This document shows, piece after piece, positions 1-64,000 of a stretch of 64,000 nucleotides of DNA (the stretch's first letter is position 1; the number at the start of each line of letters is the position of its first letter). This DNA comes from Candidatus Accumulibacter meliphilus. GTDB lineage: Bacteria > Pseudomonadota > Gammaproteobacteria > Burkholderiales > Rhodocyclaceae. The stretch covers positions 69,876-133,875 of the forward strand of contig QPGA01000003.1 in the NCBI GenBank assembly GCA_003332265.1, given 5' to 3'. The translations under genes were made by a program, and so were the position numbers. The notes beneath the pieces were generated by a model. That model had not been told where the DNA came from. It ran no database searches and worked only from the letters and a program-made list of their open reading frames with translations.

Positions 1-828
1 CATGCCGAGTTGTTCGGCCAGGGCCGTCTGGTACTCGAAGAGCAGGCGATCTTCGCGCCGTCCTGCGAGCAGGTGCAGGCGTGTGCGCAAGTCGCGCAGG
101 AAGGCCTCGCTGCTCTCCAGCAGCTGTTCCTCGTGGATGGTGATGAAACCTCGCTGTTCGAGATCTTTCCAGGAGTTGCCATAGCCTGCCGCCTGGGTGG
201 TCCACAGAATCAGTTGCAAATCGCGCAGCCCGCCGGGGCCTTCCTTGCAGTTTGCTTCCAGACTGTAGGGCGTCTCACCGAAGCGTTGGTGGCGGTCTTC
301 CTGCTCGATGCGCTTCGTCTGGAAGAAGTTTTTTGCATCCAGTGCGGCTTTGACGCGCACCGAAAAGCTGGCGAAGAGTGACGCGCTGCCGGCCAGCAGG
401 CGGGCTTCGATCATCGACGTCTGGACGGTAATGTTGCCGCTCGCCTGCTCCAGGCACTCCTCAATGGTGCGCACGCTGTGGCCGATTTCCAGTCCGATGT
501 CCCAGAACAGGCACACCAGGCGTTCGAGCTGCGCGGTCAAGGCGTCGTCTGCGTGCTCCGGCAGGAGAATCAGCAGATCGACATCGGAGGCCGGGTACAG
601 CTCGCCGCGTCCATAACCGCCGACGGCCAGCACCGCGAGCGAGGCTGGCAAGTTCACCGTCTGGCAGAGGTCGCAGAGGACGTCGTCGATCAGCCGGCAG
701 CGCTCATGCAGCAGAACGAGGGCGTCCCCGGTCGTGAGAAATCCCTCACAGATCGCTCTTTGACCCTCCTGCAGGCGATTCCTGAAGCTGCTGATCAGCT
801 TGCTTCGCGCTGCGTTTTCGGCGCTCAT
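1..828 (-). CDS. glnD: Bifunctional uridylyltransferase/uridylyl-removing enzyme GlnD, N-terminal part (runs off the window)
   Basis: Reading the minus strand from the ATG at 828 gives 276 codons with no stop before the window edge. The protein contains the nucleotidyltransferase signature GGYGRGELYPASDVDLLIL near residues 69-87 (G-G-x(n)-D-x-D), followed by the sequence FGETPYSLEANCKEGPGGLRD, cut here, which is typical of the GlnD N-terminal half. GlnD uridylylates and deuridylylates PII proteins in response to glutamine and so reports nitrogen status. Full-length members are about 850-900 aa, so roughly two thirds, including the HD and ACT domains, lies outside. The family call is firm; the rest of the gene cannot be judged. 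Confidence 0.93.
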   Translation of the reverse strand, partial: MSAENAARSKLISSFRNRLQEGQRAICEGFLTTGDALVLLHERCRLIDDVLCDLCQTVNLPASLAVLAVGGYGRGELYPASDVDLLILLPEHADDALTAQLERLVCLFWDIGLEIGHSVRTIEECLEQASGNITVQTSMIEARLLAGSASLFASFSVRVKAALDAKNFFQTKRIEQEDRHQRFGETPYSLEANCKEGPGGLRDLQLILWTTQAAGYGNSWKDLEQRGFITIHEEQLLESSEAFLRDLRTRLHLLAGRREDRLLFEYQTALAEQLGM

Positions 829-1465
829 GGTCTGTCGCCCGTCGCTGCGGGTGAGCCGGCGTGCAAGAGGAATCCTGGCAGCAACGGCCAGACAAGCAAT
901 GCCCGGCGGGCAAGCCAGGGGAGAAGCATCGGAATTGTCATCTCGTCTTTCGCTGATCAGGAAAAGCCTTTTTGGGGCAGCAGGCCATTGCTGTCGGTCT
1001 GGCCCAACTCGGGTGCGGCCCGTTAGGTGCAAGCAAAAGTCGCGCCAGGAGCGCTGGCGAGCGCCGCCGCCGCCTTCGTCTTTGGTTGCGACAGGTGCTC
1101 TACAGGGCTGGGTCGCTGGCGGCAAACGTTTTTTCTGAGCGGAACTACGCTACACTTGGCGGCAAAGTTTGTCCGCCGGCCGTGGCGCCGGTGCGCTTCG
1201 ATCAGCTGCTCGCACAGACTTGGGGCGGCAGTGGTGATCGAATGGGGTGTGTGCCTGTCAGGTGCGGGCGAGCAATTCTCCGGAGAGACCGTCAGCTTGG
1301 CGGTCGGCGCTGCAGAAGCCGGGGAGTGTGTCAATTGAGCGCAGGTTGAACAGGATGAAGACGCCTTTGTTTTGGGCCTTGGCAAAGGCGAGCAAGAGGT
1401 GCTGGCCGGCGGATTGTCCGCCACCTGCAAGTCGTGATGTCGAGTATCTGACGGGGAGTTGAGTG
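829..1465. other. Long divergent intergenic region between glnD and the citrate synthase-like gene
   Basis: About 640 bases separate two divergently transcribed genes. Open frames here have no recognisable domain and no ribosome-binding site, so I call no gene. There is a short inverted repeat, GCCTTTG at about 1363-1369 and CAAAGGC at 1383-1389, which could form a weak hairpin 75 bases before the citrate synthase start. No convincing promoter pair was found. Confidence 0.4.
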
Positions 1466-2782
1466 ATGAGCAGCGAACGTAAGGCGACTTTGACCATTAC
1501 CGGAGAAGCTCCGGTGGAATTTCCGATTCTGACGCCGACACACGGCAACGAGTGCGTGGATATTCGCGCGCTCGGCGGCAACACCGATCGCTTTGGGTAT
1601 GACTCCGGCTTCGAGTCGACCGCCAGCTGCAAATCCAGCATTACCTACGTCGACGGAGCGAAGGGTGAGCTTCTCTATCGAGGCTATCCGATTGAGCAAC
1701 TGACCGAGCGCTGCGATTTTCTTGAAGTGGCGTATTTGCTGAAGAATGGCGAACTGCCAAATGTGGCGCAAAAGCTGAGCTTCGCGGAGACGATCAGGAA
1801 GAACACGCCGGTGCATGGCCAGATGGTGAATTTCTACCATGGCTTTCGCCGCGATGCGCACACCATGCCGGTGATGGTTGGCGTGGTTGGCGCGCTGTCC
1901 GCGTTCCATCGTGAAGCGGCAGACTTTTCCGATGTCGAGCAGCGCAGCCTGACCATTCATCGCATCATTGCCAAGATGCCGACGCTGGCAGCGATGGCCT
2001 ACAAGTACACCATGGGTCATCCGCCGGTACATCCGCGTAACGACCTCGATTACGCGGCCAACTTCGTGCACATGATGTTCGCCAATCCGGCGGAGAAATT
2101 CGAGCTGAACCCGGTGCTGATGCGGGCCTTCGACCGACTGTTGATCCTGCATGCCGATCATGCTCAGGACGCTTCAACCTCGACGGTGCGCATGGCGGGC
2201 TCGTCCGGGGCTAACCCCTTCGCCTGCATTTCTGCGGCGATAGCTTGCCTGTCGGGTCGCGAGCACGGCGGCGCCAGCGAAGCCTGTCTGGCGATGCTCC
2301 AGGAAGTCGGCGATGTGCGGAAAGTTGCGGCGATGATCAGCCGCTCCAGGATCGAGAGCGATCACTCCAAAGTGACCGGCTTTGGTCTTTACGTTTACCG
2401 TAACTTCGATCCGCGCGCAAAGCTGATGCGCCGATTGTGTACCGAAGTGCTGACCGAGTTGCGCCTCGAGAATGATCCGCTGTTCAAGTTGGCCATAGAA
2501 CTCGATAGGATCGCACTCGAAGACCCCTACTTCGTCGAGAACAAGCTCTACCCGAACGTCGATTTCTATTCGGGTATTCTGCAGAAAGCGCTGGGTCTGC
2601 CGGCTTCGATGTTTGGTTGCATCGTTGCCGTGGCGCGCACGGCGGGCTGGATGGCGCAGTGGGAAGAAATGCGCGCCGACCCCGAATACAAGATCGCCCG
2701 CCCGCGTCAGCTCTATATCGGCTCCGCGCGGCGCGATGTTCCTGCCCCTTCGGCGCGCGGGTCTCAACGCATACCCGCATAG
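1466..2782 (+). CDS. Citrate synthase-like protein lacking one catalytic histidine
   Basis: The 438-aa protein aligns along its whole length with hexameric type I citrate synthases (STASCKSSITYVDG, LLYRGYPIEQL, ASTSTVRMAGSSGANPFA, PNVDFYSG, RPRQLY). That family condenses acetyl-CoA with oxaloacetate. The ATG at 1466 is preferred to the GTG at 1463 because GGGGAG at 1453-1458 sits at normal spacing. Residues matching E. coli H264 and D362 are present (H267, D366), but the H305 position is Leu308: the signature reads GFGLYVYRNFDPR instead of GFGHRVYKNYDPR. The C-terminus also departs from the usual ending. Family membership is certain; activity as citrate synthase is doubtful, and a standard gltA probably lies elsewhere. 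Confidence 0.88.
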   Translation: MSSERKATLTITGEAPVEFPILTPTHGNECVDIRALGGNTDRFGYDSGFESTASCKSSITYVDGAKGELLYRGYPIEQLTERCDFLEVAYLLKNGELPNVAQKLSFAETIRKNTPVHGQMVNFYHGFRRDAHTMPVMVGVVGALSAFHREAADFSDVEQRSLTIHRIIAKMPTLAAMAYKYTMGHPPVHPRNDLDYAANFVHMMFANPAEKFELNPVLMRAFDRLLILHADHAQDASTSTVRMAGSSGANPFACISAAIACLSGREHGGASEACLAMLQEVGDVRKVAAMISRSRIESDHSKVTGFGLYVYRNFDPRAKLMRRLCTEVLTELRLENDPLFKLAIELDRIALEDPYFVENKLYPNVDFYSGILQKALGLPASMFGCIVAVARTAGWMAQWEEMRADPEYKIARPRQLYIGSARRDVPAPSARGSQRIPA

Positions 2783-2804
2783 CAGACAGTGGCTGTCCGG
2801 CGGA

Positions 2805-3386
2805 TTACAGCGGCCGCGTGACCGACAAGGCGCCGCGGATCTCGCCGGCGACGTAGCCGGTCGCCTGGTCGTGTGGGTAGTCCTTGGCCAGCGCTGCCTT
2901 GAGCTCGGGCGATAGCGAATCAGCCGGCCCGTGGCAGGTCTGGCAGACCTCGACGACCGGCAGCGCTTTCATGTAGCGGAAACTGCGCTGCCCGTCGCTG
3001 GCGGCGACGATCTCGCCAACTTCCAGTTGTTGAGGCTTCGCACCGTTGGCGACCATAATGTTGAATTCGGCCAACTGGCGCGCTTCCCAGGCGTCAGGCG
3101 TGCCGGTCGTCGGGTTACGTGTCTTCAGGCTGACACGGTGGATCGTCCAACCGGTCTGCTGTTGCATCTCTAGCAGTAGTTGCGGCGCTTTCTCCTTGCA
3201 GACCGCTATGGCGGCGACGGGACCCTGTTCCTGCACTGCTGTCTGCATCGCTTGCACCACTTTTGGCAAGACCGGCAGCGCGGTTTTTCGTGTTTCGCTC
3301 ATTAGTGCCGCGGGTTCCTGGGCGTGCACGGATTGTGTGGCGGAGGTGAGCGAAAGTGCAAGAATAAGGGCTGTGGACTTCTTCAT
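2805..3386 (-). CDS. Periplasmic monohaem c-type cytochrome, DUF3365 family
   Basis: This 193-aa protein has a Sec signal peptide (basic MKK, hydrophobic core, cleavage likely after VHA at residue 22) and one haem c attachment motif, CQTCH, at residues 148-152. The body resembles DUF3365 (Tll0287-like) domains, which are haem-binding sensor or redox modules; the substrate is unknown. It is a stand-alone domain with no kinase or cyclase attached. The gene converges with the citrate synthase-like gene, 22 bases apart, and has its own promoter upstream. GGGAG lies before the ATG. Family confidence is good; its job is unassigned. Confidence 0.8.
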   Translation of the reverse strand: MKKSTALILALSLTSATQSVHAQEPAALMSETRKTALPVLPKVVQAMQTAVQEQGPVAAIAVCKEKAPQLLLEMQQQTGWTIHRVSLKTRNPTTGTPDAWEARQLAEFNIMVANGAKPQQLEVGEIVAASDGQRSFRYMKALPVVEVCQTCHGPADSLSPELKAALAKDYPHDQATGYVAGEIRGALSVTRPL

Positions 3387-3401
3387 GATGGCTCCCGAGA
3401 G

Positions 3402-3432
3402 TGTATAAGAGATGTCTAATATAACATGTCAA
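3402..3432 (-). promoter_or_regulatory. Sigma-70-type promoter candidate for the DUF3365 cytochrome
   Basis: On the minus strand a perfect TTGACA (3427-3432) is followed by TATACA (3402-3407). The 19-base spacer is long; a shifted -10 reading (TCTTAT) would shorten it. The sequence lies 16 bases upstream of the ATG, implying a very short leader. The segment between the boxes is AT-rich, unlike the surrounding DNA, and carries GACAT twice. Confidence 0.5.
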
Positions 3433-3644
3433 GGCCCCGCCGGGGATGCGCGCTCTTGCCTTAAGGCGCGATCATCCTGTGCGTTGCAGGCTTTCGCCCA
3501 CCTTTCCACCGCGAGCCGCACGTGGCCCCGGGTCAGGGTGTCATGCACCGTCGCGGTGCTTCGCGGGGCGTTTTGTGCACCATTCGCGGGCGCCGTTGCC
3601 TGTTCGCCGCATGGCGCTCGCCCGCTGGCGCCTTGTTTAGCTTA

Positions 3645-3660
3645 TGGCACGGTTTCTGCT
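3645..3660 (+). promoter_or_regulatory. Sigma-54 (-24/-12) promoter for the ATP-grasp/alpha-E operon
   Basis: The bases TGGCACGGTTTCTGCT match the RpoN consensus TGGCACGN4TTGCW at all but one specified position, with GG and GC correctly spaced. Transcription would start near 3671, about 24 bases before the ATG at 3695. This implies that an NtrC-type activator and RpoN control the downstream pair. The assignment rests on the motif alone; no activator binding site was identified. Confidence 0.75.
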
Positions 3661-3694
3661 TAATGCTGCTTAATCCACTCTGGCGGTGAGCCCC

Positions 3695-5110
3695 ATGAAT
3701 GTTGACTTCTATAACGAGATGTACGATTTTGCCGGCGGCTTGCGGCCCCACTACGAGGGTTTTGCGGCCTGGCTGGCAGCGATCTCTCCCGAGCGTCTGG
3801 CGAGCAAGCAGGCCGAGGCCGATAGCGCGTTTCACCGTCTTGGCATTACCTTTGCCGTCTATGGAGAAAAGGCCGGCACCGAGCGCCTGATCCCCTTCGA
3901 CATCATCCCGCGCATCATTCCGGCGAGTGAGTGGACGGTGATGGAAGCGGGCTTGCGGCAGAGGGTGAAGGCGCTCAATGCCTTTGTGCACGACATCTAC
4001 CATGATCAGGAAATCCTCGGCGCCGGACATATCCCGTACGATCAGGTGCGCAACAACGCGCAGTTCCGGCGCGAGATGATCGGCGTCGACCTTCCTTCCG
4101 GGATTTACGCTCATATCGCGGGCGTCGACATGGTGCGTGCCGGGGCAGGTGAGTCCTACGTCCTCGAAGACAACCTGCGCGTGCCGTCCGGCGTGTCCTA
4201 TATGCTCGAGGACCGTAAGATGATGATGCGGCTCTTTCCGGAGCTCTTCTCGCGGCACATGGTCGCGCCCGTTCAGCATTACCCTGACCTGCTGCTCGAA
4301 AACTTGCGCACCGTGGCACCGAAAGGCGTCTCCGACCCGACGGTGGTGGTACTGACCCCCGGCGCCTACAACAGCGCTTATTTCGAACACAGCTTTCTTG
4401 CTCAGCAGATGGGCGTCGAGCTGGTTGAGGGCAGAGATCTCTTCGTCAAGGACCAGGCGGTCTTCATGCGCACCACACAGGGTCCGCAGCGGGTCGACGT
4501 GATCTATCGTCGGCTCGACGACGACTTCCTTGATCCGCTGGCCTTCAACAAGGAATCGATGCTCGGTGTTCCGGGTTTGCTCGGCGCCTACCAGGCCGGC
4601 AACGTCAATCTGGCCAATGCCATTGGTGCCGGCGTCGCCGATGACAAGTCGATCTATCCCTACGTGCCGGAGATGATCCGCTTCTATCTGGGTGAAGAGC
4701 CGATACTTCACAACGTACCGACCTGGATTCTGCGCAAGCCTGACGACCTCAAATATGTACTGGCGCATCTGCCGGAACTGGTGGTCAAGGAGGTGCATGG
4801 AGCGGGGGGCTACGGCATGCTGGTCGGGCCGGCGTCGAGCAAAGCCGAGATCGAGGACTTCCGCGCGCGTATCGTCGCCGCGCCGGAGAAGTACATCGCA
4901 CAGCCGACGCTGGCGCTGTCCAACTGTCCGACCTTCGTCGACTCGGGCATCGCGCCGCGCCACCTTGATCTGCGTCCGTTTGTGCTCTCCGGAGAGAGCA
5001 TCCGCATGGTGCCCGGTGGCCTGACGCGGGTCGCCCTGCGTGCAGGCTCGCTGGTGGTCAATTCCTCGCAGGGCGGCGGTACGAAGGATACCTGGGTGTT
5101 GGAAAACTGA
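3695..5110 (+). CDS. Circularly permuted ATP-grasp protein (DUF404/DUF407 type)
   Basis: The 471-aa product matches the circularly permuted ATP-grasp family often annotated CP_ATPgrasp. Recognisable blocks are PFDIIPRIIPASEW, the segment from EDNLRVPSGVSYMLE onward, VVVLTPG and VKEVHGAGGYGMLVG. These enzymes are predicted peptide amidoligases that join an amino acid or peptide to a carboxylate using ATP; the true substrate is not known. I chose the ATG at 3695 over the GTG at 3686 because GGTGAG at 3685-3690 then serves as ribosome-binding site. The alpha-E gene follows 18 bases later, the usual partner. The transglutaminase-like gene commonly found beside this pair is absent here. Confidence 0.87.
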   Translation: MNVDFYNEMYDFAGGLRPHYEGFAAWLAAISPERLASKQAEADSAFHRLGITFAVYGEKAGTERLIPFDIIPRIIPASEWTVMEAGLRQRVKALNAFVHDIYHDQEILGAGHIPYDQVRNNAQFRREMIGVDLPSGIYAHIAGVDMVRAGAGESYVLEDNLRVPSGVSYMLEDRKMMMRLFPELFSRHMVAPVQHYPDLLLENLRTVAPKGVSDPTVVVLTPGAYNSAYFEHSFLAQQMGVELVEGRDLFVKDQAVFMRTTQGPQRVDVIYRRLDDDFLDPLAFNKESMLGVPGLLGAYQAGNVNLANAIGAGVADDKSIYPYVPEMIRFYLGEEPILHNVPTWILRKPDDLKYVLAHLPELVVKEVHGAGGYGMLVGPASSKAEIEDFRARIVAAPEKYIAQPTLALSNCPTFVDSGIAPRHLDLRPFVLSGESIRMVPGGLTRVALRAGSLVVNSSQGGGTKDTWVLEN

Positions 5111-5128
5111 GATGGATGGAGAGCCGAG

Positions 5129-6061
5129 ATGTTGAGCCGCACAGCTGATCACCTTTACTGGATGGCGCGCAGTACCGAACGCGCGGAAAACATGGCCCGA
5201 TTGCTGGACGCCTCCTACCAGATGTCGATGGTGCCGCAGCCCCTTGCGGCGCAGAACGAGAACTGGCGCGCCATCCTCGCCCTGAACAGCCAGGAGGAAG
5301 CGTTCGCTCAGGTTTATGACGAGGTGAACGCCGAAAATGTCCTGCGGTTCACGGTCGCCGACGCCGCCAATCCCTCGTCGATCTTCAGTTGCCTGCGTGC
5401 CGCGCGCGAGAATGCGCACGCGGTGCGCGGTACGCTGACCGCTGAAATGTGGGAAAGCGTCAATGCCACCTGGATTGAACTCCGCGAGCAGAATGTCGAG
5501 CAGGTACTGGCGCGCGGCGTCAGCGAGTTCTTCGAGTGGGTCAAGCTGCGTTCGGCCGTCATCCGCGGGGTGACTTTCGGGACCATGCTCAGGGACGACG
5601 CGCTGCATTTCATTCGCCTCGGCGGACTGCTCGAGCGGGGTGACAACACGGCGCGCATTCTCGACATGCAATATCACGTCCTGCGCGACGGCGACGAGGG
5701 GGCGAGCGATTTCTATCGCTGGGGCGCTTTGCTACGCTCGCTGTCGGCGTTTCAGGTTTACCGTAAGGTCTATCGTGATGCGATCACCCCGGCCCGGGTC
5801 GCCGAACTGCTGATTCTGCGCATGGATCTACCGCGATCCCTGCATTCCTGTGCGGACGGCATCGTTCGCATGCTGCCCCTGATTGCCAACAGTGCTTCGG
5901 CGGAGACTCAGCGTCAGGCGGGCGTACTGCATGCCAAGTTGCACTTCGGGCGTATCGAAGATGTGCTGGCCGGTGGGTTGCACGAGTATTTGACGGATTT
6001 CATGGATCGCATCTATGAACTTGGCGAGGGCATCAGTCGCGACTTCCTTATGCCCGCCTGA
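5129..6061 (+). CDS. Alpha-E domain protein (DUF403)
   Basis: This 310-aa, largely helical protein starts with MLSRTADHLYWMARSTERAENMARLLD, here cut at its family hallmark LYWMARSTERAENMARLLD, and later has the block LLERGDNTARILD. These mark the alpha-E family, which occurs almost always next to circularly permuted ATP-grasp ligases and is thought to help make or modify a small peptide. It has no signal peptide and is predicted cytoplasmic. The 18-base gap to the upstream ligase indicates one transcript under the sigma-54 promoter. Its biochemical role remains unknown across the family. Confidence 0.87.
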   Translation: MLSRTADHLYWMARSTERAENMARLLDASYQMSMVPQPLAAQNENWRAILALNSQEEAFAQVYDEVNAENVLRFTVADAANPSSIFSCLRAARENAHAVRGTLTAEMWESVNATWIELREQNVEQVLARGVSEFFEWVKLRSAVIRGVTFGTMLRDDALHFIRLGGLLERGDNTARILDMQYHVLRDGDEGASDFYRWGALLRSLSAFQVYRKVYRDAITPARVAELLILRMDLPRSLHSCADGIVRMLPLIANSASAETQRQAGVLHAKLHFGRIEDVLAGGLHEYLTDFMDRIYELGEGISRDFLMPA

Positions 6062-6120
6062 ACGCTTCTCGGTGGCCGCTGGCGACTCGGCTGCTGCGCG
6101 TGATATCCGTTGCTAGCTCG

Positions 6121-6129
6121 TTATCCACA
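6121..6129 (+). promoter_or_regulatory. Perfect single DnaA-box consensus
   Basis: TTATCCACA is identical to the high-affinity E. coli DnaA box. It abuts the -35 element of the promoter at 6130-6158. Only one box is present, with no AT-rich unwinding element and no dnaA or dnaN nearby, so this is not an origin. It could be chance or a DnaA-responsive promoter element. Confidence 0.4.
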
Positions 6130-6158
6130 TTGACCCGACTATCGACTTATGATCTAAT
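6130..6158 (+). promoter_or_regulatory. Sigma-70 promoter candidate for tRNA-Val
   Basis: TTGACC at 6130-6135 and TCTAAT at 6153-6158 are separated by exactly 17 bases. The start would fall near 6165, some 120 bases before the mature tRNA, leaving a 5' leader for RNase P to remove. It is the only strong promoter between the alpha-E gene and the tRNA. Confidence 0.6.
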
Positions 6159-6285
6159 CCCGCCTTCTGTGGGGTCGCTTCCCGGATGGCGCGTCTTTCG
6201 GTGGCACGGTCTGTCGGCGTCATTTTTCGGCAGCCTTGCAGCCGCTGCGCATCAACAGCTGCCGTCCCTGCAGTAGCACAACATC

Positions 6286-6360
6286 GGGCGATTAACTCAG
6301 TGGTAGAGTGCCACCTTCACACGGTGGAAGTCAGTGGTTCGAACCCACTATCGCCCACCA
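6286..6360 (+). tRNA. tRNA-Val (anticodon CAC)
   Basis: A complete cloverleaf is visible. The acceptor GGGCGAT (6286-6292) pairs with ATCGCCC (6350-6356), followed by A and an encoded CCA (6358-6360). The anticodon stem is CCACC/GGTGG around the loop TTCACAC, with CAC at 6318-6320, which reads GUG valine codons. The T-arm has GTGG-TTCGAAC-CCAC. The encoded CCA and perfect stems indicate a functional gene. Confidence 0.97.
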
Positions 6361-6489
6361 TCATTGCCGTCGCCACAAATTCCGGACTGGCCTGGCCCGA
6401 GTTGTCCGCCAGTCGTCCATGGCCGCGCCATTGATCACCCTGACATTGGCCAGCAAGGCTCTTCACGAGCCGCCAAGCAGGCGCCTTTC

Positions 6490-6498
6490 TGGTAGAAT
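6490..6498 (+). promoter_or_regulatory. Extended -10 promoter element before the DUF3579 gene
   Basis: TGGTAGAAT fits the extended -10 pattern TGnTAnAAT. No good -35 box sits 17 bases upstream, which is tolerated by extended -10 promoters. It lies 84 bases before the DUF3579 start codon and is the best candidate in that gap. Confidence 0.4.
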
Positions 6499-6582
6499 CC
6501 GGGTGTTGCGCTTCGCTTTAGTCATTCGACGACAATCCCGGAAAGTCGTTGGTGCTCCTCTTCGTTACGATATCACCAAGAC

Positions 6583-6873
6583 ATGACCACTTCGTCGCAT
6601 TCCTCCTTCATCATCGTCGGACGGACCACCGCCGGCAAGAAGTTCCGCCCAAGCGACTGGGCCGAGCGTTTGTGTGGCGTTCTCTCGGCGTTCGGCGCCG
6701 AGAAACGAATGCGCTATTCACCGTACGTCGGGCCGCGCAACTACAAAGGCGAAAAGGCTGTTTTTGTCGATGGTGGCTTGTACGAAGTGGAGCCCATGGC
6801 CTATAGATTCGTGCTGCATTTCGCACAGGACAACGATCTCGAACTGATCGAAGGCGTCCTGCCCGGCCGTTAG
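6583..6873 (+). CDS. DUF3579 family protein
   Basis: The 96-aa product carries the family hallmark FRPSDWAERLCGVLSAFG followed by YSPYVGPRNYKGEKAVFVDG (shown in part) and EPMAYRFVLHFA. DUF3579 proteins are small, soluble and nearly confined to betaproteobacteria; no function is established. Only one in-frame ATG is plausible; no clear Shine-Dalgarno sequence precedes it. It stands alone between tRNA-Val and the convergent murA operon, with repeat copy A downstream. Confidence 0.85.
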   Translation: MTTSSHSSFIIVGRTTAGKKFRPSDWAERLCGVLSAFGAEKRMRYSPYVGPRNYKGEKAVFVDGGLYEVEPMAYRFVLHFAQDNDLELIEGVLPGR

Positions 6874-6945
6874 GGGATTTCTGTCAAAGGACAAGCCGTC
6901 TTCCGTGTTGCGGCAACCGTTACCGAGTTCGATGACGCGCCTTGC

Positions 6946-7069
6946 TGTGAAAATCGCGCTAGCGACTCACGAAATTCCCTTCTCCCCTCGCGGGAGAAGG
7001 GTCGGGGAAGAGCGGGAGACGGTCATGACTTTCATGATTTGGGGTGTCTTCACGTGTCATGACCGTTAG
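6946..7069 (-). repeat. Dispersed intergenic repeat, copy A
   Basis: Read on the minus strand this ~124-bp unit begins CTAACGGTCATGACACGTG and shares nearly its full length with the units at 44533 and 48702. It contains a 10-bp inverted repeat (CGGTCATGAC and GTCATGACCG), a CTTCTCCC/GGGAGAAG hairpin and a third small stem (TCGC/GCGA). It sits between the convergent DUF3579 and murA genes, where it might act as a transcription end signal. No coding function is evident. Confidence 0.85.
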
Positions 7070-7140
7070 CCGGAAGCCGACGGGCTCGCCGGCTTGCCGG
7101 TTCATCGCCTCGCCACAGGCGCCCCGCATCCCCCACTCCC

Positions 7141-8403
7141 TCAGCGAATCCTTTTTACGCGTGCGCCAAGCTGGCCGAGCTTTTCCTCGATGCGTTCGTA
7201 GCCGCGGTCGAGATGGTAAATGCGCTCGATCACGGTTTCGCCCTGCGCTACCAGACCGGCGATGACCAGGCTGGCTGAGGCGCGCAGGTCGGTGGCCATT
7301 ACCGTCGCCCCGTCGAGATGGTCGACGCCGGTGACCATGGCGTTGCTGGCATCGATCTTGATGTCAGCCCCGAGGCGGATCAGTTCGACGGCGTGCATGA
7401 AGCGATTCTCGAAGATCGTCTCGCGGATAACCGCCGATCCCTCGGCGACACAGTTGACGGCCATGAACTGCGCCTGCATGTCGGTCGGAAAAGCCGGGTA
7501 GGGTGAAGTGCGGATGCTCACCGCCTTTAGCCGTGGCGGTGCCTGCAGCGTGATCGCCGTGCGCTCGATGAGCAGTTCGCAGCCGCTGTCAAACAACTTG
7601 TCGATCACGGCGTCGAGATTGGCAGCCGCGGTATTCGTCAGCCGGATATTGCCCCCTGTCGCCGCGGCCGCGCAAAGATAGGTGCCGGTCTCGATGCGGT
7701 CGGCCATGATCGCATGCCTTGCGCCATGCAGGCGCTCGACCCCCTGGATGCGAATCCTGGCGGTGCCGGCGCCGGCGATCTGCGCACCCATCGAAACGAG
7801 GCAGTTGGCCAGGTCTACCACCTCCGGTTCGCGAGCAGCATTCTCGATGATCGTTTCGCCCTTGGCCAGGACTGCCGCCATCATCAGGTTTTCGGTGCCG
7901 GTGACGGTGACCATGTCAGTGACGATGTGCGCCCCGGTGAGGCCACCTTTACCCTGCGCCCTGGCTTGGATGTAGCCATGCTCGACAACTACTTCGGCAC
8001 CCATCGCCTGCAAGCCCTTGATGTGCTGTTCGACCGGCCGCGCGCCAATTGCGCAACCGCCCGGCAAGGACACCCGCGCTTCACCATGGCGCGCCAGCAG
8101 CGGGCCGAGGACCAGGATCGACGCACGCATGGTCTTGACCATATCGTAGGGGGCAAGCGGGTTGTTGAGCCCGCGGCTGTTCAAGACCAGCCCGTCGGCG
8201 CCAAGGTCTTCGACAGCGACGCCCATCTGTTCGAGCAGGCGCAGCATCGTCGAGATGTCCTTCAGCCGCGGCACGTTGGTCAGATGCAGCGGCTCGGACG
8301 ACAGCAGGCTGGCGCAGAGAATCGGCAGGGCGGCGTTCTTGGCTCCCGAAATGGCGATTTCGCCGGCCAGCGGCGTGCCGCCCTCGATCAGCAACTTATC
8401 CAC
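7141..8403 (-). CDS. murA: UDP-N-acetylglucosamine 1-carboxyvinyltransferase
   Basis: MurA transfers enolpyruvate from PEP to UDP-GlcNAc, the first committed step of peptidoglycan synthesis, in the cytoplasm. The 420-aa length is standard. Residues K22-N23 (SGAKNAALP) and the PEP-binding, fosfomycin-sensitive Cys117 in [12 protein letters not shown] are present. It overlaps the upstream ibaG gene by 8 bases and is the last visible gene of the mla-ABC-ibaG-murA operon, the order seen in many beta- and gammaproteobacteria. The start follows from the conserved [10 protein letters not shown]-terminus. Confidence 0.97.
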
Positions 8404-8641
8404 GCGTTGCGCTCCATTCGGCTGGTGTTTGCGTCTTCATCGACAGTGCGTGCAGTGCGCCGCTGTTAAAATGCTGACGTAGTATTTCGTTCACCGCTTG
8501 CTGCCTTTGCACACGGCTCTTGCCGGTGAACTCGCCGCTGACGATCAGGGCTTCAAAATGCTGTCCATCGCCGGCGACTTCGAGATGCTCGCAGGGGATG
8601 CCTTCGGCGATGATTTTGCGGACTTCTTCAGGGTGCATCAT
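8396..8641 (-). CDS. ibaG: BolA/IbaG family protein
   Basis: The 81-aa protein has the BolA fold signature, including [20 protein letters not shown] and the closing segment [14 protein letters not shown]. BolA-like proteins pair with monothiol glutaredoxins through a shared iron-sulphur cluster; IbaG (YrbA) is the version encoded beside murA. The invariant histidine is in ALHALS. Two adjacent ATG codons are possible (8641 or 8638). The gene lies 3 bases after the ABC permease and overlaps murA. Confidence 0.88.
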
Positions 8642-8644
8642 GAT

Positions 8645-9400
8645 TCAGGACCTCAGTTTGTAGCCGCTCCTGAGGAGTGCCAGCGTTGCCGCCGACACGA
8701 GCAGGAAAGTTGCGGTGACGACTGCCAGACTAATTCCCGGCGGCACGTCCGAGACGCCGAAAAAGCCGAAGCGAAAGCCGTCGATGATATAGAACACGGG
8801 GTTGAAACGCGAAACGAGTTGCCAGAACTCGGGCAGCGAATGAATCGAGTAAAAGACGCCCGAGAGCATGGTCAGAGGCATGATCAGGAAGTTCTGAAAG
8901 CCCGCCAACTGGTCGAACTTGTCGGCCCAGATGCCGGCGATCATCCCCAGGGTACCCATGATCCCGCCGCCGAGGGCGATGAAGAGCAGAATCCAGTGCG
9001 GGGCGGCGAAAGTCACGGGCGCGAACCACATGGTTACCGCCAGCACGCCGCCGCCGACCATCACGCCGCGCAGCATCGCGGCAACGACATAGGCCAGGAA
9101 GAACTCGACGTAAGAGATCGGTGGCAGAAGCACGAAGACGACGCTACCCGTCACTTTTGACTGAATAAGGCTCGACGAGCTGTTGGCGAAAGCGTTCTGC
9201 AGCGCCGACATGATCACCAGGCCGGGGATGAGAAAGGCCGCGTAGGGCACACCGTTCACCTGCACGTGCGACTCCAGCACGTGCGAGAAGATCATCAGGT
9301 AGAGCAGTGCGGTCAGTACCGGCGCGCCGACAGTCTGGAAACTCACTTTCCAGAAACGCAAAAGCTCCTTGTAGAGCAAGGTCACGAAGCCGCTGCTCAT
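8645..9400 (-). CDS. ABC-2 type transporter permease
   Basis: This 251-aa integral membrane protein has about six hydrophobic segments and the ABC-2 layout (LMIFSHVLESHV, SSSSLIQSKVTGSVVFVLLP, LSGVFYSIHSLPEFWQ). It overlaps the ATPase gene upstream by an ATGA junction, so the two form one transporter. Homologues at this operon position (YadH-like) export an unknown envelope compound. Its place between mlaB and ibaG/murA suggests a cell-envelope role, but no substrate can be read from sequence. Confidence 0.9.
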   Translation of the reverse strand: MSSGFVTLLYKELLRFWKVSFQTVGAPVLTALLYLMIFSHVLESHVQVNGVPYAAFLIPGLVIMSALQNAFANSSSSLIQSKVTGSVVFVLLPPISYVEFFLAYVVAAMLRGVMVGGGVLAVTMWFAPVTFAAPHWILLFIALGGGIMGTLGMIAGIWADKFDQLAGFQNFLIMPLTMLSGVFYSIHSLPEFWQLVSRFNPVFYIIDGFRFGFFGVSDVPPGISLAVVTATFLLVSAATLALLRSGYKLRS

Positions 9401-10335
9401 CTTGCGGCATCCTGCGCGCTACCACTCTCCTGCATGACGCCGAGAAAGACGTCCTCGAGGTCGGCTTGCGTCAGCCGCAGGTCGTCAATGCCGCAGCCAG
9501 CCGCGCGCAGGGTCGCCAATAGCGGTTCGAGCTCGTCGAGGCTTGCCAGGTGGAAGGAGCAGGTCTCCTCACTTTCACTGGCGCGAGCACGCAGCGCGGC
9601 CGGCAGCGAAGCTGGCCCGCCCGCCAGACGGAGGTTCAGTGTCTGACCCGAGAAGCGTGCCAGCAGGTTGCGGGTCGTATCCAGGGCCACGACCTGTCCC
9701 TGCTTGAGCATCGCGATTCGCTCGCAAAGAGCTTCTGCCTCCTCAAGATAGTGCGTCGTCAGGATGATCGTGTGGCCGTCCTGGTTGAGACGGCGGATGA
9801 ATTGCCACAGGCCCTGGCGCAACTCGACGTCGACGCCGGCGGTCGGCTCGTCGAGGACCAACACTGGCGGCTTGTGCACCAGCGCCTGCGCGACCAGGAC
9901 ACGCCGCTTCATGCCACCGGACAGGCGGCGCATGTTGATGTCGGCCTTGGCAGTGAGATCAAGATTGGCGAGAATCTCGTCAATCCAGTCGTCGTTTTTG
10001 CGTATTCCGAAATAGCCGGATTGAATCCGCAGCGTTTCGCGTACCGAAAAGAAGGGGTCGAAAACGAGTTCTTGCGGAACCACGCCCAGCCTTCGCCGCG
10101 CTTCGCGGTAGTCGCTGCGCACATCGTGGCCCATGACGCTCAAGGTGCCGGCATCCGGGCGGGTGAGGCCGGCCAGGCAGGAAATCAGCGTTGTCTTACC
10201 GGCGCCGTTCGGGCCGAGGAGACCGAAAAACTCGCCTTCGGCAATCTGCAGCGAAACGCCCGCAAGCGCCCGCAAGCTGCCAAAGCGCTTTTCGACTTGA
10301 GAAATGGAAACTGCGACGCTCATGGCATCGGGCAT
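9397..10335 (-). CDS. ABC transporter ATP-binding protein (exporter)
   Basis: The ~312-aa ATPase shows Walker A (GPNGAGKTT), Q-loop region (LGVVPQELVFDPFF), ABC signature (RLSGGMKRR) and Walker B (VLVLDEPTAGVD) with the switch histidine in TTHYLEE. It resembles YadG-type exporters. The open frame extends upstream through the STAS gene, but homology begins at VSISQVEKRFG, so I use the ATG at 10335; ATG 10323 is equally possible. It works with the permease it overlaps by 4 bases. Confidence 0.9.
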   Translation of the reverse strand: MPDAMSVAVSISQVEKRFGSLRALAGVSLQIAEGEFFGLLGPNGAGKTTLISCLAGLTRPDAGTLSVMGHDVRSDYREARRRLGVVPQELVFDPFFSVRETLRIQSGYFGIRKNDDWIDEILANLDLTAKADINMRRLSGGMKRRVLVAQALVHKPPVLVLDEPTAGVDVELRQGLWQFIRRLNQDGHTIILTTHYLEEAEALCERIAMLKQGQVVALDTTRNLLARFSGQTLNLRLAGGPASLPAALRARASESEETCSFHLASLDELEPLLATLRAAGCGIDDLRLTQADLEDVFLGVMQESGSAQDAAR

Positions 10336-10358
10336 CGGGTCGAAGCTGCGTCGCCCGT

Positions 10359-10652
10359 TCAGGCGAGCGGGAGGAGTTCGGAGACGCCGTATAGCTCTGC
10401 CAGGCTGATCATGCTCGCCGGCGGATGGGCAATTCGCAGCTGGACGCCGCGCTCGGTAGCCTTGCGCTGCCACGCGAAAAGCGTGCTCAGCGATGACGAA
10501 TCAAGCTCGGTCACGCCGGCAAGGTCGAGCAGCAATTCGCCTGATGGTGCGCCGGAATTCAGCAGCGGGTAGCCTGCTTCGAGCAGCGCACGAGCGTTGG
10601 CGATGAGCATCGGCGCGGTGACACGCAGCCGGCCTTCCGCTTGCTCGATCAT
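10359..10652 (-). CDS. mlaB: STAS-domain protein MlaB
   Basis: A 97-aa cytoplasmic STAS domain, with the block ELLLDLAGVTELDSSSLSTL typical of the anti-sigma antagonist fold. In the Mla system MlaB binds the MlaF ATPase and supports assembly and activity of the MlaFEDB inner-membrane complex. It overlaps mlaC by an ATGA junction, indicating translational coupling. The assignment rests on fold and position. Confidence 0.85.
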   Translation of the reverse strand: MIEQAEGRLRVTAPMLIANARALLEAGYPLLNSGAPSGELLLDLAGVTELDSSSLSTLFAWQRKATERGVQLRIAHPPASMISLAELYGVSELLPLA

Positions 10653-11263
10653 TTGTTGGCGTTTGCCAGTTGTGTGTTTCTATTGCCGAGCATCTGGATC
10701 AGCCCGTCGATACCCTTGTTGCTGACTTCGCGGGCGAAGGAGCCCCGGTAATTGGTAACCAGGCTGACACCGGAGACGATGACATCGTAGACTTTCCATT
10801 CGCGGCCCTGCTTTTCGAGCGCGTAATTCAGCGGAATTGATTGGCTGCCCGGTTGCACGACTTCGGTCTTGACAATGACATCGGTTGCGCCGGCTGCAAA
10901 GGTGCTCGGCCGGTAGGATACGCTCTGGTCCTTGAACGAGGTCAGGGCATTCGAATAGGTGCGTACCAGCAGGTTCTTGAACTCTTCAGCCAGGCGTTGC
11001 TGCTGCTCGGGTGTGGCCTTGCTCCAGTTGCGTCCGACGGCCAGGGCCGTCATGCGCCGGAAATCAAAATACGGCAACACCTTTGTTTCGACCAGTTTGA
11101 GCGCCTTGGCGGTGTCGCCGCTCTGAATGTCCTTGTCCTGACGGACGATGTTCAATACATCGTCGGTGACCTGCTGCACAAGTGCATCCGGTGATTGCTC
11201 CAGTGCGACCGCGGAGCCCGTCAGCAGCAATAGAGAAAAGAAAAGGGACAGTAGAGATCTCAT
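10649..11263 (-). CDS. mlaC: Periplasmic phospholipid-binding protein MlaC
   Basis: The 204-aa protein begins with a signal peptide (MRSLLSLFFSLLLLTGSAVA) and matches the Ttg2D/MlaC family, including VLPYFDFRRMTALAVGRNW and LKQ-like helices. MlaC ferries phospholipid between MlaA at the outer membrane and MlaFEDB at the inner membrane. The open frame runs 14 codons further upstream, but the ATG at 11263 has a signal peptide immediately after it and GGAA in front. It overlaps mlaB and lies 67 bases after mlaA. Confidence 0.92.
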   Translation of the reverse strand: MRSLLSLFFSLLLLTGSAVALEQSPDALVQQVTDDVLNIVRQDKDIQSGDTAKALKLVETKVLPYFDFRRMTALAVGRNWSKATPEQQQRLAEEFKNLLVRTYSNALTSFKDQSVSYRPSTFAAGATDVIVKTEVVQPGSQSIPLNYALEKQGREWKVYDVIVSGVSLVTNYRGSFAREVSNKGIDGLIQMLGNRNTQLANANK

Positions 11264-11330
11264 GAATATTTCCGTGCAAGTGAGGACTGCTGCTTGACGC
11301 AGCATGGTCTACAGCAGCCGACGCGGCCGC

Positions 11331-12056
11331 TCAATGGTCAGGGGAAAGCGGTGGCGGGGGACTGTCGACACCGTCGAATATCAAGCTGCGACGATTCTGC
11401 AGGTAGGCATCGCGTATATACGAGTATTTGTCGAAAGCCGCCTCTTCAACCACCTTGTCAGCCGCCAGGTAGCCCGCTCTTATGTCTGTGTAGCGCAGCG
11501 CAACCAGGCTGTTGCGCAGCGCGACGTCGTCGACGCGCCAGACCGGATCGTAATAGGTATCGACCAGCCAACCGAAGGTGTCCCGTGTCGTACGCGGTCC
11601 GATGATGGGCCAGTAGAAGTAGGGGCCGTTGGGAACGCCCCAGGTGCCGAGCGTCTGGCCGAATTCTTCGGTGTGTTTGACCAAGCCCATTTCGCCGGCC
11701 ACGTCAAAGACGCCGCCGATACCAATGGTACTGTTGATCAGCACCCGTCCAACATCGGAAAGGGCGTCAGCTCCCTTGCCCTGCAGGAGGTTGTTGATTG
11801 CCGTCCACGAGTCCCAGATATTGCCGAAAAAATTGCCGACCGCGACTTTGACCGGCAGCGGCGTCACCGCGTCGTAGCCTTGGGCTACGGGCTTGATGGC
11901 AACCTTGTCCAGGCCTTCATTGACGGCAAACATGGCGCGGTTGAAGCCCTCGAAGGGGTCTGCCGGATCCTGATCTACCGTCGCGCAACCGCTGGCAGCA
12001 AGGATCGTCACTGCGCAGGCACAGGCGGTAAGGCGGCGCGGAAAAGTTGGTTTCAC
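11331..12056 (-). CDS. mlaA: Outer-membrane lipoprotein MlaA/VacJ
   Basis: A 241-aa lipoprotein with lipobox LAASGC (Cys24) followed by the VacJ core: DPFEGFNRAMFAVNEGLDK, the GVFDVAGEMGL region and GPYFYWPIIGPRTTRDTFG. MlaA removes mislocalised phospholipid from the outer leaflet and hands it to MlaC. Its position between mlaD and mlaC is the common betaproteobacterial arrangement, unlike E. coli where mlaA is unlinked. Confidence 0.94.
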   Translation of the reverse strand: MKPTFPRRLTACACAVTILAASGCATVDQDPADPFEGFNRAMFAVNEGLDKVAIKPVAQGYDAVTPLPVKVAVGNFFGNIWDSWTAINNLLQGKGADALSDVGRVLINSTIGIGGVFDVAGEMGLVKHTEEFGQTLGTWGVPNGPYFYWPIIGPRTTRDTFGWLVDTYYDPVWRVDDVALRNSLVALRYTDIRAGYLAADKVVEEAAFDKYSYIRDAYLQNRRSLIFDGVDSPPPPLSPDH

Positions 12057-12069
12057 TGATTTCCTTCCG

Positions 12070-12540
12070 TTATTCTGTCGGACCTTCGGAGGCCTTGTTG
12101 AACATGAACTGACTGATCAGGCTTTCCAGTACCACGGCGGATTGCGTTTTCGTGATCACGTCGTTGGCCTGCAGCATCTTTTCGTCGCCGCCTGGATCGA
12201 GCCCGATGTATTGCTCACCAAGCAGACCGGCAGTCAGGATCAGGGCGAAAGTATCTTTTGGAAAACGATAGCTCTCGTTGATGTGGAAAGTGACCACCGC
12301 TTCGTAGTCCTTGGCGTCGAAGCGGATGTCAGCCACGCGGCCGACGACGACGCCGGCGCTCTTTACCGGCGCCCTGACTTTCAGGCCGCCGATATTAGCA
12401 AACTTGGCCGTCAGCGGGTATGTTTCGGCGAAATTGCCAGCCGAGATGTTGCCGACCTTCAGCGCCAGGAACAGTACGCCAGCCAGTCCCATGGCAACAA
12501 AAATTCCGACCCACAGGTCGAGTAACTTGCGACTCATCAA
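12070..12540 (-). CDS. mlaD: MCE-domain protein MlaD
   Basis: A 156-aa protein with one N-terminal transmembrane helix (about residues 7-27) and a single periplasmic MCE domain (ANIGGLKVRAPVKSAGVVVG, LGEQYIGLDPGG). MlaD forms the hexameric periplasmic ring of the Mla complex, through which phospholipid passes. Two ATGs start the frame; it overlaps mlaE by an ATGA junction. Confidence 0.94.
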   Translation of the reverse strand: MMSRKLLDLWVGIFVAMGLAGVLFLALKVGNISAGNFAETYPLTAKFANIGGLKVRAPVKSAGVVVGRVADIRFDAKDYEAVVTFHINESYRFPKDTFALILTAGLLGEQYIGLDPGGDEKMLQANDVITKTQSAVVLESLISQFMFNKASEGPTE

Positions 12541-13352
12541 GCCTCCCGCAACATGAACGAGGTTAATACAAAGTCGAGCGCCAGGATCGCCAGTGCCGAC
12601 TGCACGACGGTGCTCTTGATCGAGCTGGACACGCCTTCCGCTGTCGGTACTGCATCGTAGCCCTCGAACACGGCAATCAGCGAAACCGCAATGCCGAAGA
12701 CAAAGCTCTTGATGATGCCACTCCAGATGTCATGGTAAAAATCAACCGAAGCCCCCATCTGTGACCAGAAAGCACCTTCGTCGACGCCGATGAAGACGAC
12801 CCCTATCAGGTAGCCGCCGAAGATACCTGCCACCGAGAATAGCGCCGCCAGCAAGGGCATCGAGATCACGCCACCCCAGAAACGCGGGGCCACGACGCGG
12901 CCAATCGGGTTGACCGCCATCATGTCCATTGCCGTGAGCTGCTCGGTTGCCTTCATCAGGCCGATTTCGGCCGTGATCGCCGAGCCCGCCCGCGAAGCAA
13001 AGAGCAGTCCAGCGACCACGGGGCCAAGTTCCCGGACCAGCGACAAGGCTACCAGAACGCCAAGCGCGTCGGCCGAGCCGTAGCGCTGCAATGTTTCGTA
13101 GCCCTGCATGCCGAGCACCATGCCGATGAACAAACCGGAAACCATGATGATCAGCAGCGACTGGAAGCCGGAAAAATAGAGTTCGCGGATGGTCAGATGA
13201 ATACGTCGGAAGGACTGTCCGGACGAGAGCAGCAGCACGACAAAGAAACGCGCGACAAAGCCCAGCTGCTGGAGCGCGGAAGTTACGCGGTGTCCCAGGT
13301 GGGTGACCATCGCCACGACCGTACTCCAAGCACCGTGTTTAGGCTCGCTCAT
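12537..13352 (-). CDS. mlaE: Mla phospholipid transporter permease MlaE
   Basis: The 271-aa permease carries the MlaE family blocks LIIMVSGLFIGMVLGMQGY, VRELGPVVAGLLFASRAGSA and LTAMDMMAVNP, with five or more membrane helices. The open frame continues 80 codons upstream into mlaF sequence, but homology starts at MSEPKHGAW, so I use the ATG at 13352, which overlaps the mlaF stop by 14 bases. It forms the membrane core with MlaF and MlaD. Confidence 0.94.
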   Translation of the reverse strand: MSEPKHGAWSTVVAMVTHLGHRVTSALQQLGFVARFFVVLLLSSGQSFRRIHLTIRELYFSGFQSLLIIMVSGLFIGMVLGMQGYETLQRYGSADALGVLVALSLVRELGPVVAGLLFASRAGSAITAEIGLMKATEQLTAMDMMAVNPIGRVVAPRFWGGVISMPLLAALFSVAGIFGGYLIGVVFIGVDEGAFWSQMGASVDFYHDIWSGIIKSFVFGIAVSLIAVFEGYDAVPTAEGVSSSIKSTVVQSALAILALDFVLTSFMLREA

Positions 13353-14157
13353 GGGCCGCTTTCCCAAGCAATTCCTCAACAAGAGGCTTGGCAGGATAGT
13401 GGAAGGGGACCGGTCCGTCCGCCTGCGCGAAAACGAACTGGTGCACAAAGGGATGTTGCGAAGCACGGATCTCGTCGGGCGTACCCATCGCCACCACTTT
13501 TCCGTCGGACATGAAATAGATGTAGTCGACGATCTGCAACGACTCCTGAATGTCATGGGTGACCATGATCGAGGTTGCGCCGAGCGCATCATTCAGCTTG
13601 CGAATCAGCTGCCCGATGACGCCCAGGGAGATCGGATCGAGTCCGGCAAAGGGCTCGTCATACATGATCAGCATTGGGTCGAGCGAAATCGCCCGTGCCA
13701 GTGCTACTCGTCTGGCCATGCCGCCGGAGAGCTCGGCGGGCATCAGCTGATCAGCGCCGCGCAAGCCAACGGCATTGAGCTTGAGGAGGACCAGGTCGCG
13801 GATCAGTTCTTCGGGCAGATCGGTGTGCTCGCGCATCTGATAGGCGACGTTGTCAAATACCGAAATGTCCGTAAACAGCGCGCCGAACTGGAACAGCATG
13901 CCCATGCGCCGGCGCAGATCGTAGAGCTCGTCATGGCGCAATTTGGGTACCGACAGGCCGTCGACCAGTACCTCGCCGCGGCTGGGCTTGAGTTGCCCAC
14001 CAATCAGCCGCAGCAGAGTGGTCTTGCCGCAGCCGGAACCGCCCATGATCGCGACGACCTTCCCGCGCGGGATCTGCATGCTGATCCCCTTGAGGATCGG
14101 TCGATCGTCGTAGGCGAAATCAAGGTCCTTGATTTCGACCAGATTATCGTCAGACAC
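13339..14157 (-). CDS. mlaF: Mla phospholipid transporter ATPase MlaF
   Basis: The 272-aa ATPase has Walker A (GGSGCGKTT), signature (LSGGMARRVALARA), Walker B (LIMYDEPFAGLDP) and H-loop (VTHD). It energises phospholipid movement by MlaFEDB. The start is a GTG at 14157, preceded by AGGA at a 7-base distance; longer readings extend into the divergent intergenic region with no homology. It is the first gene of the minus-strand envelope operon. Confidence 0.94.
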   Translation of the reverse strand: MSDDNLVEIKDLDFAYDDRPILKGISMQIPRGKVVAIMGGSGCGKTTLLRLIGGQLKPSRGEVLVDGLSVPKLRHDELYDLRRRMGMLFQFGALFTDISVFDNVAYQMREHTDLPEELIRDLVLLKLNAVGLRGADQLMPAELSGGMARRVALARAISLDPMLIMYDEPFAGLDPISLGVIGQLIRKLNDALGATSIMVTHDIQESLQIVDYIYFMSDGKVVAMGTPDEIRASQHPFVHQFVFAQADGPVPFHYPAKPLVEELLGKAAHERA

Positions 14158-14295
14158 TGTTGAATCCTGAGACAAAAAAATCCGATTATACCGGACTCTC
14201 AGCATCAGCCGCGTGAATTGCTTGGCGCCCGTGTATCTGGGAAACAATGACGTGTTAATCTATCCGGAAACAACGGCCCGTTTTTCATTCTTCCC

Positions 14296-15750
14296 ATGAC
14301 GGAAATCTCCTTGCCCGAAAAACCCCTGCTGCTGATTGTTGACGACGACCCGCTGATCTGTGACAGCTTGAGTTTTTCGCTGAGTTCGCTCTTCGAAGTG
14401 GTCACCAGCCATTCGCGCCCGCATGCCTTGCAGCTGCTTCGGCAGTTGCGCAGGCCGCCGGAGCTGGCGCTGCTTGATCTCGGTCTGCCGCCGCTGCCAC
14501 ATCGTCCGGACGAGGGTTTTGCGCTGATCTCGGAGCTGCTCAAGGTCGCACCGGAAATGCGCATCGTTGTCCTCTCCGGACAAAGCGAGGACGGCAACGC
14601 ACGGCACGCGCGGACGCTTGGCGCGGCCGATTTCGTGGCCAAGCCGTGCAACCCCGCCGATCTGCAGCAGCTTCTCCGGGGGGCGCTGGCGTTTCGCGCC
14701 CTCGTCGAGAAACGTCCGCCGGGCGCGGCGGCCTCACCGCTTATCGGTCACAGCCCGGCTATCGACAAGCTGCGGCTGCAGTTGCGACAGTATGCCGATC
14801 TGCCTTTCGCGGTACTGATCGAAGGCGAGTCGGGGAGCGGCAAGGAAATCATCGCCTCCGCTGGTCTGCATTACGATACGCGCCGCCGCGAGAAGCCGTT
14901 CCTGGCGCTGAATTGCGCTGCAATTTCGCCGAACCTGGTTGAAGCGACCTTGTTTGGCTACGCGCGCGGCGCGTTTACCGGCGCCATCGCCACCAAGGCG
15001 GGCTACTTCGAAGACGCCACCGAGGGCACCTTGTTCCTGGACGAGATTGGCGAACTGGCGCTCGAACTACAAGCCAAGCTGCTGCGGGTGCTGGAAAACG
15101 GCGAGTATCAACGGGTCGGCGAAACACAGCCGCGCGTCAGCCGGGCGCGCATCATTGCCGCCACCAACCGCGATTTGCGCAAGGAGGTGCGGGCCGGCAA
15201 TTTCCGGGCCGATCTCTACCACCGCCTGTCGGTGTGCGCCATCGTGGCTCCGCCATTGCGCGAGATGGGCGACGACAAGCTGCTCCTGCTCGAACACTTC
15301 CGGCAGCTGTACGCGGCCCAAGCGCAGCTACTGCCGTTCAGTCTCTCCGCTGAGGCAAGCCGCCTCTGGCTCGACTACGGTTTTCCAGGCAATGTCCGCG
15401 AGCTGCGCAACATCGTCATTCGTCTGGCCAGCAAGCACGCGGGGCAGGTGGTCGACGTAGCTGCGCTGGAAGCCGAGCTTGACGTGCCTGACGAGCCCCT
15501 GGTCGCTGCGACGGGCATCGGCACTGGCGGTGAGGAGTCCGACGGCGAGGCCATCATCGCGGCGGCAACGCAGCGCTTGCGGCAACGCGAGCCCTTCAGT
15601 CTCGATGGTTTGCTCAATGCCACCGAACGCGGCTATATCGAAGCCGCGCTGAAGCTGGCGCATGGCAATGTCAGTCAGGCTGCTCGCCTGCTTGGCATCC
15701 ATCGCACGACGCTCTACAACCGCATGGAATCGTCGGCGCGGGAACCCTGA
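14296..15750 (+). CDS. Sigma-54-dependent response regulator (NtrC/PilR family)
   Basis: A 484-aa protein in three parts: a receiver domain (residues ~10-125; DDD acidic cluster, phospho-acceptor Asp61 in LLDLGLP), an AAA+ domain (Walker A GESGSGKE, GAFTGA sigma-54 contact loop within GYARGAFTGA, Walker B LFLDEIGELAL), and a C-terminal Fis-type helix-turn-helix (GNVSQAARLLGIHRTTLYNRM, cut one residue from the end). It should activate RpoN promoters when phosphorylated. The pilus genes follow directly, with the next start overlapping its stop. The pilin promoter at 31555 is a likely target and the kinase at 29689 a likely partner. No cognate kinase gene is adjacent. Confidence 0.93.
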   Translation: MTEISLPEKPLLLIVDDDPLICDSLSFSLSSLFEVVTSHSRPHALQLLRQLRRPPELALLDLGLPPLPHRPDEGFALISELLKVAPEMRIVVLSGQSEDGNARHARTLGAADFVAKPCNPADLQQLLRGALAFRALVEKRPPGAAASPLIGHSPAIDKLRLQLRQYADLPFAVLIEGESGSGKEIIASAGLHYDTRRREKPFLALNCAAISPNLVEATLFGYARGAFTGAIATKAGYFEDATEGTLFLDEIGELALELQAKLLRVLENGEYQRVGETQPRVSRARIIAATNRDLRKEVRAGNFRADLYHRLSVCAIVAPPLREMGDDKLLLLEHFRQLYAAQAQLLPFSLSAEASRLWLDYGFPGNVRELRNIVIRLASKHAGQVVDVAALEAELDVPDEPLVAATGIGTGGEESDGEAIIAAATQRLRQREPFSLDGLLNATERGYIEAALKLAHGNVSQAARLLGIHRTTLYNRMESSAREP

Positions 15751-17183
15751 TGTATCTGGAACATTTCGGCCTGCATCAAGCGCCGTTTCGGATCACGCCG
15801 CATACCGAGTTCTTTTTTGCCGGCGGCAAGCGCGGCGCGACCCTCGAGGCCCTGATCTACGCGATCACTCACGATGAAGGCATCGTCAAGGTCAGTGGCG
15901 AGGTGGGTAGCGGCAAAACGATGCTCTGCCGGATGTTGCTGGAGAAGCTCCCGGATAACGTCGAGACGGTCTATCTGTCCAATCCGCTGCTCTCGCGCGA
16001 CGAAATTCTCTTCGCCATTGCCGAGGAGTTGCGCATTCCCCTTGCGGAGGGGCGTAACCATCTGCTGCTTCGCTCCCTGCAAGAGCGTCTCCTGGAGATC
16101 TACGGCAGCGGCCGCCAGGTGGTGGCCTTGATCGACGAGGCGCATGCCATGCCTCCCGAGGCTCTGGAAGAGATTCGGCTGCTTTCCAATCTGGAGTCCA
16201 ACCGCCACAAACTGCTACAGATCGTCCTCTTCGGTCAGCCCGAGCTGGATTCCCGCTTGCGGCAAACGAGCATGCGCCAACTCAATGATCGCATCACCCA
16301 CAATTTCAGGCTGGAACCGCTGCGCCGCAGCGATGTTTCGGTCTATCTGTTGTTCCGCCTGCGCGCGGCCGGTTATCGGGGGCCGGATCCCTTCACCAAA
16401 GGGGCTGTCGAGCTGATCAGCAAGGCCTCCGAAGGGCTCAGCCGACGCATCAACATTCTTGCCGACAAGGCCCTGCTCGCCGCTTTCTCCGAAGGTGTGC
16501 ATCAGGTCGATCGGCGGCAGGTGCGGGCGGCGATTCGCGACGTCGAGTTCCGCCGCCTCAAGCGCCGTTTTGGCGTCGGCTGGGCCTGGGCGGGAGCAGC
16601 TGCTAGTCTTTGCGTAGTGGTCGTCGTGGCTTATCTCGCCGGCGCGCGGCACCTTGCCAGCTTTGGCGGTCCGGTCAGCACTCCCCTTGCCGAGCTGCCG
16701 GTCGCCGTGCAGCCGCTCGCCGCGGCCGCGGCACAGGGCGTCGAGGCACCGCTTGCGGCGCCGGCCTTGCCGCGGGACGCAGCGTCCGGCGCCGCAACGG
16801 CGGAGCTTTCGGTCGCCGCTGCGGAGGCCTCGCCACCAGCCACCGAGTTGCCGCGTGCGCCAGGGTCTTTGACGCTGGCTGAGCGCAGCGCGGCCAGCGC
16901 TGCCTGGCTGGCAAAGACTCCGGATAGTCATTTTTTCATTCAGTTGCTCGTCGTTGATGCCGCAAGTGAGAAAGAAGTGCTGGATTTCATTGACAAGCAT
17001 GCCGCAACGCTTGATCTGCAGCAGCTTCGCGTCTATAGCTCCAGTCTGAGTGGCCGCGACCGGCTCGGCGTCATTTATGGCGACTATCCGTCGCGCGAGT
17101 TGGCCAACGCTGCGCTGGCCAAGCTCGCCGAGGTCAGCCCGGCGAGCAAGCCCTACGTTCGAGCGGTCAGTCGACTACGCTGA
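15750..17183 (+). CDS. mshM: ExeA/MshM-type AAA ATPase with C-terminal SPOR domain
   Basis: A 477-aa protein: an N-terminal AAA domain beginning MYLEHFGLHQAPFRITP, with Walker A (GEVGSGKT) and Walker B (VVALIDEAHAM), one transmembrane helix near residues 278-298, an Ala/Pro-rich linker, and a periplasmic SPOR domain at about 390-477. ExeA/GspA/MshM proteins bind peptidoglycan and help place the secretin. The ATG overlaps the regulator stop (TGATG), so the two are translationally coupled. It opens the M-L-N-E-G order typical of MSHA pili. Confidence 0.9.
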   Translation: MYLEHFGLHQAPFRITPHTEFFFAGGKRGATLEALIYAITHDEGIVKVSGEVGSGKTMLCRMLLEKLPDNVETVYLSNPLLSRDEILFAIAEELRIPLAEGRNHLLLRSLQERLLEIYGSGRQVVALIDEAHAMPPEALEEIRLLSNLESNRHKLLQIVLFGQPELDSRLRQTSMRQLNDRITHNFRLEPLRRSDVSVYLLFRLRAAGYRGPDPFTKGAVELISKASEGLSRRINILADKALLAAFSEGVHQVDRRQVRAAIRDVEFRRLKRRFGVGWAWAGAAASLCVVVVVAYLAGARHLASFGGPVSTPLAELPVAVQPLAAAAAQGVEAPLAAPALPRDAASGAATAELSVAAAEASPPATELPRAPGSLTLAERSAASAAWLAKTPDSHFFIQLLVVDAASEKEVLDFIDKHAATLDLQQLRVYSSSLSGRDRLGVIYGDYPSRELANAALAKLAEVSPASKPYVRAVSRLR

Positions 17184-17238
17184 CGAAGGTCTCCGGGGCG
17201 CCTCGGGATAGAGTCGTAACACAATAAAAATCATGCAC

Positions 17239-17266
17239 TTGCCTCGAAGTTGTGTCGTGGTATCAT
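17239..17266 (+). promoter_or_regulatory. Sigma-70 promoter candidate before the secretin gene
   Basis: TTGCCT (17239-17244) and TATCAT (17261-17266) are spaced by 16 bases. The -10 box is 5/6 to consensus, the -35 weaker. The start would lie about 26 bases before the GTG of mshL. This would let the secretin-to-prepilin block be transcribed separately from the regulator/ATPase pair. Confidence 0.45.
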
Positions 17267-17298
17267 GAAGTCAACCCTTAACCGGAGCAAGCCCGAGC

Positions 17299-19125
17299 GT
17301 GCCTCTGCAAACTCTCAGCGCCATCTTTTTTGCCCTTCTCCTTGGCGCCTGTACGCCAACGACGCTCAGTGGCGGGCCGGCGCCTGCCCACCTGCAAGCC
17401 GACAGCGTGGTCAGCACGCCGGGCACTATTCCTGCCCCGGTTCAGCAGAGCCTCTCGCTACCGCGGCCACGGCCGGCCGGCAAGACCGAGACCTACAGCG
17501 TAGTGGTCAACAGCGTCGCCGTTCACGATCTGCTTTTTGCTCTTGCCCGCGATGCCAAACTGAATGTCGATATCCACCCCGGCATTGTCGGAGAAGTGAC
17601 GCTCAACGCCATCGATCAGACCCTACCGCAACTGCTCACCCGCATCTCCAAACAGGTCGATATGCGCTTCGAACTCGATGGCCCGAACCTGGCGGTGATG
17701 CCGGATACGCCTTACCTGAAGAACTACAAGGTCGACTACGTCAACATCTCTCGCGACGTCACCGGCACGATAGCGACCAATACGCAGATTTCCACCAGTG
17801 CGCTGGCGACTGGCAGTGGCGGCGCGGTGGGGACGGGCAACACCTCGCGAATTCAAATCGAGAACAAATCGAACAACCGTTTCTGGGCGTCCCTCGAAAA
17901 AAATCTCAAAGACCTGCTCCATGAGACCGACAAGGTCTTCCCGGAAGGCTCGACCGAGACGGTGACCGAGGAGGCTAGCGCACAAAGCACGAGCGGTACC
18001 GGTGCCGGCGGGCCGGCACCGGCAAAGAGCCCTGCGGCGCGCCTGACGCAGCTCGCACAAGGCTTGGCCGGCAGTCCAAATCCGGCGACGCTGCAGAACA
18101 CTGGTGCTACCGTCGTCAAACGTATGACTTTTCGGGAAGCGGCCTCGGTGATTGTCAGTCCGGAAACCGGAGTGGTCGACATCCGGGCGACCTCCCGGCA
18201 GCATGAGCGCGTGCAGGAATTCCTCGATCGGGTAATGGGCAGCGCGCGGCGGCAGGTGCTGATCGAGGCGACCATCATCGAGGTGGGCTTGAGCGATGGC
18301 TATCAGCAGGGTATCGAGTGGAGTCGCATTACCAGTGGTAGCGACTACAGCGTGACCAAACCCGCGTTGACCACCAACGTCGGAAACGCGGTGACGCCTT
18401 ACGTCCTCAAATACCGGAATACCAACCCCTTGAATCTCCTGTCGACCGTAGAGCTGCTGCGCGCTTTCGGTACCGTCAAGGTGCTTTCCAGCCCGAAACT
18501 GACGGTCCTCAACAACCAGACCGCAACGCTCAAGGTTTCCGAGGATTTCGTCTACTTCAATGTCAAGCAGGACGTTGTTCCGGGTAATACCAACACCAAT
18601 GCCACGGTGACCACGACGACCACGCCGCAGTCGGTGTCGATCGGTTTCTTCATGAGTCTGACGCCGCAAATCAGTGACAACGGCACGGTGACCCTGAACG
18701 TTCGCCCGTCCATTTCCAGCATTGCCGAGCTCAAGCAGGATCCCAACCCGAGTCTGGCCGCCAACAACATCAAGAACCTGGTGCCGCAGATCCGCATGCG
18801 CGAAATCGAGTCGATCATGCGTGTCGAAAGTGGCGACATCGCCGTTCTCGGCGGGCTGATGGAAGACCGCCTGGAAAACCGTGACGGGCGTCTGCCCGGC
18901 CTTGGCGATATTCCGTTTGTCGGTGAGATCTTCAACACCCGCAACAACTCGTCGACGAAGTCGGAGCTGGTGGTCCTGATCCGCCCAACCGTGATCAAGG
19001 ACGCTTCCATCGATGGCGACTTCAGCAGCTTCAGAGATAGCCTGCCCGACAAAGATTTCTTCAAGACCGATCAGGTCTACCGGCCCTTCTCGCTTCCCGA
19101 GCGCTCTCCGGAGCCCTTGCAGTGA
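17299..19125 (+). CDS. mshL: Outer-membrane secretin MshL
   Basis: A 608-aa secretin with lipoprotein signal (lipobox LLLGAC, Cys18). An STN/N-domain lies near residues 70-150, a Ser/Ala/Gly-rich variable loop near 205-255, and the secretin core follows (RQVLIEATIIEVGLSDGYQ, FGTVKVLSSPKLTVLNNQTA, IAVLGGLMEDR, the VPFVGEIF-like turn). MshL forms the gated outer-membrane pore for the pilus. The start is a GTG with GGAG about 12 bases upstream. It overlaps mshN by GTGA. Confidence 0.93.
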   Translation: MPLQTLSAIFFALLLGACTPTTLSGGPAPAHLQADSVVSTPGTIPAPVQQSLSLPRPRPAGKTETYSVVVNSVAVHDLLFALARDAKLNVDIHPGIVGEVTLNAIDQTLPQLLTRISKQVDMRFELDGPNLAVMPDTPYLKNYKVDYVNISRDVTGTIATNTQISTSALATGSGGAVGTGNTSRIQIENKSNNRFWASLEKNLKDLLHETDKVFPEGSTETVTEEASAQSTSGTGAGGPAPAKSPAARLTQLAQGLAGSPNPATLQNTGATVVKRMTFREAASVIVSPETGVVDIRATSRQHERVQEFLDRVMGSARRQVLIEATIIEVGLSDGYQQGIEWSRITSGSDYSVTKPALTTNVGNAVTPYVLKYRNTNPLNLLSTVELLRAFGTVKVLSSPKLTVLNNQTATLKVSEDFVYFNVKQDVVPGNTNTNATVTTTTTPQSVSIGFFMSLTPQISDNGTVTLNVRPSISSIAELKQDPNPSLAANNIKNLVPQIRMREIESIMRVESGDIAVLGGLMEDRLENRDGRLPGLGDIPFVGEIFNTRNNSSTKSELVVLIRPTVIKDASIDGDFSSFRDSLPDKDFFKTDQVYRPFSLPERSPEPLQ

Positions 19126-20483
19126 GTCTGTTGATGGACGCCCTGCGGCGCGCCGAGGAAGCCAAGCGCAAGGCTAGTGCCAACGCTCGGCCGACGGCTA
19201 CGGTGCCGAGCGAATTGCGCCTTGACCCTTTGCCGCCGGAAACTCCGGCGAGCAGGGGGGCTACGGAGACTGTGGAGGCTGCGGAGGAACAGCCGTTTTC
19301 CTCGCTTGCCGAGGGCTTCGACGCGCTGCAAGCTGATCTGGCTTCACGAACTTCGCCATCGGCGCCAACAAAAGCTGCCGCTACAGCGGCGAGCTCGCGA
19401 GCCAACTTCGAGAGCCAACAGGCCGATGAGCGCAGCGCGGCGAAAAACCTGTTTGCCGTCAAGCAAACGCCCAGGTCGCGCACCTCGCTATGGCTTTTTC
19501 TGGGACTGGTCGGCGTCGCAACGCTGGCCATCGGGGGTTATTTCTGGTGGCAGTTGCAGTCGATTTCCGGCGGCACACTGGTCGCATCGACGGCCGTCGC
19601 TCGGCCGCCTGCCTATCCGATGCCAGCAACGCAGCCAGCCCTGCCCTTGGCCGAGCAGCCAACGCAGCCAGCGCCACCCGCACAGTCGCCGACCAATACG
19701 CCGCCGGGTTCACTGGAGGGGGCTGCAGAAGTTCGCGGCGAGCTACCGCCAGCGGGCACGCCCGCAGCAGAAGCGCGGCAACGGTCGACGCCGGCGAAGC
19801 GACTTCCGGATCCCTCAGCGACCACTTCCGCGGCGGCGAAGCGCCCCTCCAGAGACCCTGCAAGCCGTCCGCGAGCAGCCGCTCCGGGGGTCTTCCAACC
19901 CAGCAGCAGCAGCAAGCAGCAGGCGCAGACCCTCGACAAGGCCTACGACGCCTGGCTATCTGATCGACTGGACGAGGCGCACCACGGCTACGAACAGGTT
20001 CTGCGCAGGGACCCCCGGAATGCCGACGCGCTGCTCGGGCTGGCGGTTATTGCCAGCCAGCGGGGGAACGGCGAGCGCGCACAGGCGCTTTATCTGCAGG
20101 TTCTCGAGTCCGACCCCGGCAACGTGACTGCGCAGGCCGCGCTGATCAACATGCGCGGGCAGAGCAGCGCCGCTCGCTCCGAGAGTCGTCTGAAGACCTT
20201 GATCGCCAAGCAACCGGACTCGGCCGCTTTGTTCTTCGCGCTTGGTAACCTCTACGCCGGGCAGAGCCGCTGGAGCGAGGCGCAGCAGGCCTATTTTCAG
20301 TCCTATTCCCTGGAGCCGGGCAACGCCGACCATGTTTTCAACGTTGCTGTCAGTCTCGACCAGCTACGCCAGAAGAAGCTGGCCGCGCAGTATTACCGGA
20401 TGGCCCTGACCGCCGCCGAAACCTCGCCTAGCGCCTTCGACAAGAATGCCGCGGCACAGCGCATCGTTGACCTGCAGCAATGA
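19122..20483 (+). CDS. mshN: MshN-like TPR protein
   Basis: A 453-aa bitopic protein. It opens with the amphipathic MSLLMDALRRAEEAKRKA, common to secretin-associated proteins, has one transmembrane helix at about 122-144, then a Pro/Ala-rich periplasmic linker and at least four TPR units from about residue 265 (for example DALLGLAVIASQRGNGERAQ). TPR proteins of this type help secretin assembly. GTG start overlapping the mshL stop implies translational coupling. Assigned from order and architecture; sequence in this family is poorly conserved. Confidence 0.8.
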   Translation: MSLLMDALRRAEEAKRKASANARPTATVPSELRLDPLPPETPASRGATETVEAAEEQPFSSLAEGFDALQADLASRTSPSAPTKAAATAASSRANFESQQADERSAAKNLFAVKQTPRSRTSLWLFLGLVGVATLAIGGYFWWQLQSISGGTLVASTAVARPPAYPMPATQPALPLAEQPTQPAPPAQSPTNTPPGSLEGAAEVRGELPPAGTPAAEARQRSTPAKRLPDPSATTSAAAKRPSRDPASRPRAAAPGVFQPSSSSKQQAQTLDKAYDAWLSDRLDEAHHGYEQVLRRDPRNADALLGLAVIASQRGNGERAQALYLQVLESDPGNVTAQAALINMRGQSSAARSESRLKTLIAKQPDSAALFFALGNLYAGQSRWSEAQQAYFQSYSLEPGNADHVFNVAVSLDQLRQKKLAAQYYRMALTAAETSPSAFDKNAAAQRIVDLQQ

Positions 20484-20534
20484 TGTTCATCGTCTGCGCC
20501 GATCGCCGTCACTGAAGGGGCTGTTCGCGCGCTC

Positions 20535-22256
20535 ATGAACTCTCCAGCCACACCCATCCATCCGGCCCATTCCCGGCCGCTGGGCCAGATTCTGCTCAGC
20601 AAGGGCATTCTCAGCGAAGATCAGCTGCGTATTGCCCTGCTCGAGCAGATGAAGTGTAACCAGCCGATCGGCAAGCTTCTGGTGTCGCTCGGCTTTGTCT
20701 CCGAGGCGACCCTGCGCGACGCGCTTTCGGAAAGTCTTGGCAAGCAGAGTGTCGATCTGTCGAATGCGATCATCGACCCCTCGGCGCTGAAATACGTTCC
20801 GCGCGACCTCGCCAAGCGCCACCACCTGCTGCCGCTCGACTACGATGCCGAAAACCTGCGTTTGACGGTCGCCATTGCCGACAGCAACGATATTGTCGCC
20901 CTGGATCGAATACGTACCCTGACCAGCGACGAGATCGAGATCGACACCCTGCTGGCCGGCGAGACAGAAATCGACCGTGCCATCGACCAGTACTACGGTC
21001 ACGAGTTGTCGATCGACGGCATCCTGCACGAGATCGAGACCGGCGAGATCGACTTCCGCGGCCTGCAATCGTCGGCCGACGAGTACAGCCAGCCGGTTGT
21101 TCGCCTGATCGACTCGCTCCTGACCGATGCCGTCAAGCGCGACTCGTCGGACATTCACTTCGAGCCGGAAGCCAGTTTCCTGCGCATCCGTTACCGCATC
21201 GATGGCATGCTGCGGCAGATTCGCTCGCTGCACAAAACCTACTGGCCGGCGATGGCGGTGCGCATCAAGGTCCTCTCGGGCATGAATATCGCCGAAACAC
21301 GCGCTCCCCAGGATGGCCGCATTTCGCTCAACTTGCGCGGTCGGCAGATCGACTTCCGCGTTTCGGCACAACCGACGATTCACGGTGAGAATATCGTCCT
21401 GCGCATTCTCGATCGGCAGAAAGGGATCGTGCCGCTCGAAGGCCTGGGTCTTGCCGACAAGCAGCTCGATCAGCTGAAGCTGATGATTGCCCGCCCGGAA
21501 GGGATCATCTTCGTGACCGGGCCGACCGGCAGCGGCAAGACGACCACTCTCTACTCGGTGCTCAACCACATCAACTCCGAGGGGGTGAACATCATGACCC
21601 TTGAAGACCCGGTCGAGTATCCGATGACCATGGTGCGGCAGACCTCGGCGGCCGATTCGGTAAAACTCGATTTCGCCAATGGCATTCGCTCGATGATGCG
21701 CCAGGACCCGGACATCATTCTGGTGGGTGAAGTGCGCGACGCAGAAACCGCCGAAATGGCCTTGCGCGCGGCGATGACCGGCCACCAGGTGTATTCGACC
21801 CTGCATACCAATTCGGCCCTCGGCGCCATACCCCGCCTGCTCGACATCGGCATCGTGCCCGATATCATGGCCGGCAACATCATCGGCATCATCGCCCAGC
21901 GGCTGGTGCGGCGGCTGTGTGTGCATTGCAAGATCCCCTACCAGGCCGAGGCGCACGAGGCGCGCCTGCTTGGCAACCTGGCCGATGGACCGCGGCCGGT
22001 GGTCTATCGACCGGGCGGTTGCGAGCGCTGCGAGTTTCAGGGCTATCGCGGGCGCCTGGCGATCATGGAACTGCTGCGCATCAATGGCGACATGGACGAG
22101 CTGATCGCCCGGCGCAGCACTTTCCGGGAAATGCGCACGCTCGCTAGCCGGCAGGGCTTTGCCACGCTCGCCGACGACGGCCTGCGCCGTGTTCTCGACG
22201 GTTCGACGGCGCTCGAGGAAGTCGGCCGGGTCGTCGACCTGACTGACCGGATGTAG
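20535..22256 (+). CDS. mshE: Pilus extension ATPase MshE with c-di-GMP-binding N-domain
   Basis: A 573-aa GspE-family ATPase. Residues ~15-70 contain two tandem MshEN-type motifs (RPLGQILLSKGILSEDQL and PIGKLLVSLGFVSEATL), known in Vibrio MshE to bind c-di-GMP. The C-terminal ATPase has Walker A (GPTGSGKTTT), Asp box, Walker B (DPDIILVGEVRD) and a Cys pair set (CVHCK...CERC) for zinc. It powers pilin polymerisation at the inner membrane. No PilT-type retraction ATPase is encoded in this locus. Confidence 0.94.
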   Translation: MNSPATPIHPAHSRPLGQILLSKGILSEDQLRIALLEQMKCNQPIGKLLVSLGFVSEATLRDALSESLGKQSVDLSNAIIDPSALKYVPRDLAKRHHLLPLDYDAENLRLTVAIADSNDIVALDRIRTLTSDEIEIDTLLAGETEIDRAIDQYYGHELSIDGILHEIETGEIDFRGLQSSADEYSQPVVRLIDSLLTDAVKRDSSDIHFEPEASFLRIRYRIDGMLRQIRSLHKTYWPAMAVRIKVLSGMNIAETRAPQDGRISLNLRGRQIDFRVSAQPTIHGENIVLRILDRQKGIVPLEGLGLADKQLDQLKLMIARPEGIIFVTGPTGSGKTTTLYSVLNHINSEGVNIMTLEDPVEYPMTMVRQTSAADSVKLDFANGIRSMMRQDPDIILVGEVRDAETAEMALRAAMTGHQVYSTLHTNSALGAIPRLLDIGIVPDIMAGNIIGIIAQRLVRRLCVHCKIPYQAEAHEARLLGNLADGPRPVVYRPGGCERCEFQGYRGRLAIMELLRINGDMDELIARRSTFREMRTLASRQGFATLADDGLRRVLDGSTALEEVGRVVDLTDRM

Positions 22257-22261
22257 GATCG

Positions 22262-23464
22262 GTGCCGCTCTACACCTATAAAGCGGTCAGTCCCGAAGGG
22301 CGGATGCTTCTCGGCAGGATCGATGCCCTCAACCTGGTCGACCTCGAAATGCGTTTGCGGCGTATGGAGCTGGATCTGGTCAGCGGCGAACCGGTCAGCC
22401 AGCGCAGTCTGTTTGCCCGCGGTGGCGTGCCACGCCGGGAAATGATTCACTTCTGCTTCCATCTTCAACAGCTGGTACGTGCCGGCGTGCCGCTCATCGA
22501 CGGGCTGACCGATCTGCGCGACAGTCTCGAGCACCCGCGCTTCCGTGAAGTGGTGGCCAGCCTGATCGAAGCGATCGAGGGCGGGCAGACACTGTCGCAG
22601 GCCATGGACGGTCACCGCAGCGTCTTCGATGCCGTTTTCGTCAGCCTGATCCGCGCCGGTGAAACGACCGGTCGGCTGCCGGAAGTCTTGAACAGTCTCA
22701 ACGAGTCATTGAAATGGGAAGACGAACTCGCGTCGCAAACGAAAAAGATGATCGCCTACCCGGCTTTCGTGGGTGTCATCGTCCTGGCTGCCAGCTTCTT
22801 TCTGATGGTATACATGGTTCCCCAGCTCAAGATGTTCGTGAAGAACATGGGGCAGGTTCTGCCGACGCAGACGGTGGTTCTCTTTTTCATCTCCGACCTG
22901 ATGGTCGACTACTGGTATGTTCTCCTTTTGCTGCCGGCGTTGCTGGCGCTCGGCCTGCGCGTCCTGTTGCACTCTAATCCGCTGGCACGCTTTCGCTTCG
23001 ATGGCGTCAAGCTTGGCTTGCCGTTTGTCGGCAACATTCTGCGCAAGATTGCCCTCTCCCGCTTCGCCAACACCTTCGCCCTGCTCTACGCTTCCGGGAT
23101 CCCGATTCTCGAGTCGATCCGCACCACGCAGGACGTCGTCGGCAATCTGGTCATTCGCCGCGGCCTGGAGCGCGTCGAGCAGTTGATCGGCGAGGGGCAG
23201 AACGTGACCGCCGCTTTTCACGCCACCGGCTTCTTCCCGCCGCTGGTGATCCGCATGCTGCGCGTCGGCGAGAATACCGGGGCGCTCGATGACGCCTTGA
23301 TGAACGTCAGCTATTTCTACAATCGCGACGTCAAGGAGTCCGTGGCGCGCATGCAGCAGCTGATCGAACCGATGCTCACCGTGGTCATGGGGGCGCTGCT
23401 CGGCTGGATCATGCTCTCCGTTCTCGGGCCGGTCTACGACGTGATCAGCAAGATCAAGGTATAG
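22262..23464 (+). CDS. mshG: Inner-membrane platform protein MshG (GspF/PilC family)
   Basis: A 400-aa T2SF-family protein with two GspF domains, each containing an FxxxLxxLLxxGxPL-type helix (FHLQQLVRAGVPLIDGL; FANTFALLYASGIPILESI), three transmembrane helices (about 165-190, 215-240, 370-395) and the GETTGRLPEVL and GENTGALDDAL motifs. It couples the ATPase to the pilus platform. GTG start 5 bases after the mshE stop. Confidence 0.93.
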   Translation: MPLYTYKAVSPEGRMLLGRIDALNLVDLEMRLRRMELDLVSGEPVSQRSLFARGGVPRREMIHFCFHLQQLVRAGVPLIDGLTDLRDSLEHPRFREVVASLIEAIEGGQTLSQAMDGHRSVFDAVFVSLIRAGETTGRLPEVLNSLNESLKWEDELASQTKKMIAYPAFVGVIVLAASFFLMVYMVPQLKMFVKNMGQVLPTQTVVLFFISDLMVDYWYVLLLLPALLALGLRVLLHSNPLARFRFDGVKLGLPFVGNILRKIALSRFANTFALLYASGIPILESIRTTQDVVGNLVIRRGLERVEQLIGEGQNVTAAFHATGFFPPLVIRMLRVGENTGALDDALMNVSYFYNRDVKESVARMQQLIEPMLTVVMGALLGWIMLSVLGPVYDVISKIKV

Positions 23465-23468
23465 CACG

Positions 23469-25010
23469 ATGGCTGCCAGTCGCCTCCTCTACCTCAGCGC
23501 CCATCACCTGTCGGCTTTTTCCTGGCAGTCCGGCGCTTTGGCCGATGAGCACTCGTTCGACGCCAGCGAAGCCGGGCAAGCGGCATTTGCCGACTATCTG
23601 GCGGCCAACTCAAACCACGTCTTCTCGATCCTGGCCAACGTCTCGGAAGAAGGTTTCCAGATCGAAACCATCCCGTTTCTACGCGGCGCAGACCGTCAGG
23701 CGGTCATTGCGCGCAAGCAGGGACAACTGTTTTTCAATGCCAAGCTGGTGACCGCGCTTTCGCTCGGTCACCAGAAATCGCGTCGCAAGGACGAGCGCAT
23801 CATGCTCGCCGCGCTGACGAGGTCGGAGGTCTTCGCCCCCTGGCTCGATGCTCTGGCCGCCGCCGAGCTGGCTCTCGCCGGCGTTTACTCGCTGCCGTTG
23901 CTGGCGCCGAGCTTGCTTCGCAAGCTCGGCATTGCCGCCCAGCCTTGCCTTTTGCTGACCATCCAGGACCAGAGCCTGCGGCAGAGTTATCTGGAAAACG
24001 GCGAACTGCATTTCAGCCGCCTGACGCCTCTGCACAACAGCAGTATTGGCGGTATCGCGCAGACTTTCTCGAGCGAAGCTTTGAAACTCCAGCAATATCT
24101 GGTCGGTCAGCGCCTGATCGGTCGCAAGCAGCCGATCAAGGCCTACCTCCTGGCGCATGCCAGCGCTCGAAAGGCGATCGAGAACAGTTGTGTCGATAGC
24201 GAGGCCTTGTCTTTCACCGTCCTCGATATCGAAGACAGCGCGCGCAAATGCAAGCTCAAGACCCTGCCCACCGACACCCACTGCGAGCCTCTTTTCCTGA
24301 ACCTGCTGGCCACCGATCCTCCGCGCGCGCAGTTCGCCAACGATGATCAGCGTCACGGCTACCATCTCTGGCTGCTTCGCTCGGTCGTCCGCAGAGTCGC
24401 TTCGCTGGTCTTGCTGAGTTGTCTGCTGCTCGCCGGCAAGCAGCTTTTCGACGCCTCGCGGATCGAGAACGAGGTCGCTTTTCTGGCCAGCGAGACCGGA
24501 CTCACTCGCCAGCGCTATGCAGACATCGTCAAGACCTTTCCGCCGATTCCAACGACCAACGAAAACCTGCGTCGAGTGATCAACCGCTATCTAGACCTGG
24601 AGAGGAATAGTGCCTCGCCGGAGCACCTGTATCGCGAGATCAGTCGTGCCCTGGACCGCGCCGAGTGGGCCGATCTGGAGGCCATTGATTGGCAAGCCGG
24701 GAAGCCGCAATCGACGTCGGCGCCGGGTGGCGTCAATGTCGTGAGCAGCGCGCTGCAGCCGGTCGATCAGGAGACGGCAATTGTCCGCGGAACCCTGCGC
24801 CTTGACGGCGACAGCAACCCGCGGCAGGTGCTGGCCGTTTTCAATCGTCTCGTCGCAGCCCTCAGGGCCAAGCCGCAGTTAGAGGTCGAGGTTCTGCAAC
24901 AGCCCTTCGATGTCGAGTCTGGCAAGTCGCTCAAGGGTGGCGACGCGGCGCTGGAAGGCAAGGAGCCGCGATCGTTCAAGGTGCAGATTCGACGGACGAT
25001 TGGCTCATGA
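23469..25010 (+). CDS. GspL-like bitopic assembly protein (MshI/PilM-PilN-like)
   Basis: This 513-aa protein has a ~300-residue cytoplasmic part, one transmembrane helix at about 305-324 (VASLVLLSCLLLAGKQLF), and a ~190-residue periplasmic part. Sequence similarity to known proteins is faint. Position after mshG and before a PilO-like gene, plus this layout, suggest that it joins the roles of PilM (actin-like cytoplasmic part) and PilN, as GspL does in type II secretion. The 4-base ATGA overlap couples it to the next gene. Function is inferred from context. Confidence 0.65.
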   Translation: MAASRLLYLSAHHLSAFSWQSGALADEHSFDASEAGQAAFADYLAANSNHVFSILANVSEEGFQIETIPFLRGADRQAVIARKQGQLFFNAKLVTALSLGHQKSRRKDERIMLAALTRSEVFAPWLDALAAAELALAGVYSLPLLAPSLLRKLGIAAQPCLLLTIQDQSLRQSYLENGELHFSRLTPLHNSSIGGIAQTFSSEALKLQQYLVGQRLIGRKQPIKAYLLAHASARKAIENSCVDSEALSFTVLDIEDSARKCKLKTLPTDTHCEPLFLNLLATDPPRAQFANDDQRHGYHLWLLRSVVRRVASLVLLSCLLLAGKQLFDASRIENEVAFLASETGLTRQRYADIVKTFPPIPTTNENLRRVINRYLDLERNSASPEHLYREISRALDRAEWADLEAIDWQAGKPQSTSAPGGVNVVSSALQPVDQETAIVRGTLRLDGDSNPRQVLAVFNRLVAALRAKPQLEVEVLQQPFDVESGKSLKGGDAALEGKEPRSFKVQIRRTIGS

Positions 25011-25609
25011 AAATTGTTCCTGCCGATTTTCGCAAGCTGCAAGCGAGCGTTGTGCTCGCCGTTCTGATGATCGCCGTCGGCGCCCTTGCCCTGTATTTCG
25101 CGTTTGCGGCCATGAAACGCGCAGAGCAGGCCAGGGTCAGCATCGCTGCCCAGTTCGCGGAAGCCGACGGCAAGCTGAAGCAGGTACGCAACGAAGAGAG
25201 CGAGGTCAAACAGAAGTCGATTGTCTTCAACAAGCTGCAAGAGCGTGGCATCATTGGTGACGAGCAGCGCCTGGATTGGGTGGAGTTGCTGAAAGAGATT
25301 CGCGACAAGCATCGTCTGATCGATCTACGCTACGAAATTGCGCCACAACGCATGCTCGAGGGCCAACTCGGAAACGACTTCGTTTTCTTTGCCAGCAGCA
25401 TGAAGCTGGAACTGAAACTGCTGCATGAAGAAGATCTTACCCGACTGCTCGACGACTTGCGGCGGCAGGCGAAGGCACTGATCCGGGTCAACAGTTGTCG
25501 CATCGAGCGCTTGCCGGCGACCGGCGAACAGCGTGGCGGTGGGCGGGCGAATCTGCTGGCCGATTGCGAAATCGAGTGGTTGACCTTGCGTGACCTGCGT
25601 GGCAAATGA
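25007..25609 (+). CDS. PilO/MshJ-like inner-membrane protein
   Basis: A 200-aa protein with one N-terminal transmembrane helix (about 14-36), a predicted coiled coil (about 37-80, rich in K, E and Q) and a compact periplasmic domain. That is the PilO/GspM plan. It follows the GspL-like gene with an overlapping start. PilO-type proteins dimerise with PilN-type partners to link platform and secretin. The call depends on architecture and order. Confidence 0.65.
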   Translation: MKIVPADFRKLQASVVLAVLMIAVGALALYFAFAAMKRAEQARVSIAAQFAEADGKLKQVRNEESEVKQKSIVFNKLQERGIIGDEQRLDWVELLKEIRDKHRLIDLRYEIAPQRMLEGQLGNDFVFFASSMKLELKLLHEEDLTRLLDDLRRQAKALIRVNSCRIERLPATGEQRGGGRANLLADCEIEWLTLRDLRGK

Positions 25610-25610
25610 G

Positions 25611-25650
25611 CAGGAAAGCGCAGGAAAGGGCAGGAAGGGGCAGGAAGGGG
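25611..25650 (+). repeat. Tandem 10-bp repeat between PilO-like and PilP-like genes
   Basis: Four decamers in a row: CAGGAAAGCG, CAGGAAAGGG, CAGGAAGGGG, CAGGAAGGGG. Each contains a Shine-Dalgarno-like AGGAA(A/G)G. The array starts one base after the preceding stop codon and ends 11 bases before the next start. Confidence 0.9.
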
Positions 25651-25661
25651 CGGGACAGTCA

Positions 25662-26129
25662 ATGACCGAGCTTATACCGACTGCAAAGCTTGCCGCGCTG
25701 GCGGTGAGTGCCTGGCTACTGCTGCCGGCGACCTGCCCGTCAGCCGTCGCCGAGGAGCAAGCGCTCGGCCGCCTTTTCTTCACTCCGGAGCGCCGCCAGC
25801 AACTTGATCGTCAGCGTGAAATGAATGTCCTCGATCAGCAGCCAATCCCCGCCGACCCGACCCTGACCATTGACGGCGTCGTCACGCGCAGCAGCGGCCG
25901 ACGCACGGCCTGGGTAAACGGCCAGCCCCAGCACGAAGACGACCTGTGGAGCGGCCTGACGGTTACCCCGCGGCACGGCGAGCCGGGCAAGGTGTTGCTC
26001 GACATCAGCGATGCGCCAGCGGCGAGAGCGCGTGTCGGGCAGACCGTGAACCGCAACTCCGGCGAGGCGACGGACCTGCTCAAGGGCGGTCGAGTCAGCG
26101 TGCACTCGACGTCGCGAGGAGCGAGGTAG
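25662..26129 (+). CDS. Small periplasmic PilP/MshK-like protein
   Basis: A 155-aa protein with a signal peptide (cleavage likely after VAEEQ region, near residue 30) and a domain containing LTIDGVVTRSSGRRTAWVNG, a short beta pattern seen in PilP, GspC and MshK proteins that connect platform and secretin. The frame opens upstream through the decamer repeat, but the ATG at 25662 directly precedes the signal peptide. Family assignment is by pattern and context. Confidence 0.6.
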   Translation: MTELIPTAKLAALAVSAWLLLPATCPSAVAEEQALGRLFFTPERRQQLDRQREMNVLDQQPIPADPTLTIDGVVTRSSGRRTAWVNGQPQHEDDLWSGLTVTPRHGEPGKVLLDISDAPAARARVGQTVNRNSGEATDLLKGGRVSVHSTSRGAR

Positions 26130-26191
26130 GCGATGTCGCGGGCTGTGGACGCGCTGCGCCGGGCGGTCGCGGGCAGTCGGCCCGTGCGCCA

Positions 26192-27445
26192 ATGAAACGG
26201 CCGCGCATCGACCAGCACCGGCTTGCGTGTCGATCACGCCAGAGCGGCATTGCGCTGATGGCCATGCTTACCCTATTAACTCTCTTCGGACTGTATGTGT
26301 TCGTTGGGCAGTTGAGTGCAACACGCTTTCTGGCGGCTAACACGGAAAGTGCTGCGGCCGCACTTGCCGAAGCCCGCGACGCGCTGATCGCTGACGCCGT
26401 ATCTCGCACCTCAATAAGCCCGGGAGCATACTACGCCGCGGGATACATGCCGCTCCCTGATCTGGGAAGCCTTTTTGAGGGCGGAGCACCTAGTGAGGGT
26501 GCCGTGCCAACCCTCAATCATACGGGCAACTCCAAGGAACGCTCGATTGTCGGCAAGTTTCCCTGGAAGACGCTGGGTACGGGCGCTCTCCGTGACCAAC
26601 AAGGGGAATGCCTGTGGTACGTGGTTTCGGGCCGTTTCAAGATCACGCCGAAGACCGACGCACCAATGAACTGGGATACTCAGGGCCAGATCGATATCAT
26701 CGACGGCAGCGGTGCCCTGCTTGCAAGCAATCTTGCCGCGCTGGTCGTGGCTCCCGGTCAAGCGTTGGACGGCCAGAGCCGCGCCTTGGGCGATGTCGCT
26801 TACGCTGAATGCGGAGGCAACTACGATGCGCGCAATTACCTTGACACTTTTGACAACACCAATGCGGTCAGCGGCCAGCTTAACTACTTCGCCGGTAGCA
26901 CCAACAACCGCGCGGCTCCCGATGCGAGCAACAAGCGTTTTGTGGTGGCCGAGACTGCCTTTTATAACGACCGCTTTCTGTTTATTAGTGTCGCAGATAT
27001 CTTTGATCCGCTGATCAGGCGTCGTGACTTTTCTGGCGCGGTCGCCAGTTTGCTGGATAATCCTGCTTTCCAGGCCGACCTGCAGGCCATCGCGCTCACC
27101 GGCGCGAAGGGCACCGACAATCTGGACTGCAGTTTCGCAGCAGACCCGGTTTTCTGTACGAGTTGGAAAGAAATGCTGTTCTTGACTCAACTCCCGGCGC
27201 CGGCACCGATTACCATCGACGGTGTTGCCTCAGGCAACTGCCGCCGCGTCCTTATCTTCGCCGGCCGCCGGGGGGCTGGCCAGAGTCGTAACGATGATAC
27301 CCAGAGAGGCCAGCCGAACAATTACCTGGAGGACCCCAACCTCGCGTTGTTCGCTGTCCCCACGGCCGCAGGGACTGCCTTCTCGGGAGTGTCGGCGTTC
27401 GACTATCGCACTCCCGCGAACGATATCCTACGGTGCTTGCCATGA
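26192..27445 (+). CDS. Minor prepilin-like protein (PilX/GspK style)
   Basis: A 417-aa protein beginning with a short basic leader and QSGIALMAMLTLLTLFGLYV, a prepilin-like hydrophobic helix after Gly19 but without the usual Glu at +5. This is a feature of GspK and some PilX proteins that sit at the pilus tip. The rest is a large globular domain with several Cys. The frame runs further upstream over the PilP-like gene, but the ATG at 26192 is the only start followed by the leader. It overlaps the next prepilin by ATGA. Confidence 0.6.
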   Translation: MKRPRIDQHRLACRSRQSGIALMAMLTLLTLFGLYVFVGQLSATRFLAANTESAAAALAEARDALIADAVSRTSISPGAYYAAGYMPLPDLGSLFEGGAPSEGAVPTLNHTGNSKERSIVGKFPWKTLGTGALRDQQGECLWYVVSGRFKITPKTDAPMNWDTQGQIDIIDGSGALLASNLAALVVAPGQALDGQSRALGDVAYAECGGNYDARNYLDTFDNTNAVSGQLNYFAGSTNNRAAPDASNKRFVVAETAFYNDRFLFISVADIFDPLIRRRDFSGAVASLLDNPAFQADLQAIALTGAKGTDNLDCSFAADPVFCTSWKEMLFLTQLPAPAPITIDGVASGNCRRVLIFAGRRGAGQSRNDDTQRGQPNNYLEDPNLALFAVPTAAGTAFSGVSAFDYRTPANDILRCLP

Positions 27446-28218
27446 GCCGGGGCCATTTCCTGCGGGCAAAGAATAGAGGCTTCACGCTCGCCGAGCTGGC
27501 CATCGTCCTGGTCATCGTCGCGTTGCTGGTTGGCAGCCTGCTGGTCCCGCTGTCGACGCAGATTGATAGTCGTAACCTTGCTGACACCAGGCGGGCTTTG
27601 GCCGAGATCCGCGAGACGATACTCGGCTACGCCGTCGTCAATGGCCGTTTGCCGTGCCCGGCGCTGGCGAACGTTGCCAGTGGCACGGCGGGCGCCGGGC
27701 TAGAAGGGACGCCAGATGCCAGCGGTTGCCCCAATATTGCCGGGGTTGTGCCGTGGGCGACGCTGGGAGTTGCAGAGACCGATGCGTGGGGACGACGCTA
27801 TTCTTATCGAGTAACGAAAGTCTTCACCAAGAAAGTCCCGGTTACCAACCCTGCCCTCTTTACCGGTGCCGAGTGCACACCACCGTCGATCCCGCAGAGC
27901 GCAGGCTTCGCGCTGTGTTCACTGGGCGAACTGACCGTCTATGCCGCCGGGGGGGGGGCCAAAATCGCCACCGCTGTGCCGGCCGTCGTTGTCTCGCACG
28001 GCAAGAATGGCAAGGGTGCCTACACGGTTCTGGGGACGCAAACGGCGTCCGGTGCCGATGCCGATGAACAGGACAACCAGTTGACCGGCGCGGGGAACAC
28101 GATGGCCAATCCTGATTTCGTCTACAAGCCAGCGATTCCTGGCTTTGACGACGAAGTCGTGTGGATTGCGCCGGGAGTGCTTTTCAGCCGGATGATCCGG
28201 GCCGGCAAGTTGCCATAA
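27442..28218 (+). CDS. Prepilin-type protein with class III-like cleavage site
   Basis: A 258-aa prepilin: leader MSRGHFLRAKNRG then FTLAELAIVLVIVALLVGSLL, with Glu at +5 of the mature form. The globular domain is large for a pilin and contains PWATLGVAETDAWGRRYSY, a block found in many large pseudopilins. The ATG at 27442 overlaps the preceding stop (ATGA); an upstream GTG at 27433 is less likely. It probably is a minor pilin, given the separate major pilin at 31611. Confidence 0.8.
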   Translation: MSRGHFLRAKNRGFTLAELAIVLVIVALLVGSLLVPLSTQIDSRNLADTRRALAEIRETILGYAVVNGRLPCPALANVASGTAGAGLEGTPDASGCPNIAGVVPWATLGVAETDAWGRRYSYRVTKVFTKKVPVTNPALFTGAECTPPSIPQSAGFALCSLGELTVYAAGGGAKIATAVPAVVVSHGKNGKGAYTVLGTQTASGADADEQDNQLTGAGNTMANPDFVYKPAIPGFDDEVVWIAPGVLFSRMIRAGKLP

Positions 28219-28269
28219 GCGGTTTGCCGGCAAGGTCGGAATTTTCGGCGGCAGCGTGGCACCGTTGCA

Positions 28270-28298
28270 TTGACCCTCCGCGTCGATTGGGGTCCAAT
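28270..28298 (+). promoter_or_regulatory. Sigma-70 promoter candidate for the adenylate cyclase
   Basis: TTGACC (28270-28275) and TCCAAT (28293-28298) with a 17-base spacer lie 39 bases before the cyclase start. The -35 is 5/6 and the -10 4/6 to consensus. This would separate the cyclase from the pilus operon. Confidence 0.45.
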
Positions 28299-28336
28299 AG
28301 GCCTATGCCTACGTTCTACCTTCAGCAAGCCAGCCG

Positions 28337-29620
28337 ATGAGTGCCGTGCGGACCTTCCTTGACCGCCTGCGTAACGCCGGCATTTGCCCGGGCGACAGCG
28401 AAGAACTGCGTCTGCAGAAGTCCCTGCTGTTCTTTGCGACCGGCCTGATCAGTCTGGCGTCGATGGTCTGGCTGTCGATTTATTGGCAACTCGGACCGAG
28501 GTTCTCGTCGAACCTCCCGTTTGCCCTGCAGCTCTTGCTCGTCGGGAATCTGCTGGTTTACCTGAAGACTCTGAACTTCAACCTCTTCCGCCTGATCCAG
28601 TTGTCCCTGTTCCTGTTTACGCCCTTCGTGGCGCAGTGGAGCATCGGCAGCTTCATCACTGCCAGTGGCATCAGCCTGTGGGCTTTGCTGGCGCCGATCG
28701 GTGCCGTGCTGTTCATCGGACCGCGTGCGTCCGGGGCCTGGTTTTTCGCCTACGTTTGTCTGACCACACTTTCCGGCGCTTTCGACTACTACCTCGCCGA
28801 CGCGGCGAGCAGTTTGCCGCCCGAAGTTCCGGCCGCGACGGCGGCCTTTTTCTTTGCGCTCAACTTTACGGCCGTATCGAGCATCGTTTACCTGTTGCTG
28901 CGCTACTCGGACAGCGAAAAACACCGCGCGCAGCAGCGCCTGCAGGAAGCGCACCGCTTGCTGCAGGTCGAGCAGGAGCGTTCGGAGCGACTGTTGCTCA
29001 ATGTCCTGCCGGCGCCGATTGCTGAACGCCTGAAGAATAGCAGGCAGCCGATCGCGGACGGCTTTGCCGAAGTCTCGGTGATGTTTGCCGATATCGTGAA
29101 TTTCACCCGGGTCGCCGAAGGAATGACGCCACAGCAGGTTTTTGCCATGCTCAACAAGATCTTCTCGTGCTTCGATGAGTTGGCCGAGAAGTACGGCCTG
29201 GAGAAAATCAAGACCATTGGCGACGCCTACATGGTGGCCGGCGGCCTCAACGACGAACGCGGCGACTTTTCGGGCGCTCTGGCCGAAATGGCGCTGGAGA
29301 TGTGTCGCCTGCTGCACGATGACGTACAACTCAACGAGATGCGTCTCGAACTCCGCATTGGCATGGGTACCGGGCCGGTGGTAGCCGGTGTCGTCGGCAA
29401 GAAGAAGTTCATTTACGACCTTTGGGGCGACACCGTGAACATTGCCAGTCGGGTCACCAGCGAAGGTGTTCCCGGCGTGGTTCAGGTCGATGACCGTACT
29501 TATCAGCGTTTACAGCATCGCTTCGAGTTTCATCCGGCGCAGACGATTTACCTGAAAGGCAAAGGCAATATGGTCGTCCACCGGCTGATCGGTTGCCGAA
29601 GCGGTAGCGCGGCCGCATAG
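28337..29620 (+). CDS. Membrane-bound class III adenylate cyclase
   Basis: A 427-aa protein with about six N-terminal transmembrane helices (residues 29-190), a short coiled-coil linker (195-220) and a C-terminal class III cyclase domain. Metal-binding Asp252 and Asp296, and the adenine-selecting pair Lys292 and Asp361 with the transition-state Asn368/Arg372, are all present, so ATP is the predicted substrate and cAMP the product. It sits in the pilus locus between prepilins and the kinase. No clear Shine-Dalgarno sequence precedes the ATG. Confidence 0.9.
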   Translation: MSAVRTFLDRLRNAGICPGDSEELRLQKSLLFFATGLISLASMVWLSIYWQLGPRFSSNLPFALQLLLVGNLLVYLKTLNFNLFRLIQLSLFLFTPFVAQWSIGSFITASGISLWALLAPIGAVLFIGPRASGAWFFAYVCLTTLSGAFDYYLADAASSLPPEVPAATAAFFFALNFTAVSSIVYLLLRYSDSEKHRAQQRLQEAHRLLQVEQERSERLLLNVLPAPIAERLKNSRQPIADGFAEVSVMFADIVNFTRVAEGMTPQQVFAMLNKIFSCFDELAEKYGLEKIKTIGDAYMVAGGLNDERGDFSGALAEMALEMCRLLHDDVQLNEMRLELRIGMGTGPVVAGVVGKKKFIYDLWGDTVNIASRVTSEGVPGVVQVDDRTYQRLQHRFEFHPAQTIYLKGKGNMVVHRLIGCRSGSAAA

Positions 29621-29667
29621 TCATGGGCGGGCGACTGCCCAGAATTTCGGGGTGCCTCAATCCCTCG

Positions 29668-29687
29668 CTCACTCACTCACTCACTCA
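29668..29687 (+). repeat. Tetranucleotide microsatellite (CTCA)5
   Basis: Five perfect CTCA units, continued by TTCA and CTCG. It lies directly past the stop codon of the minus-strand histidine kinase (29689-29691), in the gap to the convergent adenylate cyclase. Change in unit number would not alter the kinase reading frame as annotated. Confidence 0.9.
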
Positions 29688-29688
29688 T

Positions 29689-31410
29689 TCACTCGTTGGC
29701 CGCCGTTGCTTGCCCATTTCGGTGCAACTCGAAGCACACTTTGCCGGGCTCGTTGCAGGCCAGGCGCAATTCGTGACCGCAACTCTCAGCCTGGCGCGCA
29801 GCGTGATAGAGGCCGATGCCCAGCCCGTTTTCCGACGCCAGCGGTGCGTGTAGCAGGTCGGCAAGGACTTCCTCCCTGATCGCGCTGCCGCTATCACAAA
29901 CACTCAGCAGCGAGGCGTCGTCGGCAAGAGCGACGTGAACCTGCAATTCGCTTTCCGATTGGCGTTTGAGCAAGGCGTTGTGCAGCAGATTGTCGGCGAC
30001 GCTGTCGAACAACGCGCTTGGCACGAGCACCTCGGGGTCGAGGTTGGCGGCAGCAAAGCTGACTGGCAGACCCGCGTAGCGTTGTTGCTGGATCTTCCAC
30101 CACATGGCCGCTGGCAGTGCCCCGCCCGCCTCGCTCTGCGGCTTCTGCAGCTTGGCCAGTGTTTGCTGCAGGCGTTGCGTGATCTGCGGCAACTGCCGTT
30201 CGAGAAGCAGTTCTAGGCGTTTGCTGTCCTCGCCGTTGGCGGTCTGCGCCAGGTAGCAGAGGTTGTGCAGCGATTGCAGGAGGTTCTTGACGTCGTGGGT
30301 CAGGCGAGCGCCGGTTTCGTGGATCGCGCGCAGGTAGCTGACCTGCTGCAACTCACGCGCGCGCAGCTTGGCGATGTAGTGCTCGTTGGCCAGTTGCGCC
30401 AGCAGGTGGAAGTGCCAGACGAGTGCCGGGCTGAGTTTGTGACGGGTGTGCAGGGTCAGCTGTAGGGGCTGCCCGGAGAATTCATGGCAAAAGTGCTGCG
30501 ACGCGCCGCCAAAAGTGCCGTTGCGAGTCCCGGCTGTCCAGGTGCCACCTTCCACCCAGGGCAGATCGAGCATCTCCGTGAGTGCTTGCGAGAGAAACTT
30601 CTCGGGGTCGCTTTCACTGCTGGCCAGTGTCGTCAGGCGGTGCAGCCAGTTCTCGAAGGGCAGCCCGATGCTCAGCAGGTAACGCGAGAAGAAAACGTCG
30701 ATGCCGGTGAAGCCGGGGCGCGTGTTCCAGGTCCAGCCGATGAGCAGCAGCAACAGGGCGATCGTGGTCAAGGTGTTGAACACGGCCTCGAAATAGCCCG
30801 ACTGGCGGAGCAGCATGAAGGCCAGGCTGCCGAGCACCAGAACGGCAATCAGCAGAAAGATGAACAGGCTGTAGAACAGGTCGACCATGCCGCCGCCTGG
30901 CCGGTCGCTATCTTTCGACAGTGGCAGCAGGGTCATGACCAAAAGGAACAGGGGCATTCCCCAGGCAAACTCGGGATCCAGAGAAGGCCCGACCAGAGTT
31001 GCATTCGCGACCACGCGTGGCACCAGCCAGAAGAGCAGCGCCGCGAGCAGGTAGGCAAAAGCGATCAGGTAAAAGATCCGCGTCGGCCGATGATCGATGA
31101 ACATCACTCGTCCGCCGACCAGAGCGGCCAGGATCACCACCCAGACGATCAGCAGCCACCAGCCATAGAAGGCGATGCCGCAGCCGAGGAGCAGGGCAAT
31201 CACCGCCAGAGCGCTGAAATCGAGCCGTCGCTCGGCGTAAATGAAGGGTTGCCAGAGAATGAACAGGCCAACATCTACCAGCCAGCAGAGCGTGCCGAAG
31301 GCGCGGTCGGCTTCGGCCAAAAGGGCCAGATGCAGCACGCCGAGCAAGGCGATCAACAGCCAGCGCTGCCGCTGGCGCAGGATGCTGGCCAGGTGCTTGA
31401 GCGGTGTCAT
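29689..31410 (-). CDS. Multipass membrane sensor histidine kinase
   Basis: A 573-aa kinase with seven or eight transmembrane helices in residues 15-230, a GAF-like linker (about 255-345), a DHp helix with His372 in ARLTHDVKNLLQ, and a C-terminal ATPase domain (N box SVADNLLHNAL, G1 SVCDSGSA, G2 NGLGIGLY). The layout recalls PilS and PrsK kinases. It is oriented against the pilus genes and 300 bases upstream of the pilin, with no response regulator beside it. The lone sigma-54 regulator at 14296 is the natural candidate partner. Confidence 0.88.
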   Translation of the reverse strand: MTPLKHLASILRQRQRWLLIALLGVLHLALLAEADRAFGTLCWLVDVGLFILWQPFIYAERRLDFSALAVIALLLGCGIAFYGWWLLIVWVVILAALVGGRVMFIDHRPTRIFYLIAFAYLLAALLFWLVPRVVANATLVGPSLDPEFAWGMPLFLLVMTLLPLSKDSDRPGGGMVDLFYSLFIFLLIAVLVLGSLAFMLLRQSGYFEAVFNTLTTIALLLLLIGWTWNTRPGFTGIDVFFSRYLLSIGLPFENWLHRLTTLASSESDPEKFLSQALTEMLDLPWVEGGTWTAGTRNGTFGGASQHFCHEFSGQPLQLTLHTRHKLSPALVWHFHLLAQLANEHYIAKLRARELQQVSYLRAIHETGARLTHDVKNLLQSLHNLCYLAQTANGEDSKRLELLLERQLPQITQRLQQTLAKLQKPQSEAGGALPAAMWWKIQQQRYAGLPVSFAAANLDPEVLVPSALFDSVADNLLHNALLKRQSESELQVHVALADDASLLSVCDSGSAIREEVLADLLHAPLASENGLGIGLYHAARQAESCGHELRLACNEPGKVCFELHRNGQATAANE

Positions 31411-31554
31411 GAGCGGCTCCCGGCACGGGCCATGAGCCGCTCATGACCCTCCTTGAACGCGTCGGGGAGGCTCTTCATCAGTCCGACTCCGGACACAAGT
31501 GTCGAGAAATCGACAGTTCGGACGGTTTTTGCCGCCGTAGAAGCCAATTCAGGC

Positions 31555-31570
31555 TGGCATGAAACATGCT
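31555..31570 (+). promoter_or_regulatory. Sigma-54 (-24/-12) promoter for the major pilin
   Basis: TGGCATGAAACATGCT fits TGGCACGN4TTGCW with two mismatches, keeping both the GG and GC dinucleotides at correct spacing. Transcription would begin near 31581, 30 bases before the pilin ATG. PilA genes of Pseudomonas and relatives use the same promoter type, activated by PilR. Confidence 0.68.
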
Positions 31571-31610
31571 TGTTGCTCCATATCACTTTTGATAAACACT
31601 GGAGAACGAG

Positions 31611-32327
31611 ATGAACCAGCTGCAACAGCGACAGGCGGGTTTTACCTTGGTAGAAATTGCCATTGTACTCGTCATCATAGGCCTGCTGCTTGGCGGGGTG
31701 CTGAAGGGTCAGGAGCTGATCAACAGCGCCAAGGTAAAGAATATGGTCGGCGATTTCCGCACCGTGTCGAGCCTGGTCTACGGTTACCAGGACCGCTTCA
31801 AGCTCTTCCCAGGCGACCAGACACAAGCGCAACTCGATCTGGCTTTTGGCGCTGGCGTGGCAACTGCCTGCTCGCCGGTTGCCACCGCAGGCCTCTGCGT
31901 CCAGAACAATGGCCGCGTCGACGGCGTGTGGAACGCCGGTGGTGCCGGTACCGGTGTCGCCACCGATGAAACTTCGGTCTTCTGGCAACACGCCCGCCTC
32001 GCCAACCTGGCCACCGGTGCCACTTTGCTGGCCGACGTCAACTACCGTCCGCGCAATGCCGATGGTGGTTTTATCGGCATCGAGAGCGGTATCAACGCAG
32101 CTGGCGCAGCCGCACCGTTCATCGCCGGCATGCGCGGTTCGTTTTTCATCTGTTCGTCCGGCATCCTCGGGCGTTACGTCAAGCAGATCGACAGCACAAT
32201 GGACGACGGCAACACCGCCGGCGGTTCGGTACAGGCGGCCGTCGATACCGCGGTCCGTGGCGCGGCGGCAGTGAATACGGCGGCCATCGTCGATGGCACG
32301 CAATATACGGTCTGCTCGTCCTACTGA
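31611..32327 (+). CDS. Major type IV pilin (MSHA/type IVa-like)
   Basis: A 238-aa prepilin with a 10-residue leader ending in Gly10, then FTLVEIAIVLVIIGLLLGGV; the mature Phe1 and Glu5 are canonical. Cysteines at 87, 96, 181 and 235 can form one short loop and a C-terminal disulphide-bonded loop. The body is rich in Ala, Gly and Thr, as expected for a surface fibre subunit. GGAGAA lies 6 bases before the ATG. A strong, separate promoter and terminal hairpins fit a highly expressed single gene. Confidence 0.85.
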   Translation: MNQLQQRQAGFTLVEIAIVLVIIGLLLGGVLKGQELINSAKVKNMVGDFRTVSSLVYGYQDRFKLFPGDQTQAQLDLAFGAGVATACSPVATAGLCVQNNGRVDGVWNAGGAGTGVATDETSVFWQHARLANLATGATLLADVNYRPRNADGGFIGIESGINAAGAAAPFIAGMRGSFFICSSGILGRYVKQIDSTMDDGNTAGGSVQAAVDTAVRGAAAVNTAAIVDGTQYTVCSSY

Positions 32328-32334
32328 GCGTTTT

Positions 32335-32412
32335 GAGCGCGCCCCCGCGCGGGGCGCGCTCAGGAGAAATGGCTAGCAAGGGAAAGCCCGCCTGCGGCGG
32401 CCTTTTCCCTTG
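32335..32412. terminator. Two hairpins between pilin and the convergent antiporter gene
   Basis: First stem: GAGCGCGCCCC (32335-32345), loop CGCGC, GGGGCGCGCTC (32351-32361), a perfect 11-bp arm. Second: CAAGGGAAA (32377-32385) pairs with TTTCCCTTG (32404-32412). Neither has a clear T-run, but their strength and location between convergent genes suggest a bidirectional transcription stop. The first arm overlaps the frameshifted tail of the antiporter frame. Confidence 0.65.
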
Positions 32413-34381
32413 CCTGCTTTCTAGTGTTTACCCCTTCAGCAAGCGCTCCTCGGCGGCGCTCAAGGCGCGCGGGGTGCCGAGCAGCACGATCACATCGCCG
32501 CGGCGACGGTTCGAGGGCGCGGATGTTACGTCGGCGGACGGCGGTCACTTCAACGCCGATTTCCTGCAAGCGCAGCTCGCCAAGTGTGCGGCCGACGGCG
32601 TGTGCGCCTTCGCCGAGCAGAACCGAATGCAGGCGCGCTTCGTCGCTGTCGTGGGCCTCTTCTTCGAGATCGCTCTCGCCGTGAAAGAAGCCGCGCAGGG
32701 TCTTGTAGTGTCCGATGCGCGTCTGGCGGAAGTGTTCGCGGACTTGCGCATTGGGCACGCCCAGATGGCGCAGGGCGTGCGCAGCGAGCACCATGCTCGT
32801 TTCCAGCGTTTCCGGGACGACCTCGGCGGCGCCGGCGTGCAGCAGCGCGTCGAGATCCTTTTCGTCGAGGGTGCGCACGACGATCGGCAAGTCGGGATTG
32901 ATCTGGCGAGCGTGTTCCAGCACGCGCTCGGAAACCCGCGCATCGGCAAAGGAAATGATCAGCACGCTGGCGCGGCTGACGCCGGCCGCAATCAGTGTTT
33001 CGTGCCGGGCCGCGTCGCCGTAGATGACGTTTTCGCCGGCCGCCGTTGCCTCACGGATGCGCTCCGGGTCGAGGTCGAGCGCCAGATAGGTGACGTCCTC
33101 CTCTTCCATGAAGCGCGCCAGATACTGGCCGGTTCTTCCGTAGCCGCAGATCACCACGTGCTTTTCAGTGTTCATCGATTTCGCGGCCAGCTGCGTCATC
33201 TGCATCGAACGCATCAGCCACTCGCTGGCCGCGAAGCGCAGCACGATCTGGTTGCTGTACTGGACGATCAGCGGTGCCAGCAGCATCGACAGGACCAGCG
33301 CCGCCAGCACCGCCTGCAGGACCATTGGCGGCAGCAGCTGCAGGTGGCGCATTTCCGAGAGCAGGACGAAGCCGAATTCGCCGCCCGCACAAAGCCACAG
33401 CCCGGTGCGCATGGCGCCGCCGAAAGTCGAGCCGAACAGCCGCGAAAGACCGAGCACGAGGGCAAACTTGGTCACCAGCAAGGCGCCGAGCACGCCCAGC
33501 ACCAGTGGCGCGTTGGCGAGCACCAGCTGGATGTCGAGCATCATGCCGATAGTCACGAAGAAGAGTCCCATCAGGACGTCGCGAAAAGGCTTGATGTCCT
33601 CTTCGACGTGGTGCCGGTACTGCGTCTCCGAGATCAGGATGCCGGCCACAAAAGCGCCCAGTGCCAGCGACAGTCCGGCCACCTCGGTCAGATAGGCGAG
33701 TCCCAGGGTAATCAGCAGCACATTGAGCATGAACAGTTCGGCGGACTTGCCGCGGGCGACGATGAAAAACCATTTGCTCATCAGCCGCTGGCCAAAAAAC
33801 AGCACCAGCGACAGGACGACCACCGCCTTGAGCATCGCCAGGCCCATCATTGTCGCCATGCGCTCGGGCGACTCGGAGAAGGAGGGAATGAGGATCAGCA
33901 GCGGAACTACGGCGATATCCTGGAAAAGCAGGACGCCCATCACTTCGCGGCCATGCGCCTTGTCGAGTTCGAGACGCTCGGTGAGCAGTTTGGTGAGCAC
34001 CGCCGTAGAGGACATGGCCAGCGCGCCGCCGAGCGCGACACCTTCCTGCCAGCTGAGCTTCAAGGCAGTGACAATGGCGGTGACCACGGCGATGGTCACC
34101 AGGACCTGCAGCAGGCCAAGACCGAAGACGATGCGCTTCATCGCGTACAGCTTGGGCAGCGAGAACTCGAGGCCGATCGAGAACATCAGGAAGACGACGC
34201 CGAACTCGGCCAGATGCTGCATGCCACTGACCCCGCCGACCAGATCGAGCGCATGCGGGCCGATCACCGTGCCGACGAGCAGGTAGCCGAGTACCGGCGG
34301 CAGGTTGACGGAACGGAAAATGATGACCGACACCACCGAGGCACCGAGCAGCATCACAATTGTGGGCAGCGTATCCATCAT
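32360..34381 (-). CDS. KefB/CPA2-type cation:proton antiporter with frameshifted C-terminus
   Basis: A 673-codon frame: about 12 transmembrane helices (residues 1-390), an RCK/TrkA-N NAD-binding domain (about 408-530; GYGRTGQYLARF) and a TrkA-C domain that is interrupted. CPA2 proteins exchange K+ or Na+ for protons under nucleotide control. After residue ~625 (RALEPSP) the frame becomes Arg-rich and unrelated. The expected ending GDVIVLLGTPRALSAAEERL is encoded one frame over from 32499 and stops at 32428. A small deletion with frameshift is therefore likely, real or an assembly error. The transport and NAD-binding parts are intact. Confidence 0.85.
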   Translation of the reverse strand: MMDTLPTIVMLLGASVVSVIIFRSVNLPPVLGYLLVGTVIGPHALDLVGGVSGMQHLAEFGVVFLMFSIGLEFSLPKLYAMKRIVFGLGLLQVLVTIAVVTAIVTALKLSWQEGVALGGALAMSSTAVLTKLLTERLELDKAHGREVMGVLLFQDIAVVPLLILIPSFSESPERMATMMGLAMLKAVVVLSLVLFFGQRLMSKWFFIVARGKSAELFMLNVLLITLGLAYLTEVAGLSLALGAFVAGILISETQYRHHVEEDIKPFRDVLMGLFFVTIGMMLDIQLVLANAPLVLGVLGALLVTKFALVLGLSRLFGSTFGGAMRTGLWLCAGGEFGFVLLSEMRHLQLLPPMVLQAVLAALVLSMLLAPLIVQYSNQIVLRFAASEWLMRSMQMTQLAAKSMNTEKHVVICGYGRTGQYLARFMEEEDVTYLALDLDPERIREATAAGENVIYGDAARHETLIAAGVSRASVLIISFADARVSERVLEHARQINPDLPIVVRTLDEKDLDALLHAGAAEVVPETLETSMVLAAHALRHLGVPNAQVREHFRQTRIGHYKTLRGFFHGESDLEEEAHDSDEARLHSVLLGEGAHAVGRTLGELRLQEIGVEVTAVRRRNIRALEPSPRRCDRAARHPARLERRRGALAEGVNTRKQAREKAAAGGLSLASHFS

Positions 34382-34456
34382 CCGTTCCCTTTGTCTTCGC
34401 GGGCACTGTTTCGCCAGGCGTGTTGCTCGGCGCGGCGATGAGCGCGCCTAGGCCTT

Positions 34457-34466
34457 CTGTTATACT
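34457..34466 (+). promoter_or_regulatory. Extended -10 promoter element before kdsD
   Basis: CTGTTATACT contains TGTTATACT, an extended -10 box (TGnTATAnT with one mismatch). It lies 27 bases before the kdsD ATG. No matching -35 hexamer was found. Confidence 0.45.
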
Positions 34467-34492
34467 CGACCGATGATAACCGCTGTGCTCCG

Positions 34493-35476
34493 ATGAACCA
34501 AATCATGCCATCGTCGAAGGCGCTCGACCTCGCCCGACAGGTTCTGCGCATTGAAGCCGACGCCGTGATGGCCTTGGCTGAGCGCATTGATGGGGCCTTC
34601 GTGCAGGCGCTGGCACTGATTCTCAATTGTCACGGTCGGGTGATCGTTAGTGGCATGGGAAAATCCGGCCATGTCGGGCGCAAGATCGCCTCGACACTGT
34701 CAAGTACCGGCACCCCCGCATATTTTGTCCATCCTGCCGAAGCCAGTCACGGTGATCTCGGAATGATCACCCGCGACGATGTGCTGATCGCCATTTCGAA
34801 CTCGGGTGAAAGTGCCGAGCTGCTGATGATCGTGCCGATCATCAAACGCCTCGGTGCCAAGCTGATCAGCATGACTGGAAACACCCAGTCGTCGCTGGCC
34901 GTGGAGGCCGATGTGCACCTCGATGCGGCGGTCGCGCTGGAAGCCTGCCCGCTAAATCTGGCGCCGACCGCCAGCACCACGGCGGTTCTCGCCCTTGGCG
35001 ACGCGCTGGCGGTGGCGTTACTCGATGCGCGTGGTTTCGGCGCCGAAGATTTTGCTCGCTCACACCCCGGTGGCAGCCTCGGTCGTCGCTTGCTGACGCA
35101 CGTTCGCGACGTCATGCGCGCAGGATCGGCGCTGCCCGAAGTCGTTCCCACGACCCGCGTGCCGGATGCGATTCTCGAGATTTCGCGTGGCGGCATCGGC
35201 ATGACCGCGGTGCTCACTCCCGAACGCCGGGTGATCGGCATTGTCACCGACGGCGATTTGCGCCGCGCCTTTGCCAAGGGCCTCGATTTGCGATTGCTCG
35301 TGGTCGCCGACATCATGGGTCAGAAGCCGCGCGCCATCGGTCCGGACCACCTCGCGGTTGAAGCGGTTCAAATGATGGAGCAGTACAAGATCAATCAGCT
35401 GCCCGTCGTCGATGAAAGCGGCATTCTGCTTGGCGCGCTCAACATGCACGACCTGTTCAGGGCGAAGGTCATCTGA
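34493..35476 (+). CDS. kdsD: Arabinose-5-phosphate isomerase
   Basis: A 327-aa enzyme with an N-terminal SIS domain (VIVSGMGKSGHVGRKIASTL; SNSGESAELL) and two C-terminal CBS domains (from about 205; GIVTDGDLRRAF and INQLPVVDESG). It converts ribulose-5-phosphate to arabinose-5-phosphate, the first step of KDO synthesis for lipopolysaccharide. A second in-frame ATG occurs at 34505 and no strong ribosome-binding site decides between them. The usual next gene, kdsC, is missing. Confidence 0.94.
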   Translation: MNQIMPSSKALDLARQVLRIEADAVMALAERIDGAFVQALALILNCHGRVIVSGMGKSGHVGRKIASTLSSTGTPAYFVHPAEASHGDLGMITRDDVLIAISNSGESAELLMIVPIIKRLGAKLISMTGNTQSSLAVEADVHLDAAVALEACPLNLAPTASTTAVLALGDALAVALLDARGFGAEDFARSHPGGSLGRRLLTHVRDVMRAGSALPEVVPTTRVPDAILEISRGGIGMTAVLTPERRVIGIVTDGDLRRAFAKGLDLRLLVVADIMGQKPRAIGPDHLAVEAVQMMEQYKINQLPVVDESGILLGALNMHDLFRAKVI

Positions 35477-35544
35477 TGGCTGTTGACAGCGTCGCGCTGC
35501 CGCCGTCGTTTTCATCTTGTCTGCCAGCGGAGTGCGGGCAATGA
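35476..35544 (+). CDS. Twenty-two-codon ORF coupled to kdsD and lptC (possible kdsC remnant)
   Basis: The ATG at 35476 shares its A with the kdsD stop (TGATG), and its TGA overlaps the lptC ATG (ATGA), so it is coupled at both ends. The peptide MAVDSVALPPSFSSCLPAE shows no known motif. It occupies exactly the slot where kdsC (KDO-8-phosphate phosphatase, about 170-180 aa) normally lies, so it may be the scar of an in-frame deletion. Translation is unproven. Confidence 0.35.
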   Translation: MAVDSVALPPSFSSCLPAECGQ

Positions 35545-36137
35545 AGCGGTGGAGCAGCGCAATGCTGCCGCTCGGTATCCTGCTGGTTCTGGCGGCACTG
35601 ACTTTCTGGCTACGCTACGTCACCGATTTCACCGAAAAACCCGGCGATGGCAACCTTCGCCACGATCCTGACTACATCGTCAATGGGGCGACCCTGCGCA
35701 AGATCGGCGAGTCGGGAAGCCTGGAGTACACGCTGATCGCCGACGAGATTCGTCATTATCCCGATGACGATACGACGCGCATGGATAAACCCAAGCTTGT
35801 TTACCTGCATCCGACCAAGCCGCCGGTGACGCTCAGTGCCGTACACGGAGTGATGGGCCCGAAAGGTGAGCGGGTGGATCTCAGCGAGCAGGTCGAAGTG
35901 CACCGTGCGGGTAGCGACAAGCACCCGCCCTTGCTCGTCGAGACTGCCGAATTGACCGTGTTGACCAGTGAGGAAAAGGCGTTTACCAAGAGCCGTGTGT
36001 TGATCACGCAGGGCAACTCATGGGTGCAGGGGGTCGGTATGCAGGTCGATAACAAGTTGCAGACTTATTTGCTGGAATCCCGCGTCAGCGGGGAAATTGA
36101 AAGCCGTTCGACCAAGAAAAAGAAACCACAGACATGA
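35541..36137 (+). CDS. lptC: LPS export protein LptC
   Basis: A 198-aa bitopic protein: N-terminal transmembrane helix (about 9-27) and an OstA-like beta-jellyroll domain (ADEIRHYPDDDTTRMDKPKL, VEVHRAG, LLVETAELTVLTSEEKA). LptC passes LPS from the LptBFG extractor to LptA. The ATG at 35541 with GGAG upstream is preferred to an in-frame ATG at 35517. It overlaps lptA by ATGA. Confidence 0.9.
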   Translation: MKRWSSAMLPLGILLVLAALTFWLRYVTDFTEKPGDGNLRHDPDYIVNGATLRKIGESGSLEYTLIADEIRHYPDDDTTRMDKPKLVYLHPTKPPVTLSAVHGVMGPKGERVDLSEQVEVHRAGSDKHPPLLVETAELTVLTSEEKAFTKSRVLITQGNSWVQGVGMQVDNKLQTYLLESRVSGEIESRSTKKKKPQT

Positions 36138-36730
36138 AAAAGACATTTCGCCTGGCCTGCACGAGCGTCCTCCTGGTGCTCTTGTCGATGCCCGCTCAGG
36201 CCGAGCGCGCGGACAGCGAGAAACCGGTTCTCCTCGAAGCCGACCGCATGAGCATCGATGACCTCAACAAGGTACAGGTTCTCGAAGGCAACGTGATCCT
36301 GACCCAGGGCACTTTGCAGATTTTCACGGATCGCCTGGTCGTCATCCAGGATGCCGATGGTTTCCAGAAAGGTACGGCTTTCGGAGGGGCGGGCGGGCTT
36401 GCCCGCTTCAAGCAGAAGCGCGAGGGGAAAGACGATTACATGGAAGCCGAGGCCGAGCAGATCGACTATGACGCGCGCGCCGACAAAAGCGAACTCTTCA
36501 GGCGCGCCTGGGTGAAGAGCGGGCTCGACGAAGTCCGGGGCGCCTACATTTCCTATGACGCTCTCAATGAGAAATACCTGGTTACCACCGGCACCGGCGA
36601 GACCAAGAGCGCCACTGGCGCCAGCCAAGCGCGGGTGCGAGCAATCATTCAGCCGCGCGGCAAGAACGTGAATCCTGAGGCGCAGAAAGGCGCGCCACTG
36701 ACCCTGAGGCCTGCGCCAGTTGGCAAGTAG
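36134..36730 (+). CDS. lptA: LPS periplasmic bridge protein LptA
   Basis: A 198-aa protein with signal peptide (cleavage near PAQA-ER, residue 23) and an OstA/LptA domain (LLEADRMSIDDLNKVQVLEG, VILTQGTLQIFTDRLVV, EAEAEQIDYDARADKSEL). It polymerises into the periplasmic bridge for LPS. In most proteobacteria lptB and rpoN follow; here phasin genes follow instead, so the block is broken after lptA. Confidence 0.92.
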   Translation: MKKTFRLACTSVLLVLLSMPAQAERADSEKPVLLEADRMSIDDLNKVQVLEGNVILTQGTLQIFTDRLVVIQDADGFQKGTAFGGAGGLARFKQKREGKDDYMEAEAEQIDYDARADKSELFRRAWVKSGLDEVRGAYISYDALNEKYLVTTGTGETKSATGASQARVRAIIQPRGKNVNPEAQKGAPLTLRPAPVGK

Positions 36731-36879
36731 CACGCCGAAGGCGCTCCCTGGCCGCACGCGCAGAGGCTGAGCGACGCAGCAGAAAATGCCTTTTCCGGTT
36801 CCCATAAAGTGCTGCAAATACCACAGAAATTCATATAAACCAGACATGTACAGAATTTGTTGCGACGCACAAAAAACTC

Positions 36880-36907
36880 TTGACAAGTTTTGGTAAGCGT
36901 CTATAAT
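36880..36907 (+). promoter_or_regulatory. Perfect sigma-70 promoter for the phasin genes
   Basis: TTGACA (36880-36885) and TATAAT (36902-36907) are both consensus, separated by 16 bases. The start near 36914 would give a leader of about 100 bases. Just past the start, CTGC and GCAG half-sites (about 36909-36923) resemble those bound by the PHB regulator PhaR, though with wider spacing than published sites. Confidence 0.8.
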
Positions 36908-37015
36908 TCTGCTCATGGTGCAGTGCAGCAAACGATCCGGGTGCCAAGAAGGGCGGGATCAATGAGTTTGACATTGCACGTGTTGTGCCCCCATTTTTTT
37001 TTTAGGAGATTGACC

Positions 37016-37567
37016 ATGTTTACCAAACCCGAGCAATTCGCCGCCGCCAACAAAGCTTCTGTTGATGCCATGCTGACCCTTGCCAATACCGCTTTGGCGA
37101 GCGCCGAGCGCATCGCCGCGCTGAATCTGAATACCGCTCGTTCGATGCTGGAAGACGGCGTTTCCAATGCCAAGGCAATGCTCGGTGCCAAGAATGCACA
37201 AGAGCTGTTTTCGGTGCAAGCTTCGCTGGCGCAGCCGAATCTCGAAAAGGCAGTGGCCTACACGCGCAGCGTCTACGAGATCTCCGCACAGTCAAAGGAA
37301 GAAATCTCCAAGCTTCTCGAAGCGCAGTTTTCCGATTTCCAGAAGCAGGTCTTTGCGCTGATGGAACAAGCCGCCAAGAGTTCACCGGTCGGTTCTGATG
37401 TTGCCCTTTCCGCCGTCAAGTCAGCCATCGCTTCGGCGACGTCGGCCTTCGACAGCATGAACAAAGCCGCCAAGCAGGTTGCCGACATCGCCGAAACCAA
37501 TGTCGCCGCGGCGACCAACGCAACGGTCAAGGCGGTTGGCGCCACCGCCGCGGCTGCCAAGAAATAG
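37016..37567 (+). CDS. phaP: Phasin family protein (PHA granule coat)
   Basis: A 183-aa, Ala-rich helical protein with the phasin_2 domain (FTKPEQFAAANKASVDAML, ERIAALNLNTAR, YTRSVYEISAQSKEEISKL). Phasins coat polyhydroxyalkanoate granules and control their size. GGAG sits before the ATG at 37016; the open frame extends further upstream but without homology. A T-rich run (9 T) lies in the leader just before the ribosome-binding site. The promoter is the strongest in the window, fitting an abundant protein. Confidence 0.92.
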   Translation: MFTKPEQFAAANKASVDAMLTLANTALASAERIAALNLNTARSMLEDGVSNAKAMLGAKNAQELFSVQASLAQPNLEKAVAYTRSVYEISAQSKEEISKLLEAQFSDFQKQVFALMEQAAKSSPVGSDVALSAVKSAIASATSAFDSMNKAAKQVADIAETNVAAATNATVKAVGATAAAAKK

Positions 37568-37669
37568 GCTTCTGACTGAGTCTTGACTATCTACGGCGGG
37601 AGCAGAGACGCAGCGTGTCGCCGCGTTTCTGTAACGCCCCTCATTACGACCAAACACGGAGATATACAC

Positions 37670-38218
37670 ATGAACACCATCGATCTCGAAAAACTGGCCG
37701 AAAGCCAGAAAGCCAACGCCCAAGTCATGATGACTCTGGTGCGCACGGCCTTCCACGGCATGGAGCAACTCTCTGCCCTCAACCTTGCCGCCAGCCGTGA
37801 GCTGTTCAACAACAGCGCCAACGGTGCGCAGCAGTTGATGGACATCAAGGATCCTGCGCAATTGAAGAGCCTCGCCGGTTCAATGGCCCAACCCAATGTC
37901 GACAAGCTTCTCGAGTACTCGCGTGGCCTCTACGATCTGTCCGCCAACATGCAGCGCGAAATCACGTCAGTGATGGAGCAGCAGTACAGCAGCATGGCCC
38001 AGAAAGCGGCCGGCCTGGTTGGCACGGGAGGCGTTCCCACGCCGATCGCCGGTGACGTCTTCGGTGCCGCCATGAAGCAGATGATGAACGCTTCCAGCAC
38101 AGCTTTCGAAAACATTTCGCAGATGTCCAAGCAGATGACCGAAATCGTCGACACCAATGTCAAGGCCCTGAGCGCCGCCACGACCAAGGCCGCCTCAGCG
38201 CTGACCCCAAAGGCGTAA
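37670..38218 (+). CDS. Second phasin family protein
   Basis: A 182-aa paralogue of the upstream phasin with the same plan (EKLAESQKANAQVMMTLVRT, EQLSALNLAASRELF, YSRGLYDLSANMQREI) but only moderate identity. GGAG precedes the ATG. The 102-base gap contains no strong promoter, so it is probably co-transcribed from 36880 and ended by the terminator at 38253. Two different phasins suggest granules of more than one stage or type. Confidence 0.9.
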   Translation: MNTIDLEKLAESQKANAQVMMTLVRTAFHGMEQLSALNLAASRELFNNSANGAQQLMDIKDPAQLKSLAGSMAQPNVDKLLEYSRGLYDLSANMQREITSVMEQQYSSMAQKAAGLVGTGGVPTPIAGDVFGAAMKQMMNASSTAFENISQMSKQMTEIVDTNVKALSAATTKAASALTPKA

Positions 38219-38252
38219 GTCAGTAGCCGCCCTTCGCGGCTGCACAGAAAGG

Positions 38253-38277
38253 ACCCCGGCTATGCCGGGGTTTTTTT
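38253..38277 (+). terminator. Rho-independent terminator after the phasin genes
   Basis: ACCCCGGC, loop TAT, GCCGGGGT then a run of seven T. A smaller hairpin (AGCCGC/GCGGCT, 38224-38241) precedes it. This is the clearest intrinsic terminator in the window. Confidence 0.95.
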
Positions 38278-38346
38278 GTCTACGGTCGCCGCGTTTTGTC
38301 GGTTGTCAGTGCTGTCAGTGCCCTCGCTGTCGTCAGCGGCCGCGTT

Positions 38347-39105
38347 CTATGATCGCCATTGCCAGTCGATACCCCGCCGCTCGACCTCCAGGCGGATGCG
38401 ACTCATCGCCTGATCGACCAGTGCGTGCTCGCCTTCGACGCCCAATTCGAGGTGCCGCCTTTGTCCGTCCGGCCCTATCGACGGCAGGCTGAACAGCCGC
38501 AGCGTCGGAAAGTCGGCGACGATTTCTTCCATCAGATCGAGCAGCGCACTCTCGTAGCTGTTGGCACCCGTCAGCAGGAACGCTTGCTCAACGCTGGCCA
38601 GGGAATCGAAAAGATCGCTGTAGAAGGTTTCGAGTGCCCATTCGACCATCGGATGCGCCATTTGTGGAAATCCGGGCACGAAGTAGTGATCGCGAATGCG
38701 AAAGCCCGGGATGCGATTGAACGGGTTCGGAATGATGTCCACGCCGCGCGGGAAAGTGCCCAGCAGCAGGCGAACATCGTTGATCTGGTCGCCAAAACGG
38801 GCGCGGATTTCGCGTTCCGCATCGGGATGCAGAACCAGGTCCACGCCCAGCGCTTCCGCCGCGGCCTGCCGCGTCCGATCGTCGGGCGTGTTGCCGATGC
38901 CGCCAAAGCTGAAAACCACATCGCCAGCGGCCAGGCTGCGGCGCAGCGTGGCCGCGATACGCGCGCGCGTGTCGCCCAGGTATTCGACCCACGACAGGCG
39001 CAGTCCACGCGCGGCGAGCAACTCGGCGACCTTGGCAAAGTGCTGGTCGACGCGTTTGCCCGACAGGATCTCGTCGCCAATGATCAGCGCCCCGAAGCTC
39101 CTCAT
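38347..39105 (-). CDS. Molybdopterin-binding/CinA N-terminal-like protein
   Basis: A 252-aa protein with the MoaB/Mog fold: GALIIGDEILSGKRVDQH, DVVFSFGGIGNTPDDRTRQA and the PNPFNRIPGF and YFVPGFPQMA blocks typical of CinA N-terminal domains. The C-terminal deamidase domain of full CinA is absent. Such stand-alone proteins are often labelled competence/damage-inducible protein A; several CinA-type domains act as nucleotide pyrophosphatases. It overlaps the EI24 gene by ATGA. Confidence 0.82.
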   Translation of the reverse strand: MRSFGALIIGDEILSGKRVDQHFAKVAELLAARGLRLSWVEYLGDTRARIAATLRRSLAAGDVVFSFGGIGNTPDDRTRQAAAEALGVDLVLHPDAEREIRARFGDQINDVRLLLGTFPRGVDIIPNPFNRIPGFRIRDHYFVPGFPQMAHPMVEWALETFYSDLFDSLASVEQAFLLTGANSYESALLDLMEEIVADFPTLRLFSLPSIGPDGQRRHLELGVEGEHALVDQAMSRIRLEVERRGIDWQWRS

Positions 39106-39854
39106 TTCACCTCCTCGATTTTCGGCTGCTCATCGATCACCGCCACCAGCGCTCCCTGGCGCAAACCCCGTAGCGCCTCGAGGCAGTAGTGCGAATAGGC
39201 CAGCGCCGCCAGTGTCGGCGTCAGCAGGCCGAGCAGCGGAATGTGCGCCAGCAGCGCCAGGGTGATGCCGAGCACCAGTAGCGGGATGCCGTGCTCACGC
39301 CTGAGCGCACGCCATTCCTGGTCGGTGGCATGTACAGTGAGCGCATCGAAAGCAAAGGTGCGTCGCGTCAGCCAGGCCATCCACAGGATCGGCAGCACCA
39401 GCCCCAGCCCGGGCACCAGCCATAGCGGCAGGGTCAGCAGCATGCCGACAATGTACAGCAGCAGCGCAGCGACACTGTTCCAGGCCCCCGCGACGACGCT
39501 GTCCTTGCCGACTCGTGCCAGTTCGGGGTAGTCGGCCAGGGCGACATGATTGAGCAGCAGTGGCATCACGAAAATCGCCGCCAGCAGCAAGGCGGTGATG
39601 AATGCCGCCGCGAGAATCAGCAGCCAGCCGCCGAGCACCGCGCCGAGCTTGGCCAGCCACACCGCTCCCCAGCCAGCCAGCCAGGTCATCGGTGGTTGCT
39701 CGACGAGGGTCGCAATCAGGCTTTCCAGCGCAAACACCATCAGCGCGATCCAGATTACCAGCGCCACCGCCGCCGGCCCGAAAAACATTAGCCAGACGCG
39801 CCCACGCCCAAGCGTGCGCAGGCTGCGTCCCAGCGCAAGAACAATTTCAGTCAC
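39102..39854 (-). CDS. EI24/CysZ-like membrane protein
   Basis: A 250-aa protein with about five hydrophobic segments (near 22-45, 65-100, 135-165, 205-230) and the EI24 family look, including an N-terminal IVLALGRSLRTLGRGRVWLM-like amphipathic stretch. CysZ members move sulphate, but many EI24 proteins have no known role. It is the first gene of a two-gene unit with the CinA-like gene. Confidence 0.78.
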   Translation of the reverse strand: MTEIVLALGRSLRTLGRGRVWLMFFGPAAVALVIWIALMVFALESLIATLVEQPPMTWLAGWGAVWLAKLGAVLGGWLLILAAAFITALLLAAIFVMPLLLNHVALADYPELARVGKDSVVAGAWNSVAALLLYIVGMLLTLPLWLVPGLGLVLPILWMAWLTRRTFAFDALTVHATDQEWRALRREHGIPLLVLGITLALLAHIPLLGLLTPTLAALAYSHYCLEALRGLRQGALVAVIDEQPKIEEVK

Positions 39855-39897
39855 TTAGTCACTCTCCATCTCTTACGATCTGACGATCGTTTGGCGA

Positions 39898-42800
39898 TCA
39901 CTGGATACCCTCCCACATTTTCTGCAGCCGCTTGCTCGACACCGGCACCGGTGTGCGTAGTGCTTGCGCAAAGAGGTGCACACGCAATTCCTCAAGCAAC
40001 CAGCGGAACTGTTCGACCTGCGCGTCGCTGACCCCCTGTTTGGCCAGCACGGTTGCGCGTCGTTGATAGGCGGTCCATAGCGGCAGGTACTCCTCGGTCA
40101 GCAGACGTGCGTCGCGAGCCGCGCCATGGGCGCCGCCGGTCTTCAGCTTGTCCAGGCGCACGGCGATGGCGTTCAGATAGCGGGGATATTGTTGCAGACG
40201 TTCGAAAGGCGTGTCGACCACGAAACGTTTGCCGATCAGCCGCGCCAGTTGTCCCTCGATGTCATGCACGGTGCTGCCGTAGGCCTTGAACGCTGGCAGC
40301 TTCTTGTGCAGCGCCAGCCAGTCGCCGAGAATCTGACCGACCAGGCGGCATACCTCCTGCGCCAGCAAGCCCAGCCGCGGTTTGGCTTCCACGCAGCGGG
40401 CGTTGAAACTCGCCGCGTCGGTCGGCCAGGGCTCTTGAAGACAGGCGCGCGTGAAAGTCAGTTCCAGCAACTGCCGTCGCAGCTCGTCGAGCGTCCCCAG
40501 CGCCATGAACTGCATCGCCATCTGCGTCAGTGCCGGCAGGTTCTTTTCGAGGTACTTGATCTGCTCGCGAAACTGCAGCATGAACAGTCGCAGCAGCCCC
40601 CGCGAATGTGCCTGCAGCGCCTCGTCGGGCGAATCGAAGACGCATACCGAGACGCTGTCGCCGTCGTCGGTCAGTCCCGGGTAGCCGAAAACCGTCTGGC
40701 CGCCGCCGACCTCGACTTCAATCAGCTCGGTCAACTCGCCGAAACCCCAGTCGGTCATTCCCGAAAATTCGGCCGGCGTCTCGTGCAGCTCGGCGAACTC
40801 CTGCTTCGCCTCGCGTCCCCATTCGCTGCGCAGTTCGCTCAAGCTGCGGCTCATGCCAAGCTGGCGGCCGTTTTCGTCGACCAGGCGAAAATTGAAGCTT
40901 AGATGAGCCGGCACCGCGTCAGGGCGAAAAGCGTCGGGAGTGACGTCCCAGCCGCGCGCGTTCAGCCCGCGTGTTTGCAGGATGAAGTGGACCAGTGCGC
41001 TGACCAATGGCTTGTCCGTCGGCGGCACCTGCTCGACGAACTCGTTGGCGAAGTCAGGCACCGGCACCAGCTTGGCGCGAATCCGCTGGGGTAGCGTTTT
41101 CACCAGCTGCTGCACTTTTTCCTTGAGCAGTCCCGGTACCAGCCACTCGCAGCGTGCGCCAGGGATCTGGTTCAGCTGCGCCAGCGGCAGGGTCAGCGTC
41201 ACGCCGTCGCGAGCGCTGCCGGGTTCAAAGTGGTAGGCCAGCGGGTAGTCGACGCCACCGAGTTGCAGTTGATGCGGAAAAGCCTCGCTGGTGATGCCGG
41301 CGGCTTCGTGGCGCATCAAGTCCTCGCGCACCAGGTGCAGCAAGCGCGGTTGCTCGCGTTCGGCGCCGCGCCGCCACTTGTCGAAGCTGGCGCCGCAGTA
41401 GATTCCCTCGGGGATGATCTGGTCGTAGAAGGCAAAAATCAGTTCGTCGTCGACCAGTACGTCGGGTCGGCGCGACTTGTGCTCCAGGGTCTCGATGTCG
41501 AGCACCAGTTGCTGATTGTTCTGGAAAAAATCCCAGCGCCGAGCGAATTCTTCACTGACCTCGCCGGCGACCAGGGCGTCGCGGATGAACAGCTCGCGTG
41601 CCGCCGGTGGGTTCAGCGGCCCGAAGTTCACCCGTCGGCGAGGATCGACGACGATTCCGTACAGCGTGATGCGCTCGAAAGCCACCGCCTGCATCGCCTT
41701 CTTCTCCCAGTGCGGGTCGAAATGACTGCGCTTGAGAAGATGCGCACCGACCAGCTCCAGCCACGCCGGTTCGATGCGCGCGACGCAGCGGGCGAACAAG
41801 CGCGTGGTTTCGCTGATCTCGGCGGCGACAATCCACTTGCCGGCTTTTTTCTGTAGGGCCGAACCGGGATGGATCAACATTTTGATGCCGCGTGCGCCGA
41901 GGTAATGCGCTGAATCCTCCGACTTGTAGCCGATGTTGCCGAGCAGGCCGGCGAGCAGTGCGCGGTGGACGGCGTCGTAGGTCGCCGGGACCTGGTTCAC
42001 GGGCCACTTCTGTTCGGTCGCCAGGGCGTGTACTTGGCCGTGGATGTCGCGCCATTCGCGCATGCGCAGCGCCGATAGGAAGTGCTCGTGGCAGGCCTGC
42101 ACCAGTTTGCGCTGCGACTTGCGATGTTCGACTTCGAGCTGGTACCAGTCCCATAGCTTCAGCCAGGCGAGGAATTCGGATTTCGGGTCGGCAAACTTGC
42201 GGTGTGCGAGGTCGGCGCTGCCCTGTCTGTCCTGCGGTCGCTCGCGCGGATCATGGACGCTCAGCGCGGCGGCAATGATCAGTACTTCGCGCAGGCAGCC
42301 TTCGTTACGGGCGGCAACGATCATTCGTCCGACACGCGGGTCGAGCGGCATCGTCGCCAGTTCCTGGCCGATTGGCGTCAGCGCATTCTCGCTGGTCACC
42401 GCGCCGAGTTCGAGCAACAATTGGTAGCCGTCGCCGACGGCCTTGCGCGGGGGCGCTTCGAGGAAGGGGAAGTCCTCGATGTCGCCTAGACGCAGCGCCT
42501 TCATGCGCAGGATCACCCCGGCCAGCGACGAACGGAGAATCTCCGGTTCCGAATATGCCGGACGGAGTGCAAAATCCTGCTCTTCGTAGAGGCGGATGCA
42601 CACTCCGGCCGCGACCCGCCCACAGCGCCCGGCGCGCTGATTGGCCGAGGCCTGCGAGATCTTTTCGATCTGCAGTTGCTCGACTTTGTTGCGGTAGGAA
42701 TAGCGCTTGATGCGCGCCAGGCCGCTATCGACGACATAGCGGATTCCCGGCACGGTCAAGGAGGTTTCGGCGACATTGGTCGCCAGTACGATGCGTCGGC

Positions 42801-43869
42801 CAAGGTGCGGCTTGAAAATCCGTCCCTGCTCTTCGCTCGACAGGCGCGCAAACAGCGGCAGAATTTCGGTATGCGGCGGGTGATGCTTGCGCAGCGCCTC
42901 GGCGGCCTCGCGGATCTCGCGTTCGCCGGGCAGAAAGACCAGCACATCGCCAGGCCCGGCACGATCGAGCTCGTCACAGGCGTCGACGATCGCGTCGCAG
43001 AGATCGCGCTGGTCGTCGCCGCGCTCGCTGCGCCCCCCACTATCGCCGCCAGCGCTGCCCGTTTCGCCGCCCTCGTCTTGCTGCACGGGTCGATAGCGCA
43101 ACTCCACCGGATGCAGTCGGCCCGAGACCTCGATGACGGGTGCGTCGTCGAAGTGCCGGGAAAAACGCTGCGCATCGATCGTCGCCGAAGTGATGATCAG
43201 CTTCAGATCGCGGCGTTTGGGCAACAGCTGTTTAAGGTAGCCGAGCAGAAAGTCGATGTTCAGGCTGCGCTCGTGCGCCTCGTCGATGATCAGCGTGTCG
43301 TACTGCTCCAGCCCGGTGTCGCCCTGCGTCTCGGCGAGCAGGATGCCGTCGGTCATCAGCTTGATGAAGGCATCGGGCGTGGTGCGGTCGCTGAAACGGA
43401 TCTTGTAGCCGACCAGTCGCCCGACTTCGCTCTGCAGTTCCTGCGCGATTCGCACCGCGGTCGACCGTGCGGCGATCCGGCGTGGTTGCGTATGACCGAT
43501 CAGGCCGGTGGTGCCGCGACCAATTTCCAGGCAGATCTTGGGGATCTGCGTCGTCTTGCCCGAGCCGGTTTCGCCGCAGACGATGAGTACCTGATGCTTG
43601 GCAATCAGCGCCGCAATCTCGGCACGCCGCCGATTGACCGGCAGATCGTCGGCAAAGACCGGCGTCGGCAGGCGCGCCCGCCGGGCGGCCACGGCGGTGC
43701 GGGACTTCGCTATCAGGTTGTCGAGCTCGGTCTGCAGCGCGTCGCGCTTGGCGCCGAAGCCGTGCCGCAAAGCGCGCGTCAGCGCGCGCAGCTGACGTTG
43801 GTCGAGTGCCAGGCAGTCGGCGAAAGGATTCTGCGAATGGCTTGCGGTACGGGCGCTGGTAGGGGTCAT
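39898..43869 (-). CDS. hrpA: ATP-dependent RNA helicase HrpA
   Basis: A 1323-aa DEAH-box helicase of typical HrpA length. Walker A GETGSGKTTQ (about 99-108), DEAHERS (about 191-197), SAT motif (ITSATIDAQRFS), helicase-C motifs and QRAGRCGRV are in order, followed by the helicase-associated HA2 and OB domains and the long DUF3418 C-terminal region unique to HrpA. It unwinds RNA and rescues stalled or collided ribosomes and mRNA. A Gly/Asp-rich insert (EGGETGSAGGDSGG, about 265-280) is unusual but in frame. Confidence 0.96.
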   Translation of the reverse strand: MTPTSARTASHSQNPFADCLALDQRQLRALTRALRHGFGAKRDALQTELDNLIAKSRTAVAARRARLPTPVFADDLPVNRRRAEIAALIAKHQVLIVCGETGSGKTTQIPKICLEIGRGTTGLIGHTQPRRIAARSTAVRIAQELQSEVGRLVGYKIRFSDRTTPDAFIKLMTDGILLAETQGDTGLEQYDTLIIDEAHERSLNIDFLLGYLKQLLPKRRDLKLIITSATIDAQRFSRHFDDAPVIEVSGRLHPVELRYRPVQQDEGGETGSAGGDSGGRSERGDDQRDLCDAIVDACDELDRAGPGDVLVFLPGEREIREAAEALRKHHPPHTEILPLFARLSSEEQGRIFKPHLGRRIVLATNVAETSLTVPGIRYVVDSGLARIKRYSYRNKVEQLQIEKISQASANQRAGRCGRVAAGVCIRLYEEQDFALRPAYSEPEILRSSLAGVILRMKALRLGDIEDFPFLEAPPRKAVGDGYQLLLELGAVTSENALTPIGQELATMPLDPRVGRMIVAARNEGCLREVLIIAAALSVHDPRERPQDRQGSADLAHRKFADPKSEFLAWLKLWDWYQLEVEHRKSQRKLVQACHEHFLSALRMREWRDIHGQVHALATEQKWPVNQVPATYDAVHRALLAGLLGNIGYKSEDSAHYLGARGIKMLIHPGSALQKKAGKWIVAAEISETTRLFARCVARIEPAWLELVGAHLLKRSHFDPHWEKKAMQAVAFERITLYGIVVDPRRRVNFGPLNPPAARELFIRDALVAGEVSEEFARRWDFFQNNQQLVLDIETLEHKSRRPDVLVDDELIFAFYDQIIPEGIYCGASFDKWRRGAEREQPRLLHLVREDLMRHEAAGITSEAFPHQLQLGGVDYPLAYHFEPGSARDGVTLTLPLAQLNQIPGARCEWLVPGLLKEKVQQLVKTLPQRIRAKLVPVPDFANEFVEQVPPTDKPLVSALVHFILQTRGLNARGWDVTPDAFRPDAVPAHLSFNFRLVDENGRQLGMSRSLSELRSEWGREAKQEFAELHETPAEFSGMTDWGFGELTELIEVEVGGGQTVFGYPGLTDDGDSVSVCVFDSPDEALQAHSRGLLRLFMLQFREQIKYLEKNLPALTQMAMQFMALGTLDELRRQLLELTFTRACLQEPWPTDAASFNARCVEAKPRLGLLAQEVCRLVGQILGDWLALHKKLPAFKAYGSTVHDIEGQLARLIGKRFVVDTPFERLQQYPRYLNAIAVRLDKLKTGGAHGAARDARLLTEEYLPLWTAYQRRATVLAKQGVSDAQVEQFRWLLEELRVHLFAQALRTPVPVSSKRLQKMWEGIQ

Positions 43870-44143
43870 CGGTCAGGAAAAGCGGGGTGCTGGCAGGGGC
43901 CGTCGGAGTGCTTCGGGCACAGCGGACCATCGCGCACAGAACAGCACAGAAATTGTGCGCCGTCGCGTCGCCTTTTAAGGGGCGCCATTTTACCCCAGAG
44001 CGTCGAGCGGACTGTGTACTACTGCATGGCTGTCCTGTTACACGCCCTTGTTGAGCGGTCGCGTGTCGCGGAAGAATTCGAGGCCCCGAAGCGTGCCGTT
44101 TCGCAGTATGGTTGCCGCTGCAGTTTCCAACGGGAGAGGGCCG

Positions 44144-44236
44144 ATGCCACTGCAAGACATTACGCCAATCAACAGCGTGCTCAGGGAGTTGAAAACCTTC
44201 GACCGACGGCCGATCGATTGCCAGGAGGCGGCATGA
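44144..44236 (+). CDS. Thirty-codon ORF coupled to the small secreted protein gene
   Basis: GGAGAG precedes the ATG by 6 bases and the stop overlaps the next start (ATGA at 44233-44236). The peptide MPLQDITPINSVLRELKTFD matches no family I know. Coupling and ribosome-binding site favour translation, perhaps as a leader, but length makes chance possible. Confidence 0.35.
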   Translation: MPLQDITPINSVLRELKTFDRRPIDCQEAA

Positions 44237-44436
44237 GATCCCACTTTGCGATTGTATTTTCATGCCTGCTGTTCGGTGCCTCAGCGCTTGCTACGCCTGC
44301 ACCCTGGTATCTTTGGCGCAGCAAGCTTGATGGTCAGGTATTCTGTGCTCAGACGCCGCCAGGCGTCGGTTGGCAGCGGGTCGGCGGGCCATACCGGGAT
44401 GCGCGCTGCGAGAACACGGGTGTGCCCGGCAAATAG
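44233..44436 (+). CDS. Small secreted protein, 67 aa, two cysteines
   Basis: AGGAGG at 44223-44228 is an ideal ribosome-binding site 4 bases before the ATG. The product has a clean signal peptide (MRSHFAIVFSCLLFGASALA, cleavage near residue 20) and a mature part of about 47 residues starting TPAPWYLWRSKLDG, with Cys38 and Cys59 able to form a disulphide. No named domain is recognised. It lies divergent from hrpA and upstream of the repeat and zntB. Confidence 0.65.
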   Translation: MRSHFAIVFSCLLFGASALATPAPWYLWRSKLDGQVFCAQTPPGVGWQRVGGPYRDARCENTGVPGK

Positions 44437-44532
44437 TCGTTGGCCGCATCTTTCCTGCGAACTTTTCTTGACCGGAGTGAGTCGGAAGACGGGGCGCAAG
44501 CCGGGATTGAGCAGTCGCGATTTACGGTCAAC

Positions 44533-44660
44533 CTAACGGTCATGACACGTGGAGACACCCCAAATCATGAAAGTCATGACCGTCTCCCCCTCTTCCCCGA
44601 CCCTTCTCCCGCGAGCCGAGAAGGGAGGTTCGTGAGTCGCATACGCGACTTTCACATTAA
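44533..44660 (+). repeat. Dispersed intergenic repeat, copy B
   Basis: 128 bp, beginning CTAACGGTCATGACACGTGG and ending CGCGACTTTCACATTAA. It carries the CGGTCATGAC/GTCATGACCG inverted repeat, a CTTCTCCCGCG...GAGAAGG stem slightly degraded relative to copy C, and an AGTCGC/GCGACT stem. It lies 17 bases before the zntB start and is by chance open in the zntB frame. Confidence 0.88.
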
Positions 44661-44676
44661 TGATTGGGTTTTGAGC

Positions 44677-45651
44677 ATGGGTAAAAAGAAGAGCGGCCTG
44701 GTCTTTGCCTACATTCTCGACGGGGGGGCCGGCAAAGCGATGAACTGGGATCGGATCAGCAGCTGGGAACCGGGCCAGGGAATCCTGTGGTTGCATCTCG
44801 ATTACGCCGACGAGGGAGCCAGGCAATGGCTGGTCGAAGAGAGCGGGCTCGATGAAGTGGCGTGCGCCGCCTTGATGGCCGAAGAAACCCGCCCGCGGGT
44901 ATTGTCATCCGGCGCGTCCCTGCTCCTCATCCTGCGCGGCGTCAACTTCAATCCCGGTGCCGATCTCGAAGACATGGTCGCCATTCGCATGTGGTTCGAG
45001 GAGCACCGCATCATCAGCATGCGGCATCGGCGGGTGATGGCCATGGACGACATCAACAAGAGTATCCAGGCCGGCAAGGGGCCGGATTCGATCAGCGATT
45101 TTGTGGTCATGGCAGTCAGCAAGCTCACCGATCGGCTGGCCGACGTGATCAGTGACATCGATGACAGCGTCGATGAGCTGGAGGACACGGTATTGACCGA
45201 GGAAAGTCACGAGCTGCGCCCCAAACTTGCCCATCTGCGCCGACAAACGATCAGCATGCGACGCTACATATCGCCGCAGCGCGACGTGCTGGCACGCCTG
45301 CAGAACGAGCGCGTTCCCTGGCTGAACGAAGTCGATCGGGTGCGCATCCGCGAACTCGCCGAACGCACGGCCAGGTTCGTCGATGATCTCGACTCGGCGC
45401 GCGATCGTGCGGCGATTACCCAGGAAGAACTCAACAACGCCCTCTCCGAGAAGATGAATAAAACCATGTACGTGCTGTCGATCGTCGCCGCGATCTTTCT
45501 CCCTTTGGGCCTGTTTACGGGTCTTCTGGGAATCAACGTCGGCGGAATTCCGGGAACCGAAAATAGCTCCGCATTTGCGCTCGTCAGCGTCATGCTGCTT
45601 GTTTTTGCCTTTGCTCAGTACATTCTCTTCAAGAAAATGAAATGGATTTGA
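44677..45651 (+). CDS. ZntB/CorA family divalent metal transporter
   Basis: A 324-aa CorA-superfamily protein with a large cytoplasmic domain, a long helix (about 130-260) and two C-terminal transmembrane helices. The pore signature GINVGGIPG (GxN type) matches ZntB, a zinc transporter, better than the GMN of typical CorA. The frame is open 79 codons further upstream, but that part is repeat copy B, so I start at the ATG at 44677. The ribosome-binding site is weak. Confidence 0.85.
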   Translation: MGKKKSGLVFAYILDGGAGKAMNWDRISSWEPGQGILWLHLDYADEGARQWLVEESGLDEVACAALMAEETRPRVLSSGASLLLILRGVNFNPGADLEDMVAIRMWFEEHRIISMRHRRVMAMDDINKSIQAGKGPDSISDFVVMAVSKLTDRLADVISDIDDSVDELEDTVLTEESHELRPKLAHLRRQTISMRRYISPQRDVLARLQNERVPWLNEVDRVRIRELAERTARFVDDLDSARDRAAITQEELNNALSEKMNKTMYVLSIVAAIFLPLGLFTGLLGINVGGIPGTENSSAFALVSVMLLVFAFAQYILFKKMKWI

Positions 45652-45902
45652 TCGGCAGGGGAGCGGCCACGGGTGGGCGACGCGGTGCTTGAAGGTGGCT
45701 GCCATTGCGGCATTGACACAATATTCGGCTAAAATGCGCGGCGTCGGTTCCCGGCTTGCCGCCATGGCACTCCACGCTGCGCGCCAAGTTGCTGTTCTGG
45801 CACCCGTTATGTGTGCCGGTATAGGGGTACCGTGAATATTTTCCCGTGCCCGACCGGGCGCCCCACGACCAACAGTGGTCCAATTTGAAGAAGGATAATT
45901 CA

Positions 45903-46595
45903 ATGAAGCAATACAGCGCGGAGTTCCTTGGAACATTCTGGCTTGTTCTCGGTGGCTGCGGTAGCGCGGTACTTGCCGCCGCGTTCCCAGAATTGGGCAT
46001 CGGCTTTGCCGGCGTTTCACTGGCATTCGGATTGACCGTCCTGACCATGGCCTTCGCCATCGGCCATATCTCGGGTTGTCATCTCAACCCCGCAATTTCC
46101 ATCGGTCTGTGGGCCGGCGGTCGTTTTCCGGCGAGCAAGCTTGCACCCTACATCGTCGCGCAGGTTCTCGGTGGCATAGCTGCCGGCGCGGTGTTGTACG
46201 TCATTGCCAGCGGCGGCCCCGGCTTCGAGTTGTCGAACGGTTTTGCCGCGAACGGCTACGGCGAGCATTCTCCGGGCAAATATTCGCTGCTCTCGGCGCT
46301 GGTCACTGAAATCGTCATGACCATGTTTTTCCTGCTGGTGATTATGGGCGCTACCGACAAGCGCGCGCCGGCCGGCTTCGCACCCATCGCCATCGGCCTG
46401 TGCCTGACCCTGATCCACCTGATCAGCATTCCGGTCACCAACACCTCGGTCAATCCCGCGCGCAGCACCGGCGTTGCCATTTTCGTCGGCGACTGGGCGA
46501 CGGCCCAGCTCTGGCTGTTCTGGGTGGCTCCGATCATCGGTGGCGTGCTCGGCGCGCTGGCTTATCGCTTCATCGCTGGCGACGAAGAAAGCTGA
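45903..46595 (+). CDS. aqpZ: Aquaporin Z
   Basis: A 230-aa MIP channel with six transmembrane helices and both NPA motifs ([10 protein letters not shown] and [10 protein letters not shown]). The selectivity-filter His ([18 protein letters not shown]) and Arg after the second NPA point to a water-selective AqpZ rather than a glycerol facilitator. AAGGA at 45890-45894 supports the ATG at 45903 over an earlier in-frame ATG at 45846. It stands alone, with a 250-base leader region. Confidence 0.94.
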
Positions 46596-46683
46596 AAATG
46601 GTCGCTCCGGGTCGGGCGGTTCTCGCCCCCGATCCGACGAAGCCACGTCTCACTCGCAAGCTTTCAGCCACAAGGAGATCCAG

Positions 46684-47232
46684 ATGCATCTCAACGCATT
46701 GCTGCCGCGCTACCCGGTTCCCGCCCTGAATGTGGCGCTGACCTCCGGCGGGCGTTTCGTCCTCGGTGCGTCACCCGCCGAACACTTCGACCTGCTGGTT
46801 TTCTATCGCGGCCTGCATTGCCCGATCTGCGCCAAATACCTGCTCGAGCTCGAACGCCTGGCGCCCGAGTTTGCGTCGCGTGGTGTTCAGATCGTGGCCA
46901 TCAGCAGCGACGGTGAAGAACGTGGCCGGCAAATGGCCGAAAAAGTTGGCGCCAAAGGCGTGCAGTTCGCCTACGGCCTGAGCCTGCACAGCGCACGCCA
47001 ATGGGGGCTGTATATCAGCACTTCGCGCGGCAAGACGTCGATCGGAATCGAGGAACCCGAGCTGTTCAGCGAACCCGGCGTTTTTCTGGTTCGCCCCGAT
47101 GGGACGCTGTACTACGGGGCGGTCCAGACAATGCCCTTCGCGCGTCCGCAGTTCCAGGATCTGCTTGGCGCGGTTGACTTCGCCATCAGCAAGGACTACC
47201 CGGCGCGCGGCGAATTCACCGGCGCAGTCTAG
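46684..47232 (+). CDS. Peroxiredoxin-like thioredoxin-fold protein
   Basis: A 182-aa AhpC/TSA-like protein with the redox motif HCPIC in FYRGLHCPICAKYL and the typical VQIVAISSD strand. The CPxC form, rather than the single peroxidatic Cys, resembles the peroxiredoxin-like (PRX-like) subfamily. AAGGAG precedes the ATG. It has no signal peptide and is probably cytoplasmic. Position after aqpZ (88-base gap) and before convergent gltX says little about function. Confidence 0.8.
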   Translation: MHLNALLPRYPVPALNVALTSGGRFVLGASPAEHFDLLVFYRGLHCPICAKYLLELERLAPEFASRGVQIVAISSDGEERGRQMAEKVGAKGVQFAYGLSLHSARQWGLYISTSRGKTSIGIEEPELFSEPGVFLVRPDGTLYYGAVQTMPFARPQFQDLLGAVDFAISKDYPARGEFTGAV

Positions 47233-47239
47233 CAGCCGG

Positions 47240-47257
47240 GCCAGCTGGCAAGCTGGC
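47240..47257. terminator. Hairpin between convergent peroxiredoxin-like and gltX genes
   Basis: GCCAGCT, loop GGCA, AGCTGGC is a perfect 7-bp stem in the 47-base gap between the two stop codons. No T-run follows on either strand, so terminator activity is uncertain. Confidence 0.4.
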
Positions 47258-47279
47258 AGTTCGCGCCTCGTCGTCAGCG

Positions 47280-48668
47280 TCAGCCGGCGGCAGCCAGTCG
47301 CCTGAGCACCTCTTCGCGCGGGAAAAGGGCGACCAGGGCATCGACCGATGGCGTCTGGTCCTGGCCGGTGAGCAGCACCCGCAGAGGCATCGCCAGCTTG
47401 GGCATTTTCAGCCCGTGCGCGGCGACGCTGTGCTTGATCAGGGCGCCAATCGCCGCCGGCTCCCAGGCGATGTGCGGCAGGCCGGCGACGAAGTCGGCCA
47501 GCGCCGGCAGGGCTTCCGGCGTCAGATGCTTGACCAGGAGCTCGGCTTTCGGTGTGATGTCGATGTAGAACACTTCGGCGGCGTCGGCCAGCTCATTGAG
47601 GTTGGCGACCCGCTCCTGGTACAACGCGATGATCGCCGGCAAGGAAGGTGTGGCGCTCACCGTCACGCCGCGCGCTTGCAGGCGCGGCAGGACCAGCGCC
47701 GCCAGTCGCTCAGGCTCGGCGCGCTTGAGGTAGTGCGCATTGAGCCAGTTGAGTTTCTCGGTGTTGAACTGCGCGGCCGACGGTGTGATGTGGTCGAGGT
47801 CGAACCACTCGCAGAACTGCGCCATCGAGAAGATTTCGTCGTCACCGTGCGACCAGCCCAGGCGCGCGAGATAGTTGAGCACCGCTTCGGGCAGATAGCC
47901 TTCGTCGTCGTACTGCATGACGCTCACCGCGCCGTGGCGCTTGGACAGTTTTTGGCCATCGTCACCGAGAATCATCGACAGGTGCGCGTATTGCGGTACT
48001 GGCACGCCGAGCGCCTGCAGGATGTTGATCTGCCGCGGCGTGTTATTGACATGGTCGTCACCGCGAATGACCTGCGTGATGCCCATGTCGAAGTCATCGA
48101 CGACGACGCAGAAGTTATAGGTCGGTGTGCCATCGGCGCGGGCGATGACCAGGTCGTCGAGTTCGGCGTTGGCAATTTCGATGCGCCCCTTGACCAGGTC
48201 GTCCCAGGCGACAACGCCGTCGCTCGGATTGCGGAAGCGAACCGCCGGCGAGACGCCGGTCGGCGGCGTCGGCAGGACCTTGCCCGGCTCCGGCCGCCAG
48301 GTGCCGTCATAGCGCGCTTTCAGTCCTTGCGCACGTTGCTCCTCGCGCAGGCGATCGAGTTCTGCGGGGGCCATGTAGCAATGGTAGGCGGTGCCGGCAG
48401 CGAGCATCTCTTCGATGACCACCTGGTAGCGAGCCATGCGCTGCGTCTGATAGAAGGGCCCTTCGTCGTGGGTCAGGCCCAGCCAGTCCATGCCGTCAAG
48501 AATTGCCTGCACGGCTTCCGGCGTCGAACGCGCCAGGTCGGTGTCCTCGATGCGCAGGATGAAGCTGCCGCCGTGGCGACGGGCATAGGCCCACGAGAAG
48601 AGCGCGGTGCGCGCGCCGCCAATGTGCAGGAAACCGGTCGGGGAGGGCGCAAAACGGGTGCGGATCAT
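47280..48668 (-). CDS. gltX: Glutamyl-tRNA synthetase
   Basis: A 462-aa class I synthetase with [16 protein letters not shown] (HIGH motif) at the N-terminus and KLSKRHG (KMSKS motif) near residue 240. It charges tRNA-Glu. Length and motifs are standard for the bacterial discriminating or non-discriminating enzyme. Repeat copy C lies 33 bases upstream of the start codon. Confidence 0.97.
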
Positions 48669-48701
48669 GGCTGGGGGTCGCAGTCTGGCAAAGCGCCCAT
48701 T

Positions 48702-48828
48702 CTAACGGCCATGACACGTGGAGACACCCCAAGTCATGAAAGTCATGACCGTTTCCCTCTTCCCCTGACCCTTCTCCCGCGAGGGGAGACGGGAGTTTCG
48801 TGAGTCGCGTGCGCGACTTTCACATTAA
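48702..48828 (+). repeat. Dispersed intergenic repeat, copy C
   Basis: 127 bp with the same three hairpin arms; the CTTCTCCCGCGAGGGGAGA stem and the AGTCGC-GTGC-GCGACT stem are intact. The outer inverted repeat has one mismatch (CGGCCATGAC against GTCATGACCG). It lies between gltX and the diguanylate cyclase, both on the minus strand, so it overlaps the gltX upstream region. Confidence 0.88.
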
Positions 48829-48868
48829 CCCTAGACCCGCCGCCGCCCCGCTGCTGTGCCGGCGGCTC

Positions 48869-51841
48869 TCAGCCGCGCTGTTCGCCATCGTGAAAGCGAA
48901 TGAAATTTCGCCCGGCCTGCTTGGCTTCATACATGGCCGCATCGGCCCACTGCAGGATCTCGTCCTGGGTGGCTTGATGACCGATGAACAAGGCCACGCC
49001 GATGCTCGCCGAGCACTGGTGGGTCAGCGTCGTGGCGCTTTTTCCTGCGGACCGGATGCTCAGTCGATACGGTTGCAGCAGGGCGATACGAATCTTTTCG
49101 GCGATGATGGCGGCTTTCTCCATTGACGCGTACTTGTCCGCAGCCAGCTCGCTGATCATCACCACGAACTCGTCGCCACCGAAGCGGGCGACGGTATCCA
49201 CCTCGCGGACACAGCTCTTCAGACGCCCCGCCGCCTCGACCAGGAGCAGGTCGCCGATGACGTGCCCATGCGCATCGTTGAGCGGTTTGAAGTTGTCCAG
49301 GTCGACGAACATTACGGCACCATGGCAGGGTGCTCGCCCGCTGGCGGCCATCGTCTGCTGTAGACGGTCGTTGAGCAGGCGGCGGTTGGGGAGCGCGGTC
49401 AGTGGGTCATGAAACGCCAGTTTGCGCACCTGCTCCTCGGCGTGCTTGCGTTCGGTGATTTCCCGGCTGACGCCGTGATAACCGATGATCGTGCCCTGCG
49501 CGTCACGTTCGGCCGTGGATAGGACTTCCAGCCAGATCAGGCTACCGTCCTGGCAGAGCTGTGGCAGTTCGAAGCGCGTAATCCCGGTGTGCACGCCGCG
49601 CCGCTCGGCTTCTGCGCGTAGCGCCTGCTTCTCCCTGAGAATGGCGATACCCTCGGCGGTCAACACTTCTGTCACGTGCCGCCCGATGACCTGCTCTGCC
49701 TTGTAGCCGCGTAGGCGTTCGTCTGCCGGGCTGATATAGGTGAAGTGATGATCGCGGTCCTGTCGCCAGACGATGTCGGAGACATTCTCGGTGAGCAGCC
49801 GGTAGTGCGCCTCGCTGGCTCGCAGCCGTTCAGCCGCGAGGTTGCGCTCGATGGCGATACTGGCCAGGCGGGCGGATTGTTCGATCAGCTCGATATGGGC
49901 CGCGCTCGGGCTATGCGGGTGACGATGATAAATGGCGAAGGTGCCGAGGACTGTTCCCGGCGATGAGCGAACCGGTTCGGACCAGCAGGATCCCAGGCCG
50001 GCGCTCGCCGCCAGCGCTCTGGCACGCTCCCAGTAGGGATGCGTGGCGATATCTTCGACGATGACGCGCTGGCCGGTAAACGCCGCCGTTCCGCAGGAAC
50101 CGGCTGCGGCGCGGATTTTCATCCCGTTGACCGCGGCGTTGAAGGCGTCGGGCAGGCTTGGGGCTGCGCCGGTGATGAGGCGCTGGCCATCGTTGTCGAC
50201 CAGCAGGATGCTGCACAGCATTCCCGGGTTGAGTTCCTCGACGCCCTGCGCCAGCGCTTCAAGAATGCCGCGTAGAGGCGCGCTTTCCGCCAGCAGTTGC
50301 AGGATGCGGCCGCGAAACTGTTCGTATTGCTCGGCTCGCTTGAGGGCCGTGATATTGCTATGCGTAATCACTACGCCGCGCTCGATGTCGGGACCCAAAG
50401 GCATGACGATCATCGTGAACCAGCGCTGTTCTTGCGGCGAGTGGCAAGCGTATTCGAGACTGAAGGAAGGCTGGCGGCGTTCCAGAACTGCCTCGATTCC
50501 GCGCCGCGGGTTGGCTGCATCGTCGGCCAGGGCCGCAGCGTCAAGCGTGCAGAAATCGAGGTAATTCACGCCGGCTTCGGTATGTGCTGCGGGCTGCCCT
50601 GGCTGGCTGCTGTTCTCCCGCGAAAACCGCCGCCAACCCTTGTTGACCGCCTGTATCACACCGTGCTGATCGAGGACGACGATTTCGGCAGCCATGGAAT
50701 TGAGGATGGTGTTCTTGAAGGTTTCGCTTTCCTGCAACGCTTTTTCGCGATTGCCAAGGGTTTCGAGGAGGTGATTGAAGCTGGCGATGAGGGCGCCAAC
50801 TTCGTCATGGCGGGCTATCGGCAAGGGTTGCGGGAGCTGCTGCGTAGCCGACAAACGGGAGAGCAGCTTGGCAGCAGAAAGCATCGGTGCAAGCTGCCGA
50901 CCCAATATCCACCACGTTGCGGCTGCTGCCAACAGGGTCAGCAGCAGCGCTGCCAGCAGCATGCGCTGCTGCATCGCGAGAATCGGGGCAAAAGCTTCGG
51001 AGGTGGGAAGTATCGCCACCAGGTCCCAGCCTGACACGGCTATTCTCTTGGCCGAGGTCAGTATTTCCGTGCCAACGGCGCTGACGTAGACGATGGGCCC
51101 CGAGAAACCTTCGATAAAGCGATCAATCGTCGGATTGACGCCGGGTGCGGGAAAGCTGGCCATGACGCGGCGCTTGTCGGTCGCCGTGATGATCTGGCGG
51201 TACTGCGGCGCAACAAGAAGATAACCACCGGTTTTGCCGTAGCGGCCGTCGGTGATGTGGTCGAGAAAGTTGGGTATGGCCAGATTGACGACCCCGCTCA
51301 CGGCGCCAATCACATTGTCACGTGGGTCACGAATGGCTACGCTCATGCCAAAAACCGGCGCCTGCAGTTTCTTGCCTATCACAGGCCGGCTGATCGTCGA
51401 TTTTCCCGCCTGCAGCGCCGTAGCGATGCTGTCGATGTCCATGTAATTGACTCCCTGCCGCCCCGATGCGGGAGGAAATTCGGCGACCGCTGTGCCGTCG
51501 AGTCGATGGGCAATGATGCCGCCGTTGAATGGCTCGCCTTCGAGTGCCAGGCTTTGCGCCAGGAAGGCCTGTAAGGCGGTGTTGTCGGCCAGCATCGCGG
51601 CAGTCACGCGGTTGGCAATTCTCGCCAGAATTGCCAGGCCGTCGCCCAATTCGTGATTCAACTCGTCGGCCAGCAAGGAAACCGTTGACAGTTGCTGGTC
51701 ACCCAGCAGACGTCCCATATCTGCCCGCAACATTCGGCTGCTGTAAAAAGCCAGTGACCAGATGCTGACAAGGAAGATGGTGAGCGTAAACAGGGTGATT
51801 CTCGTCTTCAGCGAGCTCTCTCTAAAGCGAGTCCAGTTCAC
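48869..51841 (-). CDS. Membrane diguanylate cyclase with Cache, HAMP, PAS, GAF, PAS and GGDEF domains
   Basis: A 990-aa sensor: transmembrane helix 1 (about 15-35), periplasmic double-Cache domain (about 40-285), transmembrane helix 2 (about 293-315), HAMP (to about 365), PAS (375-500), GAF (510-665), PAS (675-798) and GGDEF (805-985). GGDEF is intact (888-892) and the inhibitory RxxD site (R879-D882) is present, so it should make c-di-GMP with product feedback. No EAL domain. It is divergent from the cytochrome cluster and could supply the c-di-GMP read by MshE. Confidence 0.92.
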   Translation of the reverse strand: MNWTRFRESSLKTRITLFTLTIFLVSIWSLAFYSSRMLRADMGRLLGDQQLSTVSLLADELNHELGDGLAILARIANRVTAAMLADNTALQAFLAQSLALEGEPFNGGIIAHRLDGTAVAEFPPASGRQGVNYMDIDSIATALQAGKSTISRPVIGKKLQAPVFGMSVAIRDPRDNVIGAVSGVVNLAIPNFLDHITDGRYGKTGGYLLVAPQYRQIITATDKRRVMASFPAPGVNPTIDRFIEGFSGPIVYVSAVGTEILTSAKRIAVSGWDLVAILPTSEAFAPILAMQQRMLLAALLLTLLAAAATWWILGRQLAPMLSAAKLLSRLSATQQLPQPLPIARHDEVGALIASFNHLLETLGNREKALQESETFKNTILNSMAAEIVVLDQHGVIQAVNKGWRRFSRENSSQPGQPAAHTEAGVNYLDFCTLDAAALADDAANPRRGIEAVLERRQPSFSLEYACHSPQEQRWFTMIVMPLGPDIERGVVITHSNITALKRAEQYEQFRGRILQLLAESAPLRGILEALAQGVEELNPGMLCSILLVDNDGQRLITGAAPSLPDAFNAAVNGMKIRAAAGSCGTAAFTGQRVIVEDIATHPYWERARALAASAGLGSCWSEPVRSSPGTVLGTFAIYHRHPHSPSAAHIELIEQSARLASIAIERNLAAERLRASEAHYRLLTENVSDIVWRQDRDHHFTYISPADERLRGYKAEQVIGRHVTEVLTAEGIAILREKQALRAEAERRGVHTGITRFELPQLCQDGSLIWLEVLSTAERDAQGTIIGYHGVSREITERKHAEEQVRKLAFHDPLTALPNRRLLNDRLQQTMAASGRAPCHGAVMFVDLDNFKPLNDAHGHVIGDLLLVEAAGRLKSCVREVDTVARFGGDEFVVMISELAADKYASMEKAAIIAEKIRIALLQPYRLSIRSAGKSATTLTHQCSASIGVALFIGHQATQDEILQWADAAMYEAKQAGRNFIRFHDGEQRG

Positions 51842-52162
51842 GAGGTTTTCACGCAGTCGATAACATTTTTGGATTGGCGATAGGGAAGCTTAATACATTT
51901 TCTGGCAGCATGGTTTCTCAAAAAAATTTCCTTGGCAGCGTCTGCCTGCGCCCAGGAGGGCCTGCAGGTCCCTTGAATGGCTGCAAAATTTTGAGGCGGA
52001 GCCTTGTCGGTCGCAATGTGGCGTGGAACCACCTTGCGTGTCGGCTGCCAAAGCTTCGTCAGTCGCGGCAGCACCGAGAGGGCGCCAGCACGATAATTTA
52101 ACAAGAGCTCGCGGTGCGGACGCTGGGACTGAAATCGGGAGTGGCGCCGGGAATGGCGGCGC
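51842..52162. other. Divergent intergenic region between the cyclase and the cytochrome cluster
   Basis: No gene is supported here. The left 80 bases are AT-richer than the surroundings and probably hold the cyclase promoter, though no clear box pair was found. Frames crossing this region have neither homology nor ribosome-binding sites. Confidence 0.4.
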
Positions 52163-52191
52163 TTGACAGGGCGGGCACGCGAACAGATACT
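52163..52191 (+). promoter_or_regulatory. Sigma-70 promoter candidate for the di-haem cytochrome cluster
   Basis: A perfect TTGACA (52163-52168) and GATACT (52186-52191) with a 17-base spacer. The start near 52198 leaves a 73-base leader before the ATG at 52271. The spacing and -35 are ideal, the -10 is 4/6. Confidence 0.6.
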
Positions 52192-52270
52192 GCCCTGCCG
52201 TCGACTGCGCTACCGACGAGTCTCCCATGTTTGGGGTTTCAAGCTGTTTGTGTCCGTAAGGAGAGAACGC

Positions 52271-54892
52271 ATGCAACGTACTCTGCTTGCCGCTTTGGCG
52301 GTGACGCTCATTCTCGGTGCTGGCTTCGGTGTTTTCTACCAACGCGGCATCAATATCGGCGACGCGTATGCGCAAGTTGCAGCGGCTGTCCCGCTTGCCG
52401 CCCCCGCCGAACGAAGCCTTCCGGAAGTGTCGATTATCGACCAGGACGCGCCGTATCATGAAGCCTGTGCCCGCGAAGGACTCAGCGAGTCGGAATGCGT
52501 CGGACGGCTGATCTGGTTCAAGGCCACTGCCGGTAACGACCGCTTTCATACCTATACCTTCCAGCAGCGGATTGGCGTCCTGGTCGACTGGTTTCGCGTC
52601 CTGCGTTCCGACCAGCGCGACGATCGCTTCTGGGCCTGGGGAATCATCAACGATCCCTCGTGCTGCAAACCCGGCGCTCCCGACTGCCCGGCAAAATCGG
52701 CGGCGGAAACCTATGGCTTCGACTGGTGCCCTGGCGATGACGTGCTCCTGAAGTACGTCGGCAAACCGGGCTACATCGACCCCGCCTGCGGCCTCAAGGA
52801 TGCGGCCCTCGACCCGGACGACCCGCACAGTCAGGGTGGCAAGCTCGATCAACGGCACTCGGCTTGCGATCTCAAGTTCGGCACCTCCACGGGTGCCCTG
52901 GGGATTCGCAAGTTTCCCAACCCGCGCTTCGACGCCGCCAAGTGGCAGGCCTTGAATGGCGAGCCGGGAAGCTGGTCTGGTTTTGACCGTCCGCTGATCG
53001 ACAAGACCGGCATCGCCTCCGATCAACGGGTGAGCCGCTTATCCGATGGCTCGGTCGAGCCGCCGTTCCTGATCGGCACTTCCTGCGGCTCCTGCCATAT
53101 CGCATTCGATCCGCTCAATCCACCGGCCGACCCGGCGCATCCCAAGTGGGAGAATCTCAAGGGACTGATCGGCAACCAGTACACGCGCATGTCCGAACTG
53201 CTCGGTTCGGGCCTGCCAATGAGCAGTCTCGAGTATCAGATGTTCGCGCACGCCCGTCCCGGCGTCACCGACACTTCGGCGATTTCACATGACCAGGTCA
53301 ACAATCCGGGGACCATCAATGCCCTGATCAATGTGGCGCAGCGGCCGGTATTCAAGGGTGAAGTGGTGACCAAATGGCGCAAGGCGGCGAGTTGCGGCAG
53401 CGAGACTGACGCGAGCAAGTGCTGGTGCGAGCCGGGGCGCGAAGGCAAGTGCTGGCTGCGCAGCACTCGCGACGACGACACCACGCCGGTCAATCTCGGC
53501 GGCCAGAAAGTTCTATTGCCCGGCGTCCATCACATCCTCAAAGGCGGCGAAGACTCGACCGGCGCGCTGGAAGCGATCCAGCGCGTGTACTTCAACATCG
53601 GCTCCTGTTCCGAGCAGTGCTGGGTCAATCATCTCGCCGACATGCGCGAGGTGGACCCGGAGCAACGCGGTTTTGGGCAGACGCCTTTCGATATCGGCCA
53701 GTGCCGGCGCGATTGCCCGAACTTCCGGGCCGTCGAGGACCGCTTGCAGAACGTGCTCGATTTCTTTGCCTCGGCCGAGTCGGATCAGACCGACCTCTAC
53801 GCGGCGCTGGCCAATGCTCGCCAGGCGGGTTCGACCGGGGTGGCCTATACTCGCGCCGATCTGGTCCGCGACCTGGAAAGCGAATTCGGCGCCGGTGCCG
53901 TCGGCCGCGGACAGCTGGTTTTTGCAGAGAACTGCGCGCGCTGCCATTCGAGTATTCCGGAGAGCGAAGGCGGCTCGTTCAAGAATCGCGACTTCGCCGC
54001 CGCCAGCGAAACGCATCCGCGCCAGGTAAGAGCCGATTTCCTGGGCAACGATCAGCCGACACCGGTCACCGAAGTCGGCACTTTCCGTTGCCGCTCGCTG
54101 CACTCCAACCACAAGGCCGGCAACCTGTACATGGAGTCGGCGTCGGACACCCTGCGCCAGCGCGAGGTCGTTGCCGACATTCCCGAGCGCGACGAGCTCA
54201 AGGATGCCGGTCGCGGCTACATGCGCAATGTCTCGCTGGTCAATATCTGGGCGACCGCGCCGTTCATGCACAACAACGCCATCGGCCCGGAAATCTGCGG
54301 CAAGCCGGCGAACAAGGCCAACGATTTCCAGCGCGCCCGCTATGTCGACAGCGGCGGCCAGCTGCTCGCACAGCAGCCCGATTGCCTGCGCTACGACCCG
54401 AGCGTCGAGGGCCGCTTCGAGCTCTACAAGCTGTCGATGTTCGAGCTGCTGAACCCGAAGGAGAGAGGCACGAAGCGGACGCTGACCAACGCCGACCTGA
54501 TCATCGACGTCGGCATCCGACCGCTGGACGGCAAGACCGAGAAGCCGCTGTTCGGTTTCGGGCAGGTCACGATTCCGGCTGGCACCAGCGCCGGCTTCCT
54601 GAATGGCCTGATGCACAAGCAGCTGATCGGCGACCTGTTCCTCGCCAAGCGCCACCCGGACAAGCTCGAAGCCGCCGGCAAGGCGAGCCTGTTGCCGACG
54701 CTGCAGACGATCGCCGACGAGATCATCAAGAATCCGTCACGCTTCGTCGAAATTTTGCGCGAGCAACGCGATTTCATCAGTGCCAACTACCAGACCTGCA
54801 CCGAGGAGATCGAAAACCAGGGTCACCGCTTCGGCGAGGATCTTTCCGAGGCCGACAAGAAAGCGCTCACCGCTTTCCTGGCCACGCTGTAA
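52271..54892 (+). CDS. Large di-haem c-type cytochrome, 873 aa
   Basis: AAGGAGAG precedes the ATG. An N-terminal hydrophobic segment (residues 4-22) acts as signal or anchor. Haem c motifs are CGSCH (272-276) and CARCH (555-559). A later block, ATAPFMHNNAIGP, resembles the APYLHNGSVP loop of MauG/RoxA/CcpA-type di-haem enzymes. The protein is unusually rich in other Cys (for example CCKPGAPDC, CWCEPGREGKC, CSEQC), suggesting disulphides and an extracytoplasmic site. It is longer than typical di-haem peroxidases (about 330-480 aa). First gene of the cluster; substrate unknown. Confidence 0.8.
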   Translation: MQRTLLAALAVTLILGAGFGVFYQRGINIGDAYAQVAAAVPLAAPAERSLPEVSIIDQDAPYHEACAREGLSESECVGRLIWFKATAGNDRFHTYTFQQRIGVLVDWFRVLRSDQRDDRFWAWGIINDPSCCKPGAPDCPAKSAAETYGFDWCPGDDVLLKYVGKPGYIDPACGLKDAALDPDDPHSQGGKLDQRHSACDLKFGTSTGALGIRKFPNPRFDAAKWQALNGEPGSWSGFDRPLIDKTGIASDQRVSRLSDGSVEPPFLIGTSCGSCHIAFDPLNPPADPAHPKWENLKGLIGNQYTRMSELLGSGLPMSSLEYQMFAHARPGVTDTSAISHDQVNNPGTINALINVAQRPVFKGEVVTKWRKAASCGSETDASKCWCEPGREGKCWLRSTRDDDTTPVNLGGQKVLLPGVHHILKGGEDSTGALEAIQRVYFNIGSCSEQCWVNHLADMREVDPEQRGFGQTPFDIGQCRRDCPNFRAVEDRLQNVLDFFASAESDQTDLYAALANARQAGSTGVAYTRADLVRDLESEFGAGAVGRGQLVFAENCARCHSSIPESEGGSFKNRDFAAASETHPRQVRADFLGNDQPTPVTEVGTFRCRSLHSNHKAGNLYMESASDTLRQREVVADIPERDELKDAGRGYMRNVSLVNIWATAPFMHNNAIGPEICGKPANKANDFQRARYVDSGGQLLAQQPDCLRYDPSVEGRFELYKLSMFELLNPKERGTKRTLTNADLIIDVGIRPLDGKTEKPLFGFGQVTIPAGTSAGFLNGLMHKQLIGDLFLAKRHPDKLEAAGKASLLPTLQTIADEIIKNPSRFVEILREQRDFISANYQTCTEEIENQGHRFGEDLSEADKKALTAFLATL

Positions 54893-54911
54893 GGAAACGG
54901 GAGATCACATC

Positions 54912-55871
54912 ATGCGACTGCCGCACACCTTTGCCCTGAACCACTTGCGCGCCGCGCGCATCCAGCGCAGCCAGCGCACAGACCGGATGTCACGCTTGGC
55001 GCTTGGCGCGCTGGCGACGCTCACCGCGCTTGCCCTGGCCGCATGCAGCAAGCCGGAACCCCCGGATATCAAGTTCGCGCCTTACGCCAAGAGCTACCAG
55101 ACGAAAATGAGCCTGGCGCAGGTCGACCATCAGTATCCGATTCCGCCCGCCGAGCTCGCGAAGATCACGCCCGACTATCTGGCGACGCTGGACGAGGAGC
55201 AGATCGATCAGATCTACGCGCGCCTGACCGCGGGGCCGATCCCGGACGGCGCTTTCGAAGGTCGCATCCTGTTGCCGCGCGGCAGCAGCGGCAAGTTCCG
55301 GCTTTCCGAGCTGGTCGGTGGCTTTGGCGGCACCGTCCTGCACCTCAAGGGCCTCGTCGTCGAGGAAATTGGCGAAGTGCTCTGGCGCGGCAAGGTCTTC
55401 TTCCGCGACGAAGGCGTGCTGCGCAACCGCATCGAGGATCTGTCACTGCTCAAGAAGCTCGGCCTGGTCGAAGGCGAGCCGAAGAAGATGAACTACGCGG
55501 GCAAGGAAACCTGGTTGCTGTTCCCGGCCAAGCTTTATTGTGGTCAGAGTCTGCTCGACTCGCGGCGAGAGTCGATCATCATCGACTACTTCTTTACTGA
55601 CGAAATTGCCGGCTACCAGGAAAACCCCGACTACCTCGCCGGCCGGCGCGGGCTCAGGGTGCGCGACGAAATCCGCATGATCCGTCCCGGCTTCTACCTT
55701 GGCCGCGCCTATCTGGACCGTGGTTTTGCGCTCAATTTCACGCTTTACGACAAAGCCACCGACGAGAAGGCACAGGCGAATTTCGTCGCCACCGGCAAGG
55801 TGCAGGAAGACTGCTGGCCGGGAACGCAGCAACGCACCGTCGTCGCTGCTGGCAAGCCTGCCAAGCCCTGA
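54912..55871 (+). CDS. Lipoprotein of unknown function within the cytochrome cluster
   Basis: A 319-aa product with lipobox LALAAC; the ATG at 54912 (GGGAG upstream) gives a long basic leader, while the ATG at 54987 would give a more usual lipoprotein signal. The mature part has no haem motif. Blocks such as FRLSELVGGFGGTVLHLKGL and WRGKVFFRDEGVLRNRIEDL match no family I recognise. It follows the large cytochrome by 19 bases and precedes the next by 29, so it is probably a structural or tethering partner of the haem proteins. Confidence 0.65.
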   Translation: MRLPHTFALNHLRAARIQRSQRTDRMSRLALGALATLTALALAACSKPEPPDIKFAPYAKSYQTKMSLAQVDHQYPIPPAELAKITPDYLATLDEEQIDQIYARLTAGPIPDGAFEGRILLPRGSSGKFRLSELVGGFGGTVLHLKGLVVEEIGEVLWRGKVFFRDEGVLRNRIEDLSLLKKLGLVEGEPKKMNYAGKETWLLFPAKLYCGQSLLDSRRESIIIDYFFTDEIAGYQENPDYLAGRRGLRVRDEIRMIRPGFYLGRAYLDRGFALNFTLYDKATDEKAQANFVATGKVQEDCWPGTQQRTVVAAGKPAKP

Positions 55872-55900
55872 GTCTGGCGCAGCCGGGGCATGGGCTGACG

Positions 55901-58132
55901 ATGCGTCTGCCTGCGACCTCGCTGGCGATGCTGCGGCGGCTTGCCGTGGGTCTGGCAGCGGGCTTGGCAGCGGGCTTGGCAGCGGGCTTGGCAGCACTCG
56001 TCGCCATGCCGGTGCTGGCGACTGAAGCGCGGCCGACGGAGGCGGCGCCGGTGCCGGTGGCTGCGCTGCCGGTCGTCAATCCGGCCGACCCCGGCGAGCA
56101 TCTCCCGAGCCAGGGGCGTTCGCTTTTCGAGCAACTGTTTGCCGTGCGTCGCGGCGCGTCGGCGGAGATCGAAGTGCCTTTTCCCTTCGAAGCACTGTTG
56201 GCCCGCATCGATTCGCAGTTGCTGCGCGACCCGGCGAGCCTGCTGCCGCCTGCCAAGCGCGTACTGATTCCTCTTGGCCGCTCGCTGCAGCGGACGGCGG
56301 CTGCACCGGACTACTTCGCCTATCCACGAGTTCTGGTGGCCGTCGACAGTCCGCCGGTCGCCGCCGGCATGCCACTGCTCAAGGACCGCCTGTACATCGG
56401 CTACCAGGAGCAGTCGGCGGTCATCGAGATCATCAGTTACAACGAGGCCGCCGGGCGCTTCGAATTCCAGTTGCTCAAGGATTACCGCGCCGGCAGCAAG
56501 CCGCGCCTGATCTACGCCAACCGCAGCATCTGTTTTGCCTGCCACCAGAACGGTTCGCCGATTTTTTCGCGGGCGCTGTGGGACGAGACCAACGCCAATG
56601 CCAAAGTGGCGGCGACGCTGCTGGCCAGCGGTCGAAGCTTCTACGGCATTTCCCCAGACCGCGGCGTCGACGTCCCCTACGCCATCGACAATGCCAGTGA
56701 GCGCGCCAACGGCTTTGCCCTGACCCAGCTTCTGTGGCGCGCGGGCTGCGGCGGCAATTCGGCCGCGGCGCAAGGCTGCCGCGCCGGCCTGTTCGCCGCC
56801 GCCTTGCGACACGCGCTCTCCGGCGGTCAGACCTGGACCCCTGATGCCCGCTTCATGCAGGCGGTTGACAAGCGGCTGCGCGAGCAGGCGCGGCGCCGCT
56901 GGCCGGGCGGCCTGAGCGCCGGTAATCCCGACATTCCCAACCGCAACCCGCTGCAGGCGCTTGACAGCTGGCCCGCGGATAGCGCTGCGCGGGCGGCTGT
57001 GGCGGCGGTGCCGGCGCGCTTCGATCCGCTCTTGCCGCGCCCAGCCGGGGCGCTGTGGCGACCGGACGCAGCGGATGCGCTGCGGCAACTGCTGGCTGGC
57101 CTGGCGGAGTTTGTCGCCGACAGCGACCGGCGGCAATTGGATAGTGCGCTGGCGCGCTTGGCGCCAGCTGTCACAGAGCGCCTGAGCGTGCCCTGCCGGA
57201 TCGACAGCAAAGTCGCTTCGCGCTGGTCCTTGCGCTGCACCGCTGCGGGCGGGAGTCTGCTCGCCGGAACACTGTCGATGCAGGCGGGAAAACCGAGCGG
57301 AGGGCGGCTGGCACGGCTGACGCTGCCTGCTGGAACGGCCTTGAACGGCGTCGATCTGACGCTCCTTGACGAGGCGACGCCGAGCGGCGCGACCCTGCTG
57401 CCGCAGGTCGGGGGCCTGCCGGCCCGCACCGCCGCTGGCAGCGCCATCGGCAGCATTGGAATCCGCCGCAATGCAGGCGGCGGTGTTGGTGTCGATGGGG
57501 CCGACGGCGAGGTGACTCTGGAAATCCGCCACGACTTCAGCGTCGTGCAACAGGCGATCGATCGCCTGGCGGCGGGGCGCGACGCCGCGAATCTGTTCGG
57601 CCCCATGCCTTTCCCCCGCGAAAGACTCTTCGCGGCACTGTTCGCCGAGCTTGGCATGCCGGCCACGCCAGCGTGCTGCGCGGCTGCCGAGCATCTGCCA
57701 CCCGCACAGCTGGAAGTGGCCGCCGTGGCGCCGGGTCAGACACCGAGCAGCGCCGGCGATCCGCTGCTGCGCAGCTTTCAACCCTATTGCGCCGCCTGCC
57801 ACCAGACCGCCGAGACTTTTCCGCCGAATTTTCTGCAAGGCAGTCCGGCCGAAGTCGATGCCAGGCTCCGCCACTGCGCCCCGCGCCTCTACGTGCGCCT
57901 GGCCATGGCCGATGTCCCGCCGGCGCAGCGCGCGAAGACGCCAATGCCGCCGGAAAGCATGTTGCCGGCTTTTGCCAGCGACGCTCAAGCATGGCGCAGC
58001 AGCCCGGTGCGCGCCGCACTGCTCGCGCAGGTGACGCAATGGCTGCGCGCCGAAACCGGTCAGTCGCCGCAACTCGAAACGCTGCTCGCCGCCGGCTACG
58101 AGGCCCTACGCCCGTGTTTGCCGGCGCACTGA
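55901..58132 (+). CDS. Di-haem c-type cytochrome, 743 aa
   Basis: Signal peptide containing four near-identical GLAA units, then a mature protein with haem motifs CFACH (211-215) and CAACH (630-634), more than 400 residues apart. The region between, with Ala/Arg-rich helices and a beta-rich part around 430-520, matches nothing I know. The spacing of the two haems differs from the RoxA-like pair downstream, so this is a separate family. No strong ribosome-binding site is visible. Operon position fits a partner in the same electron-transfer assembly. Confidence 0.72.
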   Translation: MRLPATSLAMLRRLAVGLAAGLAAGLAAGLAALVAMPVLATEARPTEAAPVPVAALPVVNPADPGEHLPSQGRSLFEQLFAVRRGASAEIEVPFPFEALLARIDSQLLRDPASLLPPAKRVLIPLGRSLQRTAAAPDYFAYPRVLVAVDSPPVAAGMPLLKDRLYIGYQEQSAVIEIISYNEAAGRFEFQLLKDYRAGSKPRLIYANRSICFACHQNGSPIFSRALWDETNANAKVAATLLASGRSFYGISPDRGVDVPYAIDNASERANGFALTQLLWRAGCGGNSAAAQGCRAGLFAAALRHALSGGQTWTPDARFMQAVDKRLREQARRRWPGGLSAGNPDIPNRNPLQALDSWPADSAARAAVAAVPARFDPLLPRPAGALWRPDAADALRQLLAGLAEFVADSDRRQLDSALARLAPAVTERLSVPCRIDSKVASRWSLRCTAAGGSLLAGTLSMQAGKPSGGRLARLTLPAGTALNGVDLTLLDEATPSGATLLPQVGGLPARTAAGSAIGSIGIRRNAGGGVGVDGADGEVTLEIRHDFSVVQQAIDRLAAGRDAANLFGPMPFPRERLFAALFAELGMPATPACCAAAEHLPPAQLEVAAVAPGQTPSSAGDPLLRSFQPYCAACHQTAETFPPNFLQGSPAEVDARLRHCAPRLYVRLAMADVPPAQRAKTPMPPESMLPAFASDAQAWRSSPVRAALLAQVTQWLRAETGQSPQLETLLAAGYEALRPCLPAH
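55949..55996 (+). repeat. Four 12-bp tandem units inside a signal-peptide coding region
   Basis: Units GGTCTGGCAGCG, GGCTTGGCAGCG (twice) and GGCTTGGCAGCA encode GLAA four times in the hydrophobic core of the signal peptide of the 743-aa cytochrome. Gain or loss of units keeps the frame and would change core length. Confidence 0.9.
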
Positions 58133-58156
58133 GAACCAGCAAGAGGGGAACACAGC

Positions 58157-59683
58157 ATGAACGAACTGAACGGACAGCAAAAAATAGCGAAAAGCCCCTG
58201 GAAGCGACGCTTCATCATTCTCTTCATCCTCACCGTCGTCTTGCCGATGCTGGCCGTGGTCTGGCTGGTACAGCGCTTCGGCGGCGACGTCCCGGTGGAC
58301 TACGCCAGCCCGACCGAGCACTTCAAGTACGGTTCCACTGGCGGCGAACACGAGATGGGTTTCCCTTACTGGATCTGGCGGGTGCTGCCCGACGTCTGTC
58401 CGCAGTATCTGCCCGGCAAGGGCTACCAGTCGCTGGGAATGGTGTTCGAGAAGAACGCCGACGGCAGCGACCGCGACCTGCCGGTCGGCACTTCGCAGCG
58501 CCGCTACCAGGGAATCGACCGCGTCTTTGTGAACTGCGCAGTCTGCCATACGAGTACCGTGCGTACTGCCGCCGACCAGCCACCGACGATCGTCCTCGGC
58601 ATGCCGGCCGCGACTTTCAACATGAAAGGTTTCGAGGAGTTCTTCTTCCACTGCGCCGCCGATCCGAAGTTCTCCAAGGAATTCATCCTGCCGGAGATTG
58701 AACGTCAGGGCGGCCAGCTCGATCTGCTCGACCGCTACGTGGTCTATCCGGTGGCCATTGCCATCATGCGCGACCGCGTGCTGGCGCTCGCCGGGCGCTT
58801 TGACTGGGTCTCCAGACAGCACGCATGGGGCCCGGGACGCGTCGATACCTTCAACTCGGCGAAAGTGATCTTCAATTTCCCGATGGCCCATCTCGATCCC
58901 GACGAGTTCGACGCCCCGGCCGACTTTCCCTCGCTGTGGCGGCAACGCCAGCGCAAGGAGCCGCAGGAGATGCAGTTGCACTGGGACGGCAACAACACCA
59001 CCGTCGAAGAGCGCAACAAGAGCGCCGCCTTCGGCACCGGCACGACGCCGCCGACCATCGACCTCGAACGCATCAGCCGCGTCGAGGACTGGATCCTGGA
59101 GGTCACGCCGCCGAGCTTCAGCCAGTTCTTCCCGGTCGACGCCGAACTGGCGCAGCGTGGAGCGCCGATCTACAAGGCCTATTGCGCCAACTGCCACGGC
59201 GCCTCGGGCAGCGATTTCAGCGGCGAGCTGGTCGGCAAAGTGACGCCGCTGGCCGAGATCGGTACCGACCGGCGCCGCCTCGATTCATACACCTACACGC
59301 TGGCGGTGAACCAGGCCACGCTCTACGCCGGCTACCCGTGGCGCTTCACGCACTTCCGCAAGACTCACGGCTACGCCAACATGCCGCTCGATGGCGTCTG
59401 GCTGCGCGCGCCCTACCTGCACAACGGCTCGGTGCCCAGCCTGCGCGAACTGCTCGAACCGGCGGCCGCCCGGCCCGCGAGCTTCTATCGCGGCAACGAC
59501 GTCTATGACCCGCTCAAGGTCGGCTTCGTCTCCGATCAGGCACAGGGTAACGGTCCGCCGTTTTTCCTTTTCGACACCACCGCTCCCGGCAACGGCAATG
59601 GCGGCCACACCGGCAAGGCCTACGGCACCGAGCTGAGCGCCGACGAAAAGACCGCCTTGGTCGAATTCATGAAAACCTTCTGA
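58157..59683 (+). CDS. RoxA/CcpA-superfamily di-haem cytochrome, 508 aa
   Basis: One N-terminal transmembrane helix (about 17-38) anchors a periplasmic domain with haem motifs CAVCH (127-131) and CANCH (343-347). The signature LRAPYLHNGSVPSLRELL lies after the second haem, as in RoxA-type di-haem oxygenases and related peroxidases. GAGGGGAA precedes the ATG. It is a clear paralogue of the next gene: both share FKYGS(T/I)G.EH..G.PYWI and the GYxSLG block. Predicted reaction: oxidation using O2 or peroxide at haem, with unknown substrate. Confidence 0.82.
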   Translation: MNELNGQQKIAKSPWKRRFIILFILTVVLPMLAVVWLVQRFGGDVPVDYASPTEHFKYGSTGGEHEMGFPYWIWRVLPDVCPQYLPGKGYQSLGMVFEKNADGSDRDLPVGTSQRRYQGIDRVFVNCAVCHTSTVRTAADQPPTIVLGMPAATFNMKGFEEFFFHCAADPKFSKEFILPEIERQGGQLDLLDRYVVYPVAIAIMRDRVLALAGRFDWVSRQHAWGPGRVDTFNSAKVIFNFPMAHLDPDEFDAPADFPSLWRQRQRKEPQEMQLHWDGNNTTVEERNKSAAFGTGTTPPTIDLERISRVEDWILEVTPPSFSQFFPVDAELAQRGAPIYKAYCANCHGASGSDFSGELVGKVTPLAEIGTDRRRLDSYTYTLAVNQATLYAGYPWRFTHFRKTHGYANMPLDGVWLRAPYLHNGSVPSLRELLEPAAARPASFYRGNDVYDPLKVGFVSDQAQGNGPPFFLFDTTAPGNGNGGHTGKAYGTELSADEKTALVEFMKTF

Positions 59684-59693
59684 GGAGCCGACG

Positions 59694-61169
59694 ATGAGCA
59701 TGCGATCCTGCAGGAACTGGTTCCGCGCCATCGGCGTGGTGATCATCGTCACGATCGTTGTCGGCGGGGTGATCGGCTACGACCGCGGCTTCCGCGAACG
59801 TCCACAGCCCGATTGGGTAACGGCCGATTTCGAGACGCGCTTCAAATACGGCTCGATCGGCGCCGAGCACGACGCCGGCATCCCCTACTGGATCTTCTAC
59901 GTCCTGCCGCGCGTCTTTCCCGAAAAACTGACCCAGGACGGCAAGGTCCTTCCCGGTGGCTACGCTTCACTCGGCGTCCCCTGGGAGCAGGGCCAGGAAC
60001 TGCCGGCCGGCTTCAGCAAGAAAACCATCGGCTTTCCGCGCGTCGCCAACAACTGCGCCGTCTGCCACACCACCAGCTACCGCGAATCGCCCGACGCCAA
60101 TCCGGTCTTCGTCGTCGGCGGTCCGGCGCATACCACCAACGTCGAAGGCTTCTTCCGCTACCTGATCGACTGCGCCAAGGATCCGCGCTTCAATGCCGAC
60201 ATCCTGATGGCCGAAATCAATCGCGTCACAAATCTCGACTTCATCGACCAGCTCCTCTACCGCTTCTTCGTCATCCCGATCACCAAAAAGCGCCTGCTCG
60301 AACGCGAGCAACAGTTCGCCTGGATCTACCGCCCCGACTTCCCCGACTGGGGCCGTGGCCGCGACGACGCCATGAACCTCACCAAATACTTCATGATCGG
60401 TGCTCCCATGGACGACACCTTCGGTCCCACCGACATGCCCTCGGTGTGGAACCTCAAGAAGTACGTCTGGGACAAAGGCCACCGCATGAATTACGCCGGT
60501 GACAGCAGCGACGCCTACTCGGTGATCATGGACTCCGCCCTGGGCCTGCTCGGCGCTGCGCCCGCCAACAAGCAGGAGTTCGTCGAGCAGGTGCAATGGC
60601 TGCACAGCTACCTCTCCGAATTGCCACCACCGAAATACCCCTTCGCCATCGATCAGGCAAAGGCGGCCGAAGGCAAAGCCCTGTTCGACGCCAACTGCGC
60701 CAGCTGCCACGCCAGCGAACTCACCGGCCGGCCGCTAGCCCTGGCTGAAGTCGGCACCGACCGGGGGCGGCTGGATTCCTGGAACAAGGGCGCGGCGATC
60801 AAGGCCAACCAGGTGGTCAAAGAGATGGGGCTGGAACGTAAGGGACTGGTCGAGGAAGACCTGATCGGCTATGTCGCGCCGTTCCTGGACGGCATCTGGC
60901 TGAAGGCGCCGTATCTGCATAATGGCTCGGTACCTACTCTGCGGGATTTGCTGGAGCCGGTGGGGCAAAGGCCGACGGTTTTCTGGCGGGGTTATGACGT
61001 GTATGACCAGGCGCGGGTCGGGTTCGTTAGTGATACGCCGGCGGCGAAGCGCGTTGGGACAAGGCTCGATACTGGCAGTATAGGTGGCAGCAACCAGGGG
61101 CACGAGTTTGGGACGGCGTTGTCGGCGGCGGAGAAGGAGGCGCTGGTGGAGTATTTGAAGACGCTGTGA
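59694..61169 (+). CDS. RoxA/CcpA-superfamily di-haem cytochrome, 491 aa (paralogue)
   Basis: Same plan as its neighbour: transmembrane helix (about 13-30), CAVCH (121-125), CASCH (335-339) and LKAPYLHNGSVPTLRDLL. GGAG precedes the ATG by 5 bases and the gap to the previous gene is 10 bases. Tandem paired di-haem paralogues of this type are known in Pseudomonas aeruginosa as the fatty-acid 10S-dioxygenase/7,10-diol synthase pair, which offers one model for function; this is an analogy from architecture only. Last gene of the cluster. Confidence 0.82.
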   Translation: MSMRSCRNWFRAIGVVIIVTIVVGGVIGYDRGFRERPQPDWVTADFETRFKYGSIGAEHDAGIPYWIFYVLPRVFPEKLTQDGKVLPGGYASLGVPWEQGQELPAGFSKKTIGFPRVANNCAVCHTTSYRESPDANPVFVVGGPAHTTNVEGFFRYLIDCAKDPRFNADILMAEINRVTNLDFIDQLLYRFFVIPITKKRLLEREQQFAWIYRPDFPDWGRGRDDAMNLTKYFMIGAPMDDTFGPTDMPSVWNLKKYVWDKGHRMNYAGDSSDAYSVIMDSALGLLGAAPANKQEFVEQVQWLHSYLSELPPPKYPFAIDQAKAAEGKALFDANCASCHASELTGRPLALAEVGTDRGRLDSWNKGAAIKANQVVKEMGLERKGLVEEDLIGYVAPFLDGIWLKAPYLHNGSVPTLRDLLEPVGQRPTVFWRGYDVYDQARVGFVSDTPAAKRVGTRLDTGSIGGSNQGHEFGTALSAAEKEALVEYLKTL

Positions 61170-61287
61170 TTTGGAATAGGCAGAAGAAGCCGTGAAATCG
61201 TGGAATCTCGAATCCCAGCGGCGGCTCGATGTACTTCGAGAAGTGTTCTGCGAAACGCAACGATTGATTGAACCGGGAAACCGGGGG

Positions 61288-61310
61288 AAACCGGGGACAG
61301 ACCCCGGTTT
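61288..61310. repeat. REP-like palindrome
   Basis: AAACCGGGG, loop ACAGA, CCCCGGTTT: a perfect 9-bp stem, preceded by two further AACCGGG copies (61271-61277 and 61279-61285). The core GGGGACAGACC is common in REP elements mobilised by REP-associated tyrosine transposases. No transposase is present in the window. Confidence 0.65.
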
Positions 61311-61521
61311 ATTCGTCGCAAATAACACAAAACAGATCTTCAGAAACTGGGTCGCTACGCTTGCGCCGCTTGCAACGGCTGCCATGCCCGCTCAGCGAGG
61401 GAGGCCGTGAGCTTTCTCCTCTCCCGATTAGTCCGCACAGGGCTGCGCTGTGCCATTCGCGCGGGTTTTAGACGAGGCCTACTGTAGGGCGTACGCTAAA
61501 ATCGCTCGATCCGGAGGTCCA

Positions 61522-61581
61522 CTGAGCACCCTGGCCGCCAGCGAAGCAAGAGCGAATCTGTATCGCCTGATCGATCACGCA
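61522..61581 (+). pseudogene. Fragment of a Phd/YefM-type antitoxin gene
   Basis: After CGGAGG the frame reads LSTLAASEARANLYRLIDHA, which closely matches the N-terminal 20 residues of YefM/Phd antitoxins (SEARANLYRLID). The start codon would be CTG in place of ATG. Homology stops abruptly at residue 20 and the frame continues into unrelated sequence. No RelE/YoeB-type toxin follows. It is a remnant, probably cut by insertion of a palindromic repeat. Confidence 0.5.
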
Positions 61582-61697
61582 TCTCCCATCCTCCTCGCAA
61601 TGACGTGGGGGCGGGTGTGGCAGCGTGGAGCGAAACCGCGCGCCGATGGACAAGAACCCCACATCAGCTCATGGTGCTCTCGCCGTCTCTTTGTTGA

Positions 61698-62396
61698 CTA
61701 TGCAAGAGGAATCATTCGACAAACTTCCTCAGTGACTACCTGAAACTCCAGGCGAGGTAGGGCAACTATCTGTCCGTCGATGAGTACATCGGGAAAAGCA
61801 ATAACAAGGGGGGTTTCCTTGCCGATCGCTATGGGTGCGGTCTTTACAAGATAGCTTCGTTTCCCGATCAGGCGCTGGCCAAATATCGCTCCTTCATGCA
61901 AGGTGTCGTTGGCGCCGCGAAATGCCAATAGTGGCTCGAAGAGGTAACGATCAAGACCGGCATGCATTCCCGGACGCTTTGTACGCGGTCCGTCGACCGG
62001 TGATTCCTCGGACGACGAACAGATGCGGGTCCCGGCCTGAACACGGCACGAGACTTCGTATTCGATGCTTGCGATCTGCACCATTACCGGCTTCATGGCG
62101 CCAGCGGTGAGCTGAACTTTTCCGTCCAGGAAGCGCATTGTCGAGTTGTTGGCCAGTTCCACCGAAATGCACAGTTGAACCGCGCTTCCCGCCGCTGGCA
62201 GGTACTTGTCGCCGCAGAATGCGATCATCGCTGATGCCTGGTCGCCAAGCTTCAATCCGGCGTAGCCGGGCAGTTGTGTGTAGGTCTGCACGTACTTGCG
62301 GCTGTCAGGCGTTGGCTTGTAATACGATGCTACATGACAGCTGGAACAACCGGTCAGCAGAGAGGCGAGAACCAGCAGCTGTGAGCGAAGGATCAT
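61698..62396 (-). CDS. Lipoprotein of unknown function
   Basis: A 232-aa lipoprotein with lipobox SLLTGC (Cys17) right after the start. The open frame continues 322 codons upstream, antisense in phase with the patatin gene, but only the portion from ATG 62396 has a signal and sensible composition. The mature part looks beta-rich (VQLCISVELANNSTMRFLDG, VMVQIASIEYEVSCRVQAG) with several Cys. No family recognised. It lies 218 bases after the patatin-like lipoprotein on the same strand; both are predicted envelope lipoproteins and may work together. Confidence 0.65.
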   Translation of the reverse strand: MILRSQLLVLASLLTGCSSCHVASYYKPTPDSRKYVQTYTQLPGYAGLKLGDQASAMIAFCGDKYLPAAGSAVQLCISVELANNSTMRFLDGKVQLTAGAMKPVMVQIASIEYEVSCRVQAGTRICSSSEESPVDGPRTKRPGMHAGLDRYLFEPLLAFRGANDTLHEGAIFGQRLIGKRSYLVKTAPIAIGKETPLVIAFPDVLIDGQIVALPRLEFQVVTEEVCRMIPLA

Positions 62397-62614
62397 GGAT
62401 GGTCTCTTTTTCCGGCGTGGAGGGGCCCAGGTTCCGGGTTCAATCTGCAACACGCAGGGCCAGGTCTTGACTCTTTCCCAAGGCACGAGGGTAGACCCTG
62501 ACGCCGCGCTTCGCGGCGAGAATGGCGGGCCTTTCCTGCCTCGTGTGCGGCCTCGCCCGCTATCTCGGCAAGCTCGCTCGATGCGAAGAGCAAACTCATG
62601 CGTTCGGGCACAGG

Positions 62615-63991
62615 TCAGCGCGCTGGCGCCGGCTGACTTCCTCCCAGATCGCGGATGAAGCGCTGAAATTCCTGGTTGCTCAGCAAGAGCTCGCGACCGG
62701 CCGCGATCAATTCGTCGACCTGCGCCTCCTTTAACGAAAAGCTGGTCGGAATCTGGTTCAGGAAGAGTTTTCGCTGAGCTTGCGGGACGTTCTTGAAGTC
62801 GATGTCGACGAAATAGGATTCGACCGCTTGTCCGGGTGTTGACAGTTCCGCCGCCCAGCGCTTGATACTGCTCTGCATGAGGGCCATCGTTGCGGCGTTG
62901 GTGCGATGCAACTGGACGTCGGTCACCAGATTGACGGTATCGGCCATCGATGGCGGGGCCTTGCTCAGTTCCATGCCGTATTGCGGCGAAGTCGAGGCAT
63001 TGACCGAGATGACGATGAAACGTCGTCCGGGTACGCCGCCAAGCGAGCCGAGCAGATTTCTTGCGCCGCCGGCCAACTCGATCATTTCGTAGATTGCCAG
63101 GAGGCCCAGGTTGTCGGTAATGCCGCCGTCGACCAGGTGGATATAGCGGCGCTGGTCTTTGAGCGCGTAGCTGTTGAGGCCGTCGACGACATGCGCCAAC
63201 TGCGGCGAGCGGTTGGCACCGGTCTGCAAGTCTGTCAGGAAGGTTGGGGCGCGATCGCCACAGCCTTTGCGGTTTTCGAGCACCAGCGGATGAAACAGGA
63301 CCGGCACGGCGGATGAAGCAGTGACGGCGCTGGCAATCGGAAACGAAGACAGGTCCGAGCACAGCAGATCAAAGTAATCCTGGAGGAAGGAAAAGCGTAC
63401 GCCCCGACCGAGATCGGTGGCATTGATCACGATCAGCGGCCCGTCCCCCTGCTGCAGGTCAGCGAAGGTCGCGCCCTTGAACACACTGCCGTCGTAATAA
63501 TTGGCCGCCATCTCGGTACGGCCACGTTCGGAGAGCAACATTGCCGGGTCCAATAATCCCTGCATCAGTTCAGCGGAGATGTTACGGCGCAGGAAGTCCT
63601 TCTCGAAATCCGTAAAGATCTTGTCGCCATACAAGCCGAAATACGCGGCCGTGAAACTGCCGCCCGATACCGAGCTGATGGTGTCGATTTCGTCCAGCAG
63701 CCGTTGCGATTGTCCACCGAGCTCGATGCGGGTGTCGCGCAGCGCCTGCAGAACGCCGTAAGCCAGTGCGGCGGCACGGGTGCCGCCGCCAGAAAACGCC
63801 AGGATCATGGTCGCTTCGTCCGAGCGGCCGGAATGCACCGCTTGGGTGATCGAGTACCTACCGGGTGACTCGTCTTCGGCGATAATGGGTTCGTTGCTTA
63901 TCTTGCCGTACGACGCGCAGGCCGAAAGCAGCGGCAGGAAAAGTGCCAGCAAGACGGCGAGGTGCTGGCGGCCGAAGAGAGAACTGTTCAT
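62615..63991 (-). CDS. Patatin-like phospholipase, predicted lipoprotein
   Basis: A 458-aa protein with lipobox LLSAC (Cys25), the oxyanion Gly-rich loop FSGGGTRAAALAYG (about 67-80), the nucleophile elbow SSVSGGSF with Ser109, and the catalytic Asp in VDGGITDNLG. Patatins hydrolyse acyl ester bonds of lipids with a Ser-Asp dyad. The first Gly of GxSxG is Ser, a variant frequent in this subfamily. AGGA precedes the ATG, 9 bases from the window edge. Lipidation would place it at the envelope. Confidence 0.87.
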   Translation of the reverse strand: MNSSLFGRQHLAVLLALFLPLLSACASYGKISNEPIIAEDESPGRYSITQAVHSGRSDEATMILAFSGGGTRAAALAYGVLQALRDTRIELGGQSQRLLDEIDTISSVSGGSFTAAYFGLYGDKIFTDFEKDFLRRNISAELMQGLLDPAMLLSERGRTEMAANYYDGSVFKGATFADLQQGDGPLIVINATDLGRGVRFSFLQDYFDLLCSDLSSFPIASAVTASSAVPVLFHPLVLENRKGCGDRAPTFLTDLQTGANRSPQLAHVVDGLNSYALKDQRRYIHLVDGGITDNLGLLAIYEMIELAGGARNLLGSLGGVPGRRFIVISVNASTSPQYGMELSKAPPSMADTVNLVTDVQLHRTNAATMALMQSSIKRWAAELSTPGQAVESYFVDIDFKNVPQAQRKLFLNQIPTSFSLKEAQVDELIAAGRELLLSNQEFQRFIRDLGGSQPAPAR

Positions 63992-64000
63992 TGGATCCTG

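Follow-up and report, generated by a model that had tools for sequence, protein, structure and literature searches.

We analyzed a window of 64,000 nucleotides from Candidatus Accumulibacter meliphilus (contig QPGA01000003.1), whose genome measures 4.7 Mb and is 91% complete. Five consecutive ORFs, all on the plus strand between positions 52271 and 61169, were found in this window and are referred to as A873, Lip, C743, D508 and E491 (Table 1). Their places agree with those proposed in an earlier note on this DNA, except that the start of the span given there, position 52163, is the -35 box of a promoter-like site (also a TTG) and not the start of a gene, the A873 gene beginning at 52271.

Table 1. 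Features of the five-gene cluster, with the basis of each assignment (aa, amino acids; AF2, AF2 structure model)
Feature	Position	Strand	Basis
Sigma-70-like promoter TTGACA-17-GATACT	52163..52191	+	10/12 matches; conserved block upstream of A in 7/12 aligned sequences
A873: 873-aa di-haem c-type protein, taken as a divergent RoxA/CytoC_perox superfamily member	52271..54892	+	CxxCH; motifs; hhalign
A873 N-terminal signal or anchor		+	by eye
Lip: lipoprotein, predicted lipocalin/FABP-like barrel	54987..55871	+	LAAC lipobox; AF2; alternative start 54912
C743: di-haem protein, apparently a new family, with central beta barrel	55901..58132	+	no family over cut-off; AF2; signal peptide by eye
D508: RoxA-like di-haem protein, D clade	58157..59683	+	NF040606; PF21419; N-terminal membrane anchor by eye
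E491: RoxA-like di-haem protein, E clade, D508 paralogue	59694..61169	+	NF040606; PF21419; N-terminal membrane anchor by eye

The spacing of the genes depends on where Lip begins. Intergenic gaps of 19, 29, 24 and 10 bases, within the range of 10-29 bases described before, are obtained only with the start at 54912 (319 aa), whereas the start at 54987 (294 aa) widens the first gap to 94 bases. Because of the lipobox LAAC, which ends at residue 20, and because the sampled homologues are mostly 290-311 aa long, the start at 54987 and a first gap of 94 bases are the more probable. The promoter, previously called consensus-like, also stands in part only. A scan found two such sites where 2.1 were expected, which by itself is no better than chance; as a block conserved upstream of A, however, TTGACA-17-GATACT was present in seven of 12 aligned upstream sequences (the window, L002, L004, L005, L008, L010 and L073) and was not seen in the other five (L007, L012, L016, L025 and L074).

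Each of the four large proteins contains exactly two CxxCH motifs, as had been noted, at residues 272 and 555 of A873, 211 and 630 of C743, and, counted from zero, 127 and 343 of D508 and 121 and 335 of E491. The two sites of C743, with invariant C211/C214/H215 and C630/C633/H634, lie about 419 residues apart, in agreement with the distance of more than 400 residues read earlier. Among relatives whose ORFs end in a stop codon, the count was again exactly two in 79 of 80 A proteins, 66 of 68 C proteins, 64 of 64 D proteins and 60 of 61 E proteins, and this two-CxxCH pattern is not due to chance.

Conservation and distribution of the five-gene cluster

A search of genome contigs with A873 yielded 171 relatives that were confirmed, and the best 80 of these 171 were analyzed; the nearest relatives among them belong to Candidatus Accumulibacter. 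At these 80 loci, A was present in 80, Lip in 79, C in 75, and D and E in 66 each. By eye, nearly all missing genes would lie past the end of the contig or locus, the exception being L006, in which about 0.8 kb of sequence follows C with no match to D. All five genes, each with its stop codon inside the stretch, were found at 61 loci, and the order A-Lip-C-D-E was kept at every one of them. Some loci have wider gaps (such as L076 and L079, or L011, L013 and L066 between D and E), and the match to C or E is split in L002, L008 and L037. When 772 flanking ORFs were compared, no conserved sixth gene was found, the commonest flank family occurring in 19 of 81 neighbourhoods. Examples from the most frequent of these families partly resemble shadow ORFs. 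Since the gene order is kept at 61 of 61 loci and no flank family occurs in more than 19 of 81 neighbourhoods, the unit consists of these five genes, and this check of gene neighbourhoods bears out the idea of one co-conserved system.

The cluster occurs in bacteria of wastewater and soil; according to record titles, it is carried by Accumulibacter, Zoogloea, Thauera, Aromatoleum and Denitromonas, including Thauera aminoaromatica (L058) and Aromatoleum tolulyticum (L046), and it is accessory. A873 was detected in 15 of 28 genomes of the genus and, with distant A-like matches counted, in 7 of 41 genomes of the family sample and 17 of 300 of the order sample. It was found in five of the 398 genomes of the phylum sample, four of these five matches being distant. 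In samples of 398 genomes from the phylum, each including the window's own, Lip and C743 were each detected in two and D508 in four (E <= 1e-40). At the thresholds used, there was no overlap between the genomes with distant A-like (G340, G376, G479 and G522) and distant D-like (G383, G425 and G607) proteins in the phylum sample, so A and D/E do not always occur together.

The RoxA-type proteins and two new families

Both D508 and E491 exceed the curated cut-offs of NF040606, the 'di-heme cytochrome C peroxidase' family (199.9 and 173.8 bits; cut-off 150), and of PF21419, RoxA-like (58.3 and 64.1 bits; cut-off 26.7), and they carry the signatures RAPYLHNGSVP and KAPYLHNGSVP. None of the five proteins matches PF03150 (CCP_MauG) at E <= 1; one PF03150 match occurs elsewhere in the host genome. 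The best solved-structure match of D and E is RoxA of Steroidobacter cummioxidans (4b2n). The alignments cover the vicinity of haem 2, the motif APYxHNGSVP and the C-terminal Gly-His, and do not span the F317/W302 pocket region of active rubber oxygenases. According to a review, RoxA H641 is the second ligand of haem 2 (PMC10837239); the C-terminal Gly-His of D and E aligns with this residue, and its His is invariant as H484 in D and H470 in E. From these sequence matches, D508 and E491 are assigned to the RoxA-like superfamily, as the earlier note had it for the RoxA/MauG/CcpA superfamily. They share with RoxA, RoxB and RoxC two c-haems, the motif PYxHNGSVP, the putative C-terminal Gly-His haem ligand and the PF21419 domain. 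However, their scores against the NCBIfam models of RoxA, RoxB and RoxC (43.9-94.6 bits) are far below the cut-offs of 900-1000 bits, and D and E are shorter (491-508 aa), paired, encoded in an operon with A873, Lip and C743, and have N-terminal anchors that look uncleaved by eye. These anchors, like the signal peptides, were read from the sequences by general rules.

When 34 D- and E-like proteins were placed in a maximum-likelihood tree, drawn with midpoint rooting, 18 rows fell on a D side and 16 on an E side, and this split has support 99/98. L105 forms a long branch in the tree, and the E-like protein of L103 has an unusual make-up. The five-gene cluster, a rhizobial plasmid run (see below) and L103 each have members on both sides, so D and E had separated before these clusters diverged. 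Moreover, LHWDGNN is kept in all 18 D-side rows, D508 included, and LHWDG in four distant E rows, whereas the E proteins of the five-gene cluster have NYAGD, NWAGD or no pattern match at this site, and E491 lacks LHWDG. Such a motif change would fit an altered function of E in this lineage, for instance in a pair of enzymes acting in two steps.

The earlier note treated A873 as a large partner subunit or conduit, but the present comparison makes it more than that. The hhalign comparison of its profile with those of D508 (5.5e-10) and E491 (4.6e-11) matched the region from haem 2 to the signature, and the motifs APFMHNNAIG (663) and NQGHRFG (849) lie at the expected places, the latter with an invariant C-terminal His, H852, the counterpart of RoxA H641 by motif only. 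A873 itself scores below the cut-offs of NF040606 (32.8 bits, E 4.4e-8) and PF21419 (18.1 bits), although 18 of 38 A873 relatives match PF21419 at E <= 0.01 (best 7.3e-4). As a direct search of PDB sequences with A873 gave no match to RoxA, membership rests on the profile comparison and the motifs, on which A873 is taken as a third, divergent member of the RoxA superfamily. In other A-like proteins, the His of the signature is replaced by Leu in five of ten (L097, L098, L100, L101 and L107), and a pattern search did not recover the C-terminal motif in those of L102 and L106.

C743 had been considered to look like a new family, and the searches agree. It has no Pfam or NCBIfam match over cut-off (and none to NF040606) and no PDB relative by sequence, and its AF2 model (pLDDT 89.7) matched no PDB fold at E <= 1e-3 and no viral model. 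Pyocyanin demethylase, with probability 0.92 and E 0.29, gives no more than a hint at its fold. When its profile was compared with those of A873 and D508, only 15-17 columns around one CxxCH aligned, and for this reason C743 was kept out of the RoxA superfamily. Met682, after the second CxxCH, is invariant and is a possible haem ligand, judging by the alignment. The match to C743 breaks at query residues 417-461 and resumes at 545-566 in L031, L044, L045, L046 and L048, and L087 and L096 encode shorter C-like proteins; the central barrel, being apparently missing in some relatives, thus seems dispensable.

Lip constitutes a new protein family alongside C743. A search with 55 members found nothing over cut-off in Pfam, PDB sequences gave nothing sensible, and there was no match to NF040606. 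Its AF2 model (pLDDT 83.6) has its best PDB fold match in 4mve, a structure named by locus tag only (E 8.8e-4, probability 1.00, TM 0.61 by target). The next matches, at E 0.07 or worse, are weak; many are to proteins that bind retinoids, such as retinoic acid, fatty acids or bile acids, and others are to NanoLuc, lipocalins and unrelated folds. On the basis of this model, a lipocalin-like fold is likely. The Ser following the lipobox Cys is read as a signal for sorting to the outer membrane. Given the predicted lipocalin/fatty-acid-binding-protein-like fold, a role in binding the substrate is more likely for Lip than one as a tether, which speaks against the former view of the lipoprotein as the holder of a complex.

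Relatives of A and D outside the cluster

We also examined 14 loci with A-like genes outside the cluster, six from 21 matching plasmid records and eight from genomes (L087, L088, L089, L096, L097, L098, L100, L101, L102, L106, L107, L111, L112 and L113); other distant matches, such as G710 and a second copy in G717, lie outside this sample. At 10 of the 14 loci, a GMC oxidoreductase of one BLAST-related type adjoins the A-like gene, and six of those also have a patatin. The GMC enzymes were identified by Pfam in L097, L098, L101, L102, L106, L107 and L113, annotations also being used for some loci. These ten loci are not independent, since L100, L101, L111 and L112 are of a single type and L102 and L113 form a second. 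The latter two have GMC and patatin domains joined in one frame (1562 and 1537 aa); the patatin domain scores 26.6 bits in L102, slightly short of the cut-off (27.7), and 30.1 bits in L113, and a tblastn search with the L106 patatin protein matched them at 1.7e-29 and 2.9e-24, respectively. In L106 itself, the patatin gene lies beyond the A-like gene on the opposite strand.

On rhizobial plasmids (L100, L101, L111 and L112; L111 by annotation only), a recurrent run consists of genes for a flavin oxidoreductase, a D-like protein, a 143-aa membrane protein, an E-like protein, an A-like protein and GMC. A patatin gene belongs to three of these four loci, following GMC in L101 and L112 by annotation (in L101 also by Pfam) and in L100 by a BLAST match, and none is annotated in L111. 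This run resembles the five-gene cluster in having the same D and E clades and an A-like protein; it differs in its GMC and, mostly, patatin genes, and searches of the plasmid collection with Lip and C743 gave no match. No published description of the run was found. In L087 and L096, the A-like gene is accompanied by a C743-like gene and by genes for a membrane protein and a protein with a single CxxCH, and no recognised partner stands beside it in L088 and L089. In a Mesorhizobium neighbourhood, a gene for a LodA/GoxA CTQ oxidase is annotated near the A-like gene.

Seven loci outside the cluster contain D-like genes (L100, L101, L111, L112, L103, L104 and L105), and six of them also encode flavin oxidoreductases that belong to one type (assigned to PF00724 in L101), with 51-54% identity between the rhizobia and L103/L104. 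PF00724 proteins include enone reductases. An animal-type haem peroxidase (PF03098), a family that includes fatty-acid dioxygenases, is encoded within the run of the D-like gene in two of the seven, L103 and L104 (E 4.8e-109 and 6.7e-104). L103 further contains an E-like gene, together with one resembling alpha/beta hydrolases below the Pfam cut-offs, and in L105 a GMC-alpha/beta-hydrolase fusion scores above them. A tight same-strand run in L097 comprises genes for an A-like protein, GMC, a Lip-like protein (30% identity, E 1e-20), a family-less protein, a DyP-type peroxidase, which passes the cut-off of PF20628 and scores 80.4 bits against TIGR01413 (cut-off 100.5), and a 398-aa protein. The last has no Pfam or NCBIfam match, and its best PDB match, a weak one, is an allene oxide synthase-lipoxygenase (E 0.0035).

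None of the lipase, GMC and peroxidase genes belongs to the five-gene cluster itself. Patatin was found near it in only two of 81 neighbourhoods (BLAST with three queries), those of the window and L079. At L079, a 901-aa gene directly upstream of the cluster on the same strand matches the L106 patatin protein (E 3e-50). The patatin gene of the window is on the opposite strand and of another type. As an association, the lipid-enzyme neighbours of the A- and D-like relatives point to lipids, and the hydrophobic substrate suggested earlier is made likelier by the patatin, GMC, haem-peroxidase and allene-oxide-synthase-like neighbours of related genes.

Proposed function and alternative explanations

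Our main reading, to which we assign a probability of about 0.5, is that the five genes encode an extracytoplasmic system for the oxidation of a lipid (an unsaturated fatty acid or an isoprenoid), in which D and E form an old RoxA-type pair. The substrate, the use of O2, the division of labour and the path of electrons are what we infer for this model. In the periplasm, the barrel of Lip would bind the hydrophobic substrate, be it an unsaturated fatty acid, the acyl chain of a phospholipid or an isoprenoid, and membrane-anchored D508 would activate O2 (or peroxide) at its N-terminal haem and oxygenate the substrate, while its C-terminal His/His haem would handle electrons. The old paralogue E491 may then convert the product of D508, comparable to the second enzyme of the 10S-DOX/diol-synthase pair of P. 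aeruginosa; A873 might perform a further oxidation or take electrons from one, and C743, its C-terminal haem perhaps Met-ligated, might hand electrons on. The P. aeruginosa FadCcp pair, 10S-DOX (PA2077) and 7,10-diol synthase (PA2078), consists of tandem di-haem paralogues acting on a fatty acid (PMC4496055). D and E are likewise tandem di-haem paralogues with the same motif, and a fatty-acid substrate is also suggested by the neighbours of their relatives; however, FadCcp is a two-gene system with ORFs of 1905 and 1875 bp, and the likeness is one of working principle.

The name of NF040606 suggests a different chemistry. Since D and E formally match this peroxidase family, they might be di-haem peroxidases fed with electrons by A873 and C743, which would detoxify peroxide or lipid hydroperoxides and protect the envelope, with Lip presenting the damaged lipid. 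A lipocalin-like Lip would suit oxidised lipids too, and related runs hold other peroxidases (PF03098 and DyP-type). However, neither D nor E matches CCP_MauG, their best solved relative is a rubber oxygenase, and the patatin and GMC genes next to related genes have the look of enzymes that process a substrate; we regard detoxification as rather unlikely. A literature search on the names of the NF040606 family listed no paper testing its function. The adjacency of GMC may, on the other hand, mean that A-like proteins are electron acceptors and not oxygenases. The cluster would then be a haem relay to the respiratory chain with no oxygenase chemistry, A-like proteins accepting electrons from a GMC lipid-alcohol or sterol dehydrogenase encoded elsewhere. 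The adjacency of GMC at 10 of the 14 outside loci, the two GMC-domain matches elsewhere in the host genome and the invariant Met after the second CxxCH of C743 would be in keeping with such a conduit. Yet the five-gene cluster has no GMC gene, neither host match is of the A-linked GMC type (tblastn, 1e-8), the RoxA-type signature and the C-terminal His are retained in D, E and A, and the D-like loci L103 and L104 gave no tblastn match to that GMC type, although a distant GMC as in L105 would escape this search. We consider the conduit rather unlikely, though, like detoxification, a serious rival. A MauG-like maturation, in which the di-haem proteins would build a cofactor by oxidising residues in a partner protein, could draw on the common MauG-type motif and on the LodA/GoxA oxidase near the Mesorhizobium A-like gene, but the latter is a single locus, no candidate partner protein is conserved beside the cluster, and Lip and C743 match no known cofactor-bearing enzyme; it appears highly improbable.

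Within the lipid-oxidation reading, a bolder version is put forward tentatively, as a possibility that we would not yet favour. The cluster might be a periplasmic oxylipin-type pathway, in which three RoxA-superfamily enzymes act in series on one lipid, fed by Lip and wired by C743, while sister clusters in rhizobia and other Pseudomonadota would share its core parts with a patatin lipase, GMC dehydrogenase, PF00724 flavin oxidoreductase and allene-oxide-synthase-like partners. If true, it would be a bacterial counterpart of plant and animal oxylipin chemistry, with c-haem replacing the iron of lipoxygenase.

No description of the five-gene cluster was found in the open-access literature searched. 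Abundant secreted cytochrome c has been reported in the Accumulibacter secretome (PMC12019908); as the passages of that source do not identify this cytochrome, no link to the operon is drawn. Few RoxA-type di-haem enzymes have known substrates, namely the rubber oxygenases (PMC10837239) and the fatty-acid pair of P. aeruginosa (PMC4496055). RoxC proteins, which have a similar motif, are described in a review as having no rubber-cleaving activity, and the authors left them without a function, suggesting oxidation of unsaturated fatty acids of the Gram-negative cell wall (PMC10837239). A conserved multi-protein RoxA-type set provides concrete, testable genes for the question of RoxC-type function, in bacteria relevant to wastewater treatment. 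In addition, the analysis names two new protein families, C743 and Lip, and exposes a repeated association of RoxA-like proteins with GMC dehydrogenases and patatin lipases.

Repeats and a phospholipase gene at the operon

Two repeats were found within and behind the five-gene operon (Table). In C743, the di-haem protein of a new family, the tandem repeat gives rise to repeated GLAA units within what looks like the signal peptide. For the inverted repeat (accggggacagaccccggt), a terminator and a repeat element are both possible readings. The patatin-like gene lies 1.4 kb 3' of the operon in convergent orientation, and a tblastn search (1e-8) of the other fetched loci, whose flanks span at most 10 kb and are often cut, returned no relatives of it.

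Table. Features in the window and in related loci
Feature	Locus	Coordinates	Strand	Remark
Perfect 12-bp tandem repeat, 3.6 copies	window	55953-55995		N-terminal end of C743
GC-rich inverted repeat	window	61260-61310		shortly 3' of E491
Patatin-like phospholipase gene	window	62618-63991	-	PF01734, E 7.8e-15
A-like, C743-like, single-CxxCH protein and membrane protein genes	L096	3723-9367
Same four genes	L087	3309-9190
Animal-type haem peroxidase, flavin oxidoreductase and RoxA-like D protein, single run	L103	2767-10559		E-like gene too
Same three genes, single run	L104	4573-10219

Related gene sets in other genomes

Among the loci with a relative of A873, a RoxA-superfamily di-haem protein, the C743 match in L002 and in L008 and the E491 match in L037 are each broken into two adjoining pieces, which look like draft-genome frameshifts or decayed genes. 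Outside the five-gene cluster, both four-gene sets lack the lipoprotein gene, D and E; the genes on either side of the set in L096 we take to be mnmE and mnmG.

Haem peroxidase and GMC-domain matches

The genome to which the window belongs has a single animal haem peroxidase match (contig C78, 6113-7627; E 5.9e-157) and two GMC-domain matches (contigs C28 and C45), none of them on the operon's contig. The runs in L103 and L104 possibly represent a separate bacterial fatty-acid oxygenation cluster.
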